From Methanothermobacter sp. (GTDB taxonomy: Archaea > Methanobacteriota > Methanobacteria > Methanobacteriales > Methanothermobacteraceae), in assembly GCF_030055425.1 (NCBI RefSeq), contig NZ_JASFYE010000001.1, positions 178,901-242,900 of the forward strand: a stretch of DNA of 64,000 bases, given 5' to 3'. Each line of letters starts with the position of its first letter. Within the stretch, counting starts at the first letter, position 1. The translations under genes and the position numbers were made by a program. This document shows, piece by piece, positions 1 through 64,000 of the stretch. Below the pieces are notes generated by a model. The model was given only the letters and a program-made list of their open reading frames with translations, did no database searches and was not told where the DNA came from.

Positions 1-444
1 AAGGATGAATGATATTATGAGCATCATAAAGAGGTTCTTCTTCTCATCCTGTGCCCTTGCCCTGTTCTTGTGGTTCATGACGATTTTTCTACCCTCCCCT
101 GCCGGTACAGTGCCTATGAGGGGGTTGTTCGGGTCGTCTATGTTGGGGTAGACCAGTATATCCTGGAGTTTCTCCCGGGGCAGGAGTTCCGCCATTGCCT
201 TTGCCAGCATTGATTTGCCGACCCCGGGTTCACCTATCAATAATACATTACGCCTCTGCTCTGCAGCCTTTTTTATGGTCTCAACTGCCTCTTCCTGACC
301 TATGATCTGATCTATGAGTCTTTCAGGGACATCTATATCCTTTGAGGTTTCATATGAAAGGCTCCTCCCTGATTCCTTCTTATCGTCAGTACCTTCATAT
401 GAAACAGATTCTTCAGTTCTGAAGTTTTTAATGGTGGTTTTCAT
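1..444 (-). CDS. lonB: Archaeal Lon protease (LonB type), N-terminal part only
   Basis: Only the first 148 codons are in the window; the gene runs off the left edge. The ATG at 444-442 opens a hydrophilic N-terminus of about 40 residues, followed by an AAA+ ATPase domain whose Walker A motif GEPGVGKS lies at residues 71-78. The sequence around it (ERLIDQIIGQEEAVE, then AAEQRRNVLLIGEPGVGKS) is typical of the membrane-bound archaeal Lon, which degrades unfolded proteins at the cytoplasmic membrane with ATP. The membrane segments and the Ser-Lys protease domain would lie outside the window. A GGAGG sits 13 nt before the ATG, longer than usual, but an in-frame TGA between them excludes an earlier start. 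LonB identity is inferred from the ATPase part alone; another AAA+ protease is less likely. Confidence 0.85.
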   Translation of the reverse strand, partial: MKTTIKNFRTEESVSYEGTDDKKESGRSLSYETSKDIDVPERLIDQIIGQEEAVETIKKAAEQRRNVLLIGEPGVGKSMLAKAMAELLPREKLQDILVYPNIDDPNNPLIGTVPAGEGRKIVMNHKNRARAQDEKKNLFMMLIISFIL

Positions 445-583
445 TTCTATTCAAATGCCTCCATTAAGTGAAGTGGTTAAAATAAAATCACAGTTTATGG
501 TTATTCCTTCTGCCTAAAATATTTTACTTACAAATTTTTATTTTAATATATGGTGATGTCACTTATAAAGGTATCTCCATGGG

Positions 584-1825
584 TCAGCGGTTTATCTCGG
601 AGATGAGGGCAAGTGCATTCTGAATAAATTTCTCAACGATTTTACGGTACTTCTCCTCACTTGCCCTGAGGGCCTCCTGTGTCCTCTTCATCTCAGTTAT
701 GTCCCTTGCAATGGTGGATACACCTATAATCTCACCATTAACGTCCCTGAGTGGTGAGAGTGAAATAGAAAGCCATATCTCCTCCCCATCCTTCCTGAAC
801 CTTCTGGCCTCAAAGTTTGAAACAAGTTTACCGGCTCCCACCTCAGATATAAGGCCCTTGAGCCTTTCAAATTCCTCCTCATCCATGAGGATCGAGACGT
901 TCTGTCCCCTGATCTCGTCTGCACTGTAACCGTATATCCTCTCAGCACCCCTGTTCCAGTCAATTATGGTCCCATCAAGGTCATAGCTTACGATGGCATC
1001 CCCCGAGGACTCCACGATGGAAGCCAGCCTTTCGAGTTCACGCTGAAACTTCAACCTCTCTGTCACATCCCTGAAGATTGCCCGGCTGTATTCAACCTCA
1101 CCATCCCTCATGCGGACGTTGACGTTTCCCTCCACAAAGATCTTCTCACCATCCTTTGTTATGAATGCGGTTTGAACAAGGGGAATGCTCTCCCCGCTCA
1201 TTACACGCCTGAAGATCTCATGACACTCATCCAGCTTGTCAGGGTGTATCACATCAAATATTGTGAGATTTTCAATGTCGTCCTCGGTGTAACCCAGGGT
1301 CTCCATCCAGGCCCTGTTAACATATACGAATCTTCCCTCGGGGTCAACCGCCTGTATCATGTCATTGGCGTTCTCAAAGAGGTCCCTGAACTGCTCCTCC
1401 CTTCTATGGACCTCATCCTCCATTCTCCTCCTCTCTGAGATATCCCTGATTATTGAGGTCAGAAAAAGGCCCCCTGCAGTCCGTGCAGGGTTCAGGCTCA
1501 TTTCAACAGGAAACTCGGTCCCATCTGATCGGAGGGATGTGGTTTCAAAAACCTTTCCTGCGAGTTCGTGCTCTCCCTCCATCCGGTATTCCCTCATCTT
1601 GGCGTTGAGGTCATCCCTGAGGGATTCCGGGACAAGTAAATCGACCCTTTTACCCTCAAGAGATGTGTATCCAAACATCCTATCTGCCGCAGGGTTTGAG
1701 AATACGATAATGCCCTCAGAGTTAACTGTGATCACCCCATCGGGGCTGTTATGTATAACTGTCTCAAATACTGATTTAAGGTCCTCATCAGACAGTAAAG
1801 GGCTTTCAGGAGAAACACCGGACAT
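584..1825 (-). CDS. Triple-PAS sensory protein without a kinase domain
   Basis: 413 aa, soluble, no signal peptide or membrane segment. Three consecutive PAS domains can be read, at roughly residues 18-135, 145-260 and 265-385, each closing with a PAC-type ending (IIRDISERRR, IFRDVTERLK, IARDITEMKR). The last ~25 residues form a short coiled helix (EALRASEEKYRKIVEKF) that resembles the linker normally leading into another PAS or a HisKA domain, but the protein then stops. There is no histidine kinase, GGDEF or receiver domain. PAS domains bind small ligands, haem or flavin, or mediate dimerisation; the signal here is unknown. It may work through a separate kinase such as the one at 33630-35795, which has similar PAS domains; that link is inference. 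Confidence 0.85.
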   Translation of the reverse strand: MSGVSPESPLLSDEDLKSVFETVIHNSPDGVITVNSEGIIVFSNPAADRMFGYTSLEGKRVDLLVPESLRDDLNAKMREYRMEGEHELAGKVFETTSLRSDGTEFPVEMSLNPARTAGGLFLTSIIRDISERRRMEDEVHRREEQFRDLFENANDMIQAVDPEGRFVYVNRAWMETLGYTEDDIENLTIFDVIHPDKLDECHEIFRRVMSGESIPLVQTAFITKDGEKIFVEGNVNVRMRDGEVEYSRAIFRDVTERLKFQRELERLASIVESSGDAIVSYDLDGTIIDWNRGAERIYGYSADEIRGQNVSILMDEEEFERLKGLISEVGAGKLVSNFEARRFRKDGEEIWLSISLSPLRDVNGEIIGVSTIARDITEMKRTQEALRASEEKYRKIVEKFIQNALALISEINR

Positions 1826-1944
1826 CCAACCATCTCCACATAATAAATCAAATATACTCAGATAATATTTATGCCGGCAAGGTATTTAAGATTTTAGTGA
1901 TCAATAGGATCTTAGGATCAGAGCAGCCCAGAAGTGGTGAAGAA

Positions 1945-3462
1945 ATGAGTTCAAAATGTATAATGGTACAGGGGACATCATCAAGTGCCGGTAAGAGTGT
2001 CCTTGTGGCTGCACTCTGCCGCATATTCTCAAAGAGGGGTTACCGGGTTGCCCCCTTCAAATCCCAGAACATGTCACTGAATTCCTTCACAACCCATGAG
2101 AACAGGGAGATAGCGGTGGCCCAAGTCCTCCAGGCAGAGGCTGCAGGTATCAGGCCGTCATATCATATGAACCCCATACTCCTCAAACCCAAGGAGGACT
2201 TCACATCCCAGGTCATAGTCCACGGGAGACCCGCAGGGAACATGAACTTCCAGGAGTACCAGACAGGCTTCCGTAAAACCGCCCTTAAGGCCATAAGGGA
2301 GTCCCTCAATTACCTTAAGGAGCGATATGATATCATCGTGATTGAGGGGGCCGGGTCACCTGCCGAGATAAACATGAGGGACCGGGACCTTGCCAATATG
2401 GAGATAGCCCATCTTGCAGACGCTGATGTTATACTTGTTGCTGATATAGACCGTGGAGGTGTTTTTGCCTCAATTGCAGGCACCCTGATGCTTCTCGATG
2501 AGCGTGACAGGTCCCGGATAAGGGGTGTTGTCATAAACAAGTTCCGGGGAAACCTTGACATCCTCATGCCAGGTATAGAAAGGATTGAGGAGATCACAGG
2601 TGTGCCTGTGCTTGGTGTGCTACCCTACGATGAGAGCCTGAAGTTGCCTGAGGAGGATTCAGCCTCGCTTTCAGAACGCAAGTACCGTGGAAGGGGTGAT
2701 GTGAAGATCGGTGTCATGAGGCTTCCCCGAATATCCAACTTCACAGACATAGACCCCCTTGAGTACGAGGAGGACGTTGCCGTGAGGCTCATAGAGGCCG
2801 GTGACAGTCTCGAGGGCCTTGACGCCATCATAATCCCCGGGACCAGGAACACCATAAGCGACCTCATGTATCTGAGGGAAAATGGCTTCGCCGATGAGAT
2901 CAGGGATCTGAGTCGTGAGATACCGGTATTCGGTATATGCGGTGGTTTCCAGATGCTTGGGAGGAGGGTCGTGGATGAGGGCCTTCAGGAGTCAAAACTG
3001 GGAAGCGTGGATGGCCTCAACCTCCTTGACTGCAAAACCACCTTTACAGGCGATGGTAAGATAATATCCCAGAGTGCCGGGGATATCACCGGTGCCGGCC
3101 TGTTCTCAGGTATTGCAGGGGAAACCGTGGAGGGCTATGAGCTCCATGAGGGAACCACAGTCCTAGGTGATGTTAAACCCTTCCTGAAGGTTAGGAGGGG
3201 CTTTGGTAACACATACACCATGGGATTCGATGGGGCCGCTGAGGGGAACGTTGCTGGTACCTACTTCCACGGCATATTCCACAACTTCAGATTCAGGAGG
3301 TACTTCACCAACATTCTGAGGGAGAGTAAGGGCCTTGAAAAGCTTGACTATGTGGACGACCACTTCGATGCCTCAAGGAGGTTCTCAATTGACCGCCTGG
3401 CCGAGATAGTCGAGGAGAAAATGGACCTATCCATCATTGAGGACATCATAGAAGGGGATTAG
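1945..3462 (+). CDS. cbiP: Cobyric acid synthase (adenosylcobyrinate a,c-diamide amidase)
   Basis: Amidates side chains b, d, e and g of adenosylcobyrinic acid a,c-diamide with glutamine and ATP, a late step of corrinoid (cobamide) synthesis; methanogens need cobamides for the Mtr methyltransferase. 505 aa from the ATG at 1945, chosen because GGTGA (1936-1940) lies 4 nt upstream; an earlier in-frame start at 1897 lacks such a site. The N-terminal half is a dethiobiotin-synthetase-like ATPase with P-loop GTSSSAGKS (residues 10-18). The C-terminal half is a class I glutamine amidotransferase with nucleophile Cys332 in GICGGFQ and His442 in TYFHGIF. Length and both motifs are standard. Another cobamide gene, cbiD, lies at 20705 but not in the same operon. 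Confidence 0.95.
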   Translation: MSSKCIMVQGTSSSAGKSVLVAALCRIFSKRGYRVAPFKSQNMSLNSFTTHENREIAVAQVLQAEAAGIRPSYHMNPILLKPKEDFTSQVIVHGRPAGNMNFQEYQTGFRKTALKAIRESLNYLKERYDIIVIEGAGSPAEINMRDRDLANMEIAHLADADVILVADIDRGGVFASIAGTLMLLDERDRSRIRGVVINKFRGNLDILMPGIERIEEITGVPVLGVLPYDESLKLPEEDSASLSERKYRGRGDVKIGVMRLPRISNFTDIDPLEYEEDVAVRLIEAGDSLEGLDAIIIPGTRNTISDLMYLRENGFADEIRDLSREIPVFGICGGFQMLGRRVVDEGLQESKLGSVDGLNLLDCKTTFTGDGKIISQSAGDITGAGLFSGIAGETVEGYELHEGTTVLGDVKPFLKVRRGFGNTYTMGFDGAAEGNVAGTYFHGIFHNFRFRRYFTNILRESKGLEKLDYVDDHFDASRRFSIDRLAEIVEEKMDLSIIEDIIEGD

Positions 3463-3523
3463 AAAAAAAGGACCCTAATGCATATCCTCCACAAATCCCT
3501 TTTTCTTAAAACCTATCCAAAAA

Positions 3524-3557
3524 TTAAGGAATTATCCTTAAAAAATTAGCTTTTTTT
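3524..3557. terminator. Candidate bidirectional terminator between cbiP and the DASS gene
   Basis: A perfect 7-bp inverted repeat (TTAAGGA 3524-3530, TCCTTAA 3535-3541, 4-nt loop) lies between two convergent genes and is followed by a run of seven T at 3551-3557. On the minus strand the A-rich stretch gives no equally good T tract. Archaeal termination depends mainly on T-rich tracts, so the tract itself may be the active part. Confidence 0.45.
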
Positions 3558-3583
3558 ATTGGACAGAGTCCAAATCGTTGATT

Positions 3584-4954
3584 CTATGCTATGAACGGCA
3601 CCGCGAGTGTTGTAATCACAAGGACCGTCAGGATGATGCCCACCACTATCACTGGAATCCCTGCCCTGGGTATGTCACGGAGCTTAACGTAGCCAGAACC
3701 ATAGGCCATGGCAACGGTTGGATCAGCCATTGGTAGCATGAAGGACAGCGAACATGCTATGGCAACCGGAACCGCATATATCCCCACCGGCTGATGCTGT
3801 GCACCTGCAAGGGTCACTGAAAGCGGAACCAGGATCGCTGATAACGCTATATTTGACATCACCTGAGTTATAAGCACTGCAAGGACCATGAGGACCAGCA
3901 TGACAAGAATCGTTGATGGATCAGAGCCCAGCATCCTGACAAGGTCATTTATCAGCCATGCGGCGGCACCAGTCTTGAGGAGGGCGCTTCCAAGGGAGAG
4001 TGCACCCCCAAAGAACACGATGAGGCCCCAGTCAATATTCTTCTGGGCGTCCTTCCAGGTTATAACGCCGGCGAAGATGAACATCACAGCGGCTATCAGT
4101 GAAACCGAGTAACTGTTGATGCCTGTCCAGCCAGCTGTCACCCAGAGCAGAATTGCAAATAGGAGTATCCCGGCGCTGATCTTCTCCTCCCTTTTAACCT
4201 CACCAAGTTCCATCAGTTTCTTCCCTATAACTGCGTCACCGTCACATAGGGCTGTGACCTCACTGGGGAATACCCTCATGAGGACAAACCATATTACAAA
4301 GAGCATTGCAACTGCAAGGGGGAACCCGAAGATCATCCAGTTGAGGAATGGTATCTGGGTGTAGGCAGCCGCCATGAGGTTGGGGGCTGTCCCTATCTCC
4401 GTCCCGAAGCCACCTGCAAGGGAACCGAATGACGCCCCCAGTATCATTGCCTTTGCATAGTTACTCCTCCCCCTCTCAGGCTCAGAACAGCCCATTATAT
4501 CCACTATCTCCTTTATGATTGGAAGGAGCATGGCAAATGCCACCACGTTCTCAATCCACGCTGAGAGGAGCCCCGTGGAGAATATGCTCACAAAGAGGCC
4601 TCTCTCGGGTGATGTTCCAAGTCTCCTTAAAAGGTAGTAGGTGAATCTCTGTGCAAGGCCACTCTTCCTTATGGCCTCAGCCATTATGAACCCACCTATC
4701 ATGAGGAAGAGTATGGGGTTTGCGAATCCTATAACAGCATTTTCAAAGCTCTCAACGCCTATAAGTGGCTGTGCAAAGAGTATTATGAGGGATGTGACTG
4801 CAAGTGGAACAGACTCCGTTGCCCACATTGAAACCGCGAAAACAAGTAAGGATATTGCTGCGTGTCCTGAAGCCTTAAGGCCGGGTAACGGTATCAGATA
4901 CACTGCAAGTGCAAGAAGAAAACTCAGAATAAATCCTTTCTTTGCATCCGTAAT
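3584..4954 (-). CDS. DASS/SLC13-family sodium:anion symporter, probable ATT start
   Basis: Integral membrane protein with about 11-12 hydrophobic segments that would import dicarboxylate, sulfate or a related divalent anion with Na+. SLC13 signatures are present, such as a PLPGL segment after the first helix, [13 protein letters not shown], and [10 protein letters not shown] near the C-terminus. The first canonical start (GTG, 4903) gives 439 aa but cuts into the first membrane helix and lies 54 nt from any ribosome site. A near-perfect GAGGAGGT occupies 4965-4958 with a TATA-like AATTATAAG upstream (around 4993-5001). The open frame continues up to that site, and the best-placed codon is ATT at 4954, adding [17 protein letters not shown] and completing the helix. 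An ATG at 4947 is out of frame and reaches a stop after seven codons. Substrate unknown. Confidence 0.8.
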
Positions 4955-4957
4955 ATT

Positions 4958-5002
4958 ACCTCCTCTGGTTGGTAACTGTAAGTTTCCAGTAGCTTATAAT
5001 TT
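4958..5002 (-). promoter_or_regulatory. Promoter and strong Shine-Dalgarno of the DASS transporter
   Basis: Read on the minus strand: a TATA-like AATTATAAG at about 5001-4993, then 28 nt, then GAGGAGGT at 4965-4958. The expected transcription start is near 4970. This arrangement decides that translation begins at about 4954, not at the GTG at 4903. Confidence 0.55.
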
Positions 5003-5115
5003 TTGCCTTATATAAAGAGATTGGCTAGTAATACCAAGCCCCCCAGTTTGCTGACCAAAATCAACCATAGAAGAATCAGCTACAACCTACATCAGAAAAA
5101 GATGTGCATGAACAC

Positions 5116-5838
5116 TTAGATATTCATTAAAAGCCATATGACAGCCAGTATTACGGGTTGATGGATAAAGTAAATGGCCAGTGAGTTTTTTCCCAGAAAT
5201 TCAAGTGTATGGTTTCTCCGTTGGAGCTCCCCCTTCCATCTCCTTCTGTATCCGGGATAGAGGGTATCTCCTGTGAAGATACCTAGAAGGACAACACCAA
5301 TCCATGGAAGCAGGGGAAAGTAGTCGAGTGTGTAAAATCCAGGGGGCTTCAGTCCGAGCCAGACAAAAAATAAGGTGTCCGCCCTCAAGCCTGAAACCCA
5401 CACCCCTGCCGCCAGTGCCAGGAGCGCCCCGATAACCGAGGGTAACCTTCTTCCCGCAAATGGGTATGTGATGATAACAGCAGCACCTATGAAGTGGAGC
5501 ATCCCGAACACTATGAATCCCTCATGGGGGTATATCCATGTGACAGCAGTTATCAGAAGGCCGTAGAGAAATATCCTGATACCCCTCTTAATGTAATGTC
5601 CAGTGCACCCAGAACCCCTTCTGGAGTGGCTCAGGCTGAGTGATACACCCACAAGGAATATGAAGAGAAATGATGTCAGCCTTCCGGTTATCCAGATCAG
5701 CGGTGAGGTCATATCCAGTTTCACGGCTCCAAGGAAGTTGAGGTCAAAGATCACGTGGTATATGATCATCATCACAACAGCGATGCCCCTCATGGCATCC
5801 ACCTCATGGAACCTCTCCCTTGACGATGCTACCCCCAT
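5116..5838 (-). CDS. DUF1624-family multi-pass membrane protein (acyltransferase-like)
   Basis: 240 aa from the ATG at 5838, chosen because GGAGGT lies 5 nt upstream; a longer reading frame to 5955 adds an unlikely N-terminus without a ribosome site. The protein begins with RFHEVDAMRGIAVVMMIIYH, the characteristic first helix of DUF1624 proteins related to heparan-alpha-glucosaminide N-acetyltransferase, and contains about seven hydrophobic segments. The C-terminus LEFLGKNSLAIYFIHQP is also typical. The family is thought to move acyl groups across a membrane onto sugars; the substrate here is unknown, and a cell-envelope glycan is only a guess. It is a stand-alone gene, divergent from the tRNA-Gly pair. 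Its own TATA-like TTTATAAAT lies just upstream of the ribosome site. Confidence 0.75.
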   Translation of the reverse strand: MGVASSRERFHEVDAMRGIAVVMMIIYHVIFDLNFLGAVKLDMTSPLIWITGRLTSFLFIFLVGVSLSLSHSRRGSGCTGHYIKRGIRIFLYGLLITAVTWIYPHEGFIVFGMLHFIGAAVIITYPFAGRRLPSVIGALLALAAGVWVSGLRADTLFFVWLGLKPPGFYTLDYFPLLPWIGVVLLGIFTGDTLYPGYRRRWKGELQRRNHTLEFLGKNSLAIYFIHQPVILAVIWLLMNI

Positions 5839-5935
5839 GAATAACCTCCATTTATAAATTGTGTGGAGCCCGGTAAAAGCAGTTCCCACTGCAGGAGGAC
5901 CTCCACAGGGAGTGTTAGGGATAAAAATAGAAAAT

Positions 5936-5944
5936 TTTATATAT
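5936..5944 (+). promoter_or_regulatory. TATA box of the tRNA-Gly pair
   Basis: TTTTATATA starts about 42 nt before the first tRNA base, in an AT-rich stretch preceded by purines (AGAAAA). This is the usual place for an archaeal TATA box with a short tRNA leader. The single promoter probably serves both tRNAs, which are 3 nt apart. Confidence 0.6.
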
Positions 5945-5976
5945 GATGATTTCAAACCTTTTCTATGCCTACGAAT

Positions 5977-6052
<76 letters not shown>

Positions 6053-6053
6053 A

Positions 6054-6126
6054 GCGGTTGTAGTCTAGTCTGGTTAGGACTCGGGCCTTCCAAGCCCGCG
6101 ACCCGGGTTCAAATCCCGGCAACCGC
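6054..6126 (+). tRNA. tRNA-Gly (anticodon TCC)
   Basis: A 73-nt cloverleaf. The acceptor arm GCGGTTG pairs with CAACCGC, the anticodon arm is CGGGC-CTTCCAA-GCCCG with anticodon TCC, and the T arm (GGTTCAAATCC) is identical to that of its neighbour. CCA is not encoded. The pair reads GGC/GGU and GGA/GGG codons and probably arose by duplication. Confidence 0.97.
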
Positions 6127-6407
6127 ATAAAAACTGTTTCTGATGCCAGTAACCTGTTAATTCTAGTGTATATGATAAATACAGTGACCCATTAATTCTC
6201 AGTTTACACCATAAACCTGTTTCTGGCTGATCTTAACTGTTTATTCCAATTGAAACTCCATAGATGTAATCTGCACCTCCCTCCCAGGGAAAGTGGCCAG
6301 CCATATATCAGCTATATATATTAGAAACCCCGATAGTAGAGCAAAGGATAAGTACTTTAATTCTAGATAATAACAGGATCCAGACTAATATTAATGGTGT
6401 GATACTC
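6127..6407 (+). promoter_or_regulatory. Noncoding stretch with the HMG-CoA synthase promoter
   Basis: 281 nt with no credible gene on either strand. A TATA-like CTATATATATTAG lies at about 6318-6330, which would place the transcript start near 6350 and leave a leader of about 55-60 nt. GGTGTGAT at 6396-6403 is the ribosome site for the gene at 6408. No other structure stood out. Confidence 0.45.
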
Positions 6408-7448
6408 ATGGCTGGAATCGTTGGATATGGAGTTTACATTCCATCATACAGAATAAAGGTTGAAGAAATAGCAAGGGTCTGGGGAGACGACCCCCAGGCC
6501 ATATCAAGGGGACTGGTGGTTGAAGAGAAATCAGTTCCAGGTCCAGATGAGGACACCGCAACAATCTCAGTGGAGGCTGCCCGAAACGCCCTCAAAAGGA
6601 GCCAGATAGACCCCTCAAGGATAGGGGCCGTCTATGTTGGTTCAGAATCCCACCCCTATGCAGTCAAACCAACAGCAACAATCGTCGCAGAGGCCGTGGA
6701 GGCAACTCCTGAAATGACAGCTGCTGACCTTGAATTCGCATGTAAAGCAGGGACCGCCGGTATACAGGCATGTATGGGACTTGTTGACTCAGGAATCATT
6801 GAATACGGCCTTGCCGTTGGCGCAGATACAGCCCAGGGGGCACCGGGGGACGCCCTTGAATACACAGCATCAGCAGGTGGGGCGGCCTACGTCATAGGAA
6901 ATGAGAACTGTCTTGCAGAGATAAGGGAAACCTACAGTTTCACCACTGACACCCCCGACTTCTACAGGAGGGAGGGAATGCCTTACCCCAGACACGGTGG
7001 AAGGTTCACAGGTGAACCAGCCTACTTCAAACACGTTCTTGGAGCTGCAAGGGGTATGATGGAAAAGACGGGCCTCTCTGCAGGTGACTTTGACTATGCG
7101 GTTTTCCACCAGCCAAACGGAAAGTTCTACCTGAAGGCAGCGAAAAAACTTGGATTTGAAAGCGAGCAGGTGAAACCTGGGCTTTTAACACCGGTCATAG
7201 GTAACACATACTCCGGTGCAACACCAATAGGCCTTGCAGCGACACTTGACGTTGCAGAACCCGGGGCAAGGATACTTGCAGTCTCCTATGGTTCAGGGGC
7301 CGGGAGTGACGCATTCATAATAGAGGTCACGGACGAGATAGAGAAAAAGAGGGACCTCGCCCCAGCCGTTTCTGACATCATCAGCAAGAAGAAATACGTT
7401 GACTATGCACTCTATGCCAAGTTCAAGGGCAAACTCAGGATGGCTTAA
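6408..7448 (+). CDS. Hydroxymethylglutaryl-CoA synthase (archaeal type)
   Basis: Condenses acetoacetyl-CoA with acetyl-CoA to HMG-CoA, the second step of the mevalonate route to archaeal isoprenoid lipids. 346 aa from the ATG at 6408 (ribosome site GGTGTGAT 4 nt upstream; the GTG at 6399 lies inside that site). The catalytic triad of the family is visible: Glu80 in VGSESHP, Cys112 in EFACKAG and His234 in VFHQPNGK. Length matches archaeal enzymes of about 345-350 aa. The thiolase that supplies acetoacetyl-CoA follows 12 nt downstream. In several archaea the two enzymes form a channelling complex held together by a DUF35 OB-fold protein; no DUF35 gene is present here. Confidence 0.95.
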
Positions 7449-8612
<1,164 letters not shown>

Positions 8613-8957
8613 CCACCACCACCCCTTTTTTCTGCACTAATAAGCTAAATGACTTTTTCAATTCTGTAATAACTCTTTTTATGCTTATATCCATAAAAAA
8701 CTAAACTGCAATGCCCCTTTTTCTCTCTGAAGGTTCATTAATTCCTTAAACCATAGAATAAGTTCTTACACATAGAAATGAGAAGTAAATTCCATCTTTG
8801 AGATTGTCTTAACTGAGAGAGTCCGCAGACTTCCAGCACAGGTTTGTATTTAGAAAACTTAAAAATACTCGAGGTTCAAAAACCTGAAAGTACCTCTATT
8901 CTGAATTCACAAGCACATGAAAAGCCTTGTAAAAAAAGGAGTATATTATGGGGGTGC
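8613..8957. other. Noncoding stretch between convergent thiolase and thermosome genes
   Basis: 345 nt without a credible gene. T-rich tracts downstream of the thiolase (CTTTTTTC at about 8624-8631, CTCTTTTTATG at about 8674) are likely terminators for plus-strand transcription. A-rich runs at 8932-8938 are T tracts on the minus strand and may end the thermosome transcript. I looked for tRNA, box C/D and a missing DUF35 gene and found none. Confidence 0.4.
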
Positions 8958-10568
8958 CTACATTGGAGGCATTCCGCCCATGTCGCCCATATCCATGTCC
9001 TCATCGGATCCAGAGGATGATGCGGCTATGACGTCGTCTATGCGGAGGATCATCTCAGCTGCCTCTGCAGCGGACTGGATGGCCTGTTTTTTGACTCTGT
9101 GGGGCTCTATTACGCCAGCCTCCTTCATGTCAACGATTTTGCCATCGAAGACGTCAAGTCCCATGTAGGGTGACTCCTCGTGGGCAGCCCTGAGGTCCAC
9201 CAGGACGTCGATACTGTCAAGTCCAGCGTTCTCTGCAAGGGTCTTTGGAACGATCTCAAGGGCCTCTGCAAAGGCTGAAACCGCAAGCTGTTCCCTTCCG
9301 CTTATTGAATCAGCGTAGTCCTTGAGCCTCTTTGCAACCTCTATTTCAGGTGCTCCTCCACCTGCAACAACCTTGCCGTCCTCGACTGTTGCTGCAACGA
9401 CTCCTATTGCGTCTTCGATTGCCCTTTCAACTTCGCTTACAACGTGTTCTGTTGAACCCCTCACGAGTATTGTGACTGCCTTTGGCTCCTTGCATTCCTC
9501 AACGAAGATCATTTCTTCGCCTGAGATCTTCTTCTCTGAGACAACGCCTGCTTCGCCTAGGTCGTCCTCACTGAGGTCCTCAATGTTTGTGACGATGTTT
9601 GCACCGGTTGCCTTGGAGAGTTTCTCCATGTCTGATTTTTTAACCCTCCTTACTGCAAGGACGCCTGCCTTGGCAAGGTAGTGCTGTGCAAGGTCATCGA
9701 TACCCTTCTGACAGAAGAGCACGTTTGCTCCTGTCTCGACTATGGAGTTGACCATGTCGCGGATCATCTGCTCTTCCTGTTCAATGAAGGCCTGCATCTG
9801 TGATGGGTCTGTTATCCTGATTTCTGCGTCGACTTCTGTCTCTTTGACTTCTATTGGGCAGTTCAGGAGTGCTATTTTGGCGTTTTCAACCTTTTTGGGC
9901 ATTCCCGGGTGAACCCTTTCCTTGTCGATGATGACACCCTGGACGAGTGTTGAGTCGTCCACGGCTGCGCCTTCCTTCTTCTCTATCTTTATGTGGTCCT
10001 TCTCGACTTCGCCGTCTTCCTCAACCTGCTGGACCGCGTCAACTATGAGTTCAGCCAGTGGTTCCCTTGCCTTTTCTGTTCCCTTACCGGTCATTGCGGT
10101 CATAGCGACCTTTATGAGTGTGTCCCTGTCGCTTGCGTCAATTGCAATTTCGTTGAGTATTTCCTGGGCCTTTTCAGCGGCCTGTCTGTAACCCATTGCG
10201 ATTATTGTTGGGTGAATCTCCATTTCAAGGAGTGTTTCAGCTTTTTTGAGCAGTTCACCTGCTATTATAACGGCTGTTGTTGTACCGTCACCGACCTCGT
10301 CTTCCTGGGTCTTTGCCACCTCAACAAGCATCTTTGCTGCGGGGTGCTCTATGTCCATTTCCTTGAGTATTGTGACACCGTCGTTTGTCACCACAATGTC
10401 CCCAAGGGAGTCAACCAGCATCTTGTCCATTCCCTTTGGTCCAAGGGTTGTCCTGACGGTTTCTGCCAGTATTTTACCTGCAAGGATGTTCATTCTCTGT
10501 GCGTCCCTTCCAAGGTATCTGCTTGTACCTTCAGGCAGTACAAGAATTGGCTGCTGTCCCTGTGCCAT
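8958..10568 (-). CDS. Thermosome subunit (group II chaperonin)
   Basis: 536 aa. ATP-driven double-ring chaperonin of the cytosol that folds proteins inside a cavity closed by a built-in lid. The N-terminus shows [11 protein letters not shown] and the nucleotide-binding NDGVTIL and [10 protein letters not shown] motifs; the apical domain follows at about 210-370, and GGGAPEIE is the second ATP-binding motif. The tail is the flexible Gly-Met-rich type ([11 protein letters not shown]). Start: the ATG at 10568 has GAGGTGATTA directly upstream. A TATA-like ATATTTATA is at 10632-10624, giving an expected leader of about 30 nt. It is monocistronic and divergent from the pseudomurein peptidase gene. 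Whether it is the alpha or beta subunit cannot be decided from this sequence alone. Confidence 0.97.
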
Positions 10569-10686
10569 TTAATCACCTCAATTTTTATTATCATTAGTGC
10601 ATTTATCAATGGGTTAGAGGTTCTATAAATATTTTGCGGTTAATGTATTTATCTGCTGGAACACTTAAATATGACTGGTTAGAACC
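10569..10686. promoter_or_regulatory. Divergent promoter region, thermosome / peptidase C71-like
   Basis: 118 nt shared by two divergent genes. On the minus strand, ATATTTATA (10632-10624) lies about 56 nt before the thermosome ATG and GAGGTGA lies directly before it. On the plus strand, GTATTTAT near 10645-10652 or CTTAAATAT near 10664-10672 could be the TATA box of the secreted peptidase, which lacks a clear ribosome site and may have a very short leader. Confidence 0.45.
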
Positions 10687-11895
10687 ATGTTTCAAAGATT
10701 AGCTCCAGTCTGCATCTCAGCATTCATAATATTAATTCTATTAACAGAAGGCTCTTGCGCCATCGAAGAAGTTGAGGATCCCCTGAATAGCTCTGATGTT
10801 CTCGCGGCAAGCGTCATGGTTTCCAGTTTTATGGAAAAAAATAAGAAACTCCCTGAAAACGTCAGTGTGGGTAACAGGACACTTGACACCCCCTCCTATG
10901 CCTACGCCCTCAGCAGGGTACTTACCGGTTCAAAGGCGGTCGAAAACCAAACCGTTAATGGGCCCCAACTGGATATAAGGCGCATATCAGTGAAACTAAC
11001 AAAAAATCAGTACATGGAGATAGCCTCAAAATTCCGTGACTTAACTGCCAGGACACAATGCTGTCCAGCAACCATCTCCTTCAGCGGTGGTAGGATCGAC
11101 TTCTACAATATAGTCTATCTCCTATCAAAGATCGGCCGCTACAGACAATTTCATGGAAAACTTCCCTTAGCCATGCAGATCAACACCCCCATACCCATAA
11201 ATGCATACCGCATCGACTCCAAAACCATCGATACAAGGATAAAAAACCTGAAATCCCAGATCAGAAAAACAATTAACCTCATGAACCTTATTAATAAACG
11301 AATCAGATATTCCGGGAACAAAAAAACCATCATGAGGCTTCAGGGTAAACTGAAATACCTTGAAAAAAGATACAGTTATCTGAATGGCCAGCTCAGATAC
11401 TATGAGGGCCTCAGGAGCAGCCCATGGTACGTCCCAGCATCCCTCCGACGTTACATCAGGTCCACGGCCTACTGCAACATCACTGATCCCAATATAGTTT
11501 ACCTTGCCAGGGAGCTCTCAGGGAACACCACCCATTCCACTGCACTGAATCTCTTTAGCTGGGTCAGGGACAATATTGAGTACTCCTTCTACTACAGCAC
11601 CCGCTACGGTGCCTCAGGCACATTCAAGTACAGAACAGGAAACTGTGTGGACCAGGCCCACCTCATGGTTGCCCTTGCAAGGACCAGCGGTATACCGGCC
11701 CGTTATGTCCGTGGATACTGCAGGTTCATAAGCGGAAACTGGTATTCCCATGTTTGGGCCCAGGTATGGATAAGGGGTCGTGGCTGGGTGACAGCAGACA
11801 CCACCCACACCATGAACAACCTCGGACATGTTTATAACTGGAACACCACTGTGTCAGAGGTCAGGGAAGTGCTTCTGGAATATGATCTGCACTGA
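10687..11895 (+). CDS. Secreted pseudomurein endoisopeptidase-like protein (peptidase C71 / transglutaminase fold)
   Basis: 402 aa with an N-terminal signal sequence (about residues 1-25). Two pseudomurein-binding-repeat-like segments follow (about 35-78 and 103-158, with patterns such as MEKNKKLPENVSVGNRTL and ISFSGGRIDFYNIVYLL). A basic coiled linker spans about 175-235. The C-terminal transglutaminase-like domain carries Cys320 (GNCVDQAH), His355 (YSHVWAQV) and Asp371 (VTADTTH). This is the architecture of the phage enzymes PeiW and PeiP, which cut the epsilon-Ala-Lys isopeptide bond of pseudomurein. A cellular copy would act outside the membrane in wall growth, cell separation or autolysis. 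Activity is inferred from architecture and the intact triad. The cyclase-family gene follows 33 nt downstream. Confidence 0.85.
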   Translation: MFQRLAPVCISAFIILILLTEGSCAIEEVEDPLNSSDVLAASVMVSSFMEKNKKLPENVSVGNRTLDTPSYAYALSRVLTGSKAVENQTVNGPQLDIRRISVKLTKNQYMEIASKFRDLTARTQCCPATISFSGGRIDFYNIVYLLSKIGRYRQFHGKLPLAMQINTPIPINAYRIDSKTIDTRIKNLKSQIRKTINLMNLINKRIRYSGNKKTIMRLQGKLKYLEKRYSYLNGQLRYYEGLRSSPWYVPASLRRYIRSTAYCNITDPNIVYLARELSGNTTHSTALNLFSWVRDNIEYSFYYSTRYGASGTFKYRTGNCVDQAHLMVALARTSGIPARYVRGYCRFISGNWYSHVWAQVWIRGRGWVTADTTHTMNNLGHVYNWNTTVSEVREVLLEYDLH

Positions 11896-11928
11896 AACCT
11901 TATATCTCCACATGAGATATTATGATCC

Positions 11929-12501
11929 ATGAAAATCATTGACCTGACCCGCAGAATTGAGGATTCCATGCCTGTCTTTCCAGGTGATCCCCCTGTCAGA
12001 ATAAGGACACTTGAAGATGGAGATTATATTAACTCAGAAATAAAGATAGGATTGCACGCTGGAACACACATAGATGCGCCGGCACACATAAATTACTGTA
12101 GTGAGACCGTTGATGGGATAGGCTTTGAAAGACTGACAGGACAGGGCTTCCTTATATCACCCAAAACGGTTAAAATTCCTGATGGAGACATTGCGGTTCT
12201 GAGAACCGGGTGGGACTCAAAGTGGGGTCTGGAGGAATACTTCAGAGACTACAAAGGCATTCCCATGGATCTTGCAGAGAAACTGGTTGATCATGGAGTG
12301 AAGGGGGTGTGCACAGACGGGCCCAGCGTTGACATGCCCGGGAAAACAGCTGTACACAGACTCCTCCTTGAAAACGGGATCTGGATAGTTGAAAACATGA
12401 AGAACACTGATATGGTTCCAGAAAAATTCAGAATGTTCGTTGTTCCACTGAATGTGAGGGCGGAGGCCTCACCAGTAAGGGTATTTGTCGTTACAGACTA
12501 A
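11929..12501 (+). CDS. Cyclase-family metal-dependent hydrolase (kynurenine formamidase-like)
   Basis: 190 aa, cytosolic. The N-terminus IIDLTRRIEDSMPVFPGDPP and the metal-binding motif HAGTHIDAPAH (residues 44-54) define the cyclase family (Pfam Cyclase), which includes N-formylkynurenine formamidase and isatin hydrolase. Members hydrolyse amide or lactam bonds with a divalent metal. The methanogen substrate is unknown; no tryptophan-degradation genes are nearby. Short TATA-like elements (CTTATATCTCC) lie between it and the upstream peptidase gene, so it may have its own promoter with almost no leader. A diverged copy of its last ~16 nt appears again 48 nt downstream (see the repeat entry). 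Confidence 0.8.
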   Translation: MKIIDLTRRIEDSMPVFPGDPPVRIRTLEDGDYINSEIKIGLHAGTHIDAPAHINYCSETVDGIGFERLTGQGFLISPKTVKIPDGDIAVLRTGWDSKWGLEEYFRDYKGIPMDLAEKLVDHGVKGVCTDGPSVDMPGKTAVHRLLLENGIWIVENMKNTDMVPEKFRMFVVPLNVRAEASPVRVFVVTD

Positions 12502-12545
12502 CCATCATTGAAGCCCCCAACCATGATACTATTTGCCGTTACAGA
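12482..12545 (+). repeat. Short tandem duplication of the cyclase gene's 3' end
   Basis: TATTTGTCGTTACAGA (12482-12497) at the end of the coding region recurs as TATTTGCCGTTACAGA (12530-12545) after the stop, 15 of 16 identical at a period of 48. Similarity continues weakly on both sides. It looks like a decayed local duplication. Confidence 0.5.
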
Positions 12546-12549
12546 GCGA

Positions 12550-13071
12550 TCATCTCTCTATTTTCTCCCAGAGCACCCTTCCATCGTCTCTCACTGACCT
12601 GAAATAGCCCTTTCTCTCAAGGTTTCTCAGTATCTGAACCATGTTCTCAAGTTTCATGTCCCTGAACCCTATCTCATTTAAAAAGCCAAGCAGTTCCTCG
12701 GCTGTGGATCTTTCATCAGGCAGCAGGCGGTAGATCTGTGACTGGAAGGAGGTCAGATCCCTTTCAGGTTTCTGGGTGAGTGCATGGAAGTACTCCCTGT
12801 ACCTTTTAAGGTCAGATATGCGGGATTCCTTCTCGGCTATGATTGCATTGAGGTCCTGTATTATTTTATCCTTCTCAGCCATGAGCCCCTCAAGTTCAGC
12901 TATTTTTCTTTCCCTGAGTCTAAGGGTCTCCTCAAGTTTCTTAACCCTTCCTGAGTTCTCTGAATTCTCCCTGCACTTCCTGAGATCCATCTTGAGCTTG
13001 CTTATCTCAAGCATGCATGCCTTGACAAGAAGCTTGAGCTGTTCCTTTTCTGAATCCCTCATGAACTTCAT
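12550..13071 (-). CDS. Coiled-coil protein with a C-terminal helix-turn-helix-like region, unknown function
   Basis: 173 aa. Residues 5-95 are a long, highly charged coiled coil with leucines in heptad positions (for example KLEETLRLRERKIAELEGL). Residues 105-170 look like a winged helix: DERSTAEELLGFLNEIG, then LENMVQILRNLERKGYFRSVR, which resembles recognition helix plus wing. No signal peptide or cysteines. The likely arrangement is a dimerising coiled coil joined to a DNA-binding domain, so a transcription regulator is possible but unproven. Start ATG at 13071 has AAGGGG 5 nt upstream. It lies alone between a convergent cyclase-family gene and the PAP2 gene. I do not recognise a named family. 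Confidence 0.75.
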   Translation of the reverse strand: MKFMRDSEKEQLKLLVKACMLEISKLKMDLRKCRENSENSGRVKKLEETLRLRERKIAELEGLMAEKDKIIQDLNAIIAEKESRISDLKRYREYFHALTQKPERDLTSFQSQIYRLLPDERSTAEELLGFLNEIGFRDMKLENMVQILRNLERKGYFRSVRDDGRVLWEKIER

Positions 13072-13226
13072 GGTACCCCTTTCCCTTTAATTAAATATCA
13101 CTTGGAACCTTAAAAACCTTCCTGAATTCATCCTGGGATACCAGATAGAGTTATATAGCGAAAAAATCTCCATGTATTCCTTAAAATGGGAACGTGGAAA
13201 ATAAAACAATAAGACCGCCATGAGCA

Positions 13227-13844
13227 TCATTCAAGCCTTTCGAAATTGCAGAGACCAAAACACTTAACCCTTTCCTCCACCTTCAAAGCCGCAATGGCAC
13301 ATAGAACTCCAAGGAGTGCCCCCGCAATGACATCACTGGGGTAATGTAGACCAAGGCACACCCTTGAAACACCAACAAGGGAAGCAAGCAGCATGAAAAG
13401 CCATAACCTCCCAAATTTAAAGTAGAGTGCCAGAAAACCGCTGAAAGCGGCCACTGTGTGCCCTGATGGCATGGAGTAGCCGCCTGCTGTTGTGGTGTGC
13501 TTCACCCAGCTGAGAACCTCATAGGGCCTTGGCCTTGCAATAACGGCCTTCAGGAATTCACTGAGAAAGAAGCCCATGACAAGGGCTGTGAGTGCAATGA
13601 AAGCAGCCTCCTTCTCATCCTCCCCGCCAAAAATGTAGAGTGTGAGGCACAGCAGCACCCAGAAGATCTGGGTTCCTCCAAGGGTTATGATCTGCATCAG
13701 TGCATCAAGAATGGGCGAAGTGATTGCTGAATTAAAGAAATAGAGAATGTAGGTATCAATACCCGTAAATGAAAGAAACGGATGCATCAAAAAATAGAGA
13801 ATGGATACATCGACACCGGTAAATGAAAAAAATGGATGCATCAT
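13227..13844 (-). CDS. PAP2-family membrane phosphatase
   Basis: 205 aa with about six membrane segments. The three-part phosphatase signature is complete: [19 protein letters not shown] and [13 protein letters not shown]. Such enzymes dephosphorylate lipid pyrophosphates on the outer membrane face, such as recycled undecaprenyl or dolichyl carriers; a role in recycling the wall-precursor lipid carrier is reasonable but inferred. The ATG at 13844 directly abuts the TAA of asd, so translation is probably coupled and the gene closes the lysine/aromatic operon. The first 36 residues consist of two copies of one 18-residue unit ([17 protein letters not shown] and [17 protein letters not shown]), so Met20 is an alternative start that would give a family-typical N-terminus. 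Confidence 0.85.
13735..13842 (-). repeat. Two tandem 54-bp units at the 5' end of the PAP2 gene
   Basis: Unit 1 (13842-13789) and unit 2 (13788-13735) match at about 44 of 54 positions and both start with GATGCATCC. They keep the reading frame and encode an 18-residue repeat. The divergence shows the duplication is old and not an assembly artefact. Confidence 0.8.
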
Positions 13845-14888
13845 TTACAGTATCTCATTTATAAGTTCTGCATTCAGGATCGATGCCCCTGCGGCTCCCC
13901 TCACAGTGTTGTGGCCTACAAGGACATATCTAAGGCTGTTACTGAATGCCGCATCCTTCCTGAGTCTTCCAACAGTGACTGACATTCCACCATCCCTGTC
14001 CCTGTCCATCCTTGGCTGGGGTCTGTTCTCCTCATCCAGGACCACAACAGGTTTTTCAGGTGCTGAGTGAAGGCCCAGTTTCTGTGGGAGCCCCTGGAAC
14101 CCGTCCATGACCTCCTTTATATCCTCAATTTCAAATTCATCGTCCAGTTCCACAAAGACCGCTTCTGTGTGACCATCAACAACAGGAACACGGTGGCATG
14201 ATGCGCTCACACCGAAACTTGCAGGTTTAACCACACCATCGTCAAGTTCACCGAGTAGGTGAAGGGTCTCGGTTTCAATCTTCTCCTCCTCGCCTCCAAT
14301 ATACGGGACGATGTTGTCAAGTATCGCCATGGATGGCACCCCACTGTACCCTGCACCTGAAACCGCCTGCATGGTGGAGACATAGACCCTCTTTATGGTG
14401 TAGCTGTCATAGATGGGCTTAAGAGTGAGGGTAAGTGCTATGGTGGAGCAGTTGGGATTGGTTATGATGAAGCCATCCCATCCCCTCCTCCTCTGCTGAA
14501 CCTCTATGAGGTCCAGGAACTCAGGGTTGACCTCAGGGATTACCAGAGGAACATCGGGTTCCATTCGCATTGCACTGGCATTTGAAGCCACGATGTACTT
14601 CTCAGCAAATTTTGGCTCAACCTTCCGTGCCACATCTGCTGGAAGTGCAGAGAACAGTATGTCCACATCCCCCACACTTGCAGGGTCCGTTTCAACAACC
14701 TCTATATCCCTTACAGACTCAGGCATCTCACTGTCAAGGTACCAGTTTGCAACCTCCCCATAGGGTTTTCCAGCGGACCTTGAAGATGCCGCGAGGGTTG
14801 TAAGTTCAAATTCAGGATGATTCTCAAGCATCTCAATAAACCGCTGTCCAACCATCCCTGTTGCTCCAAGAACACCAACATTAACCAT
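13845..14888 (-). CDS. asd: Aspartate-semialdehyde dehydrogenase
   Basis: NADPH-dependent reduction of aspartyl phosphate to aspartate semialdehyde, the branch point to lysine, threonine and methionine. 347 aa. The N-terminal Rossmann motif is [10 protein letters not shown], the active-site Cys is in [11 protein letters not shown], and the C-terminal catalytic region includes SASCHRVPV. It is of the archaeal/fungal ASADH branch. The ATG at 14888 has GGTGG 6 nt upstream. It is the seventh gene in a row that starts with shikimate kinase, and lies 12 nt from dapB. Its product also feeds the homocysteine route whose genes lie at the right edge of the window (62774-64000). Confidence 0.96.
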
Positions 14889-14900
14889 AATACCACCCTA

Positions 14901-15725
14901 TCATTTTATTCCAAGCACATCCCCCATATCCATTATCTTTCCGGGTTCTGCGTGTTCAATGAACCTCAATGCCCTTATAACTCCACCTATAAATGCGTCC
15001 CTGCTGTGGGCCCTGTGGACTATTTCAAGGCGTTCACCATCACCTGCAAAGAGGACTATGTGGTCCCCCACTATGTCACCGCCCCTCACAGCATGGACAC
15101 CTATCTCATCACGGGTCCTCTCACCTGTGAGACCGGACCTCCCATGAACCGCCACCTCATCGGGTTTCCTGGATGTGGCCTCTGCGATAACCTCCAGTGC
15201 ACGCACAGCGGTACCTGAAGGGGCGTCCTTCTTGTGTCGGTGGTGGGCCTCTATGATCTCAACGTCATAATCAGAGAGTACCGGTGCCAGATCAGAAAGT
15301 ACCTTGAAGAAGACGTTGACGCCCACCGCCATGTTTGGTGAGATAACAGCCCTCACACCTGTCCTCTCAATGGATTCCCTGATGGTTTGCATCTGCTCAT
15401 CTGAAAATCCTGTTGTTCCAACCACAAGGTTAACCCCTGCTTTGGTCGCTGTCTTTATGGTTTCAACAGCTGCAGGTGCCACTGTGAAGTCAACTAGAAC
15501 GTCGGGTTCTGTCTCTCTGAGTGTTTTGGCAAGGTCAGATGCGTCGCTTACCTTAACACCCACTTCGCCTGTGGCTGTAAATTCACCTATATCCCTTCCC
15601 TTAAGGGGTGTTCCCGGGGCCTCGATTGCAGCCACAAGCTCCATGTCATCCTCTTCAAGCACCCTCTTTATTATTCCAGATCCCATGCGCCCGCAGGCGC
15701 CGGTAACCGCAACCTTGATCATCAT
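14901..15725 (-). CDS. dapB: 4-Hydroxy-tetrahydrodipicolinate reductase
   Basis: Reduces the DapA product with NAD(P)H in the diaminopimelate route to lysine. 274 aa; Rossmann motif VTGACGRMGSGI at the N-terminus and the signature EAHHRHKKDAPSGTA in the catalytic domain. Two ATGs stand together at 15725 and 15722; GAGGTG lies 3 nt before the first. The gene is 14 nt downstream of dapA and 12 nt upstream of asd. Lysine is also a cross-link residue of pseudomurein, so demand for this pathway is high in this lineage. Length and motifs are normal. Confidence 0.96.
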   Translation of the reverse strand: MMIKVAVTGACGRMGSGIIKRVLEEDDMELVAAIEAPGTPLKGRDIGEFTATGEVGVKVSDASDLAKTLRETEPDVLVDFTVAPAAVETIKTATKAGVNLVVGTTGFSDEQMQTIRESIERTGVRAVISPNMAVGVNVFFKVLSDLAPVLSDYDVEIIEAHHRHKKDAPSGTAVRALEVIAEATSRKPDEVAVHGRSGLTGERTRDEIGVHAVRGGDIVGDHIVLFAGDGERLEIVHRAHSRDAFIGGVIRALRFIEHAEPGKIMDMGDVLGIK

Positions 15726-15739
15726 AACACCTCAGGGAT

Positions 15740-16630
15740 TCAGATGAGTGCCAGTTCCTCAAGTACCAGCCTCAGTTTCTCACGGCTGCTGTCCTGTAGG
15801 GGTGCCAGCGGCATCCTGACATGACCTGCAGGCCTTCCCATCATGTTGAGGGCCTCCTTGACAGGGACGGGGTTGCTCTCGATGAAAAGGACCTTCATGA
15901 GGCTGTACAGTTCATAGTGGGTTTTCATTGCAGACTCAAAGTCCCCTGAGAGGGCCTCGTTGACGAGGCGGCTCATACGGGCCGGGTCGACGTTCGCCAC
16001 AACAGATATGACACCCTCTGCACCCATTGAGATCATCGGGAGTGTGAGGTTATCGTTACCTGAGAGTATGATAAAATCATCAGTGCCCTGGTCCATGAGC
16101 CGTGATTTCAGCATGGAGATCTTATCCAGGTCGGGGCTAGCCTCCTTTATACCGGTTATACCGTCGAGCTTTGCAAGTTCAGATACCGTGTCAACGTCGA
16201 TGTCCGTACCTGTCCTTGATGGCACATTGTAGATTATTAGGGGTATCTCCGATGCCTCCTCCAGCATCCGGTAATGTTCAATGAGCCCATGGGCCTGGGG
16301 TTTGTTGTAGTAGGGTGTTATCACCAGGGCCGCGTCTGCACCTGCATCCCCTGCATACCTTACAAGGCCAAGGGCCTCCCTTGAGGAGTTGCTCCCTGCC
16401 CCTGCAATGGTCTTAACACGCCCGTTAACCTCATCCACCAGTATGTCAATCATTCTCCTCTGTTCCTCATGGGTTATGGTTGCTGATTCACCTGTTGTGC
16501 CGGCAACCAGCAAACCGTCAACCCCATTCTCAATTAGGTAGTTTATGTTTTCCCGCAGCCCGGCCTCATCCACCCGGTCATCCTCTGTGAATGGAGTCAC
16601 CATGGCCACTACTGTGCCTTCAATATTCAT
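15740..16630 (-). CDS. dapA: 4-Hydroxy-tetrahydrodipicolinate synthase
   Basis: Condenses aspartate semialdehyde with pyruvate, the first committed step to lysine. 296 aa TIM barrel of the DapA/NAL family. The Schiff-base Lys is in [12 protein letters not shown] and the catalytic Tyr in [10 protein letters not shown]; the substrate-binding GTTGES motif is also present. Its ATG at 16630 overlaps the TGA of aspartokinase by 4 nt (ATGA), indicating translational coupling. Order lysC-dapA-dapB-asd follows the start of the pathway. Confidence 0.96.
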
Positions 16631-17847
16631 TCAAGAACACCCCTTACAAGTTCATACGCCTTTTTACCATCATTCCAGTCAACAAATATAACCACAGATG
16701 TCTGTGAGGATGAAATTTCAACTATGTTAAGGTCATTATCCCTGAGGGGCTTGGTGATCTCGGATATTATGCCCGGAGTGTCTATGAAGTCAGGGCTGGA
16801 TATGGTTATCATGGCAATATCCCTTCCCAGGGAGAGTGAACTGAGGTTATCATCCGCAATGACCACATCATGGAGGAGCCTGTGCGCCTCATCGGCGTCC
16901 TTCTTATCAACGAATATTGTAACGGAGTTCTGGCCTGTTGAAATTCCTATGATGTTGATGGAGTTCTCTGCAAGCTTTGAGGTTAACTTTGCCAGTATAC
17001 CTGGCTTGTTGAGTATCTTCTCCCCCACAACCGCAACCACAGATATTGGTTCAGGGTTGAGTGTTGTTGTCTTGACCATCTTATTCTTTGACGGGCCTAT
17101 GATTTCAGTGCCCGGGGCTGAGAGATCCCCATGCTCGAAACCTATGATCTTTGCATTGATATCCGGGTCCTTGTATTTCAGGGCATGTGGGTGTAGTACC
17201 TGCGCCCCATGGGTTGCAAGATCCCTCATCTCCTCAACAGAGATCTTGTCAAGCTTCTTTGCGCCCTGTAGTTTATTTGGATCCGTTGACATGACACCCC
17301 CAACATCGGTTACTATTATAACCTCATCCGCCTTCAGGCAGTGTCCCAGGAGGAAGGCTGTGATGTCACTTCCACCCCTTCCCAGGGTTGTTATGTAACC
17401 ATTGGGGTCCCTACCAAGGAACCCGCACACCACAGGTATTATTCCCTGGTCAAGGAGTTTGAGGAGTTCCTTTGACTTCTTCTCGGTTGCCTCAAAGTCC
17501 ACCTTAGCATTTAAAAGGTTGCTGTCGGTTATTATTGGCCATTCATCCATAAAGGGGTCTATGTATTCAGATTTAACTCCAAGTGCCTCTATTGCAGAGG
17601 AGAATATCCTTACACTGGTCATTTCACCCATGGATACTATTTCAGCCAGCTGCTTTTCTGTAACAGCATCTTCCATTGCCTCATCAACTATCTGAAGGAG
17701 TTCATCTGTTGTCTTATTGATGGCAGATACAACAACAACGACCTTCTTGCCCTTCATGTACTCCTTCACGACAGAACGGGCCGCCTTTTTAATTCGTCTA
17801 CCATTTCCTATAGATGTACCGCCAAATTTAGCAACTATTAACTCCAT
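16627..17847 (-). CDS. lysC: Aspartate kinase with two ACT domains
   Basis: Phosphorylates aspartate at the head of the lysine/threonine/methionine pathway. 406 aa. The kinase domain begins with [12 protein letters not shown] and includes the [20 protein letters not shown] nucleotide/aspartate region. Residues from about 265 form two ACT domains (starting [14 protein letters not shown] and [13 protein letters not shown]), the usual sites of feedback inhibition by lysine or threonine. The ATG at 17847 has AGGTTA upstream. It overlaps dapA by 4 nt and follows rps17e by 46 nt. Which end product inhibits it cannot be read from the sequence. Confidence 0.96.
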
Positions 17848-17893
17848 TAACCTTCACAACCTTTTAAATGTTGAAAATGGAAAAAAATCAAAA

Positions 17894-18082
17894 TTATTTC
17901 TGCTGGCTGATTATCCTTGTAATGTAACCTGCGATCTTGTTCCTGAGGTGTTTTGTGCTGACTGTTGAGAACTCCTCCACAAGTTTCTTGTTTTTATCAA
18001 AATCAGATGTGAATTTACCTGGGTGAGTTTCTATCAGTTCTTTCGCGATTCTTTTTACAAAGGAAGTTCTTATGTTTCCCAT
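17894..18082 (-). CDS. rps17e: Small ribosomal subunit protein eS17
   Basis: 62 aa, highly basic, matching the short archaeal form of eS17 (begins [18 protein letters not shown] and contains [15 protein letters not shown]). Part of the 30S head, binding 16S rRNA. It sits between chorismate mutase (1 nt gap) and aspartokinase, so a ribosomal protein is embedded in an amino-acid operon. Its start ATG at 18082 follows GGAGGCAAT. Confidence 0.96.
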
Positions 18083-18083
18083 T

Positions 18084-18380
18084 TCATTGCCTCCTTAACA
18101 GTTCTTTCTGTTCAGTTTTGCTTAGATCCATCAGAATCTTCATCAGCTGTATGAGCTTATCCTCATTGATACCATAGGCCCTGGCGATTCTTCGGGTCCT
18201 CTCTATGATCTCAAGCTCCCTCTCAGGGTCGAATATTTCCATTCCCAGGGCAACTTTGGCCTCAGCTATCTCACGTGCAAGGGATGTCCGTGAGGATATG
18301 AGGTCAAGGATCTCCCTGTCTATTCTATCTATTTCCCTTCTGGACCTTTTAAGGGTTTCCAGTGCTCTGGATTCGTCCAT
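18084..18380 (-). CDS. Chorismate mutase (AroQ type)
   Basis: 98 aa from the ATG at 18380, chosen because GGGGA lies 7 nt upstream; a GTG 12 codons earlier lacks a good site. All-helical AroQ fold: [20 protein letters not shown] with the first active-site Arg, then [14 protein letters not shown] with catalytic Arg and Lys, and [14 protein letters not shown]. Converts chorismate to prephenate for phenylalanine and tyrosine. It lies between shikimate kinase (41 nt upstream) and rps17e (1 nt downstream), in line with the aromatic pathway. Stand-alone monofunctional form, normal length. Confidence 0.9.
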
Positions 18381-18421
18381 AAAACATTCCCCGAGCTTCA
18401 AAGCTTTAAGGGTCACCGGGA

Positions 18422-19282
18422 TCAGTCAAGCACATGTGTACCCTGGTTATCCACTGATGTTACAGTAACATTGCCCTCAAGGTTCTCCCATGAATCAATG
18501 ACCTTCCCTGCAGAATCCTCATCAGCCAGCGCCACAAATGCTGGTCCTGTGCCTGAAAGACCCGCTGAGAGGGCACCTGCCTCAAGGGCATCGAGGGCTA
18601 TTCCCGGATCGAATCCCAGGGATGCACAATAGAGTATCCCGTTGAGTGTCAGTGCACTGTGCACCCTGCCCTCAAGGACCTCCCTGAAGGCTATGTCAAC
18701 CCAGGGGGCCAGCAGCTTCATCCTCGGGACATCTGATTGTGCAGTCAGTGATTTTCTGTCCGGCATGTATATTAATACCTTTTGATTTTCCATTTCCTTC
18801 CTGCAGATTATACGCCTTGCCATGTTATCTGTCACGGTGAGGCCCCCATAGAATGATGCGCTTGCATCATCATAGGCACCAGTCACCGTCACCCCCGCCC
18901 TGAGGGATGCGTCAACTGCCATGTTGAGCATCTCACGTCCATCCATGGGTTCCAGCTGAAATTCCTCTGATATGAGTTCAGAAACCGCCATCACGGTGGC
19001 GTTGGATGCCGCGCTGCTGCTTGAGAGACCGCTCGCAACGGGTAAATCAGAGGCTGTGACCAACCTCACACCAGTATCAACGCCGTAATGCTCAAGGACC
19101 ATCTCTGTGCATAGCTCTATGAGTGCTGTGTCTGCACCCTCAAGGGAGATGCACTCTATACCTGAATCTATGAGTTTGGCCTCTGCCCTGACATTGAGGC
19201 CTATACCGAATGCTGAGCCCCTTCCTGTTGCAATGGCATTTATAACTGTGGCTGATCCAGGTGCTCTTACTGCTTTTCTCAA
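18422..19282 (-). CDS. aroK: Archaeal shikimate kinase (GHMP family)
   Basis: 286 aa. GHMP-type ATP-binding motif LPVASGLSSSSAASNA identifies the archaeal shikimate kinase, unrelated to the bacterial AroK fold. It phosphorylates shikimate with ATP. The N-terminus AVRAPGSATVINAIATGRGSA is the substrate-binding strand typical of the family. The start is TTG at 19282, with GGAGTGAT 3 nt upstream and no competing ATG nearby; TTG is common in this lineage. A TATA-like TTATATAAAC lies upstream in the divergent interval shared with sppA. First gene of the run aroK, chorismate mutase, rps17e, lysC, dapA, dapB, asd, PAP2. Confidence 0.93.
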   Translation of the reverse strand: MRKAVRAPGSATVINAIATGRGSAFGIGLNVRAEAKLIDSGIECISLEGADTALIELCTEMVLEHYGVDTGVRLVTASDLPVASGLSSSSAASNATVMAVSELISEEFQLEPMDGREMLNMAVDASLRAGVTVTGAYDDASASFYGGLTVTDNMARRIICRKEMENQKVLIYMPDRKSLTAQSDVPRMKLLAPWVDIAFREVLEGRVHSALTLNGILYCASLGFDPGIALDALEAGALSAGLSGTGPAFVALADEDSAGKVIDSWENLEGNVTVTSVDNQGTHVLD

Positions 19283-19405
19283 CCTATCACTCCAAACAGT
19301 TCATATACCTAAATTATATAAAACTATTTATATAATGGGTTGTAGTCTAATTAATACAAAACCAGAAAAATTTAGGATGGGAGGTAAATCTGAAGGTCTG
19401 ATATC

Positions 19406-20269
19406 ATGGACAGAAACGGTAAGATAGTTGCTGGTTTAATTGTGGCACTCTCAATTGCAGGGCTGGTCATGTCAATTTCAGGTCTCATGGGAGGACCTGA
19501 GGGTACTGTGGCAATCATACCTGTTCACGGGGCCATAGCCTATGATTCAGCGGGGTTTTCTGATACTGTAAGCCCTGATGACATAAAGAATCTTATCGAG
19601 GAGGCCAACAGTGATCCGTCAGTTAAGGCCATAGTCCTGGATATAAACAGTCCAGGAGGGACTCCAGTTGCGAGTGAGGAACTGATGGAAGCCATAAAAA
19701 AATCTGAAAAACCTGTTGTAAGCTGGATAAGCGATTCCGGAACCTCAGGGGCATACCTTGCAGCCTCGGCATCTGACAGGATAGTTGCAAGTCCATCTGC
19801 ATGGGTCGGGAGCATAGGTGTCATACTTGACCTCACAGATCTCTCTGAGATGTACAGACAGATGGGTATAAACAAGTACGCCATAAAGGCCGGGGAGTAC
19901 AAGGATATGGGTGCGGATTACCGTATGATAACCGATGAGGAGAGGCAGATGCTCCAGTCAATGGTGAATGAGGAGTATGACTACTTCATAAGGACCGTTG
20001 CTACCAACAGAAACCTCAGCGTATCATATGTACGTGGCCTTGCAGAGGGAAGGATATTCACCGGAAGGCAGGCCCTGAAGAACCGGCTTGTGGATTATAC
20101 AGGTGGAAAGGACTATGCTGTTGATGTGGCGGCTAAAATTGCAGGTTTAAGGAACTATGACACCGTAACCCTTGAACCTCCAGGTGGATTCGTGAAGATC
20201 CTCTCAGGGATGTTATCAAAGCTTGGATTTGGAGGTTCAGCAAATACAACAGAACACCTCAAGATCTAG
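19406..20269 (+). CDS. sppA: Signal peptide peptidase SppA (S49)
   Basis: 287 aa membrane-anchored serine protease that clears cleaved signal peptides. One N-terminal membrane segment (about residues 6-28) leaves the catalytic domain outside. The nucleophile is Ser114 in SGTSGAYLAAS and the general base Lys161 in IKAGEYKDMG, both in the expected order for the short archaeal/Bacillus-like form. Oxyanion strand NSPGGTP at 81-87. ATG at 19406. It is divergent from aroK. A decayed copy of its last codons plus stop occurs 66 nt downstream. Confidence 0.93.
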   Translation: MDRNGKIVAGLIVALSIAGLVMSISGLMGGPEGTVAIIPVHGAIAYDSAGFSDTVSPDDIKNLIEEANSDPSVKAIVLDINSPGGTPVASEELMEAIKKSEKPVVSWISDSGTSGAYLAASASDRIVASPSAWVGSIGVILDLTDLSEMYRQMGINKYAIKAGEYKDMGADYRMITDEERQMLQSMVNEEYDYFIRTVATNRNLSVSYVRGLAEGRIFTGRQALKNRLVDYTGGKDYAVDVAAKIAGLRNYDTVTLEPPGGFVKILSGMLSKLGFGGSANTTEHLKI

Positions 20270-20356
20270 ATAAGAATAAAAGGATAAGATTCACGGAGTT
20301 ATTCATCAAATACAACAAAAAAGCAAAAGACCTAAGAAAGAATAAAAGGATAAGTA
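20241..20356 (+). repeat. Decayed ~66-bp tandem duplication of the sppA 3' end
   Basis: CAAATACAAC at 20241 and again at 20307, and AGAATAAAAGGATAAG near 20273 and again near 20339, define two copies at a period of 66. Copy 1 contains the sppA stop codon; copy 2 is noncoding. A TCACGGAG followed by GTTA also occurs near both copies, the second being the ribosome site of the next gene. Confidence 0.65.
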
Positions 20357-20408
20357 TTTATCCTAAAAGGATTGAAGAATTATATATCATTCTCACGGAG
20401 GTTAGGAA

Positions 20409-20666
20409 ATGGTTGTTAAGATAGAGGTTTTCACATCCCCAACCTGTCCCTACTGTCCAATGGCGATTGAGGTTGTTGATGAGGCCAAGAAAGAATTCGG
20501 GGACAAAATAGACGTTGAAAAAATTGACATAATGGTTGACCGGGAGAAGGCAATCGACTATGGCCTCATGGCAGTCCCTGCAATAGCGATAAACGGTGTT
20601 GTGAGGTTCGTTGGGGCCCCTGGCAGGGAGGAACTCTTCGAAGCCATAAGCGACGAAATTGAATAG
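20409..20666 (+). CDS. Small thioredoxin/glutaredoxin-like protein (CPYC)
   Basis: 85 aa single-domain redox protein with the thioredoxin fold. The active-site pair is in SPTCPYCPMA (Cys13 and Cys16), and the cis-Pro loop is MAVPAIAING. A CPYC motif is glutaredoxin-like, but methanogens of this group lack glutathione, and proteins of this size in Methanothermobacter behave more like thioredoxins reducing disulfides. ATG at 20409 with GGAGGTTAGG upstream. Flanked by sppA and cbiD, with no functional link visible. Confidence 0.93.
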   Translation: MVVKIEVFTSPTCPYCPMAIEVVDEAKKEFGDKIDVEKIDIMVDREKAIDYGLMAVPAIAINGVVRFVGAPGREELFEAISDEIE

Positions 20667-20704
20667 ATTACTTTTTCTTCATTAAATTTTAAAGGATTTT
20701 TCTG

Positions 20705-21802
20705 ATGAAGGATGAGAGGGTATTCGGGATCACCACGGGGACAGCTGCCACTGCAGCGGCCCTCGCATCACTTCTATGTTTAAGGGGTTGTGTGGTCAAA
20801 AGGGTCTGTGTTGAAACACCATCAGGAAAAATCGATGTGGACGTTGATTCTGTTGAAAGGATCTCCCAGGACACGGCAAGGGCCAGTGTAATAAAGAGGC
20901 CCTATGGAGACCCTGATGTCACAGTGAACCTCAGCATCATGACAGAGGTTCAGATCACGGAAAGCTCTGGAGTTGTAATCAGGGGCGGTGAGGGTGTCGG
21001 TACCGTGACAAAACCAGGTCTCCAGGTCCCCCCGGGTGAGGCTGCAATAAACCCCGTCCCCAGGAGAATGATAGAGGATAATCTCCGGAAATACTTGAAG
21101 GAGTGGGAGGGGGCGATTGTCACGGTTTCGGTTCCTGATGGGGAGAAAATCGCATCAAAAACCATGAACCCCCGCCTCGGGATTGAGGGTGGAATCTCCA
21201 TCCTGGGGACAAGTGGCATTGCAAGACCCATGTCCTCCTCAGCCTACAAAAGATCCCTTGCATGTCAAATTGACATTGCAGTCGCCCGTGGATTCAGGGA
21301 ACTCGTATTCGTCCCCGGTAACATAGGGGAAAGGTTTGCCAGGGAATACTTCAACCGGATTGAAGAGGAGCGGATAATACAGATGGCCAACTTCCCGGGT
21401 TACATGCTGGGTGAGGCAGCCAAAAAGGGTGTGAAGAGGATTACACTGATGGGCCATGCAGGTAAACTCATAAAGCTCTCTGCAGGGATATTTCAGACAA
21501 AGAATTCCATTGCAGATGCCCGTCGTGAGATAATGACCGCACATGCGGCCCTCAGCGGTGCAGCGCCAGAGGTTATAGAAAGGATCTTCAACCTTGCAAC
21601 CGTTGAGGAAATGATCAGTGAACTGAAAAAACATAGGCTGAGCGAAAGCGTATTCAACAGTATAAGTAAGTCTATAAAAGATAGATGCTACGAAAAATTC
21701 TCTTTGGATGTCGATGTATTAATCTTCAGCATGAGTGGAAGAATACTGAACTCCGACTTTAAAATTCAGCCGAATCATAGATTTGACAGAGGTGACCTAT
21801 GA
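20705..21802 (+). CDS. cbiD: Cobalt-precorrin-5B C1-methyltransferase
   Basis: SAM-dependent methylation of cobalt-precorrin-5B at C-1 in the anaerobic cobamide pathway. 365 aa. The N-terminal signature is [13 protein letters not shown] (TTGTCA-type motif), with [19 protein letters not shown] and the C-terminal [10 protein letters not shown] block that are diagnostic for CbiD. ATG at 20705. It overlaps the glycosyltransferase start by 4 nt (ATGA), an odd partnership. The 3' end (after about 21640) becomes noticeably more AT-rich, the same as the downstream gene. Confidence 0.94.
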
Positions 21803-22863
21803 AGAAAATTTTGATGGTTGGAAAGTTCCCACCCCATATTGGGGGTGTTGCATCCCATGTACATAATCTCTCTGTTGAACTCAAAAAAAGGGGAAATGAA
21901 GTATACGTGCTCACCTATCCACATGATAAAATCAGAGATATTGATAATATAAAGGTCTTCAGTGCGCCAACATTAAATATTAAAGGTCTGAGGGGCCTGA
22001 TTTTTATTTTTACATCAGCCGTGAAGATTATAAAGATAATAAGGAACTATGAAATAGATATAATCCACGCCCATTATATTATACCGCCTGCTCTGTCATC
22101 TTTTATTGCATCGAGACTAACTGGTAAACCATATTATGTAACTCTCCATGGCTCGGATGTCATGATACTATCTTCAAACCCCATTTTAAGACCATTATTC
22201 CGGAAAATCCTGAATAATGCTAAGAAGGTTATTGTGGTGACCGAGGCTCTTAGAGATAGGCTTCTTAGGGTTGGAATAGATAGGGACAGGATAGATGTAA
22301 TATATAATTCAGTTGATACCACCAAATTCAACCCCAATGTTAAGAGTTCTTTCAGAGAGGAAGCTGGGATAGGAAAGAATGAAAAGCTAATTCTATTTGT
22401 GGGTAACCTTGTACCCCAAAAAGGTGTCGAGTATCTAATAAAGGCGAAATTCATCATGAAAAACCCTGCAAAGCTTGTAATCACCGGTGGTGGACCCCTA
22501 TATGATAAACTGAAATCGATGGCAGGCGACGGGGAAGAGGATATCATCTTCACAGGCCCCCGCACAGACGTCAGTAACCTCATGAAAGCTGCTGATGTTG
22601 TGGTCCTTCCCTCCATCTCGGAGGGTCTTCCCATGGTTATCTTGGAGGCGATGGCAATGGGAAAACCCATCGTAGCAACGAAGGTTGGAGGAATACCTGC
22701 AGTGGTGGATGAAAATGTGGGAATTCTGGTGAATCCCGGATCACCATCTGAACTCGCCAGTGCACTGGATCATCTTCTGGAAGATGATATAAAGAGGAAA
22801 AAATTAGGTGAGAATGGACTGAAAAAGGCTCTTAAGTTCTCTAAAATTCAAATACCCTACTAA
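21799..22863 (+). CDS. Glycosyltransferase family 4
   Basis: 354 aa GT-B fold enzyme: N-terminal acceptor domain ([25 protein letters not shown]) and C-terminal nucleotide-sugar domain with [19 protein letters not shown] and the EX7E element [20 protein letters not shown]. It should transfer a sugar from an NDP-sugar (retaining mechanism) to a glycan, lipid or protein acceptor; the substrate is unknown. The C-terminus ends abruptly (KFSKIQIPY), about 10-20 residues shorter than usual, because the final helix normally contacting the N-terminal domain is missing; a small 3' frameshift or truncation is possible. Codon use is more AT-rich than neighbours (many ATA, TAT, ATT), consistent with a transferred gene. 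It overlaps cbiD by 4 nt and precedes moaC. Confidence 0.88.
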
Positions 22864-22911
22864 TATTCTTTTATAAGGTTACATGAACGAATTATCTTGT
22901 CAGTGATAAAA

Positions 22912-23397
22912 ATGAAGAAATTTAGCCATCTAAATGGAGAATCTGTGCAAATGGTTGATGTGGGTTCTAAGGCAATTGTCAGAAGGACGGCAACCGCTGA
23001 AGGTCACATATTCCTCACTAAGGACACCCTGAAATTAATCAATGAAAAAAGAATCGAAAAGGGAAATGTGCTTTCAACGGCCCAGATAGCAGCCATAGCA
23101 GCGGTTAAACGGACCTGGGACCTCATACCCCTCTGTCACCAGCTTCCTCTAACAGGGGTTGACGTTGAATTCGATGTTATGGATGACGGGATCACCGCCA
23201 GGGTGACTGTAAGGTGCGATGGAAAAACAGGTGTTGAAATGGAGGCCCTTACAGGGGTTTCTGTGGCCCTCCTTACAATCTGGGACATGGTCAAAAGTGT
23301 AGAGAAGGACGAGCATGGACAGTACCCTGAAACCAAAATCAGTAATATCAGGGTACTTAAAAAGGAGAAGGCAGAACTGGAAGAAGTGGTTGAATGA
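22912..23397 (+). CDS. moaC: Cyclic pyranopterin monophosphate synthase
   Basis: 161 aa from the ATG at 22912, preceded by AGTGAT 4 nt upstream; the longer frame from 22897 starts before this site. Converts the MoaA product to cyclic pyranopterin monophosphate on the way to molybdopterin, needed for the tungsten/molybdenum formylmethanofuran dehydrogenase. Signatures: FSHLNGESVQMVDVGSKA, LIPLCHQLPLTGVDV and TGVEMEALTGVSVALLTIWDM, all MoaC hallmarks. Overlaps Hel308 by 4 nt (ATGA). Confidence 0.95.
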   Translation: MKKFSHLNGESVQMVDVGSKAIVRRTATAEGHIFLTKDTLKLINEKRIEKGNVLSTAQIAAIAAVKRTWDLIPLCHQLPLTGVDVEFDVMDDGITARVTVRCDGKTGVEMEALTGVSVALLTIWDMVKSVEKDEHGQYPETKISNIRVLKKEKAELEEVVE

Positions 23398-25475
23398 AAT
23401 TTCTGAACCCGGAGCTGCGGAAGATCATCACCGACTGCTACCCATATATAAAATCCCTGAACCCAGCCCAGATGAGTGCTGTTGAGGCCGGTTACCTGGA
23501 ATCAGATGAAAATTTCATCATAGCCATACCAACGGCCAGTGGAAAGACCCTCCTGGGAGTTCTGGCTGCCATTCAAGCCATAATGGACGGTGGGCGGGTT
23601 ATCTACACCGTACCACTCATATCAATACAGAACGAAAAGGTAAAGGAATTCAGGAAGCTTGAAAAGCACGGTATAAGTGTGGGTAAGGATCCCCGAACCT
23701 CAGACCTGGCGGTGATGGTCTTCGAATCATTTGACAGCCTCACAAGATTCTCATGGAACACCCTGAGGGAGATTGACCTTCTCATAGTGGACGAGTTCCA
23801 TATGATCGGAGAGTACAGCAGGGGCCCTGTAATAGAATCCGCCATCACAAGGGCCAGAAAACTGAATCCCGCAATGCGCATTGTGGCCCTCTCAGCGACC
23901 CTCTCAAATATGGATGAAATAGGTGAGTGGCTTGGTGCAAGAATCGTTGAACACGACTACAGACCGGTACCCCTGCACCGGGAGGTGCTTGACACCGAGA
24001 TGTTCGGGGCCCGGGACAAGAATCAGGTTGTCCTGAAGATTCTTGAGAGGTCCATCAGTGAGGATAGCCAGACCCTGGCATTCGTATCCACAAGGAGGTT
24101 CACAGAATCCCTAGCATCCTACCTTGCAGATAGGATCAAAAAGAAGATCCCGGGGGACCTGCTGGAGAGATTCAATGAAGTGGCAGAGAGGATACTTGAC
24201 GTGCCAAGGGCCAGCGGCTCACCCCCAACATCCACCTGCCTGAAACTTGCAGACTGCATCAGGGCAGGGGTTGCATTCCACCATGCAGGCCTCTTCAACA
24301 GGCAGCGGGAAATAATAGAGGACGAATTCAGGAGGGGCAACATCCTCATGATCACAGCAACTCCCAGCCTCATGTACGGGGTGAACCTTCCCTCAAGGAC
24401 CGTTGTAATAAGGGACTACACCAGGTGGACAGGGCAGGGCCCCCAGAGGATCCCTGTATTTGATTATGAGCAGATGTCAGGGAGGGCCGGGAGACCCCTC
24501 TATGATGACATCGGCTACTCCTACCTCATAGCAAAGAGCCATGATGAGGCAATGGAACTCGAGGAGTACTATGTGAATGGTGAGGTGGAGAGGACCAACT
24601 CGAGGCTCCTGGAGAACCGGGATGCCCTCTACAGGCAGATAATCGCACAGGTGGCTTCAGGACTCGCATCCACAACTGAAGACCTTCTTGAATTCTTCAG
24701 GGAGACCTTCTATGGCTACCAGATGAGTGAAGGGCCCTTCAGCAGTGCATTTGGCATTGACAGCATTCAGTACGAAATCGAGACCGCCACAGAGTTTTTA
24801 ATTAAGAACAGGATCATATATCCTGGTCCCAGTGGCTTATCAGCAACAGAATTCGGTCTTCTAATTGCAAAATCCAGTTACGCTGTTGAAACAGCCATAA
24901 AACTCCACCAGTTTGCATCTGAAATGGATGAACTCAACATCTACCGCCTCATCTACGAGCTGACAGGGACACCCGACATTCCACTCATACCATTCAAGGG
25001 GCGGAAGAGCCACGACCCTGTACGTGAGAGGCTCATGGAACATGGAATATTTGTCATGGACGCCGGTAACACCGAGGCAACAGCAGCAGCCCTCATTGAG
25101 TGGATAAATGAGAGGACGGAGTATGAGATTGAGAACGCCTTCAATGTCTATGCGGCATCAACAAGAAGAACCGCATACGAGGCATCAAGGCTCGTTAAGT
25201 TCTTCAAGAGGATCTGTGAAATCCAGGGCGTTTATGGTTACACAGGGAAACTCGATGTTCTGGCTGCAAGACTCTACTATGGAGTCAGGGAGGACATCAT
25301 TCCACTGGTGGTTGGTGTGAGGGGCCTTGGACGTGTCAGGGCCCGTAAGATTGTTGAAACCTTTGGGGAGGACCTCAGACATGTGCGGAAGGATGAATTC
25401 AAACGAATCGATGGTATCGGGGAAAAACTCGCCGAGGCCATTAGAGGATATGCTGAGAGATCCGGCCAGCCTTAA
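23394..25475 (+). CDS. hel308: ATP-dependent DNA helicase Hel308
   Basis: 693 aa superfamily 2, Ski2-like 3'-5' DNA helicase that unwinds lagging strands at stalled replication forks. Motif I is PTASGKT (45-51 region), motif II DEFH (133-136), motif III LSATLSN, motif VI QMSGRAGRP. The second RecA domain is followed by a winged helix and a ratchet domain (about 420-610), and the C-terminus carries a helix-hairpin-helix (VRGLGRVRARKIVE, IDGIGEKLAEAI). The DEFH variant in place of DEAH/DECH is unusual but keeps the metal-binding Asp-Glu. M. thermautotrophicus Hel308 is one of the biochemically studied members. ATG overlaps moaC; the DUF2115 gene begins inside its 3' end. Confidence 0.95.
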   Translation: MKFLNPELRKIITDCYPYIKSLNPAQMSAVEAGYLESDENFIIAIPTASGKTLLGVLAAIQAIMDGGRVIYTVPLISIQNEKVKEFRKLEKHGISVGKDPRTSDLAVMVFESFDSLTRFSWNTLREIDLLIVDEFHMIGEYSRGPVIESAITRARKLNPAMRIVALSATLSNMDEIGEWLGARIVEHDYRPVPLHREVLDTEMFGARDKNQVVLKILERSISEDSQTLAFVSTRRFTESLASYLADRIKKKIPGDLLERFNEVAERILDVPRASGSPPTSTCLKLADCIRAGVAFHHAGLFNRQREIIEDEFRRGNILMITATPSLMYGVNLPSRTVVIRDYTRWTGQGPQRIPVFDYEQMSGRAGRPLYDDIGYSYLIAKSHDEAMELEEYYVNGEVERTNSRLLENRDALYRQIIAQVASGLASTTEDLLEFFRETFYGYQMSEGPFSSAFGIDSIQYEIETATEFLIKNRIIYPGPSGLSATEFGLLIAKSSYAVETAIKLHQFASEMDELNIYRLIYELTGTPDIPLIPFKGRKSHDPVRERLMEHGIFVMDAGNTEATAAALIEWINERTEYEIENAFNVYAASTRRTAYEASRLVKFFKRICEIQGVYGYTGKLDVLAARLYYGVREDIIPLVVGVRGLGRVRARKIVETFGEDLRHVRKDEFKRIDGIGEKLAEAIRGYAERSGQP

Positions 25476-25926
25476 AACCATTTTAAGGGATTGTGCAGCG
25501 TCCATCAGCATATTTGACATCATGAGAATCCGTGAATTCATTGAGAGGGAATGTGCCCACGTCCCCAGAGGGTACAGGGAGGCCTATATAAAAACCTATA
25601 CTGGAATTGCTGTTGAAGCTGTTCTTGCTCTTAAGGGCGGTGTGGTGAATATCACTGCAGATAGAAAAAGCCTTCTGAGGACACTGAAAAGATTACATGA
25701 GACCTCCAGCCCCCTTATTGTGGTTTTAACTGTTATTTACAGGAATTTTATCCTTTCAGAACCCCTCCACCCCGTGGGAACTCCTTTTCCCGGTGGCTAC
25801 TCAGTTACAGAGGAAAATGGTACATACTACTGCCCTGTGAAGGATAAGCAGAAGGATAATCCATCAGCGCTGTGTGATATCTGCATTGCAGAGCAGACCC
25901 ACATGACTCAGGGAGATGACTTCTGA
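25450..25926 (+). CDS. DUF2115 (UPF0305) protein, first of two paralogues
   Basis: 158 aa from the ATG at 25450, which overlaps the Hel308 3' end by 26 nt and has AGAGGAT just before it; the frame is open further upstream but only as a shadow of Hel308. Function unknown. The N-terminal 90 residues are helical; the conserved C-terminal part is HPVGTPFPGG followed by YYCPVKDKQ and ALCDICIAEQ, giving three Cys that may bind a metal. The downstream gene encodes a paralogue with the same block (YCPVKDRQ, ALCRFCVSRQ). The family appears confined to methanogens and relatives. The conserved block suggests a zinc-ribbon-like or Fe-S site; that is inference. Confidence 0.8.
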   Translation: MLRDPASLKTILRDCAASISIFDIMRIREFIERECAHVPRGYREAYIKTYTGIAVEAVLALKGGVVNITADRKSLLRTLKRLHETSSPLIVVLTVIYRNFILSEPLHPVGTPFPGGYSVTEENGTYYCPVKDKQKDNPSALCDICIAEQTHMTQGDDF

Positions 25927-25962
25927 TCGTGAGAACCTTTGAAAACCTGAAGGAGGGCCTCA

Positions 25963-26499
25963 ATGATCCTGGCGGATGAGATTCCAGAGAAACTGACAAA
26001 AATGGAGCTCCTTGAGATGGTTAAAAAGGAGGCTTCGTCGGTACACATAAAGGATGTGATGGACGCATCGGTTTACCTGAGGGAGGATGCCAGATACATG
26101 CCACCAAGGGAGCAGAAGGAATTCATTGAAAGGTTCACCAGGGCCTTCTTCAACAGGATAAGGGATATAAAGAATGATAAAAACATCTACCCCGGAGATG
26201 TTGACACTGAAAAGCTGTCTGAATTCATAGGTTTCCTTGATGAACAGTTAAGGCGTGCCAGGTCACAGCCTGAAAGGTGTTTCCAGAGGATCGCCCGTAT
26301 AATAACCATCTACGTAACCTTTGTAAGGGAGGAACCAGTCCACCCTGTTGGAACCCGCTTCCCCGGAGGCCTGAGGGTTAGAAGGGTGGGTGATGTCTTC
26401 TACTGCCCTGTGAAGGACAGGCAGATCAGCACCCCCACCGCCCTCTGCCGTTTCTGTGTGAGCAGGCAGGACCCTGATGTTCCAGGCGGTCATTCATAG
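25963..26499 (+). CDS. DUF2115 (UPF0305) protein, second paralogue
   Basis: 178 aa. ATG at 25963 with GGAGGGCC 4 nt upstream. Shares with its upstream neighbour the block HPVGTRFPGG, YCPVKDRQ and ALCRFCVSRQ, while the N-terminal ~100 residues have diverged (MELLEMVKKEASSVHIKDVMDASVY-like helices). It overlaps the convergent DUF308 gene by 10 nt at the 3' ends. The two paralogues with Hel308 form a likely operon. Function unknown. Confidence 0.85.
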   Translation: MILADEIPEKLTKMELLEMVKKEASSVHIKDVMDASVYLREDARYMPPREQKEFIERFTRAFFNRIRDIKNDKNIYPGDVDTEKLSEFIGFLDEQLRRARSQPERCFQRIARIITIYVTFVREEPVHPVGTRFPGGLRVRRVGDVFYCPVKDRQISTPTALCRFCVSRQDPDVPGGHS

Positions 26500-26972
26500 A
26501 GAAGAAGACCGATACCATCAATGACCAGTGAAAGACCAATCAGCCAGGCAAGGAAAACAGGGTTTCTTACGAATACTCCCAGAATGATGTAAAGGACTCC
26601 CAGAACCACAACTGATAGACCTGCAACCATTCCTGCTCTGTGCTCCCTGGAGAATAAACTTGCAACACCTGCGATTATGAGGATTATACCTGTGATGTAT
26701 ATCCAGAATGCTGCAAGGAAACTGAAGAGCGTCACGTTACCTGCAAGGGCAGCTGCAAGTATCACGCCAAGTATTCCCAGCACAACATAAATCACACCTG
26801 CCCCTCTGCTAACCTTCCATGCGTTCACGCCAAGAAGGAACAGCCAGAGCGCCAGAAAGAGAACCGCAACACCTGTGAGGACACTCAGTGTGAATATTGA
26901 AAACACCGGAAAGATTATCACAAGAATACCCAGAATCAGTGTTAAAAGACCTGGAAGTTTTGTCTCAGACAC
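26490..26972 (-). CDS. DUF308 (HdeD-like) membrane protein
   Basis: 160 aa from the GTG at 26972, chosen because GGGGTGAT stands 3 nt upstream. Six short hydrophobic segments in three pairs with the LGILVIIFPVFSIFTLSVL and LGILGVILA patterns of the DUF308/HdeD family. The name HdeD comes from an acid-resistance protein of E. coli; the role here is unknown. Its 3' end overlaps the convergent DUF2115 gene by 10 nt. Confidence 0.82.
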   Translation of the reverse strand: MSETKLPGLLTLILGILVIIFPVFSIFTLSVLTGVAVLFLALWLFLLGVNAWKVSRGAGVIYVVLGILGVILAAALAGNVTLFSFLAAFWIYITGIILIIAGVASLFSREHRAGMVAGLSVVVLGVLYIILGVFVRNPVFLAWLIGLSLVIDGIGLLLYE

Positions 26973-27041
26973 AATATCACCCCTTAACTTTTTGTATCCC
27001 ATATATGAATTAAAAACTGATAAAAAAGGATTTAATGGATT

Positions 27042-27341
27042 TCATCCGCCACCGTCACAGACCTCTGAACCCATATCAATGTCTTCAAAGTCCTCTTTCA
27101 TCCTCTTAAGCTTTTCGACGGTATCAGTTTTTCTTCCTTTCCCGGATCCCATCTTAAGCTGGGATCTGTCGATTGCCTCCAGGTAATTCGCGTTGTACCA
27201 TAGATCAGAGTCCTCCAGACGTACCCAACCATCACCATCTTCAACCTTGATGGCTGAGATCTCACCCGTCGTTCCGGTACCTGTGTAACGGACAGCCATG
27301 CCAACCGTCAGCACATTCCCGTTTACGTCCTTAACCTCCAT
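27042..27341 (-). CDS. DUF2098 protein
   Basis: About 99 aa. The sequence MAVRYTGTGTTGEISAIK, followed by GWVRLEDSDLWYNANYLEA, is the SH3-like beta domain of DUF2098, found mainly in methanogens, with a charged C-terminal helix. Function unknown. The start is uncertain: ATG at 27341 has GGTGG 5 nt upstream, while ATGs at 27356 and 27353 overlap the stop of the PRC gene and have no clear site. It is translationally linked to the PRC-barrel gene either way. Confidence 0.75.
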   Translation of the reverse strand: MEVKDVNGNVLTVGMAVRYTGTGTTGEISAIKVEDGDGWVRLEDSDLWYNANYLEAIDRSQLKMGSGKGRKTDTVEKLKRMKEDFEDIDMGSEVCDGGG

Positions 27342-27352
27342 TGTATCCACCA

Positions 27353-27619
27353 TCATTCAGGTGAAACTTCATTTGACTCCTCTTCAGGGGCCTCTTCCGC
27401 CTCATCAGCGGCTATTTTAAGTATCACATAGTCTCCAACCCTGCTCACGTTGTCCATGCCAACAATGAGTGTCCTCTGTTTAAGGGACAGCTCCCCCTTG
27501 GATATTGTAATGGAATTCACAACACCCTTTTCAGGGTCCAGTTCAAGGTCAGAGACCTTTCCTATCTCCATGGCATTCTTATCCAGCACCTTACGACCCA
27601 GGAACTCCGTTACCTTCAT
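27353..27619 (-). CDS. PRC-barrel domain protein
   Basis: 88 aa from the ATG at 27619 (GTGGTG 5 nt upstream; a longer frame to 27649 lacks a site). A single PRC barrel: KVTEFLGRKVLDKNAMEIGK, then VSDLELDPEKGVVNSI. An acidic tail (EAPEEESNEVSPE) follows. PRC barrels act in RNA processing (RimM), photosynthetic reaction centres and, in archaea, cell division (CdpB proteins). A CdpB-like role is possible, because short single-barrel archaeal proteins include such division factors, but this is not shown by the sequence. Overlaps or abuts DUF2098. Confidence 0.8.
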   Translation of the reverse strand: MKVTEFLGRKVLDKNAMEIGKVSDLELDPEKGVVNSITISKGELSLKQRTLIVGMDNVSRVGDYVILKIAADEAEEAPEEESNEVSPE

Positions 27620-27691
27620 CTTAACACCACTAACATTTATGTGCATCATGGTATAAAAAATGATTTATTCATAGCACTCCAATATAATAGC

Positions 27692-28717
27692 ATGGCTGCC
27701 GTGAAGATATTCCGGGTTCTTGGAATACCCGTTGAACTCGACATCTCATTCCTCATTCTGATGGTATTCATATACCTCCTCACCTACCTTGGTTTCCTAT
27801 CACTCAACCTTGCTGTGCTCATAACCCTCGTCTTCGTGGTGGTGGTGATACATGAACTGGCCCACTCCTATGTCGCCCTCAGGTTCGGTGTGAAGATAAG
27901 GAGCATACTCCTCCTCCCCATAGGAGGGGTTTCAAGGATGGAGGAGATACCACGGGTGCCAAGGCAGGAGTTCCTCATATCCATCGCCGGGCCACTCACA
28001 AACATCATAATGGCAGTGTTAACAGCAGTGCCAATCCTCCTGAACCTCACAGGACCCCTCAGACCATTCCTTGGAGATTTCCTGGCCGTGAATCTGGTCC
28101 TGGCACTCTTCAATCTTATACCTGCATTCCCAATGGATGGTGGGAGGATACTGAGGGCGATACTCGCTGAACGTGTGAGTTACCTGAGGGCAACCAGGAT
28201 AGCAGCGAACCTTGGTAAGGCCATTGCCGCAATGATGGCGGTCACGGGCCTCTTCTATAACCTCTTCCTGATACTGATAGGGCTCTTCATCTACATAGGT
28301 GCAGAGCAGGAGTACCAGTCAACCCTAATATCCTCGCTTCTTGAGGGGGTGACCGTGGGGGATGTGATGACCCCGGATCCTGTAACACTCAGACCTGACA
28401 TGACAGTGGGGGAGGCCCTTGATGTCATGTTCAGAAAGAAGCACATGGGTTACCCTGTAACCGATGGGGATGAGCTCGCAGGAATAGTGACGTTCCATGA
28501 CATATCAGAGGCTGCCAGAGATGTGATGGTGGGTGACGTGATGACCCCTGAGGTTGTGACTGCCGCAGAGGACGAGGAACTCACCTCTGTCCTTGAAAAA
28601 ATGAACCGCCACCAGCTTGGAAGGCTCCCTGTGATGGGTGACGGTAAACTGAAGGGTATAATTTCAAGGACAGATATAATAAGGACGCTGAATCTTATGA
28701 GAAAGGGAATCCAATGA
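27692..28717 (+). CDS. Site-2 protease family metalloprotease with two CBS domains (M50)
   Basis: 341 aa from the ATG at 27692. Intramembrane zinc protease: HELAH (His54, Glu55, His58) inside the second membrane helix and the third ligand in LIPAFPMDGGRIL. Residues from about 215 form a CBS pair (VGDVMTPDPVTLRPDMTVGE and VGDVMTPEVVTAAEDEEL), which would sense adenine nucleotides and control access to the protease. Physiological substrate unknown; S2P enzymes usually release membrane-tethered regulators. No ribosome site precedes the ATG, but a TATA-like TTTATTCATA lies about 27 nt upstream, so the mRNA is probably leaderless. The longer frame from 27641 is rejected for that reason. Confidence 0.9.
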   Translation: MAAVKIFRVLGIPVELDISFLILMVFIYLLTYLGFLSLNLAVLITLVFVVVVIHELAHSYVALRFGVKIRSILLLPIGGVSRMEEIPRVPRQEFLISIAGPLTNIIMAVLTAVPILLNLTGPLRPFLGDFLAVNLVLALFNLIPAFPMDGGRILRAILAERVSYLRATRIAANLGKAIAAMMAVTGLFYNLFLILIGLFIYIGAEQEYQSTLISSLLEGVTVGDVMTPDPVTLRPDMTVGEALDVMFRKKHMGYPVTDGDELAGIVTFHDISEAARDVMVGDVMTPEVVTAAEDEELTSVLEKMNRHQLGRLPVMGDGKLKGIISRTDIIRTLNLMRKGIQ

Positions 28718-28786
28718 AAAATCATATTAATGACGCTGAATTGAATGAAAATGCCTATCTACCAGTGAACCTTTACGGTGAAGATA

Positions 28787-30403
28787 ATGAGGGAAGCTTG
28801 TCGCCGGATAATCGATGATATAATATCAGGTCAAATAAAAACAAGGCAGGACCTTGAAAGGGCTAAACACAGGGTTTGCCGTGACTTTGGGCTTGAAAAA
28901 TTCATGAGTAACTCAGAAATCCTTGAACATGCTGCTCCAGAAGAAAAGAAATTGATCGAAAATCTCCTCAGGAAAAAACCCACCAGGACAATATCGGGTG
29001 TTGCCGTTGTGGCAGTCATGTGCCACCCACATGAATGCCCCCATGGAAGGTGCCTGTACTGCCCTGAAAGTGAAAAGGCACCCCCCAGCTATACAGGAGA
29101 GGAACCAGCCGCCCTTAGGGCCAGAATGTACGATTTTCACCCCTACAGGCAGGTCTACAATCGCCTTGAGCAGCTCCACAGCATAGGCCACCCTGTTGAC
29201 AAGGTGGAACTCATAGTCATGGGGGGCACCTTTCCGTCTCACAGCCTCTGCTACCAGGAATGGTTCATATCCAGTTGCCTTGAGGCCATGGTGGACTTTG
29301 GAGCCAGGCTGAGTGGTGTCAAGGTGGATATGCCCAATCACCACGGTTATGTGAAGGTGGATGACGCCCAGCGGTTCAACGAGACATCGCCGGTTCGTTG
29401 CGTTGGGATGACATTTGAGACAAGGCCAGACTACTGCCGGGAGGAGGACGTTGACAGGATGCTCAACCTTGGGGTTACCAGGGTTGAGCTTGGTGTCCAG
29501 ACCATCTACAACTACATCTACCAGCGCATCCGGAGGGGCCACAGCATAGGGGACGTTATAGAGTCCAACAGGATACTCAGGGACTCGGGGATAAAGGTTG
29601 CGATGCACCTCATGCCCGGCCTCTTCTCAGACTTTGACCGGGACCTCAGGATATTCAGGAGGATATTCCAGGACCCATCCTTCAGACCTGACATGCTGAA
29701 GATATACCCCTGCCTTGTTACCAGGGGCAGCGAACTCTACAATCTCTGGGAGAGGGGACTCTATAAACCATACTCCACAGAGGAGGCCGTTGATCTAATC
29801 GTCGAGATAAAGAAGATGATGCCCCCATGGGTGAGAACCATGAGGATACAGAGGGATATACCCTCCCAGCTTATAGTTGATGGTGTCAGAAAGTCCAACC
29901 TGGGTGAACTGGTCTACAGGCGCCTGGAGGAGGAGGACATCCGCTGCAGGTGCATAAGGTGCCGTGAGGTGGGTCACATGAGCCGCAGGGGTGTGAGTGT
30001 CAATGAGGATGCAGTTACAGTGATGGTTGAGGAGTACGATGCCACAGGCGGCAGGGAGTTCTTCATCTCAGCAGAGGACCCTGAAAATGATGTCCTCATT
30101 GGATTCCTGAGGCTCAGGTTCCCATCAGAAAATGCCCACCGACCTGAAATAGATGATAAAACCGCCCTTGTAAGGGAACTCCATGTATACGGTTCAATGA
30201 TACCCATAGGTGAGCGTCGGGATACCGTTGGACAGCACAGGGGCTACGGTGAGGAACTACTAAGCCGTGCAGAGACAATAGCATCTGATGGGGGAATGGA
30301 AAAAATTATGGTCACAAGCGGGATAGGGGCCCGTGAATACTACAGCAAATTTGGCTACAGAAGAGAGGGCCCCTACATGTCAAAAAAGCTTCAGGAGGAT
30401 TAA
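28787..30403 (+). CDS. elp3: Elongator protein 3 (tRNA uridine-34 carboxymethyl/acetyl radical SAM enzyme)
   Basis: 538 aa; ATG at 28787 with GGTGA 5 nt upstream, the GTG at 28778 lies in that site. Makes carboxymethyl side chains on wobble uridine in tRNA using SAM and acetyl-CoA. The radical SAM motif has the Elp3-specific CX9CX2C spacing ([14 protein letters not shown]). The C-terminal ~150 residues are a GNAT acetyltransferase domain ([15 protein letters not shown], acetyl-CoA loop). A Cys-rich element [12 protein letters not shown] binds a zinc. Archaea have Elp3 without the other Elongator subunits. The stop is 1 nt before the deoC start. Confidence 0.95.
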
Positions 30404-30404
30404 A

Positions 30405-31070
30405 ATGAAGGTTGAAACAGCAGAGGAACTTGCATCACTCATAGACCATACAAATGTAAGGGCAGATGCAACTGTTGCTGATATCGAGAAACTTTGCAGG
30501 GAGGCCATTGAGTATGGGTTCAGGTGCGCGGTTGTCACCCCAACCAACGTCAGTCTGGCATCTGAACTCCTGAGGGACAGTGATGTCATGGTCTGCTCTG
30601 TTATAGGATTTCCAGCAGGTGTTAACACGCCTGCGGTTAAGGCCTTCGAGGCATCAGAGGCCGTGGAAAACGGTGCAGAGGAGGTTGACATGGTAATGAA
30701 CATAGGGGCACTGAAGTCAGGGCTGAGGGAACTTGTCTATGAGGATATAAGTGGAGTCGTTGATGCCGCAGGCGTCCCTGTGAAGGTTATACTGGAGACA
30801 GCCTACCTCACAGACGAGGAGAAGGTGGAGGCATGCCTCATAAGTAAGGATGCTGGTGCCGCATTTGTTAAAACATCTACAGCCTATGGTGGACTTTCAG
30901 GTGCCACAGTGGAGGATGTAAAACTCATGCGGGAGACTGTAGGTGATGAGATGGGTGTTAAGGCAGCCGGCGGTATAAGGGATACTGAAACAGCCCTTGC
31001 AATGATAGAGGCCGGTGCAGACAGGATTGGAACATCAACCGGGGTCCAGATCATGGAGGGGTGGAGGTAA
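30405..31070 (+). CDS. deoC: Deoxyribose-phosphate aldolase
   Basis: 221 aa from the ATG at 30405 (GGAGGAT 4 nt upstream; a longer frame to 30333 is the Elp3 shadow). TIM-barrel aldolase: [12 protein letters not shown] at the N-terminus; Schiff-base Lys in [10 protein letters not shown]; second Lys in [10 protein letters not shown]. It splits 2-deoxyribose 5-phosphate to glyceraldehyde 3-phosphate and acetaldehyde, in nucleoside salvage. 1 nt after Elp3. A possible 16-codon mini-ORF starts 1 nt after its stop. Confidence 0.95.
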
Positions 31071-31071
31071 T

Positions 31072-31122
31072 ATGAGAAGAGAGGTTCCTGATCCTCGGAA
31101 GCATTCCCAGAGGGTGATCTGA
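31072..31122 (+). CDS. Candidate 16-residue leader ORF
   Basis: ATG at 31072 directly follows GGAGGTAAT and is followed by 15 sense codons and TGA at 31120-31122, one nt before the next ATG. The predicted peptide is MRREVPDPRKHSQRVI, basic and unlike any family I know. The strong ribosome site would be wasted otherwise, since the cyclophilin-like gene has its own (GGTGAT). It may be a leader peptide or a relic that maintains coupling through the operon. Confidence 0.3.
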   Translation: MRREVPDPRKHSQRVI

Positions 31123-31123
31123 C

Positions 31124-31477
31124 ATGAGGATAAGGATAACCGTGGAGGGTAAGGGTTACGCTGAGGCCGAACTTGATGAGAGAAACCCTGAATCTGCAGA
31201 GAGGATCTATGAGAGCCTTCCACTTGAGGGCAGGGCCCTCCTGTGGATGGAGGAGGTCTACTTTGACATACCAGTCACCCTCGACTATGAGAACCCCTCT
31301 GATACCGCCAGTCCCGGGGACATATCCTACTGGCCGCCAGGGTACGCCCTCTGCATATTCTTCGGGTCAACACAGCCCTACTCCCCGGTGAATCATATAG
31401 GGAGGGTGACCAGAAACCTTGAACTTTTCTTCAGTGTTGATGAGGGTGACAGGATAATAATAGAAAGAATGGATTAA
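31124..31477 (+). CDS. Cyclophilin-like fold protein (TM1367 family)
   Basis: 117 aa. ATG at 31124 with GGTGAT 5 nt upstream. The pattern IYESLPLEGRALLWMEEVYFDIP, then GDISYWPPGYALCIFFG and SPVNHIGRV, belongs to Pfam Cyclophil_like, beta-barrel proteins that resemble cyclophilin but lack prolyl isomerase residues. Function unknown. Last gene of the Elp3-deoC unit, ending 24 nt before the convergent cofH. Confidence 0.85.
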   Translation: MRIRITVEGKGYAEAELDERNPESAERIYESLPLEGRALLWMEEVYFDIPVTLDYENPSDTASPGDISYWPPGYALCIFFGSTQPYSPVNHIGRVTRNLELFFSVDEGDRIIIERMD

Positions 31478-31500
31478 ATAAAATCAGCGACCCTGAAACG

Positions 31501-32616
31501 CTAAACGTCCTCTATTTCCCTGTAAAGCGTATCCCTGCTTGCAGGGATCCTTCCCAGGTCCCTCACAACCCTTATTATTTCTTCAGGTTCAGTTCTAACA
31601 CCATGTGAGGCGCCCGCAGACCTTGATATGTTCTCCTCACCCAGTGTACCCCCAAGGTCGTTGGCACCTGACATGAGGGCAACCTGTGCAAACTTAAAGC
31701 CCAGTTTAACCCATGAGGCCTGTATGTTCCTGATAAGGCCCCTGAACATCAGCCTTGAAACCGCGTAGACCTTGAGGTCCTCTGCACCGGTTGCACCTGC
31801 AGCCGCCTTTCCCTCACGGTATATGGGGGCCCTTGGATGCATGAATGGTAATGGAACGAATTCCGTGAATCCCCCTGTTCTCTCCTGAATCTGGCGCAGT
31901 ATGTCCATGTGTTCAACCCTGTGCTCGGGTCCATCGATGTGACCGTACATCATGGTGCAGGTTGTTGGTATCCCAACCCTGTGTGCTGTCTCTATAACCT
32001 CAACCCACTCCCCGGTACTCAGCTTTGTAGGGCATATAACGGCCCTTATGTCATCATTGAGTATTTCTGCCGCCGTACCGGGCATTGAACCGAGACCCGC
32101 CCTTTTAAGTATCCTCAGGGCCTCTTCAATGGATAGTTCCGCATTACAGGCACCATAGTAGACCTCCATTGGGGAGAATGAGTGGAGGTGCACATGGGGT
32201 AGCTCTGATTTTATGGTCCTCACAAGATCCTCATAGAAGTAGGTGTCAAGGCCAGGGTAGAGGCCTCCCTGTATGCAGAGTTCACGGGCACCGTTTTCCA
32301 CGGCCTTGCGGGCAATTTCAAGGATCCTTTCAGTTTCAAGGTAATATGCGTCCCCATCCAGATCATCCCTCTTAAAGGCACAGAACCCGCACTGTCCCGA
32401 GCATATATTAGTGAAGTTGATGTTCCAGTTCTCAATGTAGGTTACCCTGTCACCCGCCTCGGACTCCCTGACAGTGTCCGCGGCTATTAAAAGGGCCTGA
32501 AGGTCCCTTCCCCTCACATTCATTAAGTAGAGGGCCTCCTCATTGTTGATTGGCTCGTCCATTGCCTTTTCAAGTATTTTTTCTGTGCGGGTTTTGATAT
32601 CCATGGTGCCAAACAT
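31501..32616 (-). CDS. cofH: FO synthase subunit 2 (CofH)
   Basis: Radical SAM enzyme that, with CofG, makes 7,8-didemethyl-8-hydroxy-5-deazariboflavin (FO), the chromophore of coenzyme F420. CofH abstracts a hydrogen from tyrosine and couples it to the flavin precursor. The iron-sulfur motif is CSGQCGFC (CX3CX2C) in [16 protein letters not shown]. The MPGTAAEIL and [10 protein letters not shown] segments are CofH signatures. Start is uncertain: TTG 32640, ATG 32616 and ATG 32604 are possible; an AATTTTAAAC TATA-like element near 32651-32642 would put the transcript start near 32620, favouring ATG 32616. No ribosome site is visible, suggesting a leaderless mRNA. cofG is not in the window. Confidence 0.92.
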
Positions 32617-32722
32617 GCGATTTAGTATCTGGTTCTCCAAGTTTAAAATTTTTGGTTTTGGTGAAATCCATATCCATTTACCCCCATGGGCCCTATGTGG
32701 TCCATTAACCCGGCAGAACCAA

Positions 32723-32735
32723 TAAATTTAAATAT
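32723..32735 (+). promoter_or_regulatory. TATA box of the histone gene
   Basis: TAAATTTAAATAT, preceded by purines, about 38-45 nt upstream of the ATG; the expected transcript start is near 32757, close to the GGAGGTGA ribosome site at 32757-32764. This interval is divergent with cofH. Confidence 0.55.
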
Positions 32736-32768
32736 TAGAGATTACCAGCTTAATTTGGAGGTGAAATT

Positions 32769-32975
32769 ATGGCTGAATTACCAATCGCACCAGTAGGTAG
32801 AATAATAAAAAATGCCGGTGCCCAGAGAATAAGTGATGATGCAAAAGAGGCTTTAGCAAAGGCCCTCGAAGACATGGGTGAGGAAATCTCACGCAAAGCC
32901 GTTGAACTTGCAAAACACGCCGGCAGAAAAACTGTTAAAGCCACAGACATTGAAATGGCCGCTAAACAGTTATAG
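32769..32975 (+). CDS. Archaeal histone
   Basis: 68 aa, the minimal histone fold that dimerises and wraps DNA. The sequence [18 protein letters not shown], then [21 protein letters not shown], matches the HMt/HMf family. Arg and Lys positions of the DNA-binding loops (RKTVKA) and the conserved dimer-interface residues are intact. ATG at 32769 has a perfect GGAGGTGA 4 nt upstream. The stop lies in a hairpin that looks like a terminator. HMtA and HMtB cannot be separated without comparison. Confidence 0.97.
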
Positions 32976-33008
32976 GTAGGCCCGATAATTCTACCTATTT
33001 ATTTTTTC
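32972..33008 (+). terminator. Histone gene terminator
   Basis: ATAGGTAG (32972-32979) pairs with CTACCTAT (32991-32998), an 8-bp stem with an 11-nt loop that begins inside the TAG stop codon, followed by TTATTTTTT. A compact strong terminator suits a highly expressed monocistronic gene. Confidence 0.7.
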
Positions 33009-33116
33009 AGGGCCCAGGTGCCCCCTACCAGATTTAAGCTGTTATGATTCTGTGCTGATTCATGGTTTTTCTTTATAAGCTCAGAATAACATAATAATAA
33101 GATGAGGTGATTTTTG

Positions 33117-33608
33117 ATGTCAACAATGGATAACCTGAAGGAAGCATTTGCCGGGGAGTCCCAGGCGAACAGAAAGTATCTTGCATTTGCAAGAAAGGCT
33201 GATGAGGAGGGTTACCACCAGGTTGCAAAGCTCTTCCGTGCCGCGGCCGCAGCAGAGACAGTCCATGCACTGAACCACCTTGAGGCCATGGGGGCCGTCA
33301 ATAGCACAGAGGAGAACCTAAGGGAGGCAATAGCCGGAGAAACCGCGGAATTCAAGGAGATGTACCCGGGATTCATAGAGGAAGCAGAAGCAGAGGGTGA
33401 GGAACAGGCACGCTGGAGCTTTGACGTCGCAAATAAGGTTGAGAAGATCCACGCTGAACTCTACCAGAATGCCCTCGATAACCTTGGAAGGAACGTTGAG
33501 GTGGACTACTACGTCTGCAACTGGTGCGGTAACACCGTTGAGGGTGAGGCACCAGAAAGGTGCGCCATCTGCGGGGCTCCCAGGAAGGAGTTCAGGAAGA
33601 TAGAATAA
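33117..33608 (+). CDS. Rubrerythrin
   Basis: 163 aa; ATG at 33117 with GAGGTGAT 5 nt upstream. Non-haem di-iron peroxidase that removes hydrogen peroxide in anaerobes. The four-helix ferritin-like domain supplies the di-iron ligands through EAFAGESQANRKYLAFA, AAETVHALNHLE, AGETAEFKEMYP and EKIHAELYQ. The C-terminal rubredoxin domain has CNWCG and CAICG, a short rubredoxin-type Fe(Cys)4 site. A TATA-like CTTTATAAG lies near 33071-33079. Monocistronic. Confidence 0.95.
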   Translation: MSTMDNLKEAFAGESQANRKYLAFARKADEEGYHQVAKLFRAAAAAETVHALNHLEAMGAVNSTEENLREAIAGETAEFKEMYPGFIEEAEAEGEEQARWSFDVANKVEKIHAELYQNALDNLGRNVEVDYYVCNWCGNTVEGEAPERCAICGAPRKEFRKIE

Positions 33609-33629
33609 TTCTTTTCTATCACTTTACTT

Positions 33630-35795
33630 CTATTTTTCATCAATAACGCCCTTCTCTGTGAAGGTTATCCTGAATGTTGTACCCCCATCTGAAATCATCT
33701 CTGCAGTCCCGTCAATCTGGTCGGTGAGGTTCCTTACAAGCTGGAGACCAAGGGATGGACTGCTCTCCCAGTCAAGATCCTGTGGGAATCCAACTCCATC
33801 ATCACTAACCTCAATCAGAACGTGATTATTACTTCTTTTAACCGATACAGATACGGTGCCTTCGCCATCAGGGAAGGCATGCTTCACAGCATTTGTTAAA
33901 AGTTCATTGACGATAAGGCCAACGGGTATGGCGGTCTCCACGTCAACTTTCAGTTCATCCACATCCATATTCAGCCTTATCCTTGAATCTGCAGAGTAAC
34001 TTCTGAAGACCTCAGATGCGAGTGTCCTTATGTATTCGCCCATATCAATGTTCCTGAGATCCTCTGAACGGTAAAGCCTCTCATGGATCAGGGCCATGGA
34101 CCTCGCCCTGTTTTCACTCTCCCTGAAGAGGTCCAGGGTCTCTTCATCCTTGGCCTTCCTTGACTGGAGGCTGAGGAGGCTTGAAATTATCATCAGATTG
34201 TTCTTGACCCGGTGGTGTATCTCCTTGAGGAGGAGTTCCTTCTCCTCAAGGGATTTCTCAAGCATCCTCTGTGTCCTCTTGAGGTCTGAGATGTCATGAA
34301 GGACCACCAGGGCACAGTCCCTCCCCTCCGCATGTACAAGTTTATTGTATATCCTCACAGTGTACTCCCTTCCAAGGGGGTCATTAAGGACAACTTCATA
34401 TGGTTTAACACTCTCCTTATCTTTTATTATAGCAATTTTTGATCTGAATTCGTCCTTCACATCATCAGCGATGAATTCGATGTCATAGATGGACGTTCCT
34501 CGAAGTTTCTCAGGCGCCATTCCAAGTCTTTCTGAAAGTGTTGAGTTGATATCCAGTATCAGAGCGCCATCCAGATCAAGTAGGATTATGTAGTCGGGTG
34601 AAAGATCAAATAGTGACCTGTATTTTTCCTCACTCTCCCTCAGTTTCCTTTCGTTCTCCAGTCTATGGGTTATGTCCCTTGAAACAGATACTACTACATT
34701 TTTACCACCAATTTCAGTAAGGCGGGAGTTCACCTCAACCGGGATCCTGCGACCGTCCTTTGATATGTAGGTTCTCTCAAACCTTGCAGCCTTCCTTTCA
34801 AGGAGTGTCCTCATATTCGCTGAGAGCTCCTCCTCTGTGGGTCCAAGGTCCATGGGGGTCATGTTGAGGAGTTCATCCCTTGAGTAGCCAAGTTTCTCCA
34901 CAGCGGTTCTGTTCACCTCAATGTAGTTACCTGGCAGTCCATCATCCCTTATCTCAACGATGGTTATTATATCCTCAACGCCATTGAAAACCGCCCTGAA
35001 TTTCTTTTCACTCTCCCTCAATGCCTCTTCAGCCTTTTTCCTCTCTGAAATGTCCCTTATAACTGCTGTTACAAAGTTTTCCCCCTGGTAATGCCATCCT
35101 GTGACGGAAATATCAACAGGGACTCTTTTTTCATCCTTTCTGATGGCCTCGACATCTGTAATCATCAGCGAAATGTCACTATTTATATCCTGAAAGCTGT
35201 GCATGTCCCTTTTTTGCTCTGAGATTATTTTATTGATGTGTTTTCCCATCATCTCATCTGCAGTGTATCCAAAGATCTTCTCGGCACCGTGGTTCCATGA
35301 AACCACCCTTCCCCTCTCATCAGCGGTTATTATTGCATCCCTTGCTGTCTCCACTATTGTCCTGTACTTCTCCTCGGTCTCACGGATAACCTCCTCTGAT
35401 TCTTCGACGGATTCTGCCAGGAGTACTGTAATGAGGTTAACAAAGAACATCACGGAAACCCTCAGCAGGTCCTCATAGAAACCCGAAAGAGATGCCATGA
35501 TGTTTGTTACAATAAGTACCGTGCCCAGTAATGCTGTTACAAGAAATGACTTCCTCTCAAACCAGATAGCTGCAAGGACTATTGGTATGTAAAAGATGTG
35601 GGTGAATACAATTTCAACTCCAAGAAACATATGGAAATAGACCGTTGCAGCAACACAGATGGCTGTGAGTGATGCTACAATAGACAGCCGGGTCCTCATA
35701 TCCCTGTATGACTGTATCTTTTCTGTAAAAGTAAGAGTTCTATTAACCAATGCCCCCACCCTATCAATGAACCTTGTGTATCTGTGTAAAACCAT
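33630..35795 (-). CDS. Membrane-associated PAS sensor histidine kinase (HisKA_2 type)
   Basis: 721 aa from the ATG at 35795. N-terminus: about four to five hydrophobic segments (residues 40-125). Then three PAS domains (about 143-260, 268-385, 395-510; for example IVETARDAIITADERGRVVSWN). The kinase core begins LEEKELLLKEIHHRVKNN, with the phospho-acceptor His in the HRVKNN motif of HisKA_2, and ends with an HATPase_c domain (VNELLTNAVKHAFP; DDGVGFP). A membrane sensor that autophosphorylates and passes the phosphate to a response regulator; no regulator gene is adjacent, so it is an orphan kinase. Input signal unknown. The PAS-only protein at 584-1825 resembles its sensory part. Confidence 0.92.
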   Translation of the reverse strand: MVLHRYTRFIDRVGALVNRTLTFTEKIQSYRDMRTRLSIVASLTAICVAATVYFHMFLGVEIVFTHIFYIPIVLAAIWFERKSFLVTALLGTVLIVTNIMASLSGFYEDLLRVSVMFFVNLITVLLAESVEESEEVIRETEEKYRTIVETARDAIITADERGRVVSWNHGAEKIFGYTADEMMGKHINKIISEQKRDMHSFQDINSDISLMITDVEAIRKDEKRVPVDISVTGWHYQGENFVTAVIRDISERKKAEEALRESEKKFRAVFNGVEDIITIVEIRDDGLPGNYIEVNRTAVEKLGYSRDELLNMTPMDLGPTEEELSANMRTLLERKAARFERTYISKDGRRIPVEVNSRLTEIGGKNVVVSVSRDITHRLENERKLRESEEKYRSLFDLSPDYIILLDLDGALILDINSTLSERLGMAPEKLRGTSIYDIEFIADDVKDEFRSKIAIIKDKESVKPYEVVLNDPLGREYTVRIYNKLVHAEGRDCALVVLHDISDLKRTQRMLEKSLEEKELLLKEIHHRVKNNLMIISSLLSLQSRKAKDEETLDLFRESENRARSMALIHERLYRSEDLRNIDMGEYIRTLASEVFRSYSADSRIRLNMDVDELKVDVETAIPVGLIVNELLTNAVKHAFPDGEGTVSVSVKRSNNHVLIEVSDDGVGFPQDLDWESSPSLGLQLVRNLTDQIDGTAEMISDGGTTFRITFTEKGVIDEK

Positions 35796-36094
35796 CAATT
35801 CCCTAATGGTTTCACATTCAGTTATTATTTAAGTTATCAGATTCACTAAAAAGTTTTCCAAGAATAGTATGTATGAAGTATTAGAAATATATTTATTGTA
35901 TATATTAATTGAAAACTTCATGATGAAACTCCTGAAAATCTTTATTTTTAACCATTATCATGCTTATGGGATTTAACTGGGCGTTTCAGGTTCATGGTGC
36001 CACCCCATGACTGTAAGGAGGCTTTTATTCCAGAATTCCCACCCCATGATGGAAAAGGTTATATATGACTACTTCCATAGTTTAGAAGGAACAT
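35796..36094 (+). promoter_or_regulatory. Noncoding interval with the tRNA-Val/tRNA-Phe promoter
   Basis: About 300 nt. TTATATAT at 36059-36066, about 32 nt before the tRNA-Val, is the tRNA TATA box. Further upstream, an AT-rich stretch (about 35885-35920) may hold the kinase promoter on the minus strand. The phrase CACCCCATGA occurs twice (36001 and 36040). I see no gene in it. Confidence 0.5.
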
Positions 36095-36166
<72 letters not shown>

Positions 36167-36167
36167 C

Positions 36168-36246
<79 letters not shown>

Positions 36247-36395
36247 ATAACCACCTCTTTATCCAGAAATTCTAATCTATATAGTATTTTTAAGGACATT
36301 AAAACGTAAGACAAGTCTCAACTTATTTTACTTGGTTTTAAAAACCTACCGACACTCAAGCAGTTAAAAGATAAAATAAAATCTTACTGGGGCTA

Positions 36396-37679
36396 TTAAT
36401 CTTCTGATTCTGCTATAAGGTATGTTCCCGTGGCCCTCTGGATCCTCACACTCCTGAAGGATCCAACCTCGCCATCATGTGTAACCACAGGTATGTATGA
36501 GTCTGTTCTGCCTATGAAGCCACCCTTCCTTCCCCTCTCAACTATGAGTATGTTCTGGGTGGTTCCGACAAGCCTCTTATTTTCCTCCTCTGTGATCCTC
36601 CCCTTGAGTTCCTCAACGGCCTTTGATCGCCTCCGCAGTTCCCTGAAGTCTATTTCATCAAGGGAGGACGAGAGGGCGCGTGGCCTGTGCCTGTACTTTG
36701 AGAGGTGTATGAAGCCGGGTCTCACTTCCTCAAGGAGTCTGCAGGTGTCAAGGAAGTCATCCTCTCCCTCAGTGGGGTAGCCAACGATTATATCAGTTGC
36801 AATGGAGATCTCAGGAATCCTTGACCTGAACCTGTCAACTATCATCCTGAAATCATCCACAGTGTGCCCCCTCCCCATATCCCTGAGGACACGGTCACTT
36901 CCACTCTGAACAGGGATGTGGAGGAAACTGTACACCTTCTCTGACTTGAATGCCTCAACAAGACCATCAAGGTCCCTCAGGACACTTGCAGGGTGCATCA
37001 TGCCAACACGCACCCTGAAATCACCAGGTATTTCAGTTATTTCTCTTATGAGGTCAGAGAGTCTCTCACCTGTATCAGAACCATATGCCGCAGTGTCCTG
37101 TGCCGTCAGCTGAATCTCCCTGCATCCAGCCTCGATGGCATCCCTGGCCTCCTGGACGATGATATCTGATGGGTAACTCTGTATTCTCCCCCTTGCAAAG
37201 CGTGTACAGCAGTAGCTGCAGCTTCCACTGCATCCCTCACATATCTGTATGATGTGTATCAGGGGGTTCGACCTCACCCTGGGTACCCCCACCTTCACAT
37301 CGGATGTGAAACCGGTTATCCTTTTAACATCACCGCGGTATGCGGCACGCACAACCTCCGCCGTTCTCATGAGCTGGTGGGGTCCAAGCCATGAGGCATG
37401 CCCTGATATGGATTCAAGTTTTTCTGGGTCTATTTCAACCATGCACCCGGCAACAATGAGACCCTTATCAGGGTGCATCTCCCTGATCCTCTTTATCCTG
37501 TTTATAACCTTGTGTTCAGTGGGATGCTTAACATAGCATGTGTTAAGGATTATCACATCCGCCTCATCAATCCCTGTAAGGAGAGCCCCTGCCTCACTCA
37601 GGACACCAGCCATGATCTCTGAGTCTGCCTGGTTGAATGTGCATCCAAACGTCTCTATGTAAACCCTGATATTGTCCAT
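36396..37679 (-). CDS. tRNA threonylcarbamoyladenosine methylthiotransferase (e-MtaB/CDKAL1 type)
   Basis: 427 aa radical SAM enzyme that adds a methylthio group to t6A37 in tRNAs reading ANN codons. N-terminal MTTase domain with Cys residues (ETFGCTFNQAD, LNTCYVKH, VAGCMVE) that hold the second iron-sulfur cluster; the radical SAM motif is CSGSCSYC (CX3CX2C); the C-terminus is a TRAM domain (GGFIGRTDSYIPVVTH). The N-terminal sequence groups it with the archaeal/eukaryotic e-MtaB branch. ATG at 37679 with AGGGGATT 5 nt upstream. Downstream of pcm on the same strand. Confidence 0.93.
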   Translation of the reverse strand: MDNIRVYIETFGCTFNQADSEIMAGVLSEAGALLTGIDEADVIILNTCYVKHPTEHKVINRIKRIREMHPDKGLIVAGCMVEIDPEKLESISGHASWLGPHQLMRTAEVVRAAYRGDVKRITGFTSDVKVGVPRVRSNPLIHIIQICEGCSGSCSYCCTRFARGRIQSYPSDIIVQEARDAIEAGCREIQLTAQDTAAYGSDTGERLSDLIREITEIPGDFRVRVGMMHPASVLRDLDGLVEAFKSEKVYSFLHIPVQSGSDRVLRDMGRGHTVDDFRMIVDRFRSRIPEISIATDIIVGYPTEGEDDFLDTCRLLEEVRPGFIHLSKYRHRPRALSSSLDEIDFRELRRRSKAVEELKGRITEEENKRLVGTTQNILIVERGRKGGFIGRTDSYIPVVTHDGEVGSFRSVRIQRATGTYLIAESED

Positions 37680-37729
37680 TAAGAATCCCCTTTAAAAGTC
37701 ATCTGTGAAATTCCCGCCTAAATACGGGT

Positions 37730-38383
37730 TCAGTGGAATTTCCAGCCATGTTCACCTATCAATGGAACAAATGCAACTCCCCCAAGGTTTCTGGATCTGT
37801 AATCCCCAGAGGAGAGCCTATCAACAAGAACAAGTTCCTGGTAGAATTTATCAGAACCAACAGGTATTAAAAGTTTTCCCCCCACCTCCAGCTGTTCCAT
37901 GAGAGGCTCAGGTATGGAGGGTGCTGCCGCTGTCACGTAGATCCTGCTGTAGGGGGCCGCAGGAGGGTACCCTCTACTTCCATCCCCATGTATAACCGTG
38001 ATGTTATCGTATCCCAGGGCCTCAAGTTTTTTCCTTGCCCTCTCATATAATGAATTTATCCTTTCAACCGTGTAGAGGTGGCCCTCATTCCCTATTATCT
38101 CTGCTATGACCGCTGCATTGTAACCGCAGCCGGTGCCAACCTCAAGGACCTTCATCCCAACCTCGAGGTCCAGTAGCTCCGCTATCATGGCGACCATGTG
38201 GGGTGCGGATATGGTCTGTCCCTCACCTATCGGGAGGGGCATGTCAAGGTAGGCCCTGTGCCTTTCATCTTCGGGGACAAACTCATCCCTTGGAACCTTC
38301 TCCATCGCCCTTCTTACGGACTCAGATTTTATGTAGCCCTTATCTATGAGGTCCTGAACCATTCTAAGTCTTTCATTCATCAT
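37730..38383 (-). CDS. pcm: Protein-L-isoaspartate O-methyltransferase
   Basis: 217 aa from the ATG at 38383. SAM-dependent repair of isoaspartyl residues in ageing proteins, useful at high temperature. Motif I is LEVGTGCGYNAAV; the family signature DMPLPIGEGQTISAPHMVA and the C-terminal LLIPVGS are present. The frame is open to a GTG at 38419 that overlaps the stop of the zinc-finger gene; ATG 38383/38380 fits the family N-terminus (NERLRMVQDLIDKGYI), so the exact start is uncertain. Coupled to the zinc protein upstream. Confidence 0.93.
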   Translation of the reverse strand: MMNERLRMVQDLIDKGYIKSESVRRAMEKVPRDEFVPEDERHRAYLDMPLPIGEGQTISAPHMVAMIAELLDLEVGMKVLEVGTGCGYNAAVIAEIIGNEGHLYTVERINSLYERARKKLEALGYDNITVIHGDGSRGYPPAAPYSRIYVTAAAPSIPEPLMEQLEVGGKLLIPVGSDKFYQELVLVDRLSSGDYRSRNLGGVAFVPLIGEHGWKFH

Positions 38384-38415
38384 TGGACCACGAAACATGT
38401 TTATGCAGCCAGATA

Positions 38416-39024
38416 TCACACGATCATGTCTGTGAGGTCCTGTCTGAACCTGAGGTTTACAGGATAGCCATACACTCTCTTAATCTTCTGGGCCGGTACG
38501 GAGCCCCTCCTTATCATACCATCCTCTGTCTTTATGCTCCTGATCTTGAAGACGTGATCATCTATCTTCATGACATCCCCCACCCTGAATTCAAAGTCCC
38601 TGTCAACCTCAACCTTCCTTGAGTAGACCTCACCATGGAGGTCCACAGATATACCAACACGGGCGGGTGCCTCAAGTGAAACAGCCCAGAGAGTCTTAAC
38701 ATCGGAGGCAGTGGCTTTATCAACCCTCTTGCCACTCTTAAGTTCCAGTGAGGTTATCTCAACGAGTTTTCCTGATACAGTGATTGCATCGCCTGTTGAT
38801 ACCTCCTCATGGGGGTATAGATCCACCTCATCCCTGTAGGAGCTTCCATGCTCACTTATTATTATCCTGTGGCTTTCGGGCTTTTCAATCACAAGGCTAT
38901 CCCTGAAGACCGTGCCGCATTCTTCACATTCAAGTACAAGGTGCTTGACCTTTCTTGATCTGGACTCATATGTTCTGCTCTTTAAAACCCTGAATGCCTT
39001 TGACCCGCAAATCGGACACTGCAT
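38416..39024 (-). CDS. HVO_0476-family zinc finger protein
   Basis: 202 aa. N-terminal zinc ribbon CPICG and CEECG (residues 3-7 and 33-37), followed by a beta-rich domain (residues 60-200; for example VEVDRDFEFRVGDVMKIDDHVFKIRSI). The family is conserved in euryarchaea and its function is unknown; the ribbon and beta-barrel suggest binding to RNA or the transcription machinery, which is inference. It lies just upstream of pcm, and the 3' end reaches into pcm's possible GTG start. Confidence 0.8.
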   Translation of the reverse strand: MQCPICGSKAFRVLKSRTYESRSRKVKHLVLECEECGTVFRDSLVIEKPESHRIIISEHGSSYRDEVDLYPHEEVSTGDAITVSGKLVEITSLELKSGKRVDKATASDVKTLWAVSLEAPARVGISVDLHGEVYSRKVEVDRDFEFRVGDVMKIDDHVFKIRSIKTEDGMIRRGSVPAQKIKRVYGYPVNLRFRQDLTDMIV

Positions 39025-39065
39025 CTATTACCCCTCATACACTTTCCTGTGAATTAAATGTTCTC

Positions 39066-39566
39066 CTATCCTGAACCTTCTTTCAGCGTCCTGATGTAGT
39101 GGTTTACAAGGCCGCCGTCCTGGAGTATCGATAACATGTAGTCGTTGAAGGGTTTCATCTCATACCTCTTTCCAGTGGTGAGGTTCTCAATGAAGCCACC
39201 CTTGAGATCAACAGAGATTTCATCGCCGTCCAATGCATCCACACGAGCCATTATAACTGGAAAACCGATGTTTATGGCGTTCCTGTAGAATATCCTGGCA
39301 AAGGATTCTGCAATGATCGCGGCGACACCTGCATGTTTAAGGGCTACCGGGGCCTGTTCCCTCGATGACCCACAACCGAAGTTGCGCCCGGCCACTATTA
39401 TGTCGCCCTTCTTCACCTCAGAGGCAAACTCTGGCCTTGCACCCTCCATTACATGGGATGCGAGTTCATCAAGGCTGAAGGTCCGCAGGTAACGGCCTGG
39501 TATGATCATATCTGTATCTATGTTATCACCGAATCTCCATACTCTTCCTCTTATAACTTCTTCCAT
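39066..39566 (-). CDS. hacB: Homoaconitase small subunit (coenzyme B biosynthesis)
   Basis: 166 aa from the ATG at 39566 (GGAGGG 7 nt upstream; a longer frame to 39584 starts inside that site). Swivel subunit of an aconitase-type hydro-lyase: GRNFGCGSSREQAP is the family signature. The substrate-recognition loop after IPGR is YLRT (residues 26-29). In the described methanogen pair, homoaconitase small subunits carry YLRT while isopropylmalate isomerase ones carry YLV-type loops, so this is assigned to homoaconitase: chain extension of 2-oxo acids toward coenzyme B. The large subunit gene is not in the window. Followed by the methanopterin gene mptG. Confidence 0.85.
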   Translation of the reverse strand: MEEVIRGRVWRFGDNIDTDMIIPGRYLRTFSLDELASHVMEGARPEFASEVKKGDIIVAGRNFGCGSSREQAPVALKHAGVAAIIAESFARIFYRNAINIGFPVIMARVDALDGDEISVDLKGGFIENLTTGKRYEMKPFNDYMLSILQDGGLVNHYIRTLKEGSG

Positions 39567-39584
39567 CCATATTCCCTCCTGCAC

Positions 39585-40577
39585 TCAGGATCTAACCACA
39601 GAGGCCCCCCTGTTACGGCCGCCTGTTACAAAGGCCTGCCCAGAATCCATTATCTCCAGAACCGCATCCACCATATCATCGGCTTTCCCATCTGTGACCG
39701 CGTATACTGCGGGGCCAAATGAACTCATACCCGCCCCTGCGGCCCCTGCAGCCAACATAGCATCTATTAAACTGTCAATCAGTGGGTCCTGAAGATCCCT
39801 TTCAACCTTCTTGAATCCTATCTTCTGTATTTCATTAACAGATTCCCCAAAGGCCTCAATGTCCCCTTCAATGACCGAGGGCATCATCTTCATGAGAATT
39901 ATGTGTGATAGCCTTTCAACCTCCCTTAGGGGTATGGGACAGTATTCCTGGAATATGTTAACCTCCCTTTTCCCTGAAACTGATCTCTCAATGTGGGGTA
40001 TTGCAACCACGATATTCCAGTCCTCAGGAAAATCATATCTTGCAATAACCGGTGGTGGGGATGCGCGTGAGGCAGATGACGGCAGGAAGTCAGATTTTTC
40101 ACGCGTACTGTGTCCTGCATCCACTATGAATCCTCCGTCCTCAAAGGAGGCGACACCTATACCTGATGTTCCACCCCTACCAACAATCGCTGCCAGTTCC
40201 CTTGCCCTTATACTGACGCCATGGTACTCTGTGATGAGCTTTGCGGCTGCAAGGGATATCTGGGTTCCCGATCCCAGACCAGAGTGGGCCGGGAACATGC
40301 TTTCAACCTCGAAGATGAATTTCTCATCACTGCCAATGTAACTGAGGATTCTCTCTGCAGCCGCTGTTATCTTTGAAACATATTCCTCCCTCAGTGCATT
40401 TTCCACTTCACCAGTGAACTCCACACTGATTTCATCTGAGGCCTCAAGACCCATAATGAGTTCAGGCTCCCTGAGGGTGATTCCCACCCCTCCATCGAGG
40501 CGTCCCCTACTCCCATTGAGGTCTATGAGGGTGAGGTGTAACCGAGACGGTGTGTTGATGATCAATTCAATTACCAC
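39585..40577 (-). CDS. mptG: Beta-ribofuranosylaminobenzene 5'-phosphate synthase
   Basis: 330 aa GHMP-fold enzyme that joins PRPP with 4-hydroxybenzoate or 4-aminobenzoate and releases CO2, the first committed step of tetrahydromethanopterin synthesis. Signatures: NTPSRLHLTLIDLNGSRGR at the N-terminus, where the family's dihydrogenated substrate loop lies, and the GHMP loop PAHSGLGSGTQISLAAA. Start uncertain: GTG at 40577 overlaps the GGAG site, and TTG at 40565 is better spaced. It follows the tetraether-synthase-like gene by about 8 nt, implying one transcript. Confidence 0.93.
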   Translation of the reverse strand: MVIELIINTPSRLHLTLIDLNGSRGRLDGGVGITLREPELIMGLEASDEISVEFTGEVENALREEYVSKITAAAERILSYIGSDEKFIFEVESMFPAHSGLGSGTQISLAAAKLITEYHGVSIRARELAAIVGRGGTSGIGVASFEDGGFIVDAGHSTREKSDFLPSSASRASPPPVIARYDFPEDWNIVVAIPHIERSVSGKREVNIFQEYCPIPLREVERLSHIILMKMMPSVIEGDIEAFGESVNEIQKIGFKKVERDLQDPLIDSLIDAMLAAGAAGAGMSSFGPAVYAVTDGKADDMVDAVLEIMDSGQAFVTGGRNRGASVVRS

Positions 40578-40585
40578 TCCTTCGA

Positions 40586-42061
40586 TTATCCTTTTAGAGG
40601 TTTTGAGAACTGCTTTTCAACCTCTGCCCTGTGTATTGAGTTCATGGTGCAGAATGGGACTATGCGTCCATCAGGCAGGGCGTAGTGTATGACGCACCTT
40701 TTAACCCTCTCAATATCAAAGTTCCATGGGTCCATGAAGTGCATGCATGATACCAGGAGGGTGTTGTAGTGGAATTCTCCAAGGGCACTGTATGATCTCT
40801 CCCTGAATACTGAGGTTAGTATGCTCTTTATATCAACAGAATCCGGCGCCTTTGATTTGTCGAGGGTTTTTGGAAGTTCTATTGTTGATTTTGCAATCAA
40901 TTTGGCCTTTGCTGCTATTCCACCCTTCTCAAGTTCCTCCCGGCCCTTATCGAGTATCTCAAAGAACCTGTCAACATCGATGAACCTTGTTATTGGGATT
41001 ATTTTTCCGTCCTCTATGAATATGTATGTGGCTGTACCGCAGTGCTGGTGGCATGTGAATGTAACCTGGGGTTCACCCTCAATGGCCGCAACGAAGTCAG
41101 ATATTGGGCGGACAGATGATGCCGGGTAGAAGTCCTCCACAGCTATCTCTGAACCTGTCTGTTCCTCCACGAGTTTCTGGAAGTCGGGTATTGTTATGCG
41201 CTGCTCCTCAACTCTGTCTGCGGGGGTTCTTCCTGCAAAGGACACCGGCTGGAAGTTAACACCCCTTATTATATCGATGTTTTCAATGGCGAACCTTATT
41301 ATGTCCCCCACCTGGCTGTCATTGAGGCCCCTGACAAGTGTGGGGACCAGCACTATCCCAAGACCTGCCTTTCTGCAGTTTTCTATTGCCTGTAATTTCA
41401 GTGGCAGCAGATTTTTACCCCTGGATACAATGTAGGGCTCCTCTGTGACCCCATCGAACTGGAGGTAAACCGTGTTGAGCCCTGCCTCCCTGAGTTCCGC
41501 TGCGAGTTCAGGTTTCCGTGCAAGTCTCACACCATTTGTGGCTATCTGGACATGGGTGAAGCCCTCATCCCTTGCGAGTTTAACGAGCTCCACTATATCC
41601 TTCCTCACAGTGGGCTCACCACCCGCGTACTGAATGGCAGGGGTGGGTACGGGTCTGTTTCTGCGGAGATTTCTGAGCATCTCCCTTATCTCTTCGTAGG
41701 TTGGCTCATAAATGTACTTTGAGACGGCAGCATTGGCAAAACAGATTGGACATTTAAGATTGCATCGATTAGTAACATCAATAAGACCAAGAACAGTGTG
41801 GCTCTCATGTTCGGGACAGAGGCCACAGTCAAGTGGGCATCCCTTGAGGGGATCCGTCTGCGGGTTAAGTAGCCCCTCACCTTCCTCATCATAATTTTCT
41901 GCCTTATGGTAGACCTCGGAATTGCTCCAGTAAACACCCTCAAAGTTTCCGTGCTCCGGGCATTCCTTCCTTATTAGAACCCTGCCCTCGTCCTCAAAGA
42001 CCTCTGCATCGACGGGTCTGAGGCACTCAGGGCAGAGACTCCTTGTTCTCTTTATTACCAC
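40586..42061 (-). CDS. tes: Tetraether lipid synthase (Tes)-like radical SAM protein
   Basis: 491 aa from the GTG at 42061, chosen because AGGTGACT lies 4 nt upstream; a GTG at 42070 lies in that site. Radical SAM core motif CNLKCPIC (Cys100, 104, 107). It also has an N-terminal CPEC/KECPEHG set (Cys10, 13, 34) and CPLDCGLC (Cys75, 79, 82), so more than one metal site, plus a conserved C-terminal Cys region (TCHQHCG). This multi-cluster layout is that of M. jannaschii MJ0619, first described as a methanopterin methylase and later shown to be tetraether lipid synthase, which joins two archaeol tails into GDGT. Methanothermobacter makes tetraethers. Adjacent to mptG (same strand) and carS (divergent). 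Which role it plays here needs biochemistry; I favour Tes. Confidence 0.85.
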   Translation of the reverse strand: MVIKRTRSLCPECLRPVDAEVFEDEGRVLIRKECPEHGNFEGVYWSNSEVYHKAENYDEEGEGLLNPQTDPLKGCPLDCGLCPEHESHTVLGLIDVTNRCNLKCPICFANAAVSKYIYEPTYEEIREMLRNLRRNRPVPTPAIQYAGGEPTVRKDIVELVKLARDEGFTHVQIATNGVRLARKPELAAELREAGLNTVYLQFDGVTEEPYIVSRGKNLLPLKLQAIENCRKAGLGIVLVPTLVRGLNDSQVGDIIRFAIENIDIIRGVNFQPVSFAGRTPADRVEEQRITIPDFQKLVEEQTGSEIAVEDFYPASSVRPISDFVAAIEGEPQVTFTCHQHCGTATYIFIEDGKIIPITRFIDVDRFFEILDKGREELEKGGIAAKAKLIAKSTIELPKTLDKSKAPDSVDIKSILTSVFRERSYSALGEFHYNTLLVSCMHFMDPWNFDIERVKRCVIHYALPDGRIVPFCTMNSIHRAEVEKQFSKPLKG

Positions 42062-42225
42062 AACAGTCACCTGTTTAATTTGAATATTAAAATCATTGAA
42101 TCAGTTCACTGGCAAATGTTATATACTTGATGTATGAAATTACAAACCCATGCATCCTCTTCTTGGAGCCTGAACTGACAGGTTCTTACGGTATCTCAAA
42201 TTAAATAATTTTGCGAGGTGTACAA
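42062..42225. promoter_or_regulatory. Divergent promoter region, tes / carS
   Basis: 164 nt between two genes of membrane lipid synthesis. On the plus strand GTTATATAC near 42118-42126 is a good TATA box; the transcript start would be near 42150, with a leader of about 75 nt that contains TTCTTGGAGCCTGAACTGAC. GAGGTG at 42215-42220 is the carS ribosome site. On the minus strand AGGTGACT (42068-42061) precedes tes and a TTAATTTG TATA-like element lies near 42075-42085. Confidence 0.5.
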
Positions 42226-42741
42226 GTGAATACCGATATTATCAATATTATAGATGTTCTCTATGTAATATACTTTATGTTACCGGCCTACATGGCAAAT
42301 ATAAGTGGTCTAGTATTTGGTGGGGGCAGACCCCTTGACATGGGTATCACCCTTCGTGATGGCAGACGCCTCATGGGGGACGGGGTAACCTGGCGTGGCA
42401 CCGCGGCTGGCACCCTTATTGGACTGCTTGTGGGATTAATTCAGGGTCTTCTTTCAGGTTCAGTTATAACGGGAGCAATAACTGGGCTTTTACTTGGATT
42501 TGGAGCCCTTATGGGAGATGCTGCAGGTAGTTTCATTAAACGAAGGCTTAAAATAGATAGGGGTAGGCCTGCGCCCATCCTTGATCAGCTTGACTTCGTT
42601 GCCGGGGCCCTGATACTGGTATCTCCCCTGAGGGTACTGCCAGTTGATTACATCATCCTTATAATGCTCATCACACTGGTCCTTCATCTTTCAGCAAACA
42701 TCATAGCATACCTCATCGGTATGAAGGATGTCTGGTACTGA
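42226..42741 (+). CDS. carS: CDP-archaeol synthase
   Basis: 171 aa integral membrane protein with about five membrane helices. It transfers CTP to unsaturated archaetidic acid (digeranylgeranylglyceryl phosphate) to form CDP-archaeol, the precursor of all archaeal phospholipid head groups. The cytosolic loop GDGVTWRGT and the segment GALMGDAAGSFIKRRLKIDRGRPAP carry the charged residues common with CDP-alcohol synthases (CdsA-like). Start GTG at 42226 (GAGGTG 5 nt upstream). It shares its promoter region with tes, which acts on the same lipids. Confidence 0.92.
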   Translation: MNTDIINIIDVLYVIYFMLPAYMANISGLVFGGGRPLDMGITLRDGRRLMGDGVTWRGTAAGTLIGLLVGLIQGLLSGSVITGAITGLLLGFGALMGDAAGSFIKRRLKIDRGRPAPILDQLDFVAGALILVSPLRVLPVDYIILIMLITLVLHLSANIIAYLIGMKDVWY

Positions 42742-42764
42742 TAGGGAACAGACGACCCCCCAAA

Positions 42765-42855
42765 AAAAGTTTAAGGGTCATGAAAGAATAACCCCACACC
42801 ATTTAATTAAGATAGAACAGAACTGCTGACCCTCAAAAGTTTAAGGGTCATGAAA
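42765..42855 (+). repeat. Direct 21-bp repeat pair, period 70
   Basis: AAAAGTTTAAGGGTCATGAA plus one A occurs at 42765-42785 and at 42835-42855. Copy 2 lies in the C-terminal codons of the M14-like gene (minus strand); copy 1 lies beyond its stop, so the gene end appears to have been duplicated. TGACCCT (42827-42833) and AGGGTCA (42844-42850) also form a hairpin. Confidence 0.7.
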
Positions 42856-43481
42856 AATACTTCATATGCTGATGACCACTCAGGGACCTCATAGACCAGT
42901 GCCGGGTAACCCGCTGCAGCAAGTGGCCTTGAGAATAGTCTGGCAGATGAACTCCTGTATCTTGTTTTTCCTGAGACCGGATAGTAATTGAAGCCTTCCC
43001 TCCTTAGGCTCTCAGCGATCCGCACTGAGGGTTCATCCATCTGTGGCGTTGCAACATAGAACCCCTCACCATAACCGGGTGCATGGGCATGGGCGATTAT
43101 CACAAGGTCATAATCGGATTTCATTACATCTGGAAGGATGTGGGTGGCTGCAAGGCCCTCACCATTGGCCCTGCCCCTGCTGTAATCCATGGGACTGTCC
43201 TCAACATTTATACTGTAAAGTGCAACCTCCACAGGGAGAAGTGCGAATGCCCTGCTGGCCCACTGGACTGGCGCAATTGAAACCTCCTCCCGTGGATGTA
43301 TCCCTGTTACAACCGCTATCTTTATGTTCTGCTTCCCGTAATGTGCATAGACATCCTTTGTAACATATCCCCTGGAATCCGAACCGATGGTTGAATAGGC
43401 AGATAGGTTCATGATTACAAGGGGGGTTACAATGAGGAGGAGAATCCCGGCAATTAAAATCCTTGATTTCAACTCAACCAT
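42807..43481 (-). CDS. Membrane-anchored M14-like zinc peptidase, putative
   Basis: 224 aa. N-terminal membrane anchor (about residues 7-27) with the rest outside. HPREE (His62, Glu65) resembles the HxxE zinc motif of carboxypeptidases and aspartoacylase-like enzymes; His131 and His133 in IIAHAHAPGYGEG could supply the second zinc ligand; Glu198 in VYEVPEWSS sits where the M14 catalytic Glu is expected. No exact family known to me. An extracellular peptidase on pseudomurein peptides is a plausible guess, in line with the similar secreted protein at 60634-61425. It begins 4 nt after mfnF and has no ribosome site, so translation is probably coupled. Confidence 0.7.
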   Translation of the reverse strand: MVELKSRILIAGILLLIVTPLVIMNLSAYSTIGSDSRGYVTKDVYAHYGKQNIKIAVVTGIHPREEVSIAPVQWASRAFALLPVEVALYSINVEDSPMDYSRGRANGEGLAATHILPDVMKSDYDLVIIAHAHAPGYGEGFYVATPQMDEPSVRIAESLRREGFNYYPVSGKTRYRSSSARLFSRPLAAAGYPALVYEVPEWSSAYEVFFMTLKLLRVSSSVLS

Positions 43482-43485
43482 CCGT

Positions 43486-44511
43486 CTATATGTTCTGGAG
43501 GTAATCCTCCATCAGGAGTGCTGTGCCGACTGCAGGGGCCACCACACACTCATCCTCCGTCAGGAATTCGTCCATGGTTCTGCATTTAAGGTCAAGAATT
43601 TCAGCGGCCCTTTTTGCAAGAACATTCATTCCAAGGCCAGTGGCGATTACCTCATCAAGATTCTCGCGCTCTGAAACCTCTGCGATTCCCTCTGCTATCT
43701 TGAGTATCTGCTGGTGGTAGATGTACTCTGACACCTCAAGTATATCCTCTGGTTCGAGGAGTTCCAGATCTGCGCATAGGACACGGGTTATCCTGAGCAT
43801 ACAATCCTCAATGGATTTCCCTGAGCCATCCGGTGTGCTGCAGCTGTAGTCGGATTCCCTGATATTGCCGAGTACCCTGTGAATATCGGCCGTTATTGCA
43901 AAAAGTTCAGATGAAACCCTGAACCATTTATCATGCAGGGGGACCCTGTCGACTATCGTTGCCACATTGGTTCTCAGTGTACCCGTGTAGACAAGTTCAC
44001 CGGTTGATAGTCTTTCGAGGTCATTCCTTCCCCTTGCAGCCTCGAATCCTTCTTTGACGGGTATTATGTCTGTTGTTGTGCTTCCCACGTCCACCATTAT
44101 GCAGTCGCTGCTCATTGCCGAGGCTATCTGTGAGGTGGCAACCCAGTTGGCTGCAGCCACATCCATGGGGTCCCTGACCGCCTCGGAGGCATCCACCATA
44201 CCAGAGAGGCTCACGTATGCCACTGGAACATCAAATGCACTCTGGACACTTTCAACTATGTCGATAACTCCCTCTGCCTTGCTTGGGTAGGCGTCCACCA
44301 GTTCCGCTGTCATGCACACGCCAACGCCATCAAGATCATCAAGATCATCCCCTGTAAGCTCAATCAGGGTCTCTGAAAGTTCATCACGTTTAAGCCACAT
44401 GGGGAGGTACCTGAAGTCCACACGGACTTTCTTCATTTCCCCATCGGCTCCAAACTCTATTAATGCCATGTCAGTGTTTGCTCCTCCAATATCAAATCCC
44501 GCGATCTTCAT
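43486..44511 (-). CDS. mfnF: Methanofuran biosynthesis protein MfnF (hydantoinase-like fold)
   Basis: 341 aa from the ATG at 44511; GGAGTTGACC stands just upstream, and the frame further up (to 44634) is the shadow of mfnD. Actin-like ATPase fold: AGFDIGGANTDMAL near the N-terminus, SDCIMVDVGSTTTDIIPV in the middle. The family is annotated as H4MPT-linked C1 transfer protein; MJ0863 of M. jannaschii was shown to couple the aminomethylfuran unit (as pyrophosphate) with gamma-glutamyltyramine. Next to mfnD, which makes that gamma-glutamyltyramine, so the two consecutive steps are encoded side by side. Confidence 0.9.
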   Translation of the reverse strand: MKIAGFDIGGANTDMALIEFGADGEMKKVRVDFRYLPMWLKRDELSETLIELTGDDLDDLDGVGVCMTAELVDAYPSKAEGVIDIVESVQSAFDVPVAYVSLSGMVDASEAVRDPMDVAAANWVATSQIASAMSSDCIMVDVGSTTTDIIPVKEGFEAARGRNDLERLSTGELVYTGTLRTNVATIVDRVPLHDKWFRVSSELFAITADIHRVLGNIRESDYSCSTPDGSGKSIEDCMLRITRVLCADLELLEPEDILEVSEYIYHQQILKIAEGIAEVSERENLDEVIATGLGMNVLAKRAAEILDLKCRTMDEFLTEDECVVAPAVGTALLMEDYLQNI

Positions 44512-44530
44512 CAAGGTCAACTCCATACTC

Positions 44531-45511
44531 TTAATTCCCCGGTTCAGTCCCCCTGCGGATATCCACAAGCATGCCCCTCGGACCTTTTCTGAAGTATGCT
44601 GTCCCATTGAATTTAACACGCTCTGGGAGTTCACCCATAACCGATTGAAGGACCATATGTCCCAGGTTTCCCTCTGAAATCCTTCTGAGGCCTATGTAGG
44701 GTGTCGTGATCCTGGAGTTTATTTCAACAACATAGGGTTTATCTGCAAGTATCATGTCCACACCAACATAGCCCCTCAAACCCTCAATGGATTCCACAGC
44801 CCTTCTGGCAACCCTGAAGGCATCATCCATCATCCTGTGATCCACAGGGGTGACGCCCCCATCATACTCCAGTGAATCCCCCCTTATGATGATATTCTGC
44901 CTGTTGAGGCTCAGTGGAAGTGCTCTTTTTCCATCGGAGAGCAGGCTCACGCTGACGCTTTCGCCCTCCACAAATTCCTGTATTATCATATTCTCAGGGA
45001 TTTCAGGGAGGTTCCCTGGCTCAAGTATCCTTATACCCTGGCAGGCAACACCATCTGCGGGTTTTATGAGAACCTTTGATGGTAGTTCTCCAGGATCATC
45101 CCGTTCATAGGTCTTTATTAGAGGAACCGCACCCTTGAGGACCCTGTAGGTCATCCTCTTATCTGAACATATGCGGACCGCCTCACTGCCTGAGCCGAGA
45201 AGAAGTACCCCTGAGTCCTCAACCAGTTCTGTGAGTTTATAGAGTTCCATATCCTCTTCTGCTGCGATGAATATGCACGCATCAAATCTATGAAGGTTTT
45301 CTCTGAGCCATTCCCTGAGGGAACCTGTGATGATTGTTGGCCTGCAGTTGGATTGGATTTCAATATCAGAGAACTTCTCAGAGAGAAGAAACTCAATTTC
45401 AAAGTCCCTGAAATCAGCCAGAAGAGCCTCAAGCATTGAACGACCCTCAAGGAATATCTCAGGGTCCTCAATCCCTGAGGCAGTAGCATATTCAAATACA
45501 AGTAGTTTCAA
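44531..45511 (-). CDS. mfnD: Tyramine-L-glutamate ligase MfnD
   Basis: 326 aa ATP-grasp enzyme that joins tyramine with glutamate to gamma-glutamyltyramine in methanofuran synthesis. ATP-grasp features: [33 protein letters not shown], and [17 protein letters not shown] with the Mg ligands. The start is TTG at 45511, which overlaps the TGA of wecC by 4 nt (TTGA); GGGTGTGGGG precedes it. Lies 19 nt from mfnF. MfnD of M. jannaschii (MJ0815) has the same fold; the assignment is supported by the neighbour mfnF. Confidence 0.9.
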
Positions 45512-46803
45512 GGGCGCCCCACACCCCGGAATACTATGCCATGTTCTCTGAATTCTTCAGGGTCCAGAACGGGTCTGGTGCAGATGAATATCCCACCAAC
45601 TATCATCTCAGGGGTTATTTCAAGATATTCAGAATGATCCGTCATGAGAACCACACAGTCAGATTCAAGGGCCTCCTCAAGTGAGACAGGTTCAACACCC
45701 ATCTCCATTATCATGTCAGGGTCAACATGTGGGTCGTTGACAATGACCTCAGCCCCCTCTGATATGAGTGCTGCCACAAGGGGCCTTGTTGGTGTCTCCC
45801 TTGCATCTGCAACGTCGCCCTTGTAGGCCACGCCAAGGATACCCACCCGTGACCCTGCAAGGTCCCGGCCAGCTGATTCAAGTGCATCCCTTATGATGTC
45901 AAGGACATGGAAGGGCATTGATTCATTGACCTCCCTGGCTGTCCTTATGAGTCTTGCTGATACACCATGTTTCTCCGCCATCTCAACTATGAAGTAGGGG
46001 TCTATTGAGAGGCAGTGGCCCCCCACACCGGGTCCTGGGGTGTGGAGGTTCACCCGGGGGTGGTGGTTTGCTGCCTCGATGGCCTTTATGGCGTCTATGC
46101 CTAGTGACTCGCATATAACTGCAAGTTCATTGGCGAGGGCTATGTTGGTATCCCTGTAGGTGTTCTCCATGAGCTTAACCATTTCTGCTGTTATGATGTC
46201 ATCCACAACTATTACCTCGCCCCTTGTGACCTTACTGTAAAGTTGAGCGGCCATCTCTGCACTTTTCCCATCTATGCCCCCTATGACCCTTGCGTTGTTC
46301 TGCATTTCATGGAGTGTGTTGTTTGGAAGGGCCCTTTCAGGTGTGTATGCAAGTCCAAAGTCCCTTGATGCGCGTAAACCTGTTTTTTCAAGTATGGGGA
46401 GTACCACGTTCTCGCAGGCTCCTGGAGGTACGGTGCTCTCTATAATCACAAGGTCGCCCTTCTTAAGACCCTCTGAGATGGTCTCTGTCGCGGATATCAC
46501 AGCAGAAAGGTCAGACGTATTGTCGCTGTTAACAGGTGTCGGTACCACCACAACCATTACGTTTGATTTCCCTGCAGCGCTAACACCATCAGCAGTCGCC
46601 TTCAGTTTACCTGATCCAACAACTTCAGCCACAAGTTCATCAAGGCCTGGTTCCGGGATGGGTGATTTTCCTATGTTGACCTTATCCACCGTTTCTTTGT
46701 TTATATCAACTCCGGTAACATCAAATCCCGCCCTGGCAAAAAGTGCTGCTGTTGGAAGACCTATGTGTCCAAGGCCAAATACTGCTATTCTGTAATTGTC
46801 CAT
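45508..46803 (-). CDS. wecC: UDP-N-acetyl-D-mannosaminuronic acid dehydrogenase
   Basis: 431 aa from the ATG at 46803 (GGAGGA 6 nt upstream). Oxidises UDP-ManNAc to UDP-ManNAcA with 2 NAD+. N-terminal Rossmann motif [19 protein letters not shown]; catalytic Cys in [14 protein letters not shown]-terminal UDP-binding domain with [15 protein letters not shown]. It works with wecB just upstream. ManNAcA is used in archaeal surface glycans. A link to the talosaminuronic acid of pseudomurein is conceivable but would need other epimerisations. Its stop overlaps mfnD by 4 nt. Confidence 0.94.
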
Positions 46804-46816
46804 GTCAATTCCTCCA

Positions 46817-48121
46817 TCATCTGTACTCAATCAAAACATCCTTATCCTTTAGTTTCAGTGTATGTGAAGGAAAAACAGGTTCTCCTCCAGCATAAACCAT
46901 CCTTATAACTGCATTATTCCTTTCAGCGAGCTCAGCTACTGTAATATTCTCATCCACATGTATAAGCATTCTTGATGGTGCTTCCATGACCTCTGTGGGT
47001 GGTTTCATTGTGAGCCTGCCCTCCCTGTGTAGCCGCAGGGTCTCATCCAGTATCCTCTCTGAGGCGTGGCCGTCACCGTAGGGGTTCTCTGCCCTCATCA
47101 TTCCCTCTCTGAAATGAGGGTCCTCAAGGAGTCTCCTGGCTGTTGTGGTTATCCTGTTCTTATCAGCACCTACAAGTATGTTACCCCCGGCCTCAACAGT
47201 TTCCGGGCGTTCAGTATTGTATCGCAGGGTTAAACAGGGTACATTGAATGTTATGGCCTCCTCCTGGAGTCCGCCGGAGTCCGTGAGTACCATGAACGAG
47301 TTTGAAAGTAGAAGAAGGAAATCAAGATAACCCATTGGCTTTTTTAATGTGACGTGCTCCGCCTCGAGCAGTCTGGTGTAGAGGCCAGATTTTTCCAGGT
47401 TCTTCCTCGTCCTTGGATGAACCGGGAAGACTATCCTGAATTCATCAAGCTCAAGTATGGCCTCCACTATTGATCTGAGCCTTTCAGGGTTATCCACATT
47501 TTCTGCGCGGTGAAGAGTCAGCGCAACAAATTTTTCATCCCCCTGAAACTCTGAGAGGATATCTGATTTCTTTGATGCTATTTCAATATTCCTTAGGCAG
47601 GCGTCAACAACCGTGTTTCCGGTTACAAATACTGTCTCTGGATCGGCACCCTCCATGAGGAGGTTAATGGCAGATTCCTCGGTGGGTACATAGTAGAGTT
47701 TTGAGCAGACATCTGCCACCATCCGGTTTATTTCCTCGGGCATGGTCCTGTCAAATGATCGGAGGCCCGCCTCCACGTGTCCAACGGGTATGTGGAGCTT
47801 CACTGCCGCAAGGGCCCCTGCAAGGACAGCGTTTGTGTCCCCCTGTACCATCACGATATCGGGTTCCTCCCTCATGAGGACATCCTCTATACCCCTTAGC
47901 ATCTCTGCACTCATGGCTCCATGGCTCCCTGAACCTGCACCTATATTGTAGTCCGGTGATGGGAGTTCCAGGTCAATGAAGAACTGGTCTGACATTTCAT
48001 GGTCATAGTGCTGACCTGTGTGTATGAGTGTGAAGTCAAGGTTGCGCCTTTCTATCTCATCTATGACAGGGGCCATCTTTATTATCTCTGGCCGCGTTCC
48101 CAAAACAACTGCAATCTTCAT
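46817..48121 (-). CDS. wecB: UDP-N-acetylglucosamine 2-epimerase with C-terminal extension
   Basis: 434 aa from the ATG at 48121. Non-hydrolysing epimerase UDP-GlcNAc to UDP-ManNAc: [49 protein letters not shown], and the second-domain [11 protein letters not shown]. The usual length is about 360-380 aa. Here an extra ~50 residues at the C-terminus ([19 protein letters not shown] and then [13 protein letters not shown]) look like a small beta-rich appendage, possibly regulatory. It lies 13 nt before wecC, so both make UDP-ManNAcA. A GTG 9 nt earlier is an alternative start. Confidence 0.93.
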
Positions 48122-48143
48122 GTTAACCACTTGAAAAGTCTCA

Positions 48144-49502
48144 TTAATGATTTCTTCTTCTCTGAGCCCTGTATTCAGTTATTACCCTCAGAAGATCCTC
48201 TTCTTCTCTTTTCTTTCTCTTTTCATTTAATCTGTGTTTCCATTTTTTAATTTCTCTATTTAAATCTTGAGTTTTAACTGAGCCGAAATCATCATGTATC
48301 TGAATATCAAGGGATTCCCTGGATATTACAGGCACTTCAGCCTCCTCGAAAACCTCAAGGGCCTGGTGGGACATTCTGTCCTCTGTTATAATGGCACAGG
48401 GTTTCAGGTCCATTAATATCCTTGCAGTCTGTGATCCCCCGCCCTCGGAACTTCTGAGGAGAAGCACGTCACCCCTCTTTATCTTCCACCTGGAACAAGC
48501 ACTCCTTATACCCTCCCTTGTGAAGCTATCAATTATCTTCACAGGTGAGGTGTTTTCCAATGACTCCATATCCTTTATCTGAAGCAGTGAATCAAGATCC
48601 CTCTCAAGGGCTTCCCTGCGTTCCCGCTCCTTCGTGTATTTCCTCTGAAGCTTTTCAATGACCTTGAGTTTATGTGATAACTCCCGGTTAAGTAGAAGGT
48701 CCCTTGAATATTCATACTGTAACCTTTCAAGCTTTGACTCCAGCTTTGACTTCTCCTTCTCGAGTTTGCTTATCCTTTCCTTAAGGGACCTCCCCTCCCT
48801 TTTGAGTTTTTCAATTGTCAGCCTCTGGTGCCTTATAGTTGAACGCTGAGTCCTTATGGTCCTCCTGAGTTTTTCAACGTCTCCATGGGATTTTTCATCC
48901 TCAGCTGAAAATTCGAAGGATTCTGCCTCATAACCCCCCTCCATAGGTCCAGAAGAGATTTTATCTGCCTCTTCCAGTTCTTTAAGTGATCTTATTGCTT
49001 CTGCAGCTGGTTTTCCCATTATAACCAGGCCCTTGACCTCAAGGGTTTCCCCTGCTGTGAGGCCAGCCTCCTCAACCTTCCTCTCAATTTGTCTCAGTTT
49101 CTTTTCATAATGCCTGTAGGCCCTCAAAGCCGCTGCAAGGGCGTCCCTTTCATGGGAGTTTTCCGGTGAATTCTCAGATTCCCTTAGAAATTCTGATACC
49201 AGTTCATTCTTGAATGATACTGTTAAAACCTTCTCCGGAGTATATAATTTAGCGTTGAGCATTGAAGCGATCCTTTTAACCGCTCCGGGAGGGGGGTATA
49301 CGTCCGATGCGACAATTATGGGTTTCCCATGTTTTATTATCTCCTCTATTATGCTGGACCTTGAGGCCTCCTTCATGCTTCCAAGGTAGAGAAGTCTCCC
49401 TTCCAGGTCGAGGACTGCCAGACCAACCGTGAGGCCTGGATCAACACCAACTATCGTTAGGGGTTTCGCAGCACCCCTATCAGGATTTTTATTCTGCTGC
49501 AG
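48144..49502 (-). CDS. DUF460 protein (RNase H/RuvC-like fold plus coiled coil), probable CTG start
   Basis: 452 aa if it starts at CTG 49502. The N-terminal [20 protein letters not shown] is the first strand and metal-binding Asp of an RNase H/RuvC-like domain, typical of DUF460. It is lost if translation starts at the first ATG (49376), which gives 410 aa. Between 49502 and a TAG at 49541-49539 there is no ATG, GTG or TTG in frame, while GGAGGAT lies at 49515-49509, 6 nt before CTG 49502, and a TATA-like TTTATTATAG lies at about 49557-49548. A long coiled coil follows at about residues 210-315 and a second globular domain ([14 protein letters not shown]) at the C-terminus. A nucleic-acid-processing role is suspected. 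Function unknown. Confidence 0.8.
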
Positions 49503-49557
49503 ATTATGATCCTCCAGAATTATCGCTTCCCTGGTTACCTATATTCTATAATAAATT
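49503..49557 (-). promoter_or_regulatory. Promoter and ribosome site that set the DUF460 start
   Basis: Minus strand order: TTTATTATAG (about 49557-49548), expected transcript start near 49527, GGAGGAT (49515-49509), 6-nt spacer, CTG at 49502. The next canonical start codon is 126 nt farther on. Confidence 0.55.
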
Positions 49558-49588
49558 ATTTAGAGTTTTGGATAAACCAGAGAGGAAC

Positions 49589-50410
49589 CTAGTCAGAGTC
49601 GCCTATATGTTTCAGGGAATCTCCCATGACCCTCCTTACCATTGACATGTCACGGTACTTCCTGAATTCCTCCTCAAGTAGGGATCTGAAACGTTCAATG
49701 GCATATTCATCATGCCTGAGTTTTATCTTAACCCCATATTTGAGGTCCATGAGGATGAGGTTCTCAGGGGGTGCCGGGTCTATGAAAACCCTTTCTTCTG
49801 TATCCAGAAGTTCCGAAACATCATCTGGAGATAGTTCCCCCTCTGAAACCAGGAGGAGGACCCTCACCATTTTGCGTACCATCTGCCAGAGGAAGCTTTC
49901 ACCGTAGACGTCCACCAGGATGGAGTTATCATCTTCTGATACCCTTACATCATTTATCCTTCTTATAGGATTCCTGTCCCTCCTCCTGGAGAAGTTGCTG
50001 AAGTCGTGGGTGCCTCTGAAGTGTTCAGCTGCCTCGGCCATTGCATCGATGTCCATGGACTCCCCCCTGTGTAGAATATAGCGGTAGTGTCTCTCAATGG
50101 GGTAGCGCACCTTGAACGGGTACATTACAGATGCCCAGGCAAGGACCTTTATGTCAGGTGGGAGGAGGTCATTTATCTGGTTCACATGGATCTCCTCCTC
50201 TGTAAAGAAGCTCACAAAATTCCCCAGTGCATGGACACCCCTGTCAGTTCTACCGGCTATCTGGAAGCGGGACTCTCCAGGACTTCTGATTACGCCAGCC
50301 TCTTTCAGGGCATCAAGGAGTTTTCCCTCCACGGTGGGGACATCAGGCTGTCTCTGAAACCCGTGATAATTGGTACCGATATATGCAACCTTAAGTGCTA
50401 TCTTCTTCAT
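49589..50410 (-). CDS. truA: tRNA pseudouridine synthase A
   Basis: 273 aa. Isomerises U38-U40 in the tRNA anticodon arm. The catalytic Asp56 is in AGRTDRGVHA; GTHDFSNFSRRRDRN and RINDVRV belong to the tRNA-binding motifs. ATG at 50410 with GGGGGGAT 5 nt upstream. Normal length for archaeal TruA; not overlapping its neighbours. Confidence 0.95.
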   Translation of the reverse strand: MKKIALKVAYIGTNYHGFQRQPDVPTVEGKLLDALKEAGVIRSPGESRFQIAGRTDRGVHALGNFVSFFTEEEIHVNQINDLLPPDIKVLAWASVMYPFKVRYPIERHYRYILHRGESMDIDAMAEAAEHFRGTHDFSNFSRRRDRNPIRRINDVRVSEDDNSILVDVYGESFLWQMVRKMVRVLLLVSEGELSPDDVSELLDTEERVFIDPAPPENLILMDLKYGVKIKLRHDEYAIERFRSLLEEEFRKYRDMSMVRRVMGDSLKHIGDSD

Positions 50411-50622
50411 GTTAGATCCCCCTGAAAATGTTAAAGAGCAGTGGACTAATTCGTTATTGATGAATATGCCTTATGAAGCATGACTACTAAAATAACCATA
50501 CGCTCCTTTCTATATAATCTGCGTCAGCGATATCTGAACCATGATATCATGCCATGTTTTATATGTGATCCTCAAGTTATATTGATTATATTTTGATGAT
50601 TCACTAACTTTGGGGTACAGGT

Positions 50623-51540
50623 ATGCGAAAGGTCTGGGGTTATCTAAGTATCATAACTGCAACGGTTTTCTTTGGTATGTCAGCAACCCTTGATAAGATA
50701 ATGTTATCTGAGATGCACCCCATAACCATCGGGGCCTACACATACCTCATTGCGGGTATTTTTCTTTTCATGGTGAGGCAGTCACCCCTCAAGGAGAACA
50801 TACTTGACGTGCTCAACAGAAGCGGTGAGATAGAGAGCAGAATAACCGGAAGGGATTACCTTTTACTCCTGCTCACAGCACTCCTAAGCACGGTTATTGC
50901 ACCTGTACTTTTCCTTACTGGTCTTGGTGAGACAACAGCAGTTAACGCATCCCTCCTTTTAAACATTGAGGTTCTCTTCATCATCATCCTCGGCTACCTG
51001 ATTTTCAGGGAGACGCTCAAATTTAAGGACTTCCTTGGAATAATGCTTCTTGTAAGTGGCGCCGCATACCTCGTCAGTGAGGGTGAGTTTCAGAGTCTCT
51101 TCAACAATGTTGTGGTGAGCGGTAACCTCCTTGTTATCCTGGCCGCCTTCTTCTGGAGCCTTGACACAGTCCTCAGCAAATTTTTAAGCAAAAAAAGAGA
51201 CCTAATCCTTCTTTCAGGTATTAAAAGTTCTGTGGGGGGCTTTTTACTCCTGATTATCATGCTGATTCTTGGTTTGAGCACAGCTCTTCCGCCGGAAATG
51301 CTCCCCTATGCACTCATGGTTTCGATTTTCAGTATAGGCTGCTCATTCATCCTCATCTACATTGCAGTAAGGGAGATAGGCGCGGCGATGGTGGGATCCC
51401 TGTTCCCTTTATCATCACTATTTGGGGCCATATTTGCGTTTTTAATCCTGAATGAACCCTTTTCAGCCATGCAGGTGGTTTCTGGAATTGTGATGCTCAC
51501 CGGGGTTATAATTCTCTACTGGAACGGCATGAAAAAATAG
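50623..51540 (+). CDS. EamA/DMT-superfamily transporter
   Basis: 305 aa with ten predicted membrane helices in two EamA halves (for example MRKVWGYLSIITATVFFGMS and LLVILAAFFWSLDTVLSKF), each with the typical FW/FF start. The family exports metabolites such as amino acids or nucleotide sugars; the substrate cannot be told. ATG at 50623. A stand-alone gene; upstream (50411-50622) is AT-rich, with a TATA-like TTTTATATG near 50558-50566. Confidence 0.88.
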   Translation: MRKVWGYLSIITATVFFGMSATLDKIMLSEMHPITIGAYTYLIAGIFLFMVRQSPLKENILDVLNRSGEIESRITGRDYLLLLLTALLSTVIAPVLFLTGLGETTAVNASLLLNIEVLFIIILGYLIFRETLKFKDFLGIMLLVSGAAYLVSEGEFQSLFNNVVVSGNLLVILAAFFWSLDTVLSKFLSKKRDLILLSGIKSSVGGFLLLIIMLILGLSTALPPEMLPYALMVSIFSIGCSFILIYIAVREIGAAMVGSLFPLSSLFGAIFAFLILNEPFSAMQVVSGIVMLTGVIILYWNGMKK

Positions 51541-51580
51541 GTCAAGTTTGGAGCTCAATCTAGAAAAAGCATAAAATTGA

Positions 51581-52171
51581 TCAGATTCTGGCCCTCACAT
51601 CAAACTGGCAGAAGGAGTAGCCATTGGTCCAGCAGCGCCTCTCATATGCATCAACCCTTCCCCCAAGTATCTCAGAGAGGGCCCCCGCTATTATACCAGC
51701 CTCAAAGAAGCAGATGGGGCGTCCAATATTTGGAAGACCCGAGCACTCGATACACTCATAGACCCTTATGTCCATCGTGAGGTGCCGTCCGTCCCCCTCT
51801 TCAGATATCACGTCAAGTATCCCGAGTTTATGCTCCAGCATTAACTCCCCAAGTGATCTGATGTCATCTGCAAGGCCCTCCTCTATGAGCGCCCTTCCAA
51901 GGTTCATGCCACCAATGTATGAGACACCTGCAGCTGACCCGGCGATTATATCCGGGATATTGAAATGGCCAAGACGGAAGCTGGATACATACTTGTCGTC
52001 CTCTTTGAAAGCTGAAAAATACCTTCTACTCGGATTCAGGAGGTCTCTGAACTCTATATTCTCCTTCAAGGGGCCCCTTGGACCCATAAGAGTTCCATTT
52101 CCTGTTTCAGACTTGATTTCATTGTCTGTGATCCTTCTGTATTCCCTGATGAGGGCCCTTAAACCGCTCAT
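51581..52171 (-). CDS. V4R (4-vinyl reductase) domain protein
   Basis: 196 aa from the ATG at 52171, which has AGGTG 7 nt upstream. The C-terminal V4R domain (about residues 70-196) contains the conserved Cys cluster YECIECSGLPNIGRPICF and the ending RRCWTNGYSFCQFDVR. V4R domains bind small hydrophobic ligands or metals in regulators and enzymes (bacteriochlorophyll synthesis, TRAPP-like proteins). The first 65 residues are specific to this protein. No kinase or HTH is fused. Function unknown. Confidence 0.85.
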   Translation of the reverse strand: MSGLRALIREYRRITDNEIKSETGNGTLMGPRGPLKENIEFRDLLNPSRRYFSAFKEDDKYVSSFRLGHFNIPDIIAGSAAGVSYIGGMNLGRALIEEGLADDIRSLGELMLEHKLGILDVISEEGDGRHLTMDIRVYECIECSGLPNIGRPICFFEAGIIAGALSEILGGRVDAYERRCWTNGYSFCQFDVRARI

Positions 52172-52329
52172 TGCAAACACCTACTTATGTCTTAATATAT
52201 GTGGGTGAAATTCTTAAATATTTTCAGTGGAAAGTGGGTATTAGAACAAGAGGATTCAATGGATTTTTCTGATAGTCCTCTTAACATTACATTGCATCCG
52301 TGATTAATATGACCTTCAGAAAGGATAGA

Positions 52330-53049
52330 ATGCTCATAATTCCAGCTGTTGATATAAGAAACGGTAAATGCGTCCAGCTTGTGCAGGGAAAGCCAGGTAC
52401 CGAGCAGGTTGTGATTGATGACCCTGCCGGTGTGGCAGAAAGGTGGGAATCCCTGGGTGCTGAGACCATCCATGTGGTTGACCTTGACGGTGCCCTGGAT
52501 TCAGAGAGGAATACCGATATCCTTAAAGAAATCACAGAAAGGGTCTCTGTTCCACTCCAGATAGGTGGGGGAATAAGAAGTAAGGAATATGCATCTGAAC
52601 TCCTGGATATGGGCTTTGAGAGGATAATACTCGGCACCATGGCCATTGAGAACCCGGAGGTTATAGGGGATCTCTCAGGGGAATACGGTTCAGACCGTAT
52701 AATGGTCTCACTCGATAGCAGAAACTCAAAGGTCGTTATAAGGGGATGGACAGAGAATATAGAACATACAGCAGTGGAAATGGGCAGAAAACTCCAGGAG
52801 AAAGGGGCTGGAAGTATACTCTTTACAAATGTGGACTTTGAGGGTCTTCTCTCCGGATTTGATCCAGAACCTGTGATTGAGCTTGTGAACGCCGTTGATG
52901 TGCCCGTTATTTACTCAGGGGGTATCAGCAGCATTCAGGACATCGAGGATCTCCAGAAAACAGGTGCCGCTGGGGTTGTTATTGGCTCAGCGATTTATAA
53001 GGGCAAGATAGACTTCAGGGAGGCCTTAAAATATCAGGAACTGAAATGA
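52330..53049 (+). CDS. hisA: ProFAR isomerase (histidine biosynthesis)
   Basis: Phosphoribosylformimino-5-aminoimidazole carboxamide ribotide isomerase, the Amadori step of histidine synthesis. 239 aa TIM barrel. The start is taken at ATG 52330 (AAGGAT 4 nt upstream) because family members begin with [18 protein letters not shown] 52309 with GTGAT upstream is a possible earlier start. Catalytic Asp in PAVDIRNG and the second in MVSLDSRN; phosphate loops GGGIRS and YSGGISS. Overlaps ribL by 4 nt (ATGA). Confidence 0.94.
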
Positions 53050-53531
53050 ACAGATCCGTTGATGAGCGAACTGAAATTAAAACCGTCATGGCAACAGGCA
53101 CATTTGACATAATCCACCCGGGACATGGATTTTTCCTTGAGGAGGCAAAGAAACTTGGTGGAGAAAACGCCAGACTGGTGGTTGTACTTGCAAGGGACTC
53201 CACGGTAAGGGCACGTAAGAGGACACCCATCATAGGTGAAAGGCAGAGACTCGAAGTTGTAAGGATGCTAAAACCCGTTGATGAGGCCCACCTTGGCAGT
53301 GAAACCGATATGTTTGAGATAGTTCACAGATTGAAGCCTGATATAATCGCCATAGGCCCCGATCAGAAGTTCGATATCCATGAACTGAGGGATGAACTCA
53401 GTAGAAGGGGCCTTGAGTGTGAGGTTAGAAGGGTGGGCAAATACAGAAGATCCGAACTTGACAGTACCTGCAAGATAATAAAAAAGATACGGAAGATGGA
53501 ATTTGATGAGGATGCCCTGAAAAACTGCTAA
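53046..53531 (+). CDS. ribL: FAD synthase, archaeal (RibL)
   Basis: 161 aa cytidylyltransferase-fold enzyme that adenylates FMN to FAD. The nucleotidyltransferase motif HPGH is in [27 protein letters not shown] is the second motif (R in the ERQ segment); [13 protein letters not shown] holds conserved Cys/Lys near the C-terminus. Matches the M. jannaschii RibL type (air-sensitive, CTP also accepted). ATG overlaps hisA by 4 nt; no chemical link to histidine is known. Confidence 0.9.
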
Positions 53532-53558
53532 AAAATAAAAAATTGAATATTTGAGATT

Positions 53559-54404
53559 CTAGAATGGCAATTCAGCGTAAACACCCTTTATGAATGCGCT
53601 GGAGGTGTCCCAGTTTTTTATCGTGCCGAGCGTGTTTGAGAAGCTTGTTGCGTCTGCGTCATACCATTTTCCGTTGATATATAACTGTCCCCAGACGTGT
53701 CCATAGGTGTTTCCGCTTCTAAATACGCATTTACCATGCATGTACCTTGCGGGTATGTTTGCAGCCCTTGCAAGAGCAACCAGAAGATGTGTGTGGTCAC
53801 AGCAGTTGGCTGACCTCTTCTGGAGTGTCTCAACCGCACCGTTTCTTGTATTGTAGTAGAAGCTGTAGTCTATATTATCCCTGACCCAGTTGAATATGCG
53901 GACAGCTTTCTCATAGGTTGAAGTGCACCCTTCAGTGAGGTTAGAACTTAGAGAAGAAATTTCAGGATCCGAAACCTGGCAGTTTTCTGTTTCCCTTAGG
54001 TAATCACCCATCTCAGCATATCCGATCCGCGTAACCTTTCTGTAGCGTGTCTCTGTAACCCATCTGTAGGTTTTACGGTACTTGGTCACATAGGTGTAGC
54101 TGTAGACGTACCGTACCCTGTACTTTCCATTCCTGTAGTAGTACCTCTTTATGGGTGTTTTAACCTTCAATGTGTAGGGCTTCATGTAGGAAACCTTCAC
54201 CCTGACAGTATACGGGACATACTCGTGGTAGGTGTAACTCACTGTTGTTGATGGAGATACCTTTGTGTACGCAGAGGTACTGGCTGCTGTGCTGTTAACC
54301 GTTGCATTGGATGTTATATTTGAATCAGCTGCACTCACATACCCTGCAGGCAACACTGCCACCCCGAGAAGTAGCAGCACTGCAAATATCGAGTGACGCT
54401 TAAT
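53559..54404 (-). CDS. Secreted transglutaminase-like protein, probable ATT start
   Basis: 281 aa from an ATT at 54404. GGAGG (54416-54412) lies 7 nt upstream; a TATA-like CTTATAAAT overlaps the only upstream ATG (54470), so that ATG would lie before the transcript start. From ATT the protein starts with an ideal signal peptide ([20 protein letters not shown], then YVSAA). A region rich in Tyr, Lys and Arg (about 55-125) follows, with dyads such as [16 protein letters not shown]. The transglutaminase core has Cys201 (SANCCDHTH), His236 (YGHVWGQ) and Asp251 (YDADATS), close to the C-terminal domain of the peptidase at 10687. There are no pseudomurein-binding repeats. Probable wall isopeptidase; substrate inferred. 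Confidence 0.85.
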
Positions 54405-54477
54405 TTTACCGCCTCCATTGTGGGGGTAACTCCTCCCCCGTGGACATTCAAGAATTCTATGCCATGCCATTTATAAG
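54405..54477 (-). promoter_or_regulatory. Promoter and ribosome site of the secreted transglutaminase
   Basis: CTTATAAAT at 54477-54469 is a good TATA box and contains the first two bases of the ATG at 54470. The expected start near 54448 leaves a leader of about 45 nt with GGAGGCGGT at 54416-54408, followed by AAA and the ATT codon. Confidence 0.6.
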
Positions 54478-54561
54478 TTTTTGGTCCATTCAAGCAGAAT
54501 ACAACCTTATTTAAATGCATTCCACCAAATTAGTAATAGTTAATTAGCAAAGGTGATTGAC

Positions 54562-55563
54562 GTGATCAGTGCGGGTATTATTGGAGCCAGCGGATATACA
54601 GGTGGTGAACTCCTCAGATTACTCGAGAACCACAGTAGGGTGGAGGTGGTGGCTGCAACCTCAAGGCAGTACAGGGGTCTTCCTGTATCGCGGGTACATC
54701 CCCATCTACAGGACACTGACCTGAAATTCGAGGATTCCATGGAAAAGATGGACGCAGATATCGTTTTCACGGCCACACCCCATGGAGCCTCCATGAAGAT
54801 CGTTCCGGATCTGATAGAGAGGGGCATGAGGGTTGTGGATCTCAGCGGGGACTACAGGTTCCGGGACACCAGGACATATGAGGAGTGGTATGGGATCAAA
54901 CATGAAAAACCCATTGAAGCGGTCTATGGTCTTCCCGAGATTCACCGGGAGGCGATAGAATCTGCAGATCTTGTGGCGAATCCCGGATGTTTTCCCACAG
55001 GTGCAATACTTGCATGTCTCCCCCTGGTTTATGAGAAGCTTGCTGACACCTTCATAATTGATTCAAAGACAGGTGTGAGTGGTGCTGGGGTGAAGCCAAC
55101 CCCCCTTACCCATTACCCTGAATGCAGTGACAATGTTACCGCCTACAACGTGACAAGACACAGGCATACGCCTGAAATAAGACAGGAACTTTCAAGGTTC
55201 AACCCTGTGAGGCTCAGCTTCACCCCACACCTTGTCCCGGTAACCAGGGGCATCCTCACAACCGCACACGCCTTCCTCAGTGAGGACCTCAGTCAGGATG
55301 AACTCAGGGAGATATTCCAGGGTTTCTATGATGGAGAACCCTTTGTCAGGGTTGTTGATAGGATGCCAGTGCTCAGTGCTGTGAGGGGTTCAAACTTCTG
55401 CCACATAGGATGTTTTGAGGTGGATGATAACCAGAGGGCCGTTATAGTCTCTGCCATAGACAACCTTGTGAAGGGTGCCTCAGGTCAGGCCATACAGAAC
55501 ATGAACATAATGTGTGGATTCAGTGAGGTGGAGGGCCTTGACTTCCCTGGAATGCACCCATGA
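54562..55563 (+). CDS. argC: N-acetyl-gamma-glutamyl-phosphate reductase
   Basis: 333 aa from the GTG at 54562, which has AAGGTGAT 4 nt upstream; the GTG at 54553 is inside that site. NADPH-dependent reduction in arginine (or LysW-type lysine) synthesis. Rossmann start [17 protein letters not shown]; active-site Cys in [12 protein letters not shown]; His in [12 protein letters not shown]. No LysW-type carrier gene is nearby and lysine is made by the DAP route here, so arginine synthesis is assigned. Divergent from the transglutaminase gene; TATA-like CTTATTTAAAT at about 54506-54516. Confidence 0.95.
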
Positions 55564-55658
55564 CCTCTGGATTCCAGGTAAATTATTAAGGGAACAGAAA
55601 ATTATATTATAAATAAATGGATCAGATTATCTGTTAGGTGATGAAGCTGAGTGATACA

Positions 55659-56156
55659 ATGAAGACATGTGTGATCTACTATTCACGCACAGGAAACACT
55701 GCAATGGTGGCAAAGACACTTGCAGAGGAACTGAATGCTGATCTAATTGAAATCAAGGATCTTAAGGATAGAAAAGGATTTTTAAGTAGTTTTAAGTCCT
55801 CAATAGATGCTTTGAGGGAATCAAAGACCCCGATCAGTCCAGAAAGGGTTGAACTCTCAGAATACGATCTCATATACATTGGCACCCCAACCTGGGCCGG
55901 TAAGCCCGCACCTGCAGTGATAACCTTCATTGACAGGGCCGACTTCATGGGAAAGGACGTGATACCCTTTACAACCATGAGCAGACAGGGTGGTGAGGGG
56001 GTAATTGAACGCATGTCTGAAAAGATAAGAGCCCGCGGGGGGCGTATAGTGAATTTCTTCATACAGAAAACCGGTGGAAAGGAGCTTATCCAGGTAAGGG
56101 AGGATACACTCAAGATTATGGCAGAAAAGGACCTGAAGATATACAGCTCCAGATGA
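55659..56156 (+). CDS. Flavodoxin-like protein
   Basis: 165 aa from the ATG at 55659 (GAGTGAT 4 nt upstream; ATGs at 55638 and 55641 are alternatives). FMN-binding fold: first loop YYSRTGNTAMV and second loop GTPTWAGKPAP, as in the short flavodoxin/FldA-like family. Electron carrier or NAD(P)H-dependent FMN reductase-like protein; no partner can be told. TATA-like TTATAAATAA near 55608-55617. Precedes secF by 30 nt. Confidence 0.88.
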   Translation: MKTCVIYYSRTGNTAMVAKTLAEELNADLIEIKDLKDRKGFLSSFKSSIDALRESKTPISPERVELSEYDLIYIGTPTWAGKPAPAVITFIDRADFMGKDVIPFTTMSRQGGEGVIERMSEKIRARGGRIVNFFIQKTGGKELIQVREDTLKIMAEKDLKIYSSR

Positions 56157-56186
56157 TGAACTGCCAAAGATGATCAGGTGATAACA

Positions 56187-57023
56187 TTGATTGATAGGAT
56201 GTTCAGATCATACAAGCCGCTCATAGCAATACCTGCAGCCATAACACTGCTTGCCCTTCTCCTTGTGGTTTTCCATGGTCTCAATGAAAGCGTGGACCTC
56301 AGGGGTGGGGCGCTCGCAGACCTAACCCTCGAGAAGAGCATCAGCGGTCCAGAACTGGAATCACTCCTCAGGGGTGAACTGGGCCTGGATGATGTGAAGG
56401 TGCTCTCGGTGACAGGGGAAAGGGCAACGGTACAGTTCGGTACCGATGTGGATGTTGTCAGGGTGAATGAGGCCCTTAAGGGAACCGCAACCATAAACAG
56501 TTACAAGTCGGTCGGACCCGTCCTGAGCAAGCAGGCGCTGAATCAGATATACTGGGCCGTTGGATTCGCATTCCTCTTCATGTCAATCACCGTCTTCATA
56601 GTATTTCGGGATCCGATACCATCCATTGCTGTTATCCTTGCAGCAGCTTCCGACATCATAATAGCGGTTGGTGGTATGTCCGCCTTTGGAATACCGCTCT
56701 CACTTGCCTCAGTCGGTGCCATACTCATGCTCATAGGTTACAGTGTGGACACGGATATTCTCCTCACAACCAGGATCCTGAAACAGAGGAAGGGGGACAT
56801 AAACCAGAGGGCTCTTGGGGCCCTAAAAACAGGCCTCACCATGTCCATATCAGCCCTAGCCTCAATGACAGCCCTGTACCTGGTCACTGTCTTCCTTATG
56901 CCTGAGGCACAGGTCCTGAGTAACATAGCCGCTGTGCTCATAATAGGACTCCTTGCAGACATCATAACCACCTGGCTCATGAACCTTGGAATTCTAAGGT
57001 GGTACCTGGAGGTTAAAGCATGA
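56187..57023 (+). CDS. secF: Protein translocase subunit SecF
   Basis: 278 aa from a TTG at 56187, with AGGTGAT 4 nt upstream; ATG at 56199 is the next option. Helps protein export with SecYE by using the ion gradient. Six membrane segments; the periplasmic domain after the first has [11 protein letters not shown]; conserved [16 protein letters not shown] and [15 protein letters not shown] mark SecF. The stop overlaps secD by 4 nt (ATGA). Order secF-secD is normal for archaea. Confidence 0.93.
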
Positions 57024-58228
57024 ACAGGAAGGTTTCAAAATTCCTCAAAGATTACAGGGTTATACTCCTCCTCGTCCTTGTTGCAGCTAGTATAGCTGCG
57101 GTGTCAACCCTGGGGATCCAGCAGGGTCTCGACCTCAAGGGGGGTTCACTCATACAGATACAGCTTGAAAAGCCGGTGGATGCTGCCACAATGAATACAG
57201 TGACAAGCGTTCTGGACAAGAGGCTAAACATATTCGGTGTCAAGGACGTGAAGGTGCGTGCCAGTGGCGATCAGAACGTTATAGTTGAGATTGCAGGTGT
57301 CCAGCCTGATCAGGTTGCGGACATAGTTGGGACACCCGGTAAATTTGAGGCCAGGATAGGAAACGAAACCGTCCTCACAGGGGCGGACATTGTGAGTGTC
57401 CAGGCACCCATAATCACAGCCAATGAATGGGAGGTGCCCTTCAAGCTTTCAACTGCAGGGGCTCAGAGGTTCGCCGAGGCTGCCAGGGGCAAAGCAGGGC
57501 AACCAGTCAACATGTACCTGGATGACCGTCTGATCACCTCCCCTGAGATTTCACCGGAGGTTGCAACAGGAAAGCCGACCACGGACGTCCGTATAACAGG
57601 GGCTGAGAACAGCAAGGAGGAGGCTGAGGCTCAGGCCAAGGAGATAGAGACACTCCTGAAATCAGGGTCTCTTCCTGTGAAGGTTAAAATTGTTGGTGTG
57701 AGCAGTGTATCCGCTGAACTCGGAAAACAGTTTGCAGAGGGTGCACTCATCGCCGGGCTCCTCGCTGTCCTTGCAATTGCCGTCATACTCATAATACGCT
57801 ACAGGACCCCCATCCTTGTTGTGCCCATCTTCATGACGACACTTGCAGAACTCATAATCATACTGGGTGCGGCTGCTGTTATAAGGTGGAACATTGACCT
57901 TGCGGCAATAGCAGGTATACTGGCAGCCATAGGTACCGGTGTGGATGACCAGATCATCATAACAGACGAGGTGCTGGCAGGTGAGGGCAGGAGAACCAGA
58001 CGTAAGTTCAGGATAAAGGACGCATTCTTCATAATATTCGCATCTGCAGGTACCCTGATAGCCGCAATGCTTCCACTGGCCTACGTGGGCTTTTCAAGGG
58101 GTGCCACGGGTATAGGTCTCCTTTCAGGTTTCGCATTCACCACCGTCCTTGGGGTGCTTATAGGTGTGTTCATAACAAGGCCGGTGTATGCAAAGTTCAT
58201 TGAAACCTTCAATCTGGGTAAAAGGTGA
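57020..58228 (+). CDS. secD: Protein translocase subunit SecD
   Basis: 402 aa. Partner of SecF, with six membrane segments: first at about 12-30, then a large external domain ([19 protein letters not shown]; about 35-230) and five helices. The second-domain signatures [15 protein letters not shown] and [21 protein letters not shown] are typical. Archaeal SecD is shorter than bacterial. ATG at 57020 overlaps secF. Downstream 18 nt is pyrI, so a mixed operon is possible. Confidence 0.93.
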
Positions 58229-58246
58229 TCTGAAGGTGGGTATGAG

Positions 58247-58711
58247 ATGAAGAAACCCTTTGAACTGCGGGTCAAACCAATAAAGAACGGGACGGTTATA
58301 GACCATATAACCGCCAACAGGGCCCTCAATGTACTCAACATCCTTGGATTACCTGATGGGAGGAGCAAGGTGACGGTTGCCATGAACATGGATTCATCCC
58401 AGCTTGGCTCCAAGGACATTGTTAAGATAGAGAACAGGGAACTTGAGTCATCAGAGGTGGATCAGATAGCCCTGATAGCCCCGCGGGCCACCATAAACAT
58501 CATAAGGGATTACAAGATTGTTGAAAAGGCCAAGGTGAGGCTTCTGGATGAGGTCAGGGGCATCCTGAGGTGCCCCAACCCCAACTGTATCACAAACAGC
58601 GATGAGGGCGTTGAGAACAGGTTCTATGTCATATCAAAGGAACCCGTGATGCTGCGATGCTATTACTGTGAACGCCTCATTGAGACCGAGGAGATAGAAT
58701 CCCAGTTTTAG
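58247..58711 (+). CDS. pyrI: Aspartate carbamoyltransferase regulatory chain
   Basis: 154 aa. Binds CTP/ATP and zinc, and holds the PyrB trimers together. The N-terminal allosteric domain starts [13 protein letters not shown], with [11 protein letters not shown]; the zinc domain has CPNPNC and CYYC, four Cys. ATG at 58247 with GGTGGG upstream. pyrB is not adjacent, unlike in most genomes where pyrBI are together. Confidence 0.95.
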
Positions 58712-58720
58712 GGTGATTCC

Positions 58721-60391
58721 ATGAGAGAGATTAAGGTATCTGCACTGGTCATCATGTTCCTCTTTCTTGTATCGCCTGCAGCCGGTGCTGTTTTTGTAAC
58801 CGATTCATCCCATGCCATTATAACGGCACCTGCAGCGGCACATACAAAAAGCGGACTTGTGGTGAGCAGTTACACTCCAGAGAAGTCCGTCCTCAAGTAT
58901 GTTAAGGGGATGGACACAGTTGTTGTTGGTGACGTTAAGGTTAACGGGACCCGTATCCCTGCAAGGACATCCTCCCTCTCACGTTACTGGAGCAGAAGCA
59001 ACGTGGTTGTCCTTGGAACCGGGTCAGACATCTCAGCAGCCTATGCTGCAATAAAAAATGATGCGCCCCTCCTTATAAGTGGAAAAACGCTGCCATCAGC
59101 CACCAGAACTGAAATAAAACGTTTGAAGCCCAAGAAGATAATCATATGCGCCCCTGCATCAGCCATACCCTCATCATCACTGAAGGGCCTTGGCATACCC
59201 TACCAGAGGGTTTGGTATGGCAGTGATTCAGCCACACTGAGCGCCCTTCAGCCAAAATCAGGACCAAGGGTTATGGCACCCAGGTCGCTTCTCCCAGTGG
59301 CGATGACGCTCTGGAGATCAGGCGTATTCTCCACATCCACATCAGTTAGAGTCAATGGAACGGTTCTCTGGTCATCAGGTTATCCAACCACATCCGTTAT
59401 AATGAACCGCTACGCCTCAGGTACGCCGGAGACCATATACATGAGTTCAGACAGGCTGAATGGTGTTAATGGAAGAACACTAATGGAATCCATAAAGGCA
59501 GAGATAGCAGGGTCAGCCAGGGTTATAATAGATGAGAGGTCACCTGCCCCCGGGGAAGCCGACCGTGCCATTAAGAATGCCCCCCCAGGCTCTCTTGCCG
59601 TTTACATAGCGGCTGCATGTCCCGGGACGATGTACAGTACCATCTCAGGGATAAAATCAGGTTACCTCAGATCATACGCATCCAGGCTCGACGGCGTGGC
59701 CTATGTGAACTACGGTAGCCTCAACCTTGAGAAGACCAGTTACCTGTCAAGGGCCTGGGATGATAACTTCTCAAATGTCTACTTTGCAGGTATCAGTAAA
59801 CCCTCAGAGTACCTCAGGAGTGCAGGTATTCTCCTCCTGGAACCAAAGGTTTTACCCCAGAGCCAGCAGGTCCACTTCACAGCAATGAATCTCATCGACT
59901 ACGCCTACTCTGCAGATGGCGAGCACATGAGGACCGTGAATTCATCAGTTTACATCGCAAGGCATGAGATCGATCCAACCACTCTTTCAGCAGATGCCCG
60001 CCGCATAGTCAGTGGTAATACAACCGAAATGTCCCGGGAGGAGTGGGTCTACCTTGCATCCCAGTACATAGCAGGGCTTCCCATCAGAAAGAACACAACT
60101 GCAATATCAGACGCCAGTTCATCAAGCAACACCTACACTGGGACACTCACAAGGTCTGAGTACCGTGATGCTGCAAGGAGGGTCTATGAATTCGCAAAGA
60201 CCAACAGGAGGCTTCCATCCTATGTTTCAGTGGGTGATAAGAAGCTTGGAAGGGACGAGTACACACTGATGTTTGCACAGATAATCCAGAACCACACAGA
60301 TAAGAGCAAGATGGTGTTCCCATCATCTGTTAAGGTGGGTGAGAGCCTCATTGAAACTGTGGTCCAGTTCATAAAGGACCTCATAACATAG
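58721..60391 (+). CDS. Secreted pseudomurein-binding cell surface protein (CWB2-like plus PMBR)
   Basis: 556 aa; ATG at 58721 with GGTGATTCC upstream. Signal peptide at about 1-23 (VIMFLFLVSPAAGAVF). Residues ~35-170 hold two repeats like the putative cell-wall-binding repeat 2 (for example NVVVLGTGSDISAAYAAI and NDAPLLISGKTLPSATRTEI). A middle domain follows, and the C-terminus has a pseudomurein-binding repeat (about 475-525; TRSEYRDAARRVYEFAKTNR). Attaches to the wall and may carry glycan or an enzyme. It lacks a recognisable catalytic centre. 9 nt after pyrI, so co-transcribed with secF-secD-pyrI. Confidence 0.83.
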   Translation: MREIKVSALVIMFLFLVSPAAGAVFVTDSSHAIITAPAAAHTKSGLVVSSYTPEKSVLKYVKGMDTVVVGDVKVNGTRIPARTSSLSRYWSRSNVVVLGTGSDISAAYAAIKNDAPLLISGKTLPSATRTEIKRLKPKKIIICAPASAIPSSSLKGLGIPYQRVWYGSDSATLSALQPKSGPRVMAPRSLLPVAMTLWRSGVFSTSTSVRVNGTVLWSSGYPTTSVIMNRYASGTPETIYMSSDRLNGVNGRTLMESIKAEIAGSARVIIDERSPAPGEADRAIKNAPPGSLAVYIAAACPGTMYSTISGIKSGYLRSYASRLDGVAYVNYGSLNLEKTSYLSRAWDDNFSNVYFAGISKPSEYLRSAGILLLEPKVLPQSQQVHFTAMNLIDYAYSADGEHMRTVNSSVYIARHEIDPTTLSADARRIVSGNTTEMSREEWVYLASQYIAGLPIRKNTTAISDASSSSNTYTGTLTRSEYRDAARRVYEFAKTNRRLPSYVSVGDKKLGRDEYTLMFAQIIQNHTDKSKMVFPSSVKVGESLIETVVQFIKDLIT

Positions 60392-60485
60392 ATGTGCCAA
60401 AAACATCTTTTTTAATTTAAAATACCCTTTTCGGCTCTTTTAATTTAATATGCTTTTTCTGCAAAATATAACGGATATGGATAAT

Positions 60486-60505
60486 GTTCCAAAAAAGGAA
60501 GGAAC
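60486..60505. terminator. Possible terminator hairpin
   Basis: GTTCC (60486-60490) pairs with GGAAC (60501-60505) around a run of A; on the minus strand the loop reads as T-rich. It lies directly beyond the frame-B stop of the M14 gene remnant and may end that transcript. Confidence 0.35.
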
Positions 60506-60508
60506 AGA

Positions 60509-60633
60509 TTATTCCCCCACAGCAGATGCCTCTATACCTATAACTTCGGCTCTGGGGAGTTCCACAATAAAATTACCTCTGTTAAGAGGCCATTGAACAC
60601 CCAAATTATCTTCCCTAGGTATGGTGACCTCAT
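60509..60633 (-). pseudogene. Out-of-frame C-terminal remnant of the M14 peptidase gene
   Basis: Directly after the TGA of the secreted peptidase (60636-60634), one of the other frames stays open to TAA at 60511-60509. It reads LNEVTIPREDNLGVQW, then PLNRGNFIVELPRAEVIGIE and ASAVGE, which looks like a beta-rich protein tail and not random sequence. One added base before CTG AAT GAG (such as a lost C in ATCATCTG) would fuse it to the upstream frame and extend the peptidase by about 41 residues. Either a real frameshift or a sequence error. Confidence 0.5.
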
Positions 60634-61425
60634 TCAGATGATGCTGTTGTACTTAAGGAAGGCTATCATCTGGGTGTAGGATTTTGTAACACTACCCGAT
60701 GCAACTGAACCATGGGGTGACCTGACCTCCCCTGTAACTGCAGGGATACCTGCAAGGTTGCAGACATCCTCAAGGGCTCCTGGATAATCCTTACCTGCCA
60801 CCTGTGATGGTATGAGGGCTGATCCACTGTAGCGGCTCATATATGATGCCATCCTGTAGCTCTCATAGGTTGGTATCCTTGTGCAGAGAATCGATGTTTT
60901 CCCTGGCACTCCACCGGGCCTTGTTGAGTGGAAGTCCCCCACGGCACTCACACCCCTTGAAGCAGCCAGCTGAACTATCCTGTTGGATGGTGTGCCCCTA
61001 ACATTTGCAATGCTGTTGGGGTTCTTACCATTCCAGTACCTGGAACTCCGGGCAGTGGACGATGGTATGAGGAACGGTACAACGTAGACCGTCCCGTTTA
61101 TCCTTTTACCTGCAAGATAATTTATGAGTTTAACAGCGGCAATTGAAGCTGGAAGTTCATTTCCATGGACACCTGCAACTATTATAACCTTCCTGCTACC
61201 ATTTCCAAATGTGAACATTGGAGTGCCCTTTTTTGCAGCCTGAAAAACCTCTGATGTTACAGGTGTGCGGGGAGAGTAGTTCCTGATGTAATAGTTCTTT
61301 GATACATCTCCCCCTGTACCTGTATAGATGATCTCGGTTTTGAGTGCTGAAACCACGGGCACAGATGAAAGGAGGAATGCGACTGTAACAAGAATGGTTA
61401 GAAATTTCAACGGTGCTTTTCTCAT
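60634..61425 (-). CDS. Secreted M14-family zinc peptidase (AspA/AstE-like)
   Basis: 263 aa as read. Signal peptide at about residues 1-27. Zinc ligands HGNE (His87, Glu90) and His166 in GDFHSTRPGG; catalytic Glu233 in VTGEVRSPHG. This is the M14 carboxypeptidase / succinylglutamate-desuccinylase-like fold. As a secreted enzyme it could trim the peptide cross-links of pseudomurein; this is inferred from the signal peptide and neighbours. The coding region probably continues in another frame through 60509 (see remnant), so the C-terminal beta domain may be lost. ATG at 61425 with AAGGTGAGG upstream. Confidence 0.78.
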   Translation of the reverse strand: MRKAPLKFLTILVTVAFLLSSVPVVSALKTEIIYTGTGGDVSKNYYIRNYSPRTPVTSEVFQAAKKGTPMFTFGNGSRKVIIVAGVHGNELPASIAAVKLINYLAGKRINGTVYVVPFLIPSSTARSSRYWNGKNPNSIANVRGTPSNRIVQLAASRGVSAVGDFHSTRPGGVPGKTSILCTRIPTYESYRMASYMSRYSGSALIPSQVAGKDYPGALEDVCNLAGIPAVTGEVRSPHGSVASGSVTKSYTQMIAFLKYNSII

Positions 61426-61553
61426 AAATCCTCACCTTCCCTACCATATATTCAGCATCATATATTGGTTTTTGGTTCCGAAAAAACTTAATAAATTTGT
61501 CTTCCTTAACGTCCAGAAAATAAAAATTGTGAACTGGTTAAAAAAGCTAAAAG

Positions 61554-62732
61554 TTATAAATAAGATGCCAGGTGCCTTGCAAGGCGCCTTGCAAGTGCCA
61601 TGAGGGTGAGGATCGGCGGTGCCCCTGGTGCCTCAGGCAGAACACTGGCATCGGCCACAAAGAGGCCCTGAATTGATGTTTCAAGGTTCTCGTCCACAAC
61701 ATCCCCTATGGCCGCTGTACCCCCAGGGTGGGCTCCCCGGGGGCGTGTGGATCGTAGGGTATCTGCCCTTACACCCGCCTCAGATAGAACCGCCCCTGCA
61801 AGGGCAGCGCCCTCAGCGAGATACCTCACATCCCTCTGGGTGTGGTGCTTCACAACCCTATCAGCCTCCACACGGCCGCAGGCCTCATCCCTTATCTTGA
61901 CCATGAGCCCCAGGACGTCAACCCTATCCCTCTCAGGAAAGAGGAGGGTTGAGAAGTGGGGTGAGAGTATGAAGCCGTCCATTTCAATGAGTGCATTCAT
62001 CTGGACCTCATCACAGAACCCGATCCCATCAAATATGCCCCCCACCGTAACGAAGGTGTCCATGAAGAACTTTCTCCCTGCATCAATACCTGCCCTCATG
62101 AGGATCCTGGGGGTTTCAACTGCCCCTGCTGCCAGGACAACGGTTTCATCATGGAAACTGCCTGCTGAGGTTTCAATACCCCTGACCTTCCCCCCCTCCA
62201 GAATCAGATCCCTTGCCTCTGTCTCCTCAACCAGTACAGCGCCATGTTCAATTGCCTCATCCATGAATTCCCTTGCAGACCACTTGGCACTTTTGGGGCA
62301 GCCAAAGGAGCATTTACCGCATGGTCTGCATTTTTCGGCCCTTATGAACTTTGGCATCCTCCTTATTTCAAGCCCGAGGGACTCTGCCGCATCCATGAGG
62401 AGTGCGGTCCCCCTCCCGATGTGTGTATCAGGGAGTTCCCGCACATCAAGTTCCCTTTCAATGGCATCAAGATCATCTGTTATATCAACACCATAATCCT
62501 TCAGCGTGTCCTCAAGGACCCTTACGGCGTTACCTGCTGCCACCAGCGTCGATCCGCCAACGCAGCTTGTTTTGAGGATGTCAGGGTCATCTGAACTCTC
62601 ATCGTAGCACAGAAATGCATCCCCATCCTGAACGTAGGGGCCCCTTTCTATTACGGTAACATCAAATCCTCCCACTGCAAGTTCCCTTGCAAGGGTTGCC
62701 CCTGAGGCCCCTGAACCGACTATGAGAACCAT
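61554..62732 (-). CDS. GMC-like FAD-dependent oxidoreductase with a ferredoxin-like Cys motif
   Basis: 392 aa; ATG at 62732 with AGGTGAAT 2 nt upstream. FAD-binding Rossmann motif VLIVGSGASGATLAREL and C-terminal ADASVLPEAPGAPPILTLMALA, with the GMC-type HPGGTAAIG segment. Smaller than usual GMC enzymes (500-600 aa). Residues 135-145 contain CRPCGKCSFGCP, a CX2CX2CX3C pattern like an iron-sulfur cluster site. Electron transfer between FAD and a ferredoxin is possible. Immediately downstream of the ferredoxin/DUF39 genes on the same strand (42 nt apart). Substrate unknown. Confidence 0.85.
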   Translation of the reverse strand: MVLIVGSGASGATLARELAVGGFDVTVIERGPYVQDGDAFLCYDESSDDPDILKTSCVGGSTLVAAGNAVRVLEDTLKDYGVDITDDLDAIERELDVRELPDTHIGRGTALLMDAAESLGLEIRRMPKFIRAEKCRPCGKCSFGCPKSAKWSAREFMDEAIEHGAVLVEETEARDLILEGGKVRGIETSAGSFHDETVVLAAGAVETPRILMRAGIDAGRKFFMDTFVTVGGIFDGIGFCDEVQMNALIEMDGFILSPHFSTLLFPERDRVDVLGLMVKIRDEACGRVEADRVVKHHTQRDVRYLAEGAALAGAVLSEAGVRADTLRSTRPRGAHPGGTAAIGDVVDENLETSIQGLFVADASVLPEAPGAPPILTLMALARRLARHLASYL

Positions 62733-62773
62733 CAATTCACCTTTTCTTCAGGATCTGAAAACCGGATCTGGTT

Positions 62774-63160
62774 TCATTCAAATAGCATTATGGCCCTTGT
62801 AGGGCATGAGTTCACACAGAAGCTGCATCCTATGCACTTCTGGTCGTCAATCCTGATCTCCCAGTCGTCCTCGATGCATATGGCGCTTACAGGACAGAGT
62901 GAGACGCAGGCCCCGCAGTCCACGCACTTCTCCCTGTCCTTTTTTACCACCCTCATTGCGGGGTGAACCTCAATTCCAGCGTCCTCTATGAACTCTATTC
63001 CCTTCCTCTCCTCCGGACCGCTTATCTCAACGAGCATCTTACCCCCACGGGGGGTGATGTTGGCACGGAGTATGTTGAAGTCAATGTCGTACCGCTTTAT
63101 TGCCTCTGAGATTATGGATTTGTTAACGATGTTAGGTGAGAATTTAAGCCAGGCCTTCAT
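62774..63160 (-). CDS. NIL-domain [4Fe-4S] ferredoxin (homocysteine biosynthesis)
   Basis: 128 aa. N-terminal NIL domain (residues 1-72; [36 protein letters not shown]). C-terminal two-cluster ferredoxin, [12 protein letters not shown] and [12 protein letters not shown]. In Methanosarcina the homologue MA1822 works with the DUF39 protein MA1821 to make homocysteine from aspartate semialdehyde and sulfide. The same pair is here: the stop/start overlap with the upstream DUF39-CBS gene is 4 nt (ATGA). Confidence 0.93.
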
Positions 63161-64000
63161 ATTGACTCTCCCCTATTCTCCAGTTTTCCTATCAGCCTTG
63201 AAATATCCTCTGCTGTGATTATACCCTTCACCCGGTTTTCCTCATCCACTATCGGTAAACCAGATATGTTATATTTATCTATACGTCTTGCAACAACGTC
63301 AACTGGTTCATTTTCCCGTGCTACGATTACCCTACGGGTCATTACATCCTTAAGGCTTTTCTTGCCCCTTGCAACTGCATCTGCGATGTCCCATGATGTC
63401 ACAATACCCCTGAGGATACCCTGGCTGTCAACAACAGGTATATGGTTTATGCTGTTATCAACCATCTTCCTTGCCACCTCCCTGAGGTCGTCATCCTCAT
63501 GGGTCATTATGACGGGTTTGCTCTCGAGTTCCCTCACCATTATTGAGGGTCTCCTTATTTCCAGTGGCCTTGTGGAATGCCCCCTTGATGGTAGGGGTTT
63601 CACCGGCTCTGTGAGGAGGAAATCTCCCATTTCAATCCATGATTTCAGTTCCTCTGCAATCTCCCTCGCCTTTTTAAGTGATGAAAGTGGAGATGTCGGG
63701 ACCTCAACACCATTTATTTCAATTTTACCTGATCTCAGCTCCTTATAGTTTGTTTCCATGACAACTGGCCTTGATCTTCTTGGAACACCGTAGTCTATCA
63801 CCCTGCAGACTATTTCCTCATCTGATATTCCTGTTGCCGCCGCTATATCCTCATTGAGCACTGGGATGGGTATCCCCGCCCCAACATAGAGTGTAGGGCC
63901 GTACCTTGGCATGGTCGCCCCCCTCACGTATTCAGGGTCCATCTCCTTCATATCACCCCTTACCATGAGGGTCCCTGCAGCTGAAACAGGAACACCATTA
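63157..64000 (-). CDS. L-aspartate semialdehyde sulfurtransferase (DUF39 plus CBS pair), C-terminal part
   Basis: The right window edge cuts this gene; 281 codons are visible and the frame is open to the edge (reads [18 protein letters not shown] at the beginning). It contains the end of DUF39 (COG1900; [21 protein letters not shown]) and two CBS domains (about 63525-63355 and 63345-63185). The family forms homocysteine with the NIL-ferredoxin. The ATG at 63966 is internal, not the start. CBS domains may sense SAM or adenine nucleotides and regulate the enzyme. The active-site Cys would lie in the missing N-terminal part. Confidence 0.9.

Follow-up and report, generated by a model that had tools for sequence, protein, structure and literature searches.

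The gene at positions 40586..42070 (minus strand) of the window, by which we mean the whole 64,000-nt stretch of Methanothermobacter sp. DNA that was analyzed, almost certainly specifies a tetraether lipid synthase (tes; GDGT-MAS/MJ0619 family) and stands head to head with carS (42226..42741, plus strand), the gene for CDP-archaeol synthase; the two products would catalyze a late and an early step, respectively, of one lipid pathway. The same pairing was found in a second archaeal phylum, the Hadarchaeota. The Tes protein would belong to the radical SAM enzymes and contain, besides a rubredoxin-type iron, two auxiliary [4Fe-4S] clusters; it would abstract hydrogen from the terminal carbon of one saturated archaeal lipid chain and then of a second, holding one of them as a cluster-sulfur adduct before both are joined into the biphytanyl chains of GDGT, and CarS would activate digeranylgeranylglyceryl phosphate with CTP, enabling head-group addition.

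The deduced product of tes scored 759.7 bits against the NCBIfam Tes equivalog NF045702 (cut-off 450), matched PF04055 and PF23545 in Pfam and aligned over its whole length with the GDGT-MAS of M. jannaschii in PDB 7TOL (E 2.9e-189); its identity to MJ0619 is 57% over 483 aa. Cys clusters occur as CX2CX20CX2H at residues 13-40 and as CX3CX2C at 78-85 and again at 103-110, with C344, C459 and C474 probably forming, together with M443, the residues of the C-terminal cluster. The alignment of these motifs with MJ0619, which the earlier note had proposed, matches ligand for ligand: all aligned metal ligands of the rubredoxin, N-terminal, radical SAM and C-terminal sites are identical. In MJ0619 numbering, the residues kept are C9, C12, C33 and H36 of the rubredoxin site; C73, C77 and C80 of the N-terminal cluster, plus the nearby H83; the radical SAM triad C98, C102 and C105; the SAM-contact residues Q268, S271 and R275; the labile ligand M439; and Y459. 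Ligand residues were invariant or nearly so among 65 Tes homologues. Among the C-terminal cysteines of these homologues, C338, C455 and C470 were invariant and C438 and C456 variable; the first three are probably the cluster ligands and the other two non-ligands.

Because an AlphaFold model of the product (pLDDT 88) superposes on 7TOM along the full chain (TM 0.93, rmsd 1.9, 496 columns), the helical cap forming the lipid pockets is predicted to be present at fold level. The equivalog score, the identity to MJ0619 and the structural match agree with the earlier suggestion that this radical SAM protein with extra Cys clusters is MJ0619/Tes-like, and we regard it as a bona fide tetraether synthase whose catalysis is predicted from sequence and model. 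Pfam continues to call the PF23545 domain (residues 5-49) 'HMPTM N-terminal zinc ribbon', a name that goes back to the methanopterin methylase assignment, since withdrawn; the corresponding region of MJ0619 binds rubredoxin-type iron.

No second Tes gene accompanies this one in its genome: four other matches were considered and rejected, being 23-35% identical and restricted to the radical SAM core, and they include a MoaA-like protein, a neighboring pair of radical SAM/SPASM-like proteins and a short member of the radical SAM superfamily. In this genome, a prenyltransferase of the UbiA family (PF01040, 124 bits) comes directly after two adjacent radical SAM/SPASM-like proteins (L003 and L004; G000:C2 131800-135000), in an arrangement that suggests an uncharacterized prenyl-lipid or RiPP-like cluster.

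The enzyme function of the tes type was known biochemically beforehand, and this locus adds one member. MJ0619 was at first taken for a pterin methylase, an activity that Lloyd et al. could not corroborate (PMC9433317); it forms macrocyclic archaeol and GDGT in vitro, and its structure contains a hydrophobic lipid tunnel (PMC9433317). M. maripaludis given tes homologues produces GDGT (Zeng et al., PMC8941075). The question of a lipid versus a pterin substrate was therefore already settled outside the window by published work on MJ0619 and Tes. The protein studied here has the same four metal sites and fold as MJ0619/GDGT-MAS of Methanocaldococcus jannaschii (7TOL, 7TOM) and belongs to the same family as the Tes of Methanosarcina, Methanococcus and Sulfolobus (PMC8941075), but differs from the GMGT synthase Gms (PMC11186832), which likewise links sp3 carbons of tetraethers by radical SAM chemistry but forms a separate radical SAM subgroup and takes finished GDGT as its substrate. 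Methanothermobacter marburgensis, for which a single Tes gene was noted (PMC8941075), produces GDGT (PMC8941075, PMC9027985), and by analogy with this species and with MJ0619 the gene described here would form biphytanyl chains.

The identification of the divergent neighbor as CDP-archaeol synthase, made in the earlier note, is borne out by three concordant matches: NF003114 (218.8 bits, cut-off 148), PF01864 (247 bits) and the CarS of Aeropyrum pernix in PDB 5GUF, which aligns with residues 8-168 of 170 (E 1.6e-38) in a full-length match with no difference of note.

The carS ORF extends over 42211..42741 (plus strand), and its GTG at 42226 sits 5 nt after a Shine-Dalgarno-like GAGGTG. The tes ORF (42070..40586, minus strand) has 494 aa counted from its first GTG; a sequence AGGTGA overlaps this codon and lies 5 nt ahead of the fourth one (GTG, 42061). 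Since the Shine-Dalgarno spacing favors both, we place the start of carS at 42226 and that of tes, as the likely one, at 42061. The spacer of 164 nt previously ascribed to the head-to-head pair is exact for these starts (42062..42225; 155 nt if tes begins at its first GTG), and it was aligned in eight members of the genus. Also as previously described, mptG, for the beta-RFAP synthase of the methanopterin pathway (39585..40577, minus strand; NF040726 467 bits, cut-off 328), lies just downstream of tes on the same strand, with a gap of 8 nt, in what appears from the sequence to be an operon-like arrangement; the gene run continues with the homoaconitase small subunit HacB2 (39066..39584, minus strand; NF040625 285.7 bits, cut-off 230).

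On the other side of the pair, and convergent with carS, are an ORF of 224 aa (42807-43481, minus strand), with no family match in Pfam or NCBIfam, and a gene for an MfnF-like, H4MPT-linked C1 pathway protein (43486..44634, minus strand; TIGR03123 421.6 bits, cut-off 244), whose score against the MfnF model of NCBIfam, NF040623, was below the cut-off of that model. The true start of this last gene is probably around 40 codons inward, at the motif MKIAGFDIGG, because the extra N-terminal codons are unmatched in most relatives. An exact 21-nt direct repeat, AAAAGTTTAAGGGTCATGAAA, occurs just 3' of carS (42765-42785 and 42835-42855, 70 nt from start to start), its second copy falling within the 3' end of the 224-aa ORF; it is possibly a terminator-like unit.

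We examined 120 genomes of the order, counting linkage where tes and carS share one contig. The earlier note had named loss of the pair in relatives as evidence against its reading; the two genes were adjacent in 106 out of 106 such loci, 94 of them in divergent orientation and the other 12 codirectional, with 11 of the codirectional ones coming from a single genus (g6) in which carS is inverted. A genome from a sister order of the same class (G120) keeps the divergent pair as well, plus much of the surrounding block. The spacer exceeds 400 nt in several genera of the order, although these lengths are upper limits wherever the carS match was split; in G076, carS is at 45612-46145. Three near-complete genomes of the order lack tes, carS and mfnF jointly, which looks like one missing assembly stretch. 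The gene mptG adjoins tes in 53 of 116 loci and is gone from its side in most of genus g4 and in all of g5, where the tes/carS pair is intact, and mfnF is linked to carS in all 107 cases in which both are on one contig. A second mptG-like gene is present in 16 genomes of the order (e.g., G002, G018, G023, G032, G033, G039, G043 and G086), often with one copy adjoining tes and the other elsewhere.

These counts bear on the claim that the neighborhood favors a membrane lipid function over methanopterin methylation. Within the order the claim did not stand, and we abandoned the argument for a lipid function from the neighborhood alone: mfnF is linked to carS as tightly as tes is, with mptG only 8 nt below tes, and therefore the gene context in the order cannot separate a lipid role from a role in C1-cofactor synthesis. 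It is the block as a whole that shows constant linkage, which points toward C1 carriers no less than toward lipids. What stood was the part of the claim that can be drawn from the Hadarchaeota (see below), where tes is paired with carS and neither mptG nor mfnF was found in the vicinity; this pairing and the published biochemistry (PMC9433317, PMC8941075) carry the case for lipid over pterin. The original assignment of MJ0619, as a class D radical SAM methylase of C7/C9 of the methanopterin precursor, could still appeal to the adjacency of mptG, to mfnF beyond carS and to the Pfam domain name, but it is at odds with the lipid tunnel and the uncorroborated pterin activity of MJ0619, with the departure of mptG from tes in g4 and g5 while tes and carS stayed together, and with Hadarchaeal tes genes beside carS and with mptG not found nearby. 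We consider it very improbable for this protein and dropped it on the published biochemistry and the Hadarchaeal context.

Among 80 tes loci from across the archaea, carS was found near tes in Methanobacteria and Hadarchaea only, being absent from the examined flanks in Methanocaldococci, Methanosarcinales, Methanoperedens and Methanofastidiosa; unlike the locus described here, those of Methanocaldococci have neither carS nor mptG in the flanks examined (up to 10 kb on each side). In the Hadarchaeal phylum (28 genomes), divergent tes and carS genes occur in 13 loci from 12 genomes, with gaps mostly of 77-117 nt (including a second copy at a contig end in G128), of about 840 nt in five loci and of 3.3 kb in one. 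Elsewhere in the phylum the two genes are 34 kb apart (G155) or on different contigs. A search with the MptG profile did not find mptG in two Hadarchaeal loci, and in the remaining ones no ORF around the pair was recognized by eye as mptG or mfnF. In the five loci with the gap of about 840 nt, a TrmB-family regulator gene (PF01978, 81-89 bits, cut-off 25.6) lies in this space, directly adjoining carS and encoded on the same strand as it. In one genome (G159), tes is followed by a gene of the geranylgeranyl-reductase family (TIGR02032 215.6 bits, cut-off 158.8).

Two well-separated types can be distinguished among the Hadarchaeal Tes proteins, each with support of 100/100 and with scores, 728 and 739 bits, that exceed the Tes cut-off. 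Type I groups with the Methanobacterial Tes (85/95), although the data do not reject one Hadarchaeal clade (p 0.29). Both types adjoin the same CarS lineage, the CarS proteins encoded beside type II tes being non-monophyletic (p 1.3e-4). Comparison of G146 (type I) with G147 (type II) showed identities of 88% for CarS, 80% for TrmB and 49% for Tes, and G146 and G136 have a common far flank, with a thermosome gene downstream of tes. In L154 and L163, the two Tes types fill the same slot between carS/trmB and the thermosome gene. The type II arrangement is present in three genomes. The simplest reading of these sequences, which are metagenome assemblies in which chimeras are possible, would be that the tes type was exchanged at a fixed site while carS and the flanks stayed.

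The adjacency of tes and carS might mean nothing for regulation, and be the inherited synteny of a slow-changing block (hacB2-mptG-tes/carS-mfnF). The linkage of mfnF to carS, as tight as that of tes, and the retention of the whole block in the sister order speak for this reading, as does the spacer itself, in which no promoter stands out in the direction of tes. Against it, tes and carS stand head to head in the second phylum too, where CarS is of a different lineage (a clade joining the CarS found beside type I tes with those of Methanobacteria is rejected, p 6e-75), the flanking genes are others and tes was apparently replaced in place. On balance, we put inherited synteny at a little short of evenly poised. 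Alternatively, tes and carS may be a co-regulated unit, under a local TrmB-family protein in Hadarchaeota and a trans-acting factor in Methanobacteria. The position of the TrmB gene in the divergent gap of five genomes argues for this, as does its presence beside the type II tes of G155 even without carS; however, the gap contains no regulator gene in seven Hadarchaeal loci or in the Methanobacteria, and the usual targets of TrmB are sugar genes. At our own locus there is no TrmB regulator, and the one strong TrmB of the genome is on another contig, beside a rubredoxin/hydroxylamine-reductase-like gene. We accordingly hold co-regulation of this kind to be possible, while leaning against it.

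A scan of the spacer with a hand-made BRE/TATA consensus predicted a core promoter for carS, GCAAATGTTATATA (42112..42125, plus strand), scoring 11.2 of 11.7, a value matched by 5 of 3000 shuffles; there are three strong sites of this class in the whole window, counting both strands, and the site is kept in eight out of eight members of the genus. Transcription of carS would be predicted to begin near 42147-42152. In the tes direction, the best score of the same scan within the spacer was 8.5, at background level. A co-regulated divergent promoter unit would carry a recognizable core promoter for each gene, and carS alone has one; the spacer is a shared region with a visible, predicted carS promoter, and a shared or bidirectional promoter for tes is a guess. 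No Rfam match to the spacer was obtained up to E 1, and a scan for sigma-70 promoters, a model off target for archaea, gave results at chance level.

The CarS step precedes head-group addition and saturation and thereby supplies both diethers and tetraethers, and Tes works on saturated lipids. The earlier note had proposed the locus as a site where the ratio of dialkyl to tetraether lipids is set by co-regulation; yet because CarS feeds both lipid classes, joint expression of tes and carS would scale both and tend to hold their ratio. We infer, more weakly than the functions of the two genes, that the arrangement may have been kept because it couples the expression of the gene for lipid supply to that of the gene for tetraether formation, which would keep the share of tetraethers steady and not shift it. 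Published ratios within the genus disagree: M. thermautotrophicus, with 87% diethers, kept a steady diether/tetraether ratio when H2 and nutrients were limiting (PMC4302986), whereas archaeol varied between 20 and 80% in M. marburgensis (PMC9027985); regulation at the tes-carS locus is left unsettled by either.

The gene context may be new: all through the class Methanobacteria carS stays head to head with tes, and it does so again in Hadarchaeota, there sometimes with a regulator gene in the gap and with one Tes type apparently swapped for the other. The text of PMC8941075 mentions no carS, operon or neighbor of tes, and the literature searched, subscription papers being outside its coverage, held no mention that we could find of the tes-carS pairing. 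This literature search likewise yielded no paper on the locus tags MTH831/MTH832. It is a tentative and rather unlikely proposal that tes-carS constitutes a recurrent head-to-head regulatory unit in two phyla, of multiple origins or kept through replacement of tes, in which the Hadarchaeal TrmB controls both genes. If true, this TrmB would be a first transcriptional regulator dedicated to the synthesis of tetraether lipids in archaea, and its action on both genes would raise the issue of how the archaeal tetraether content is set, with a bearing on GDGT-based palaeothermometry.
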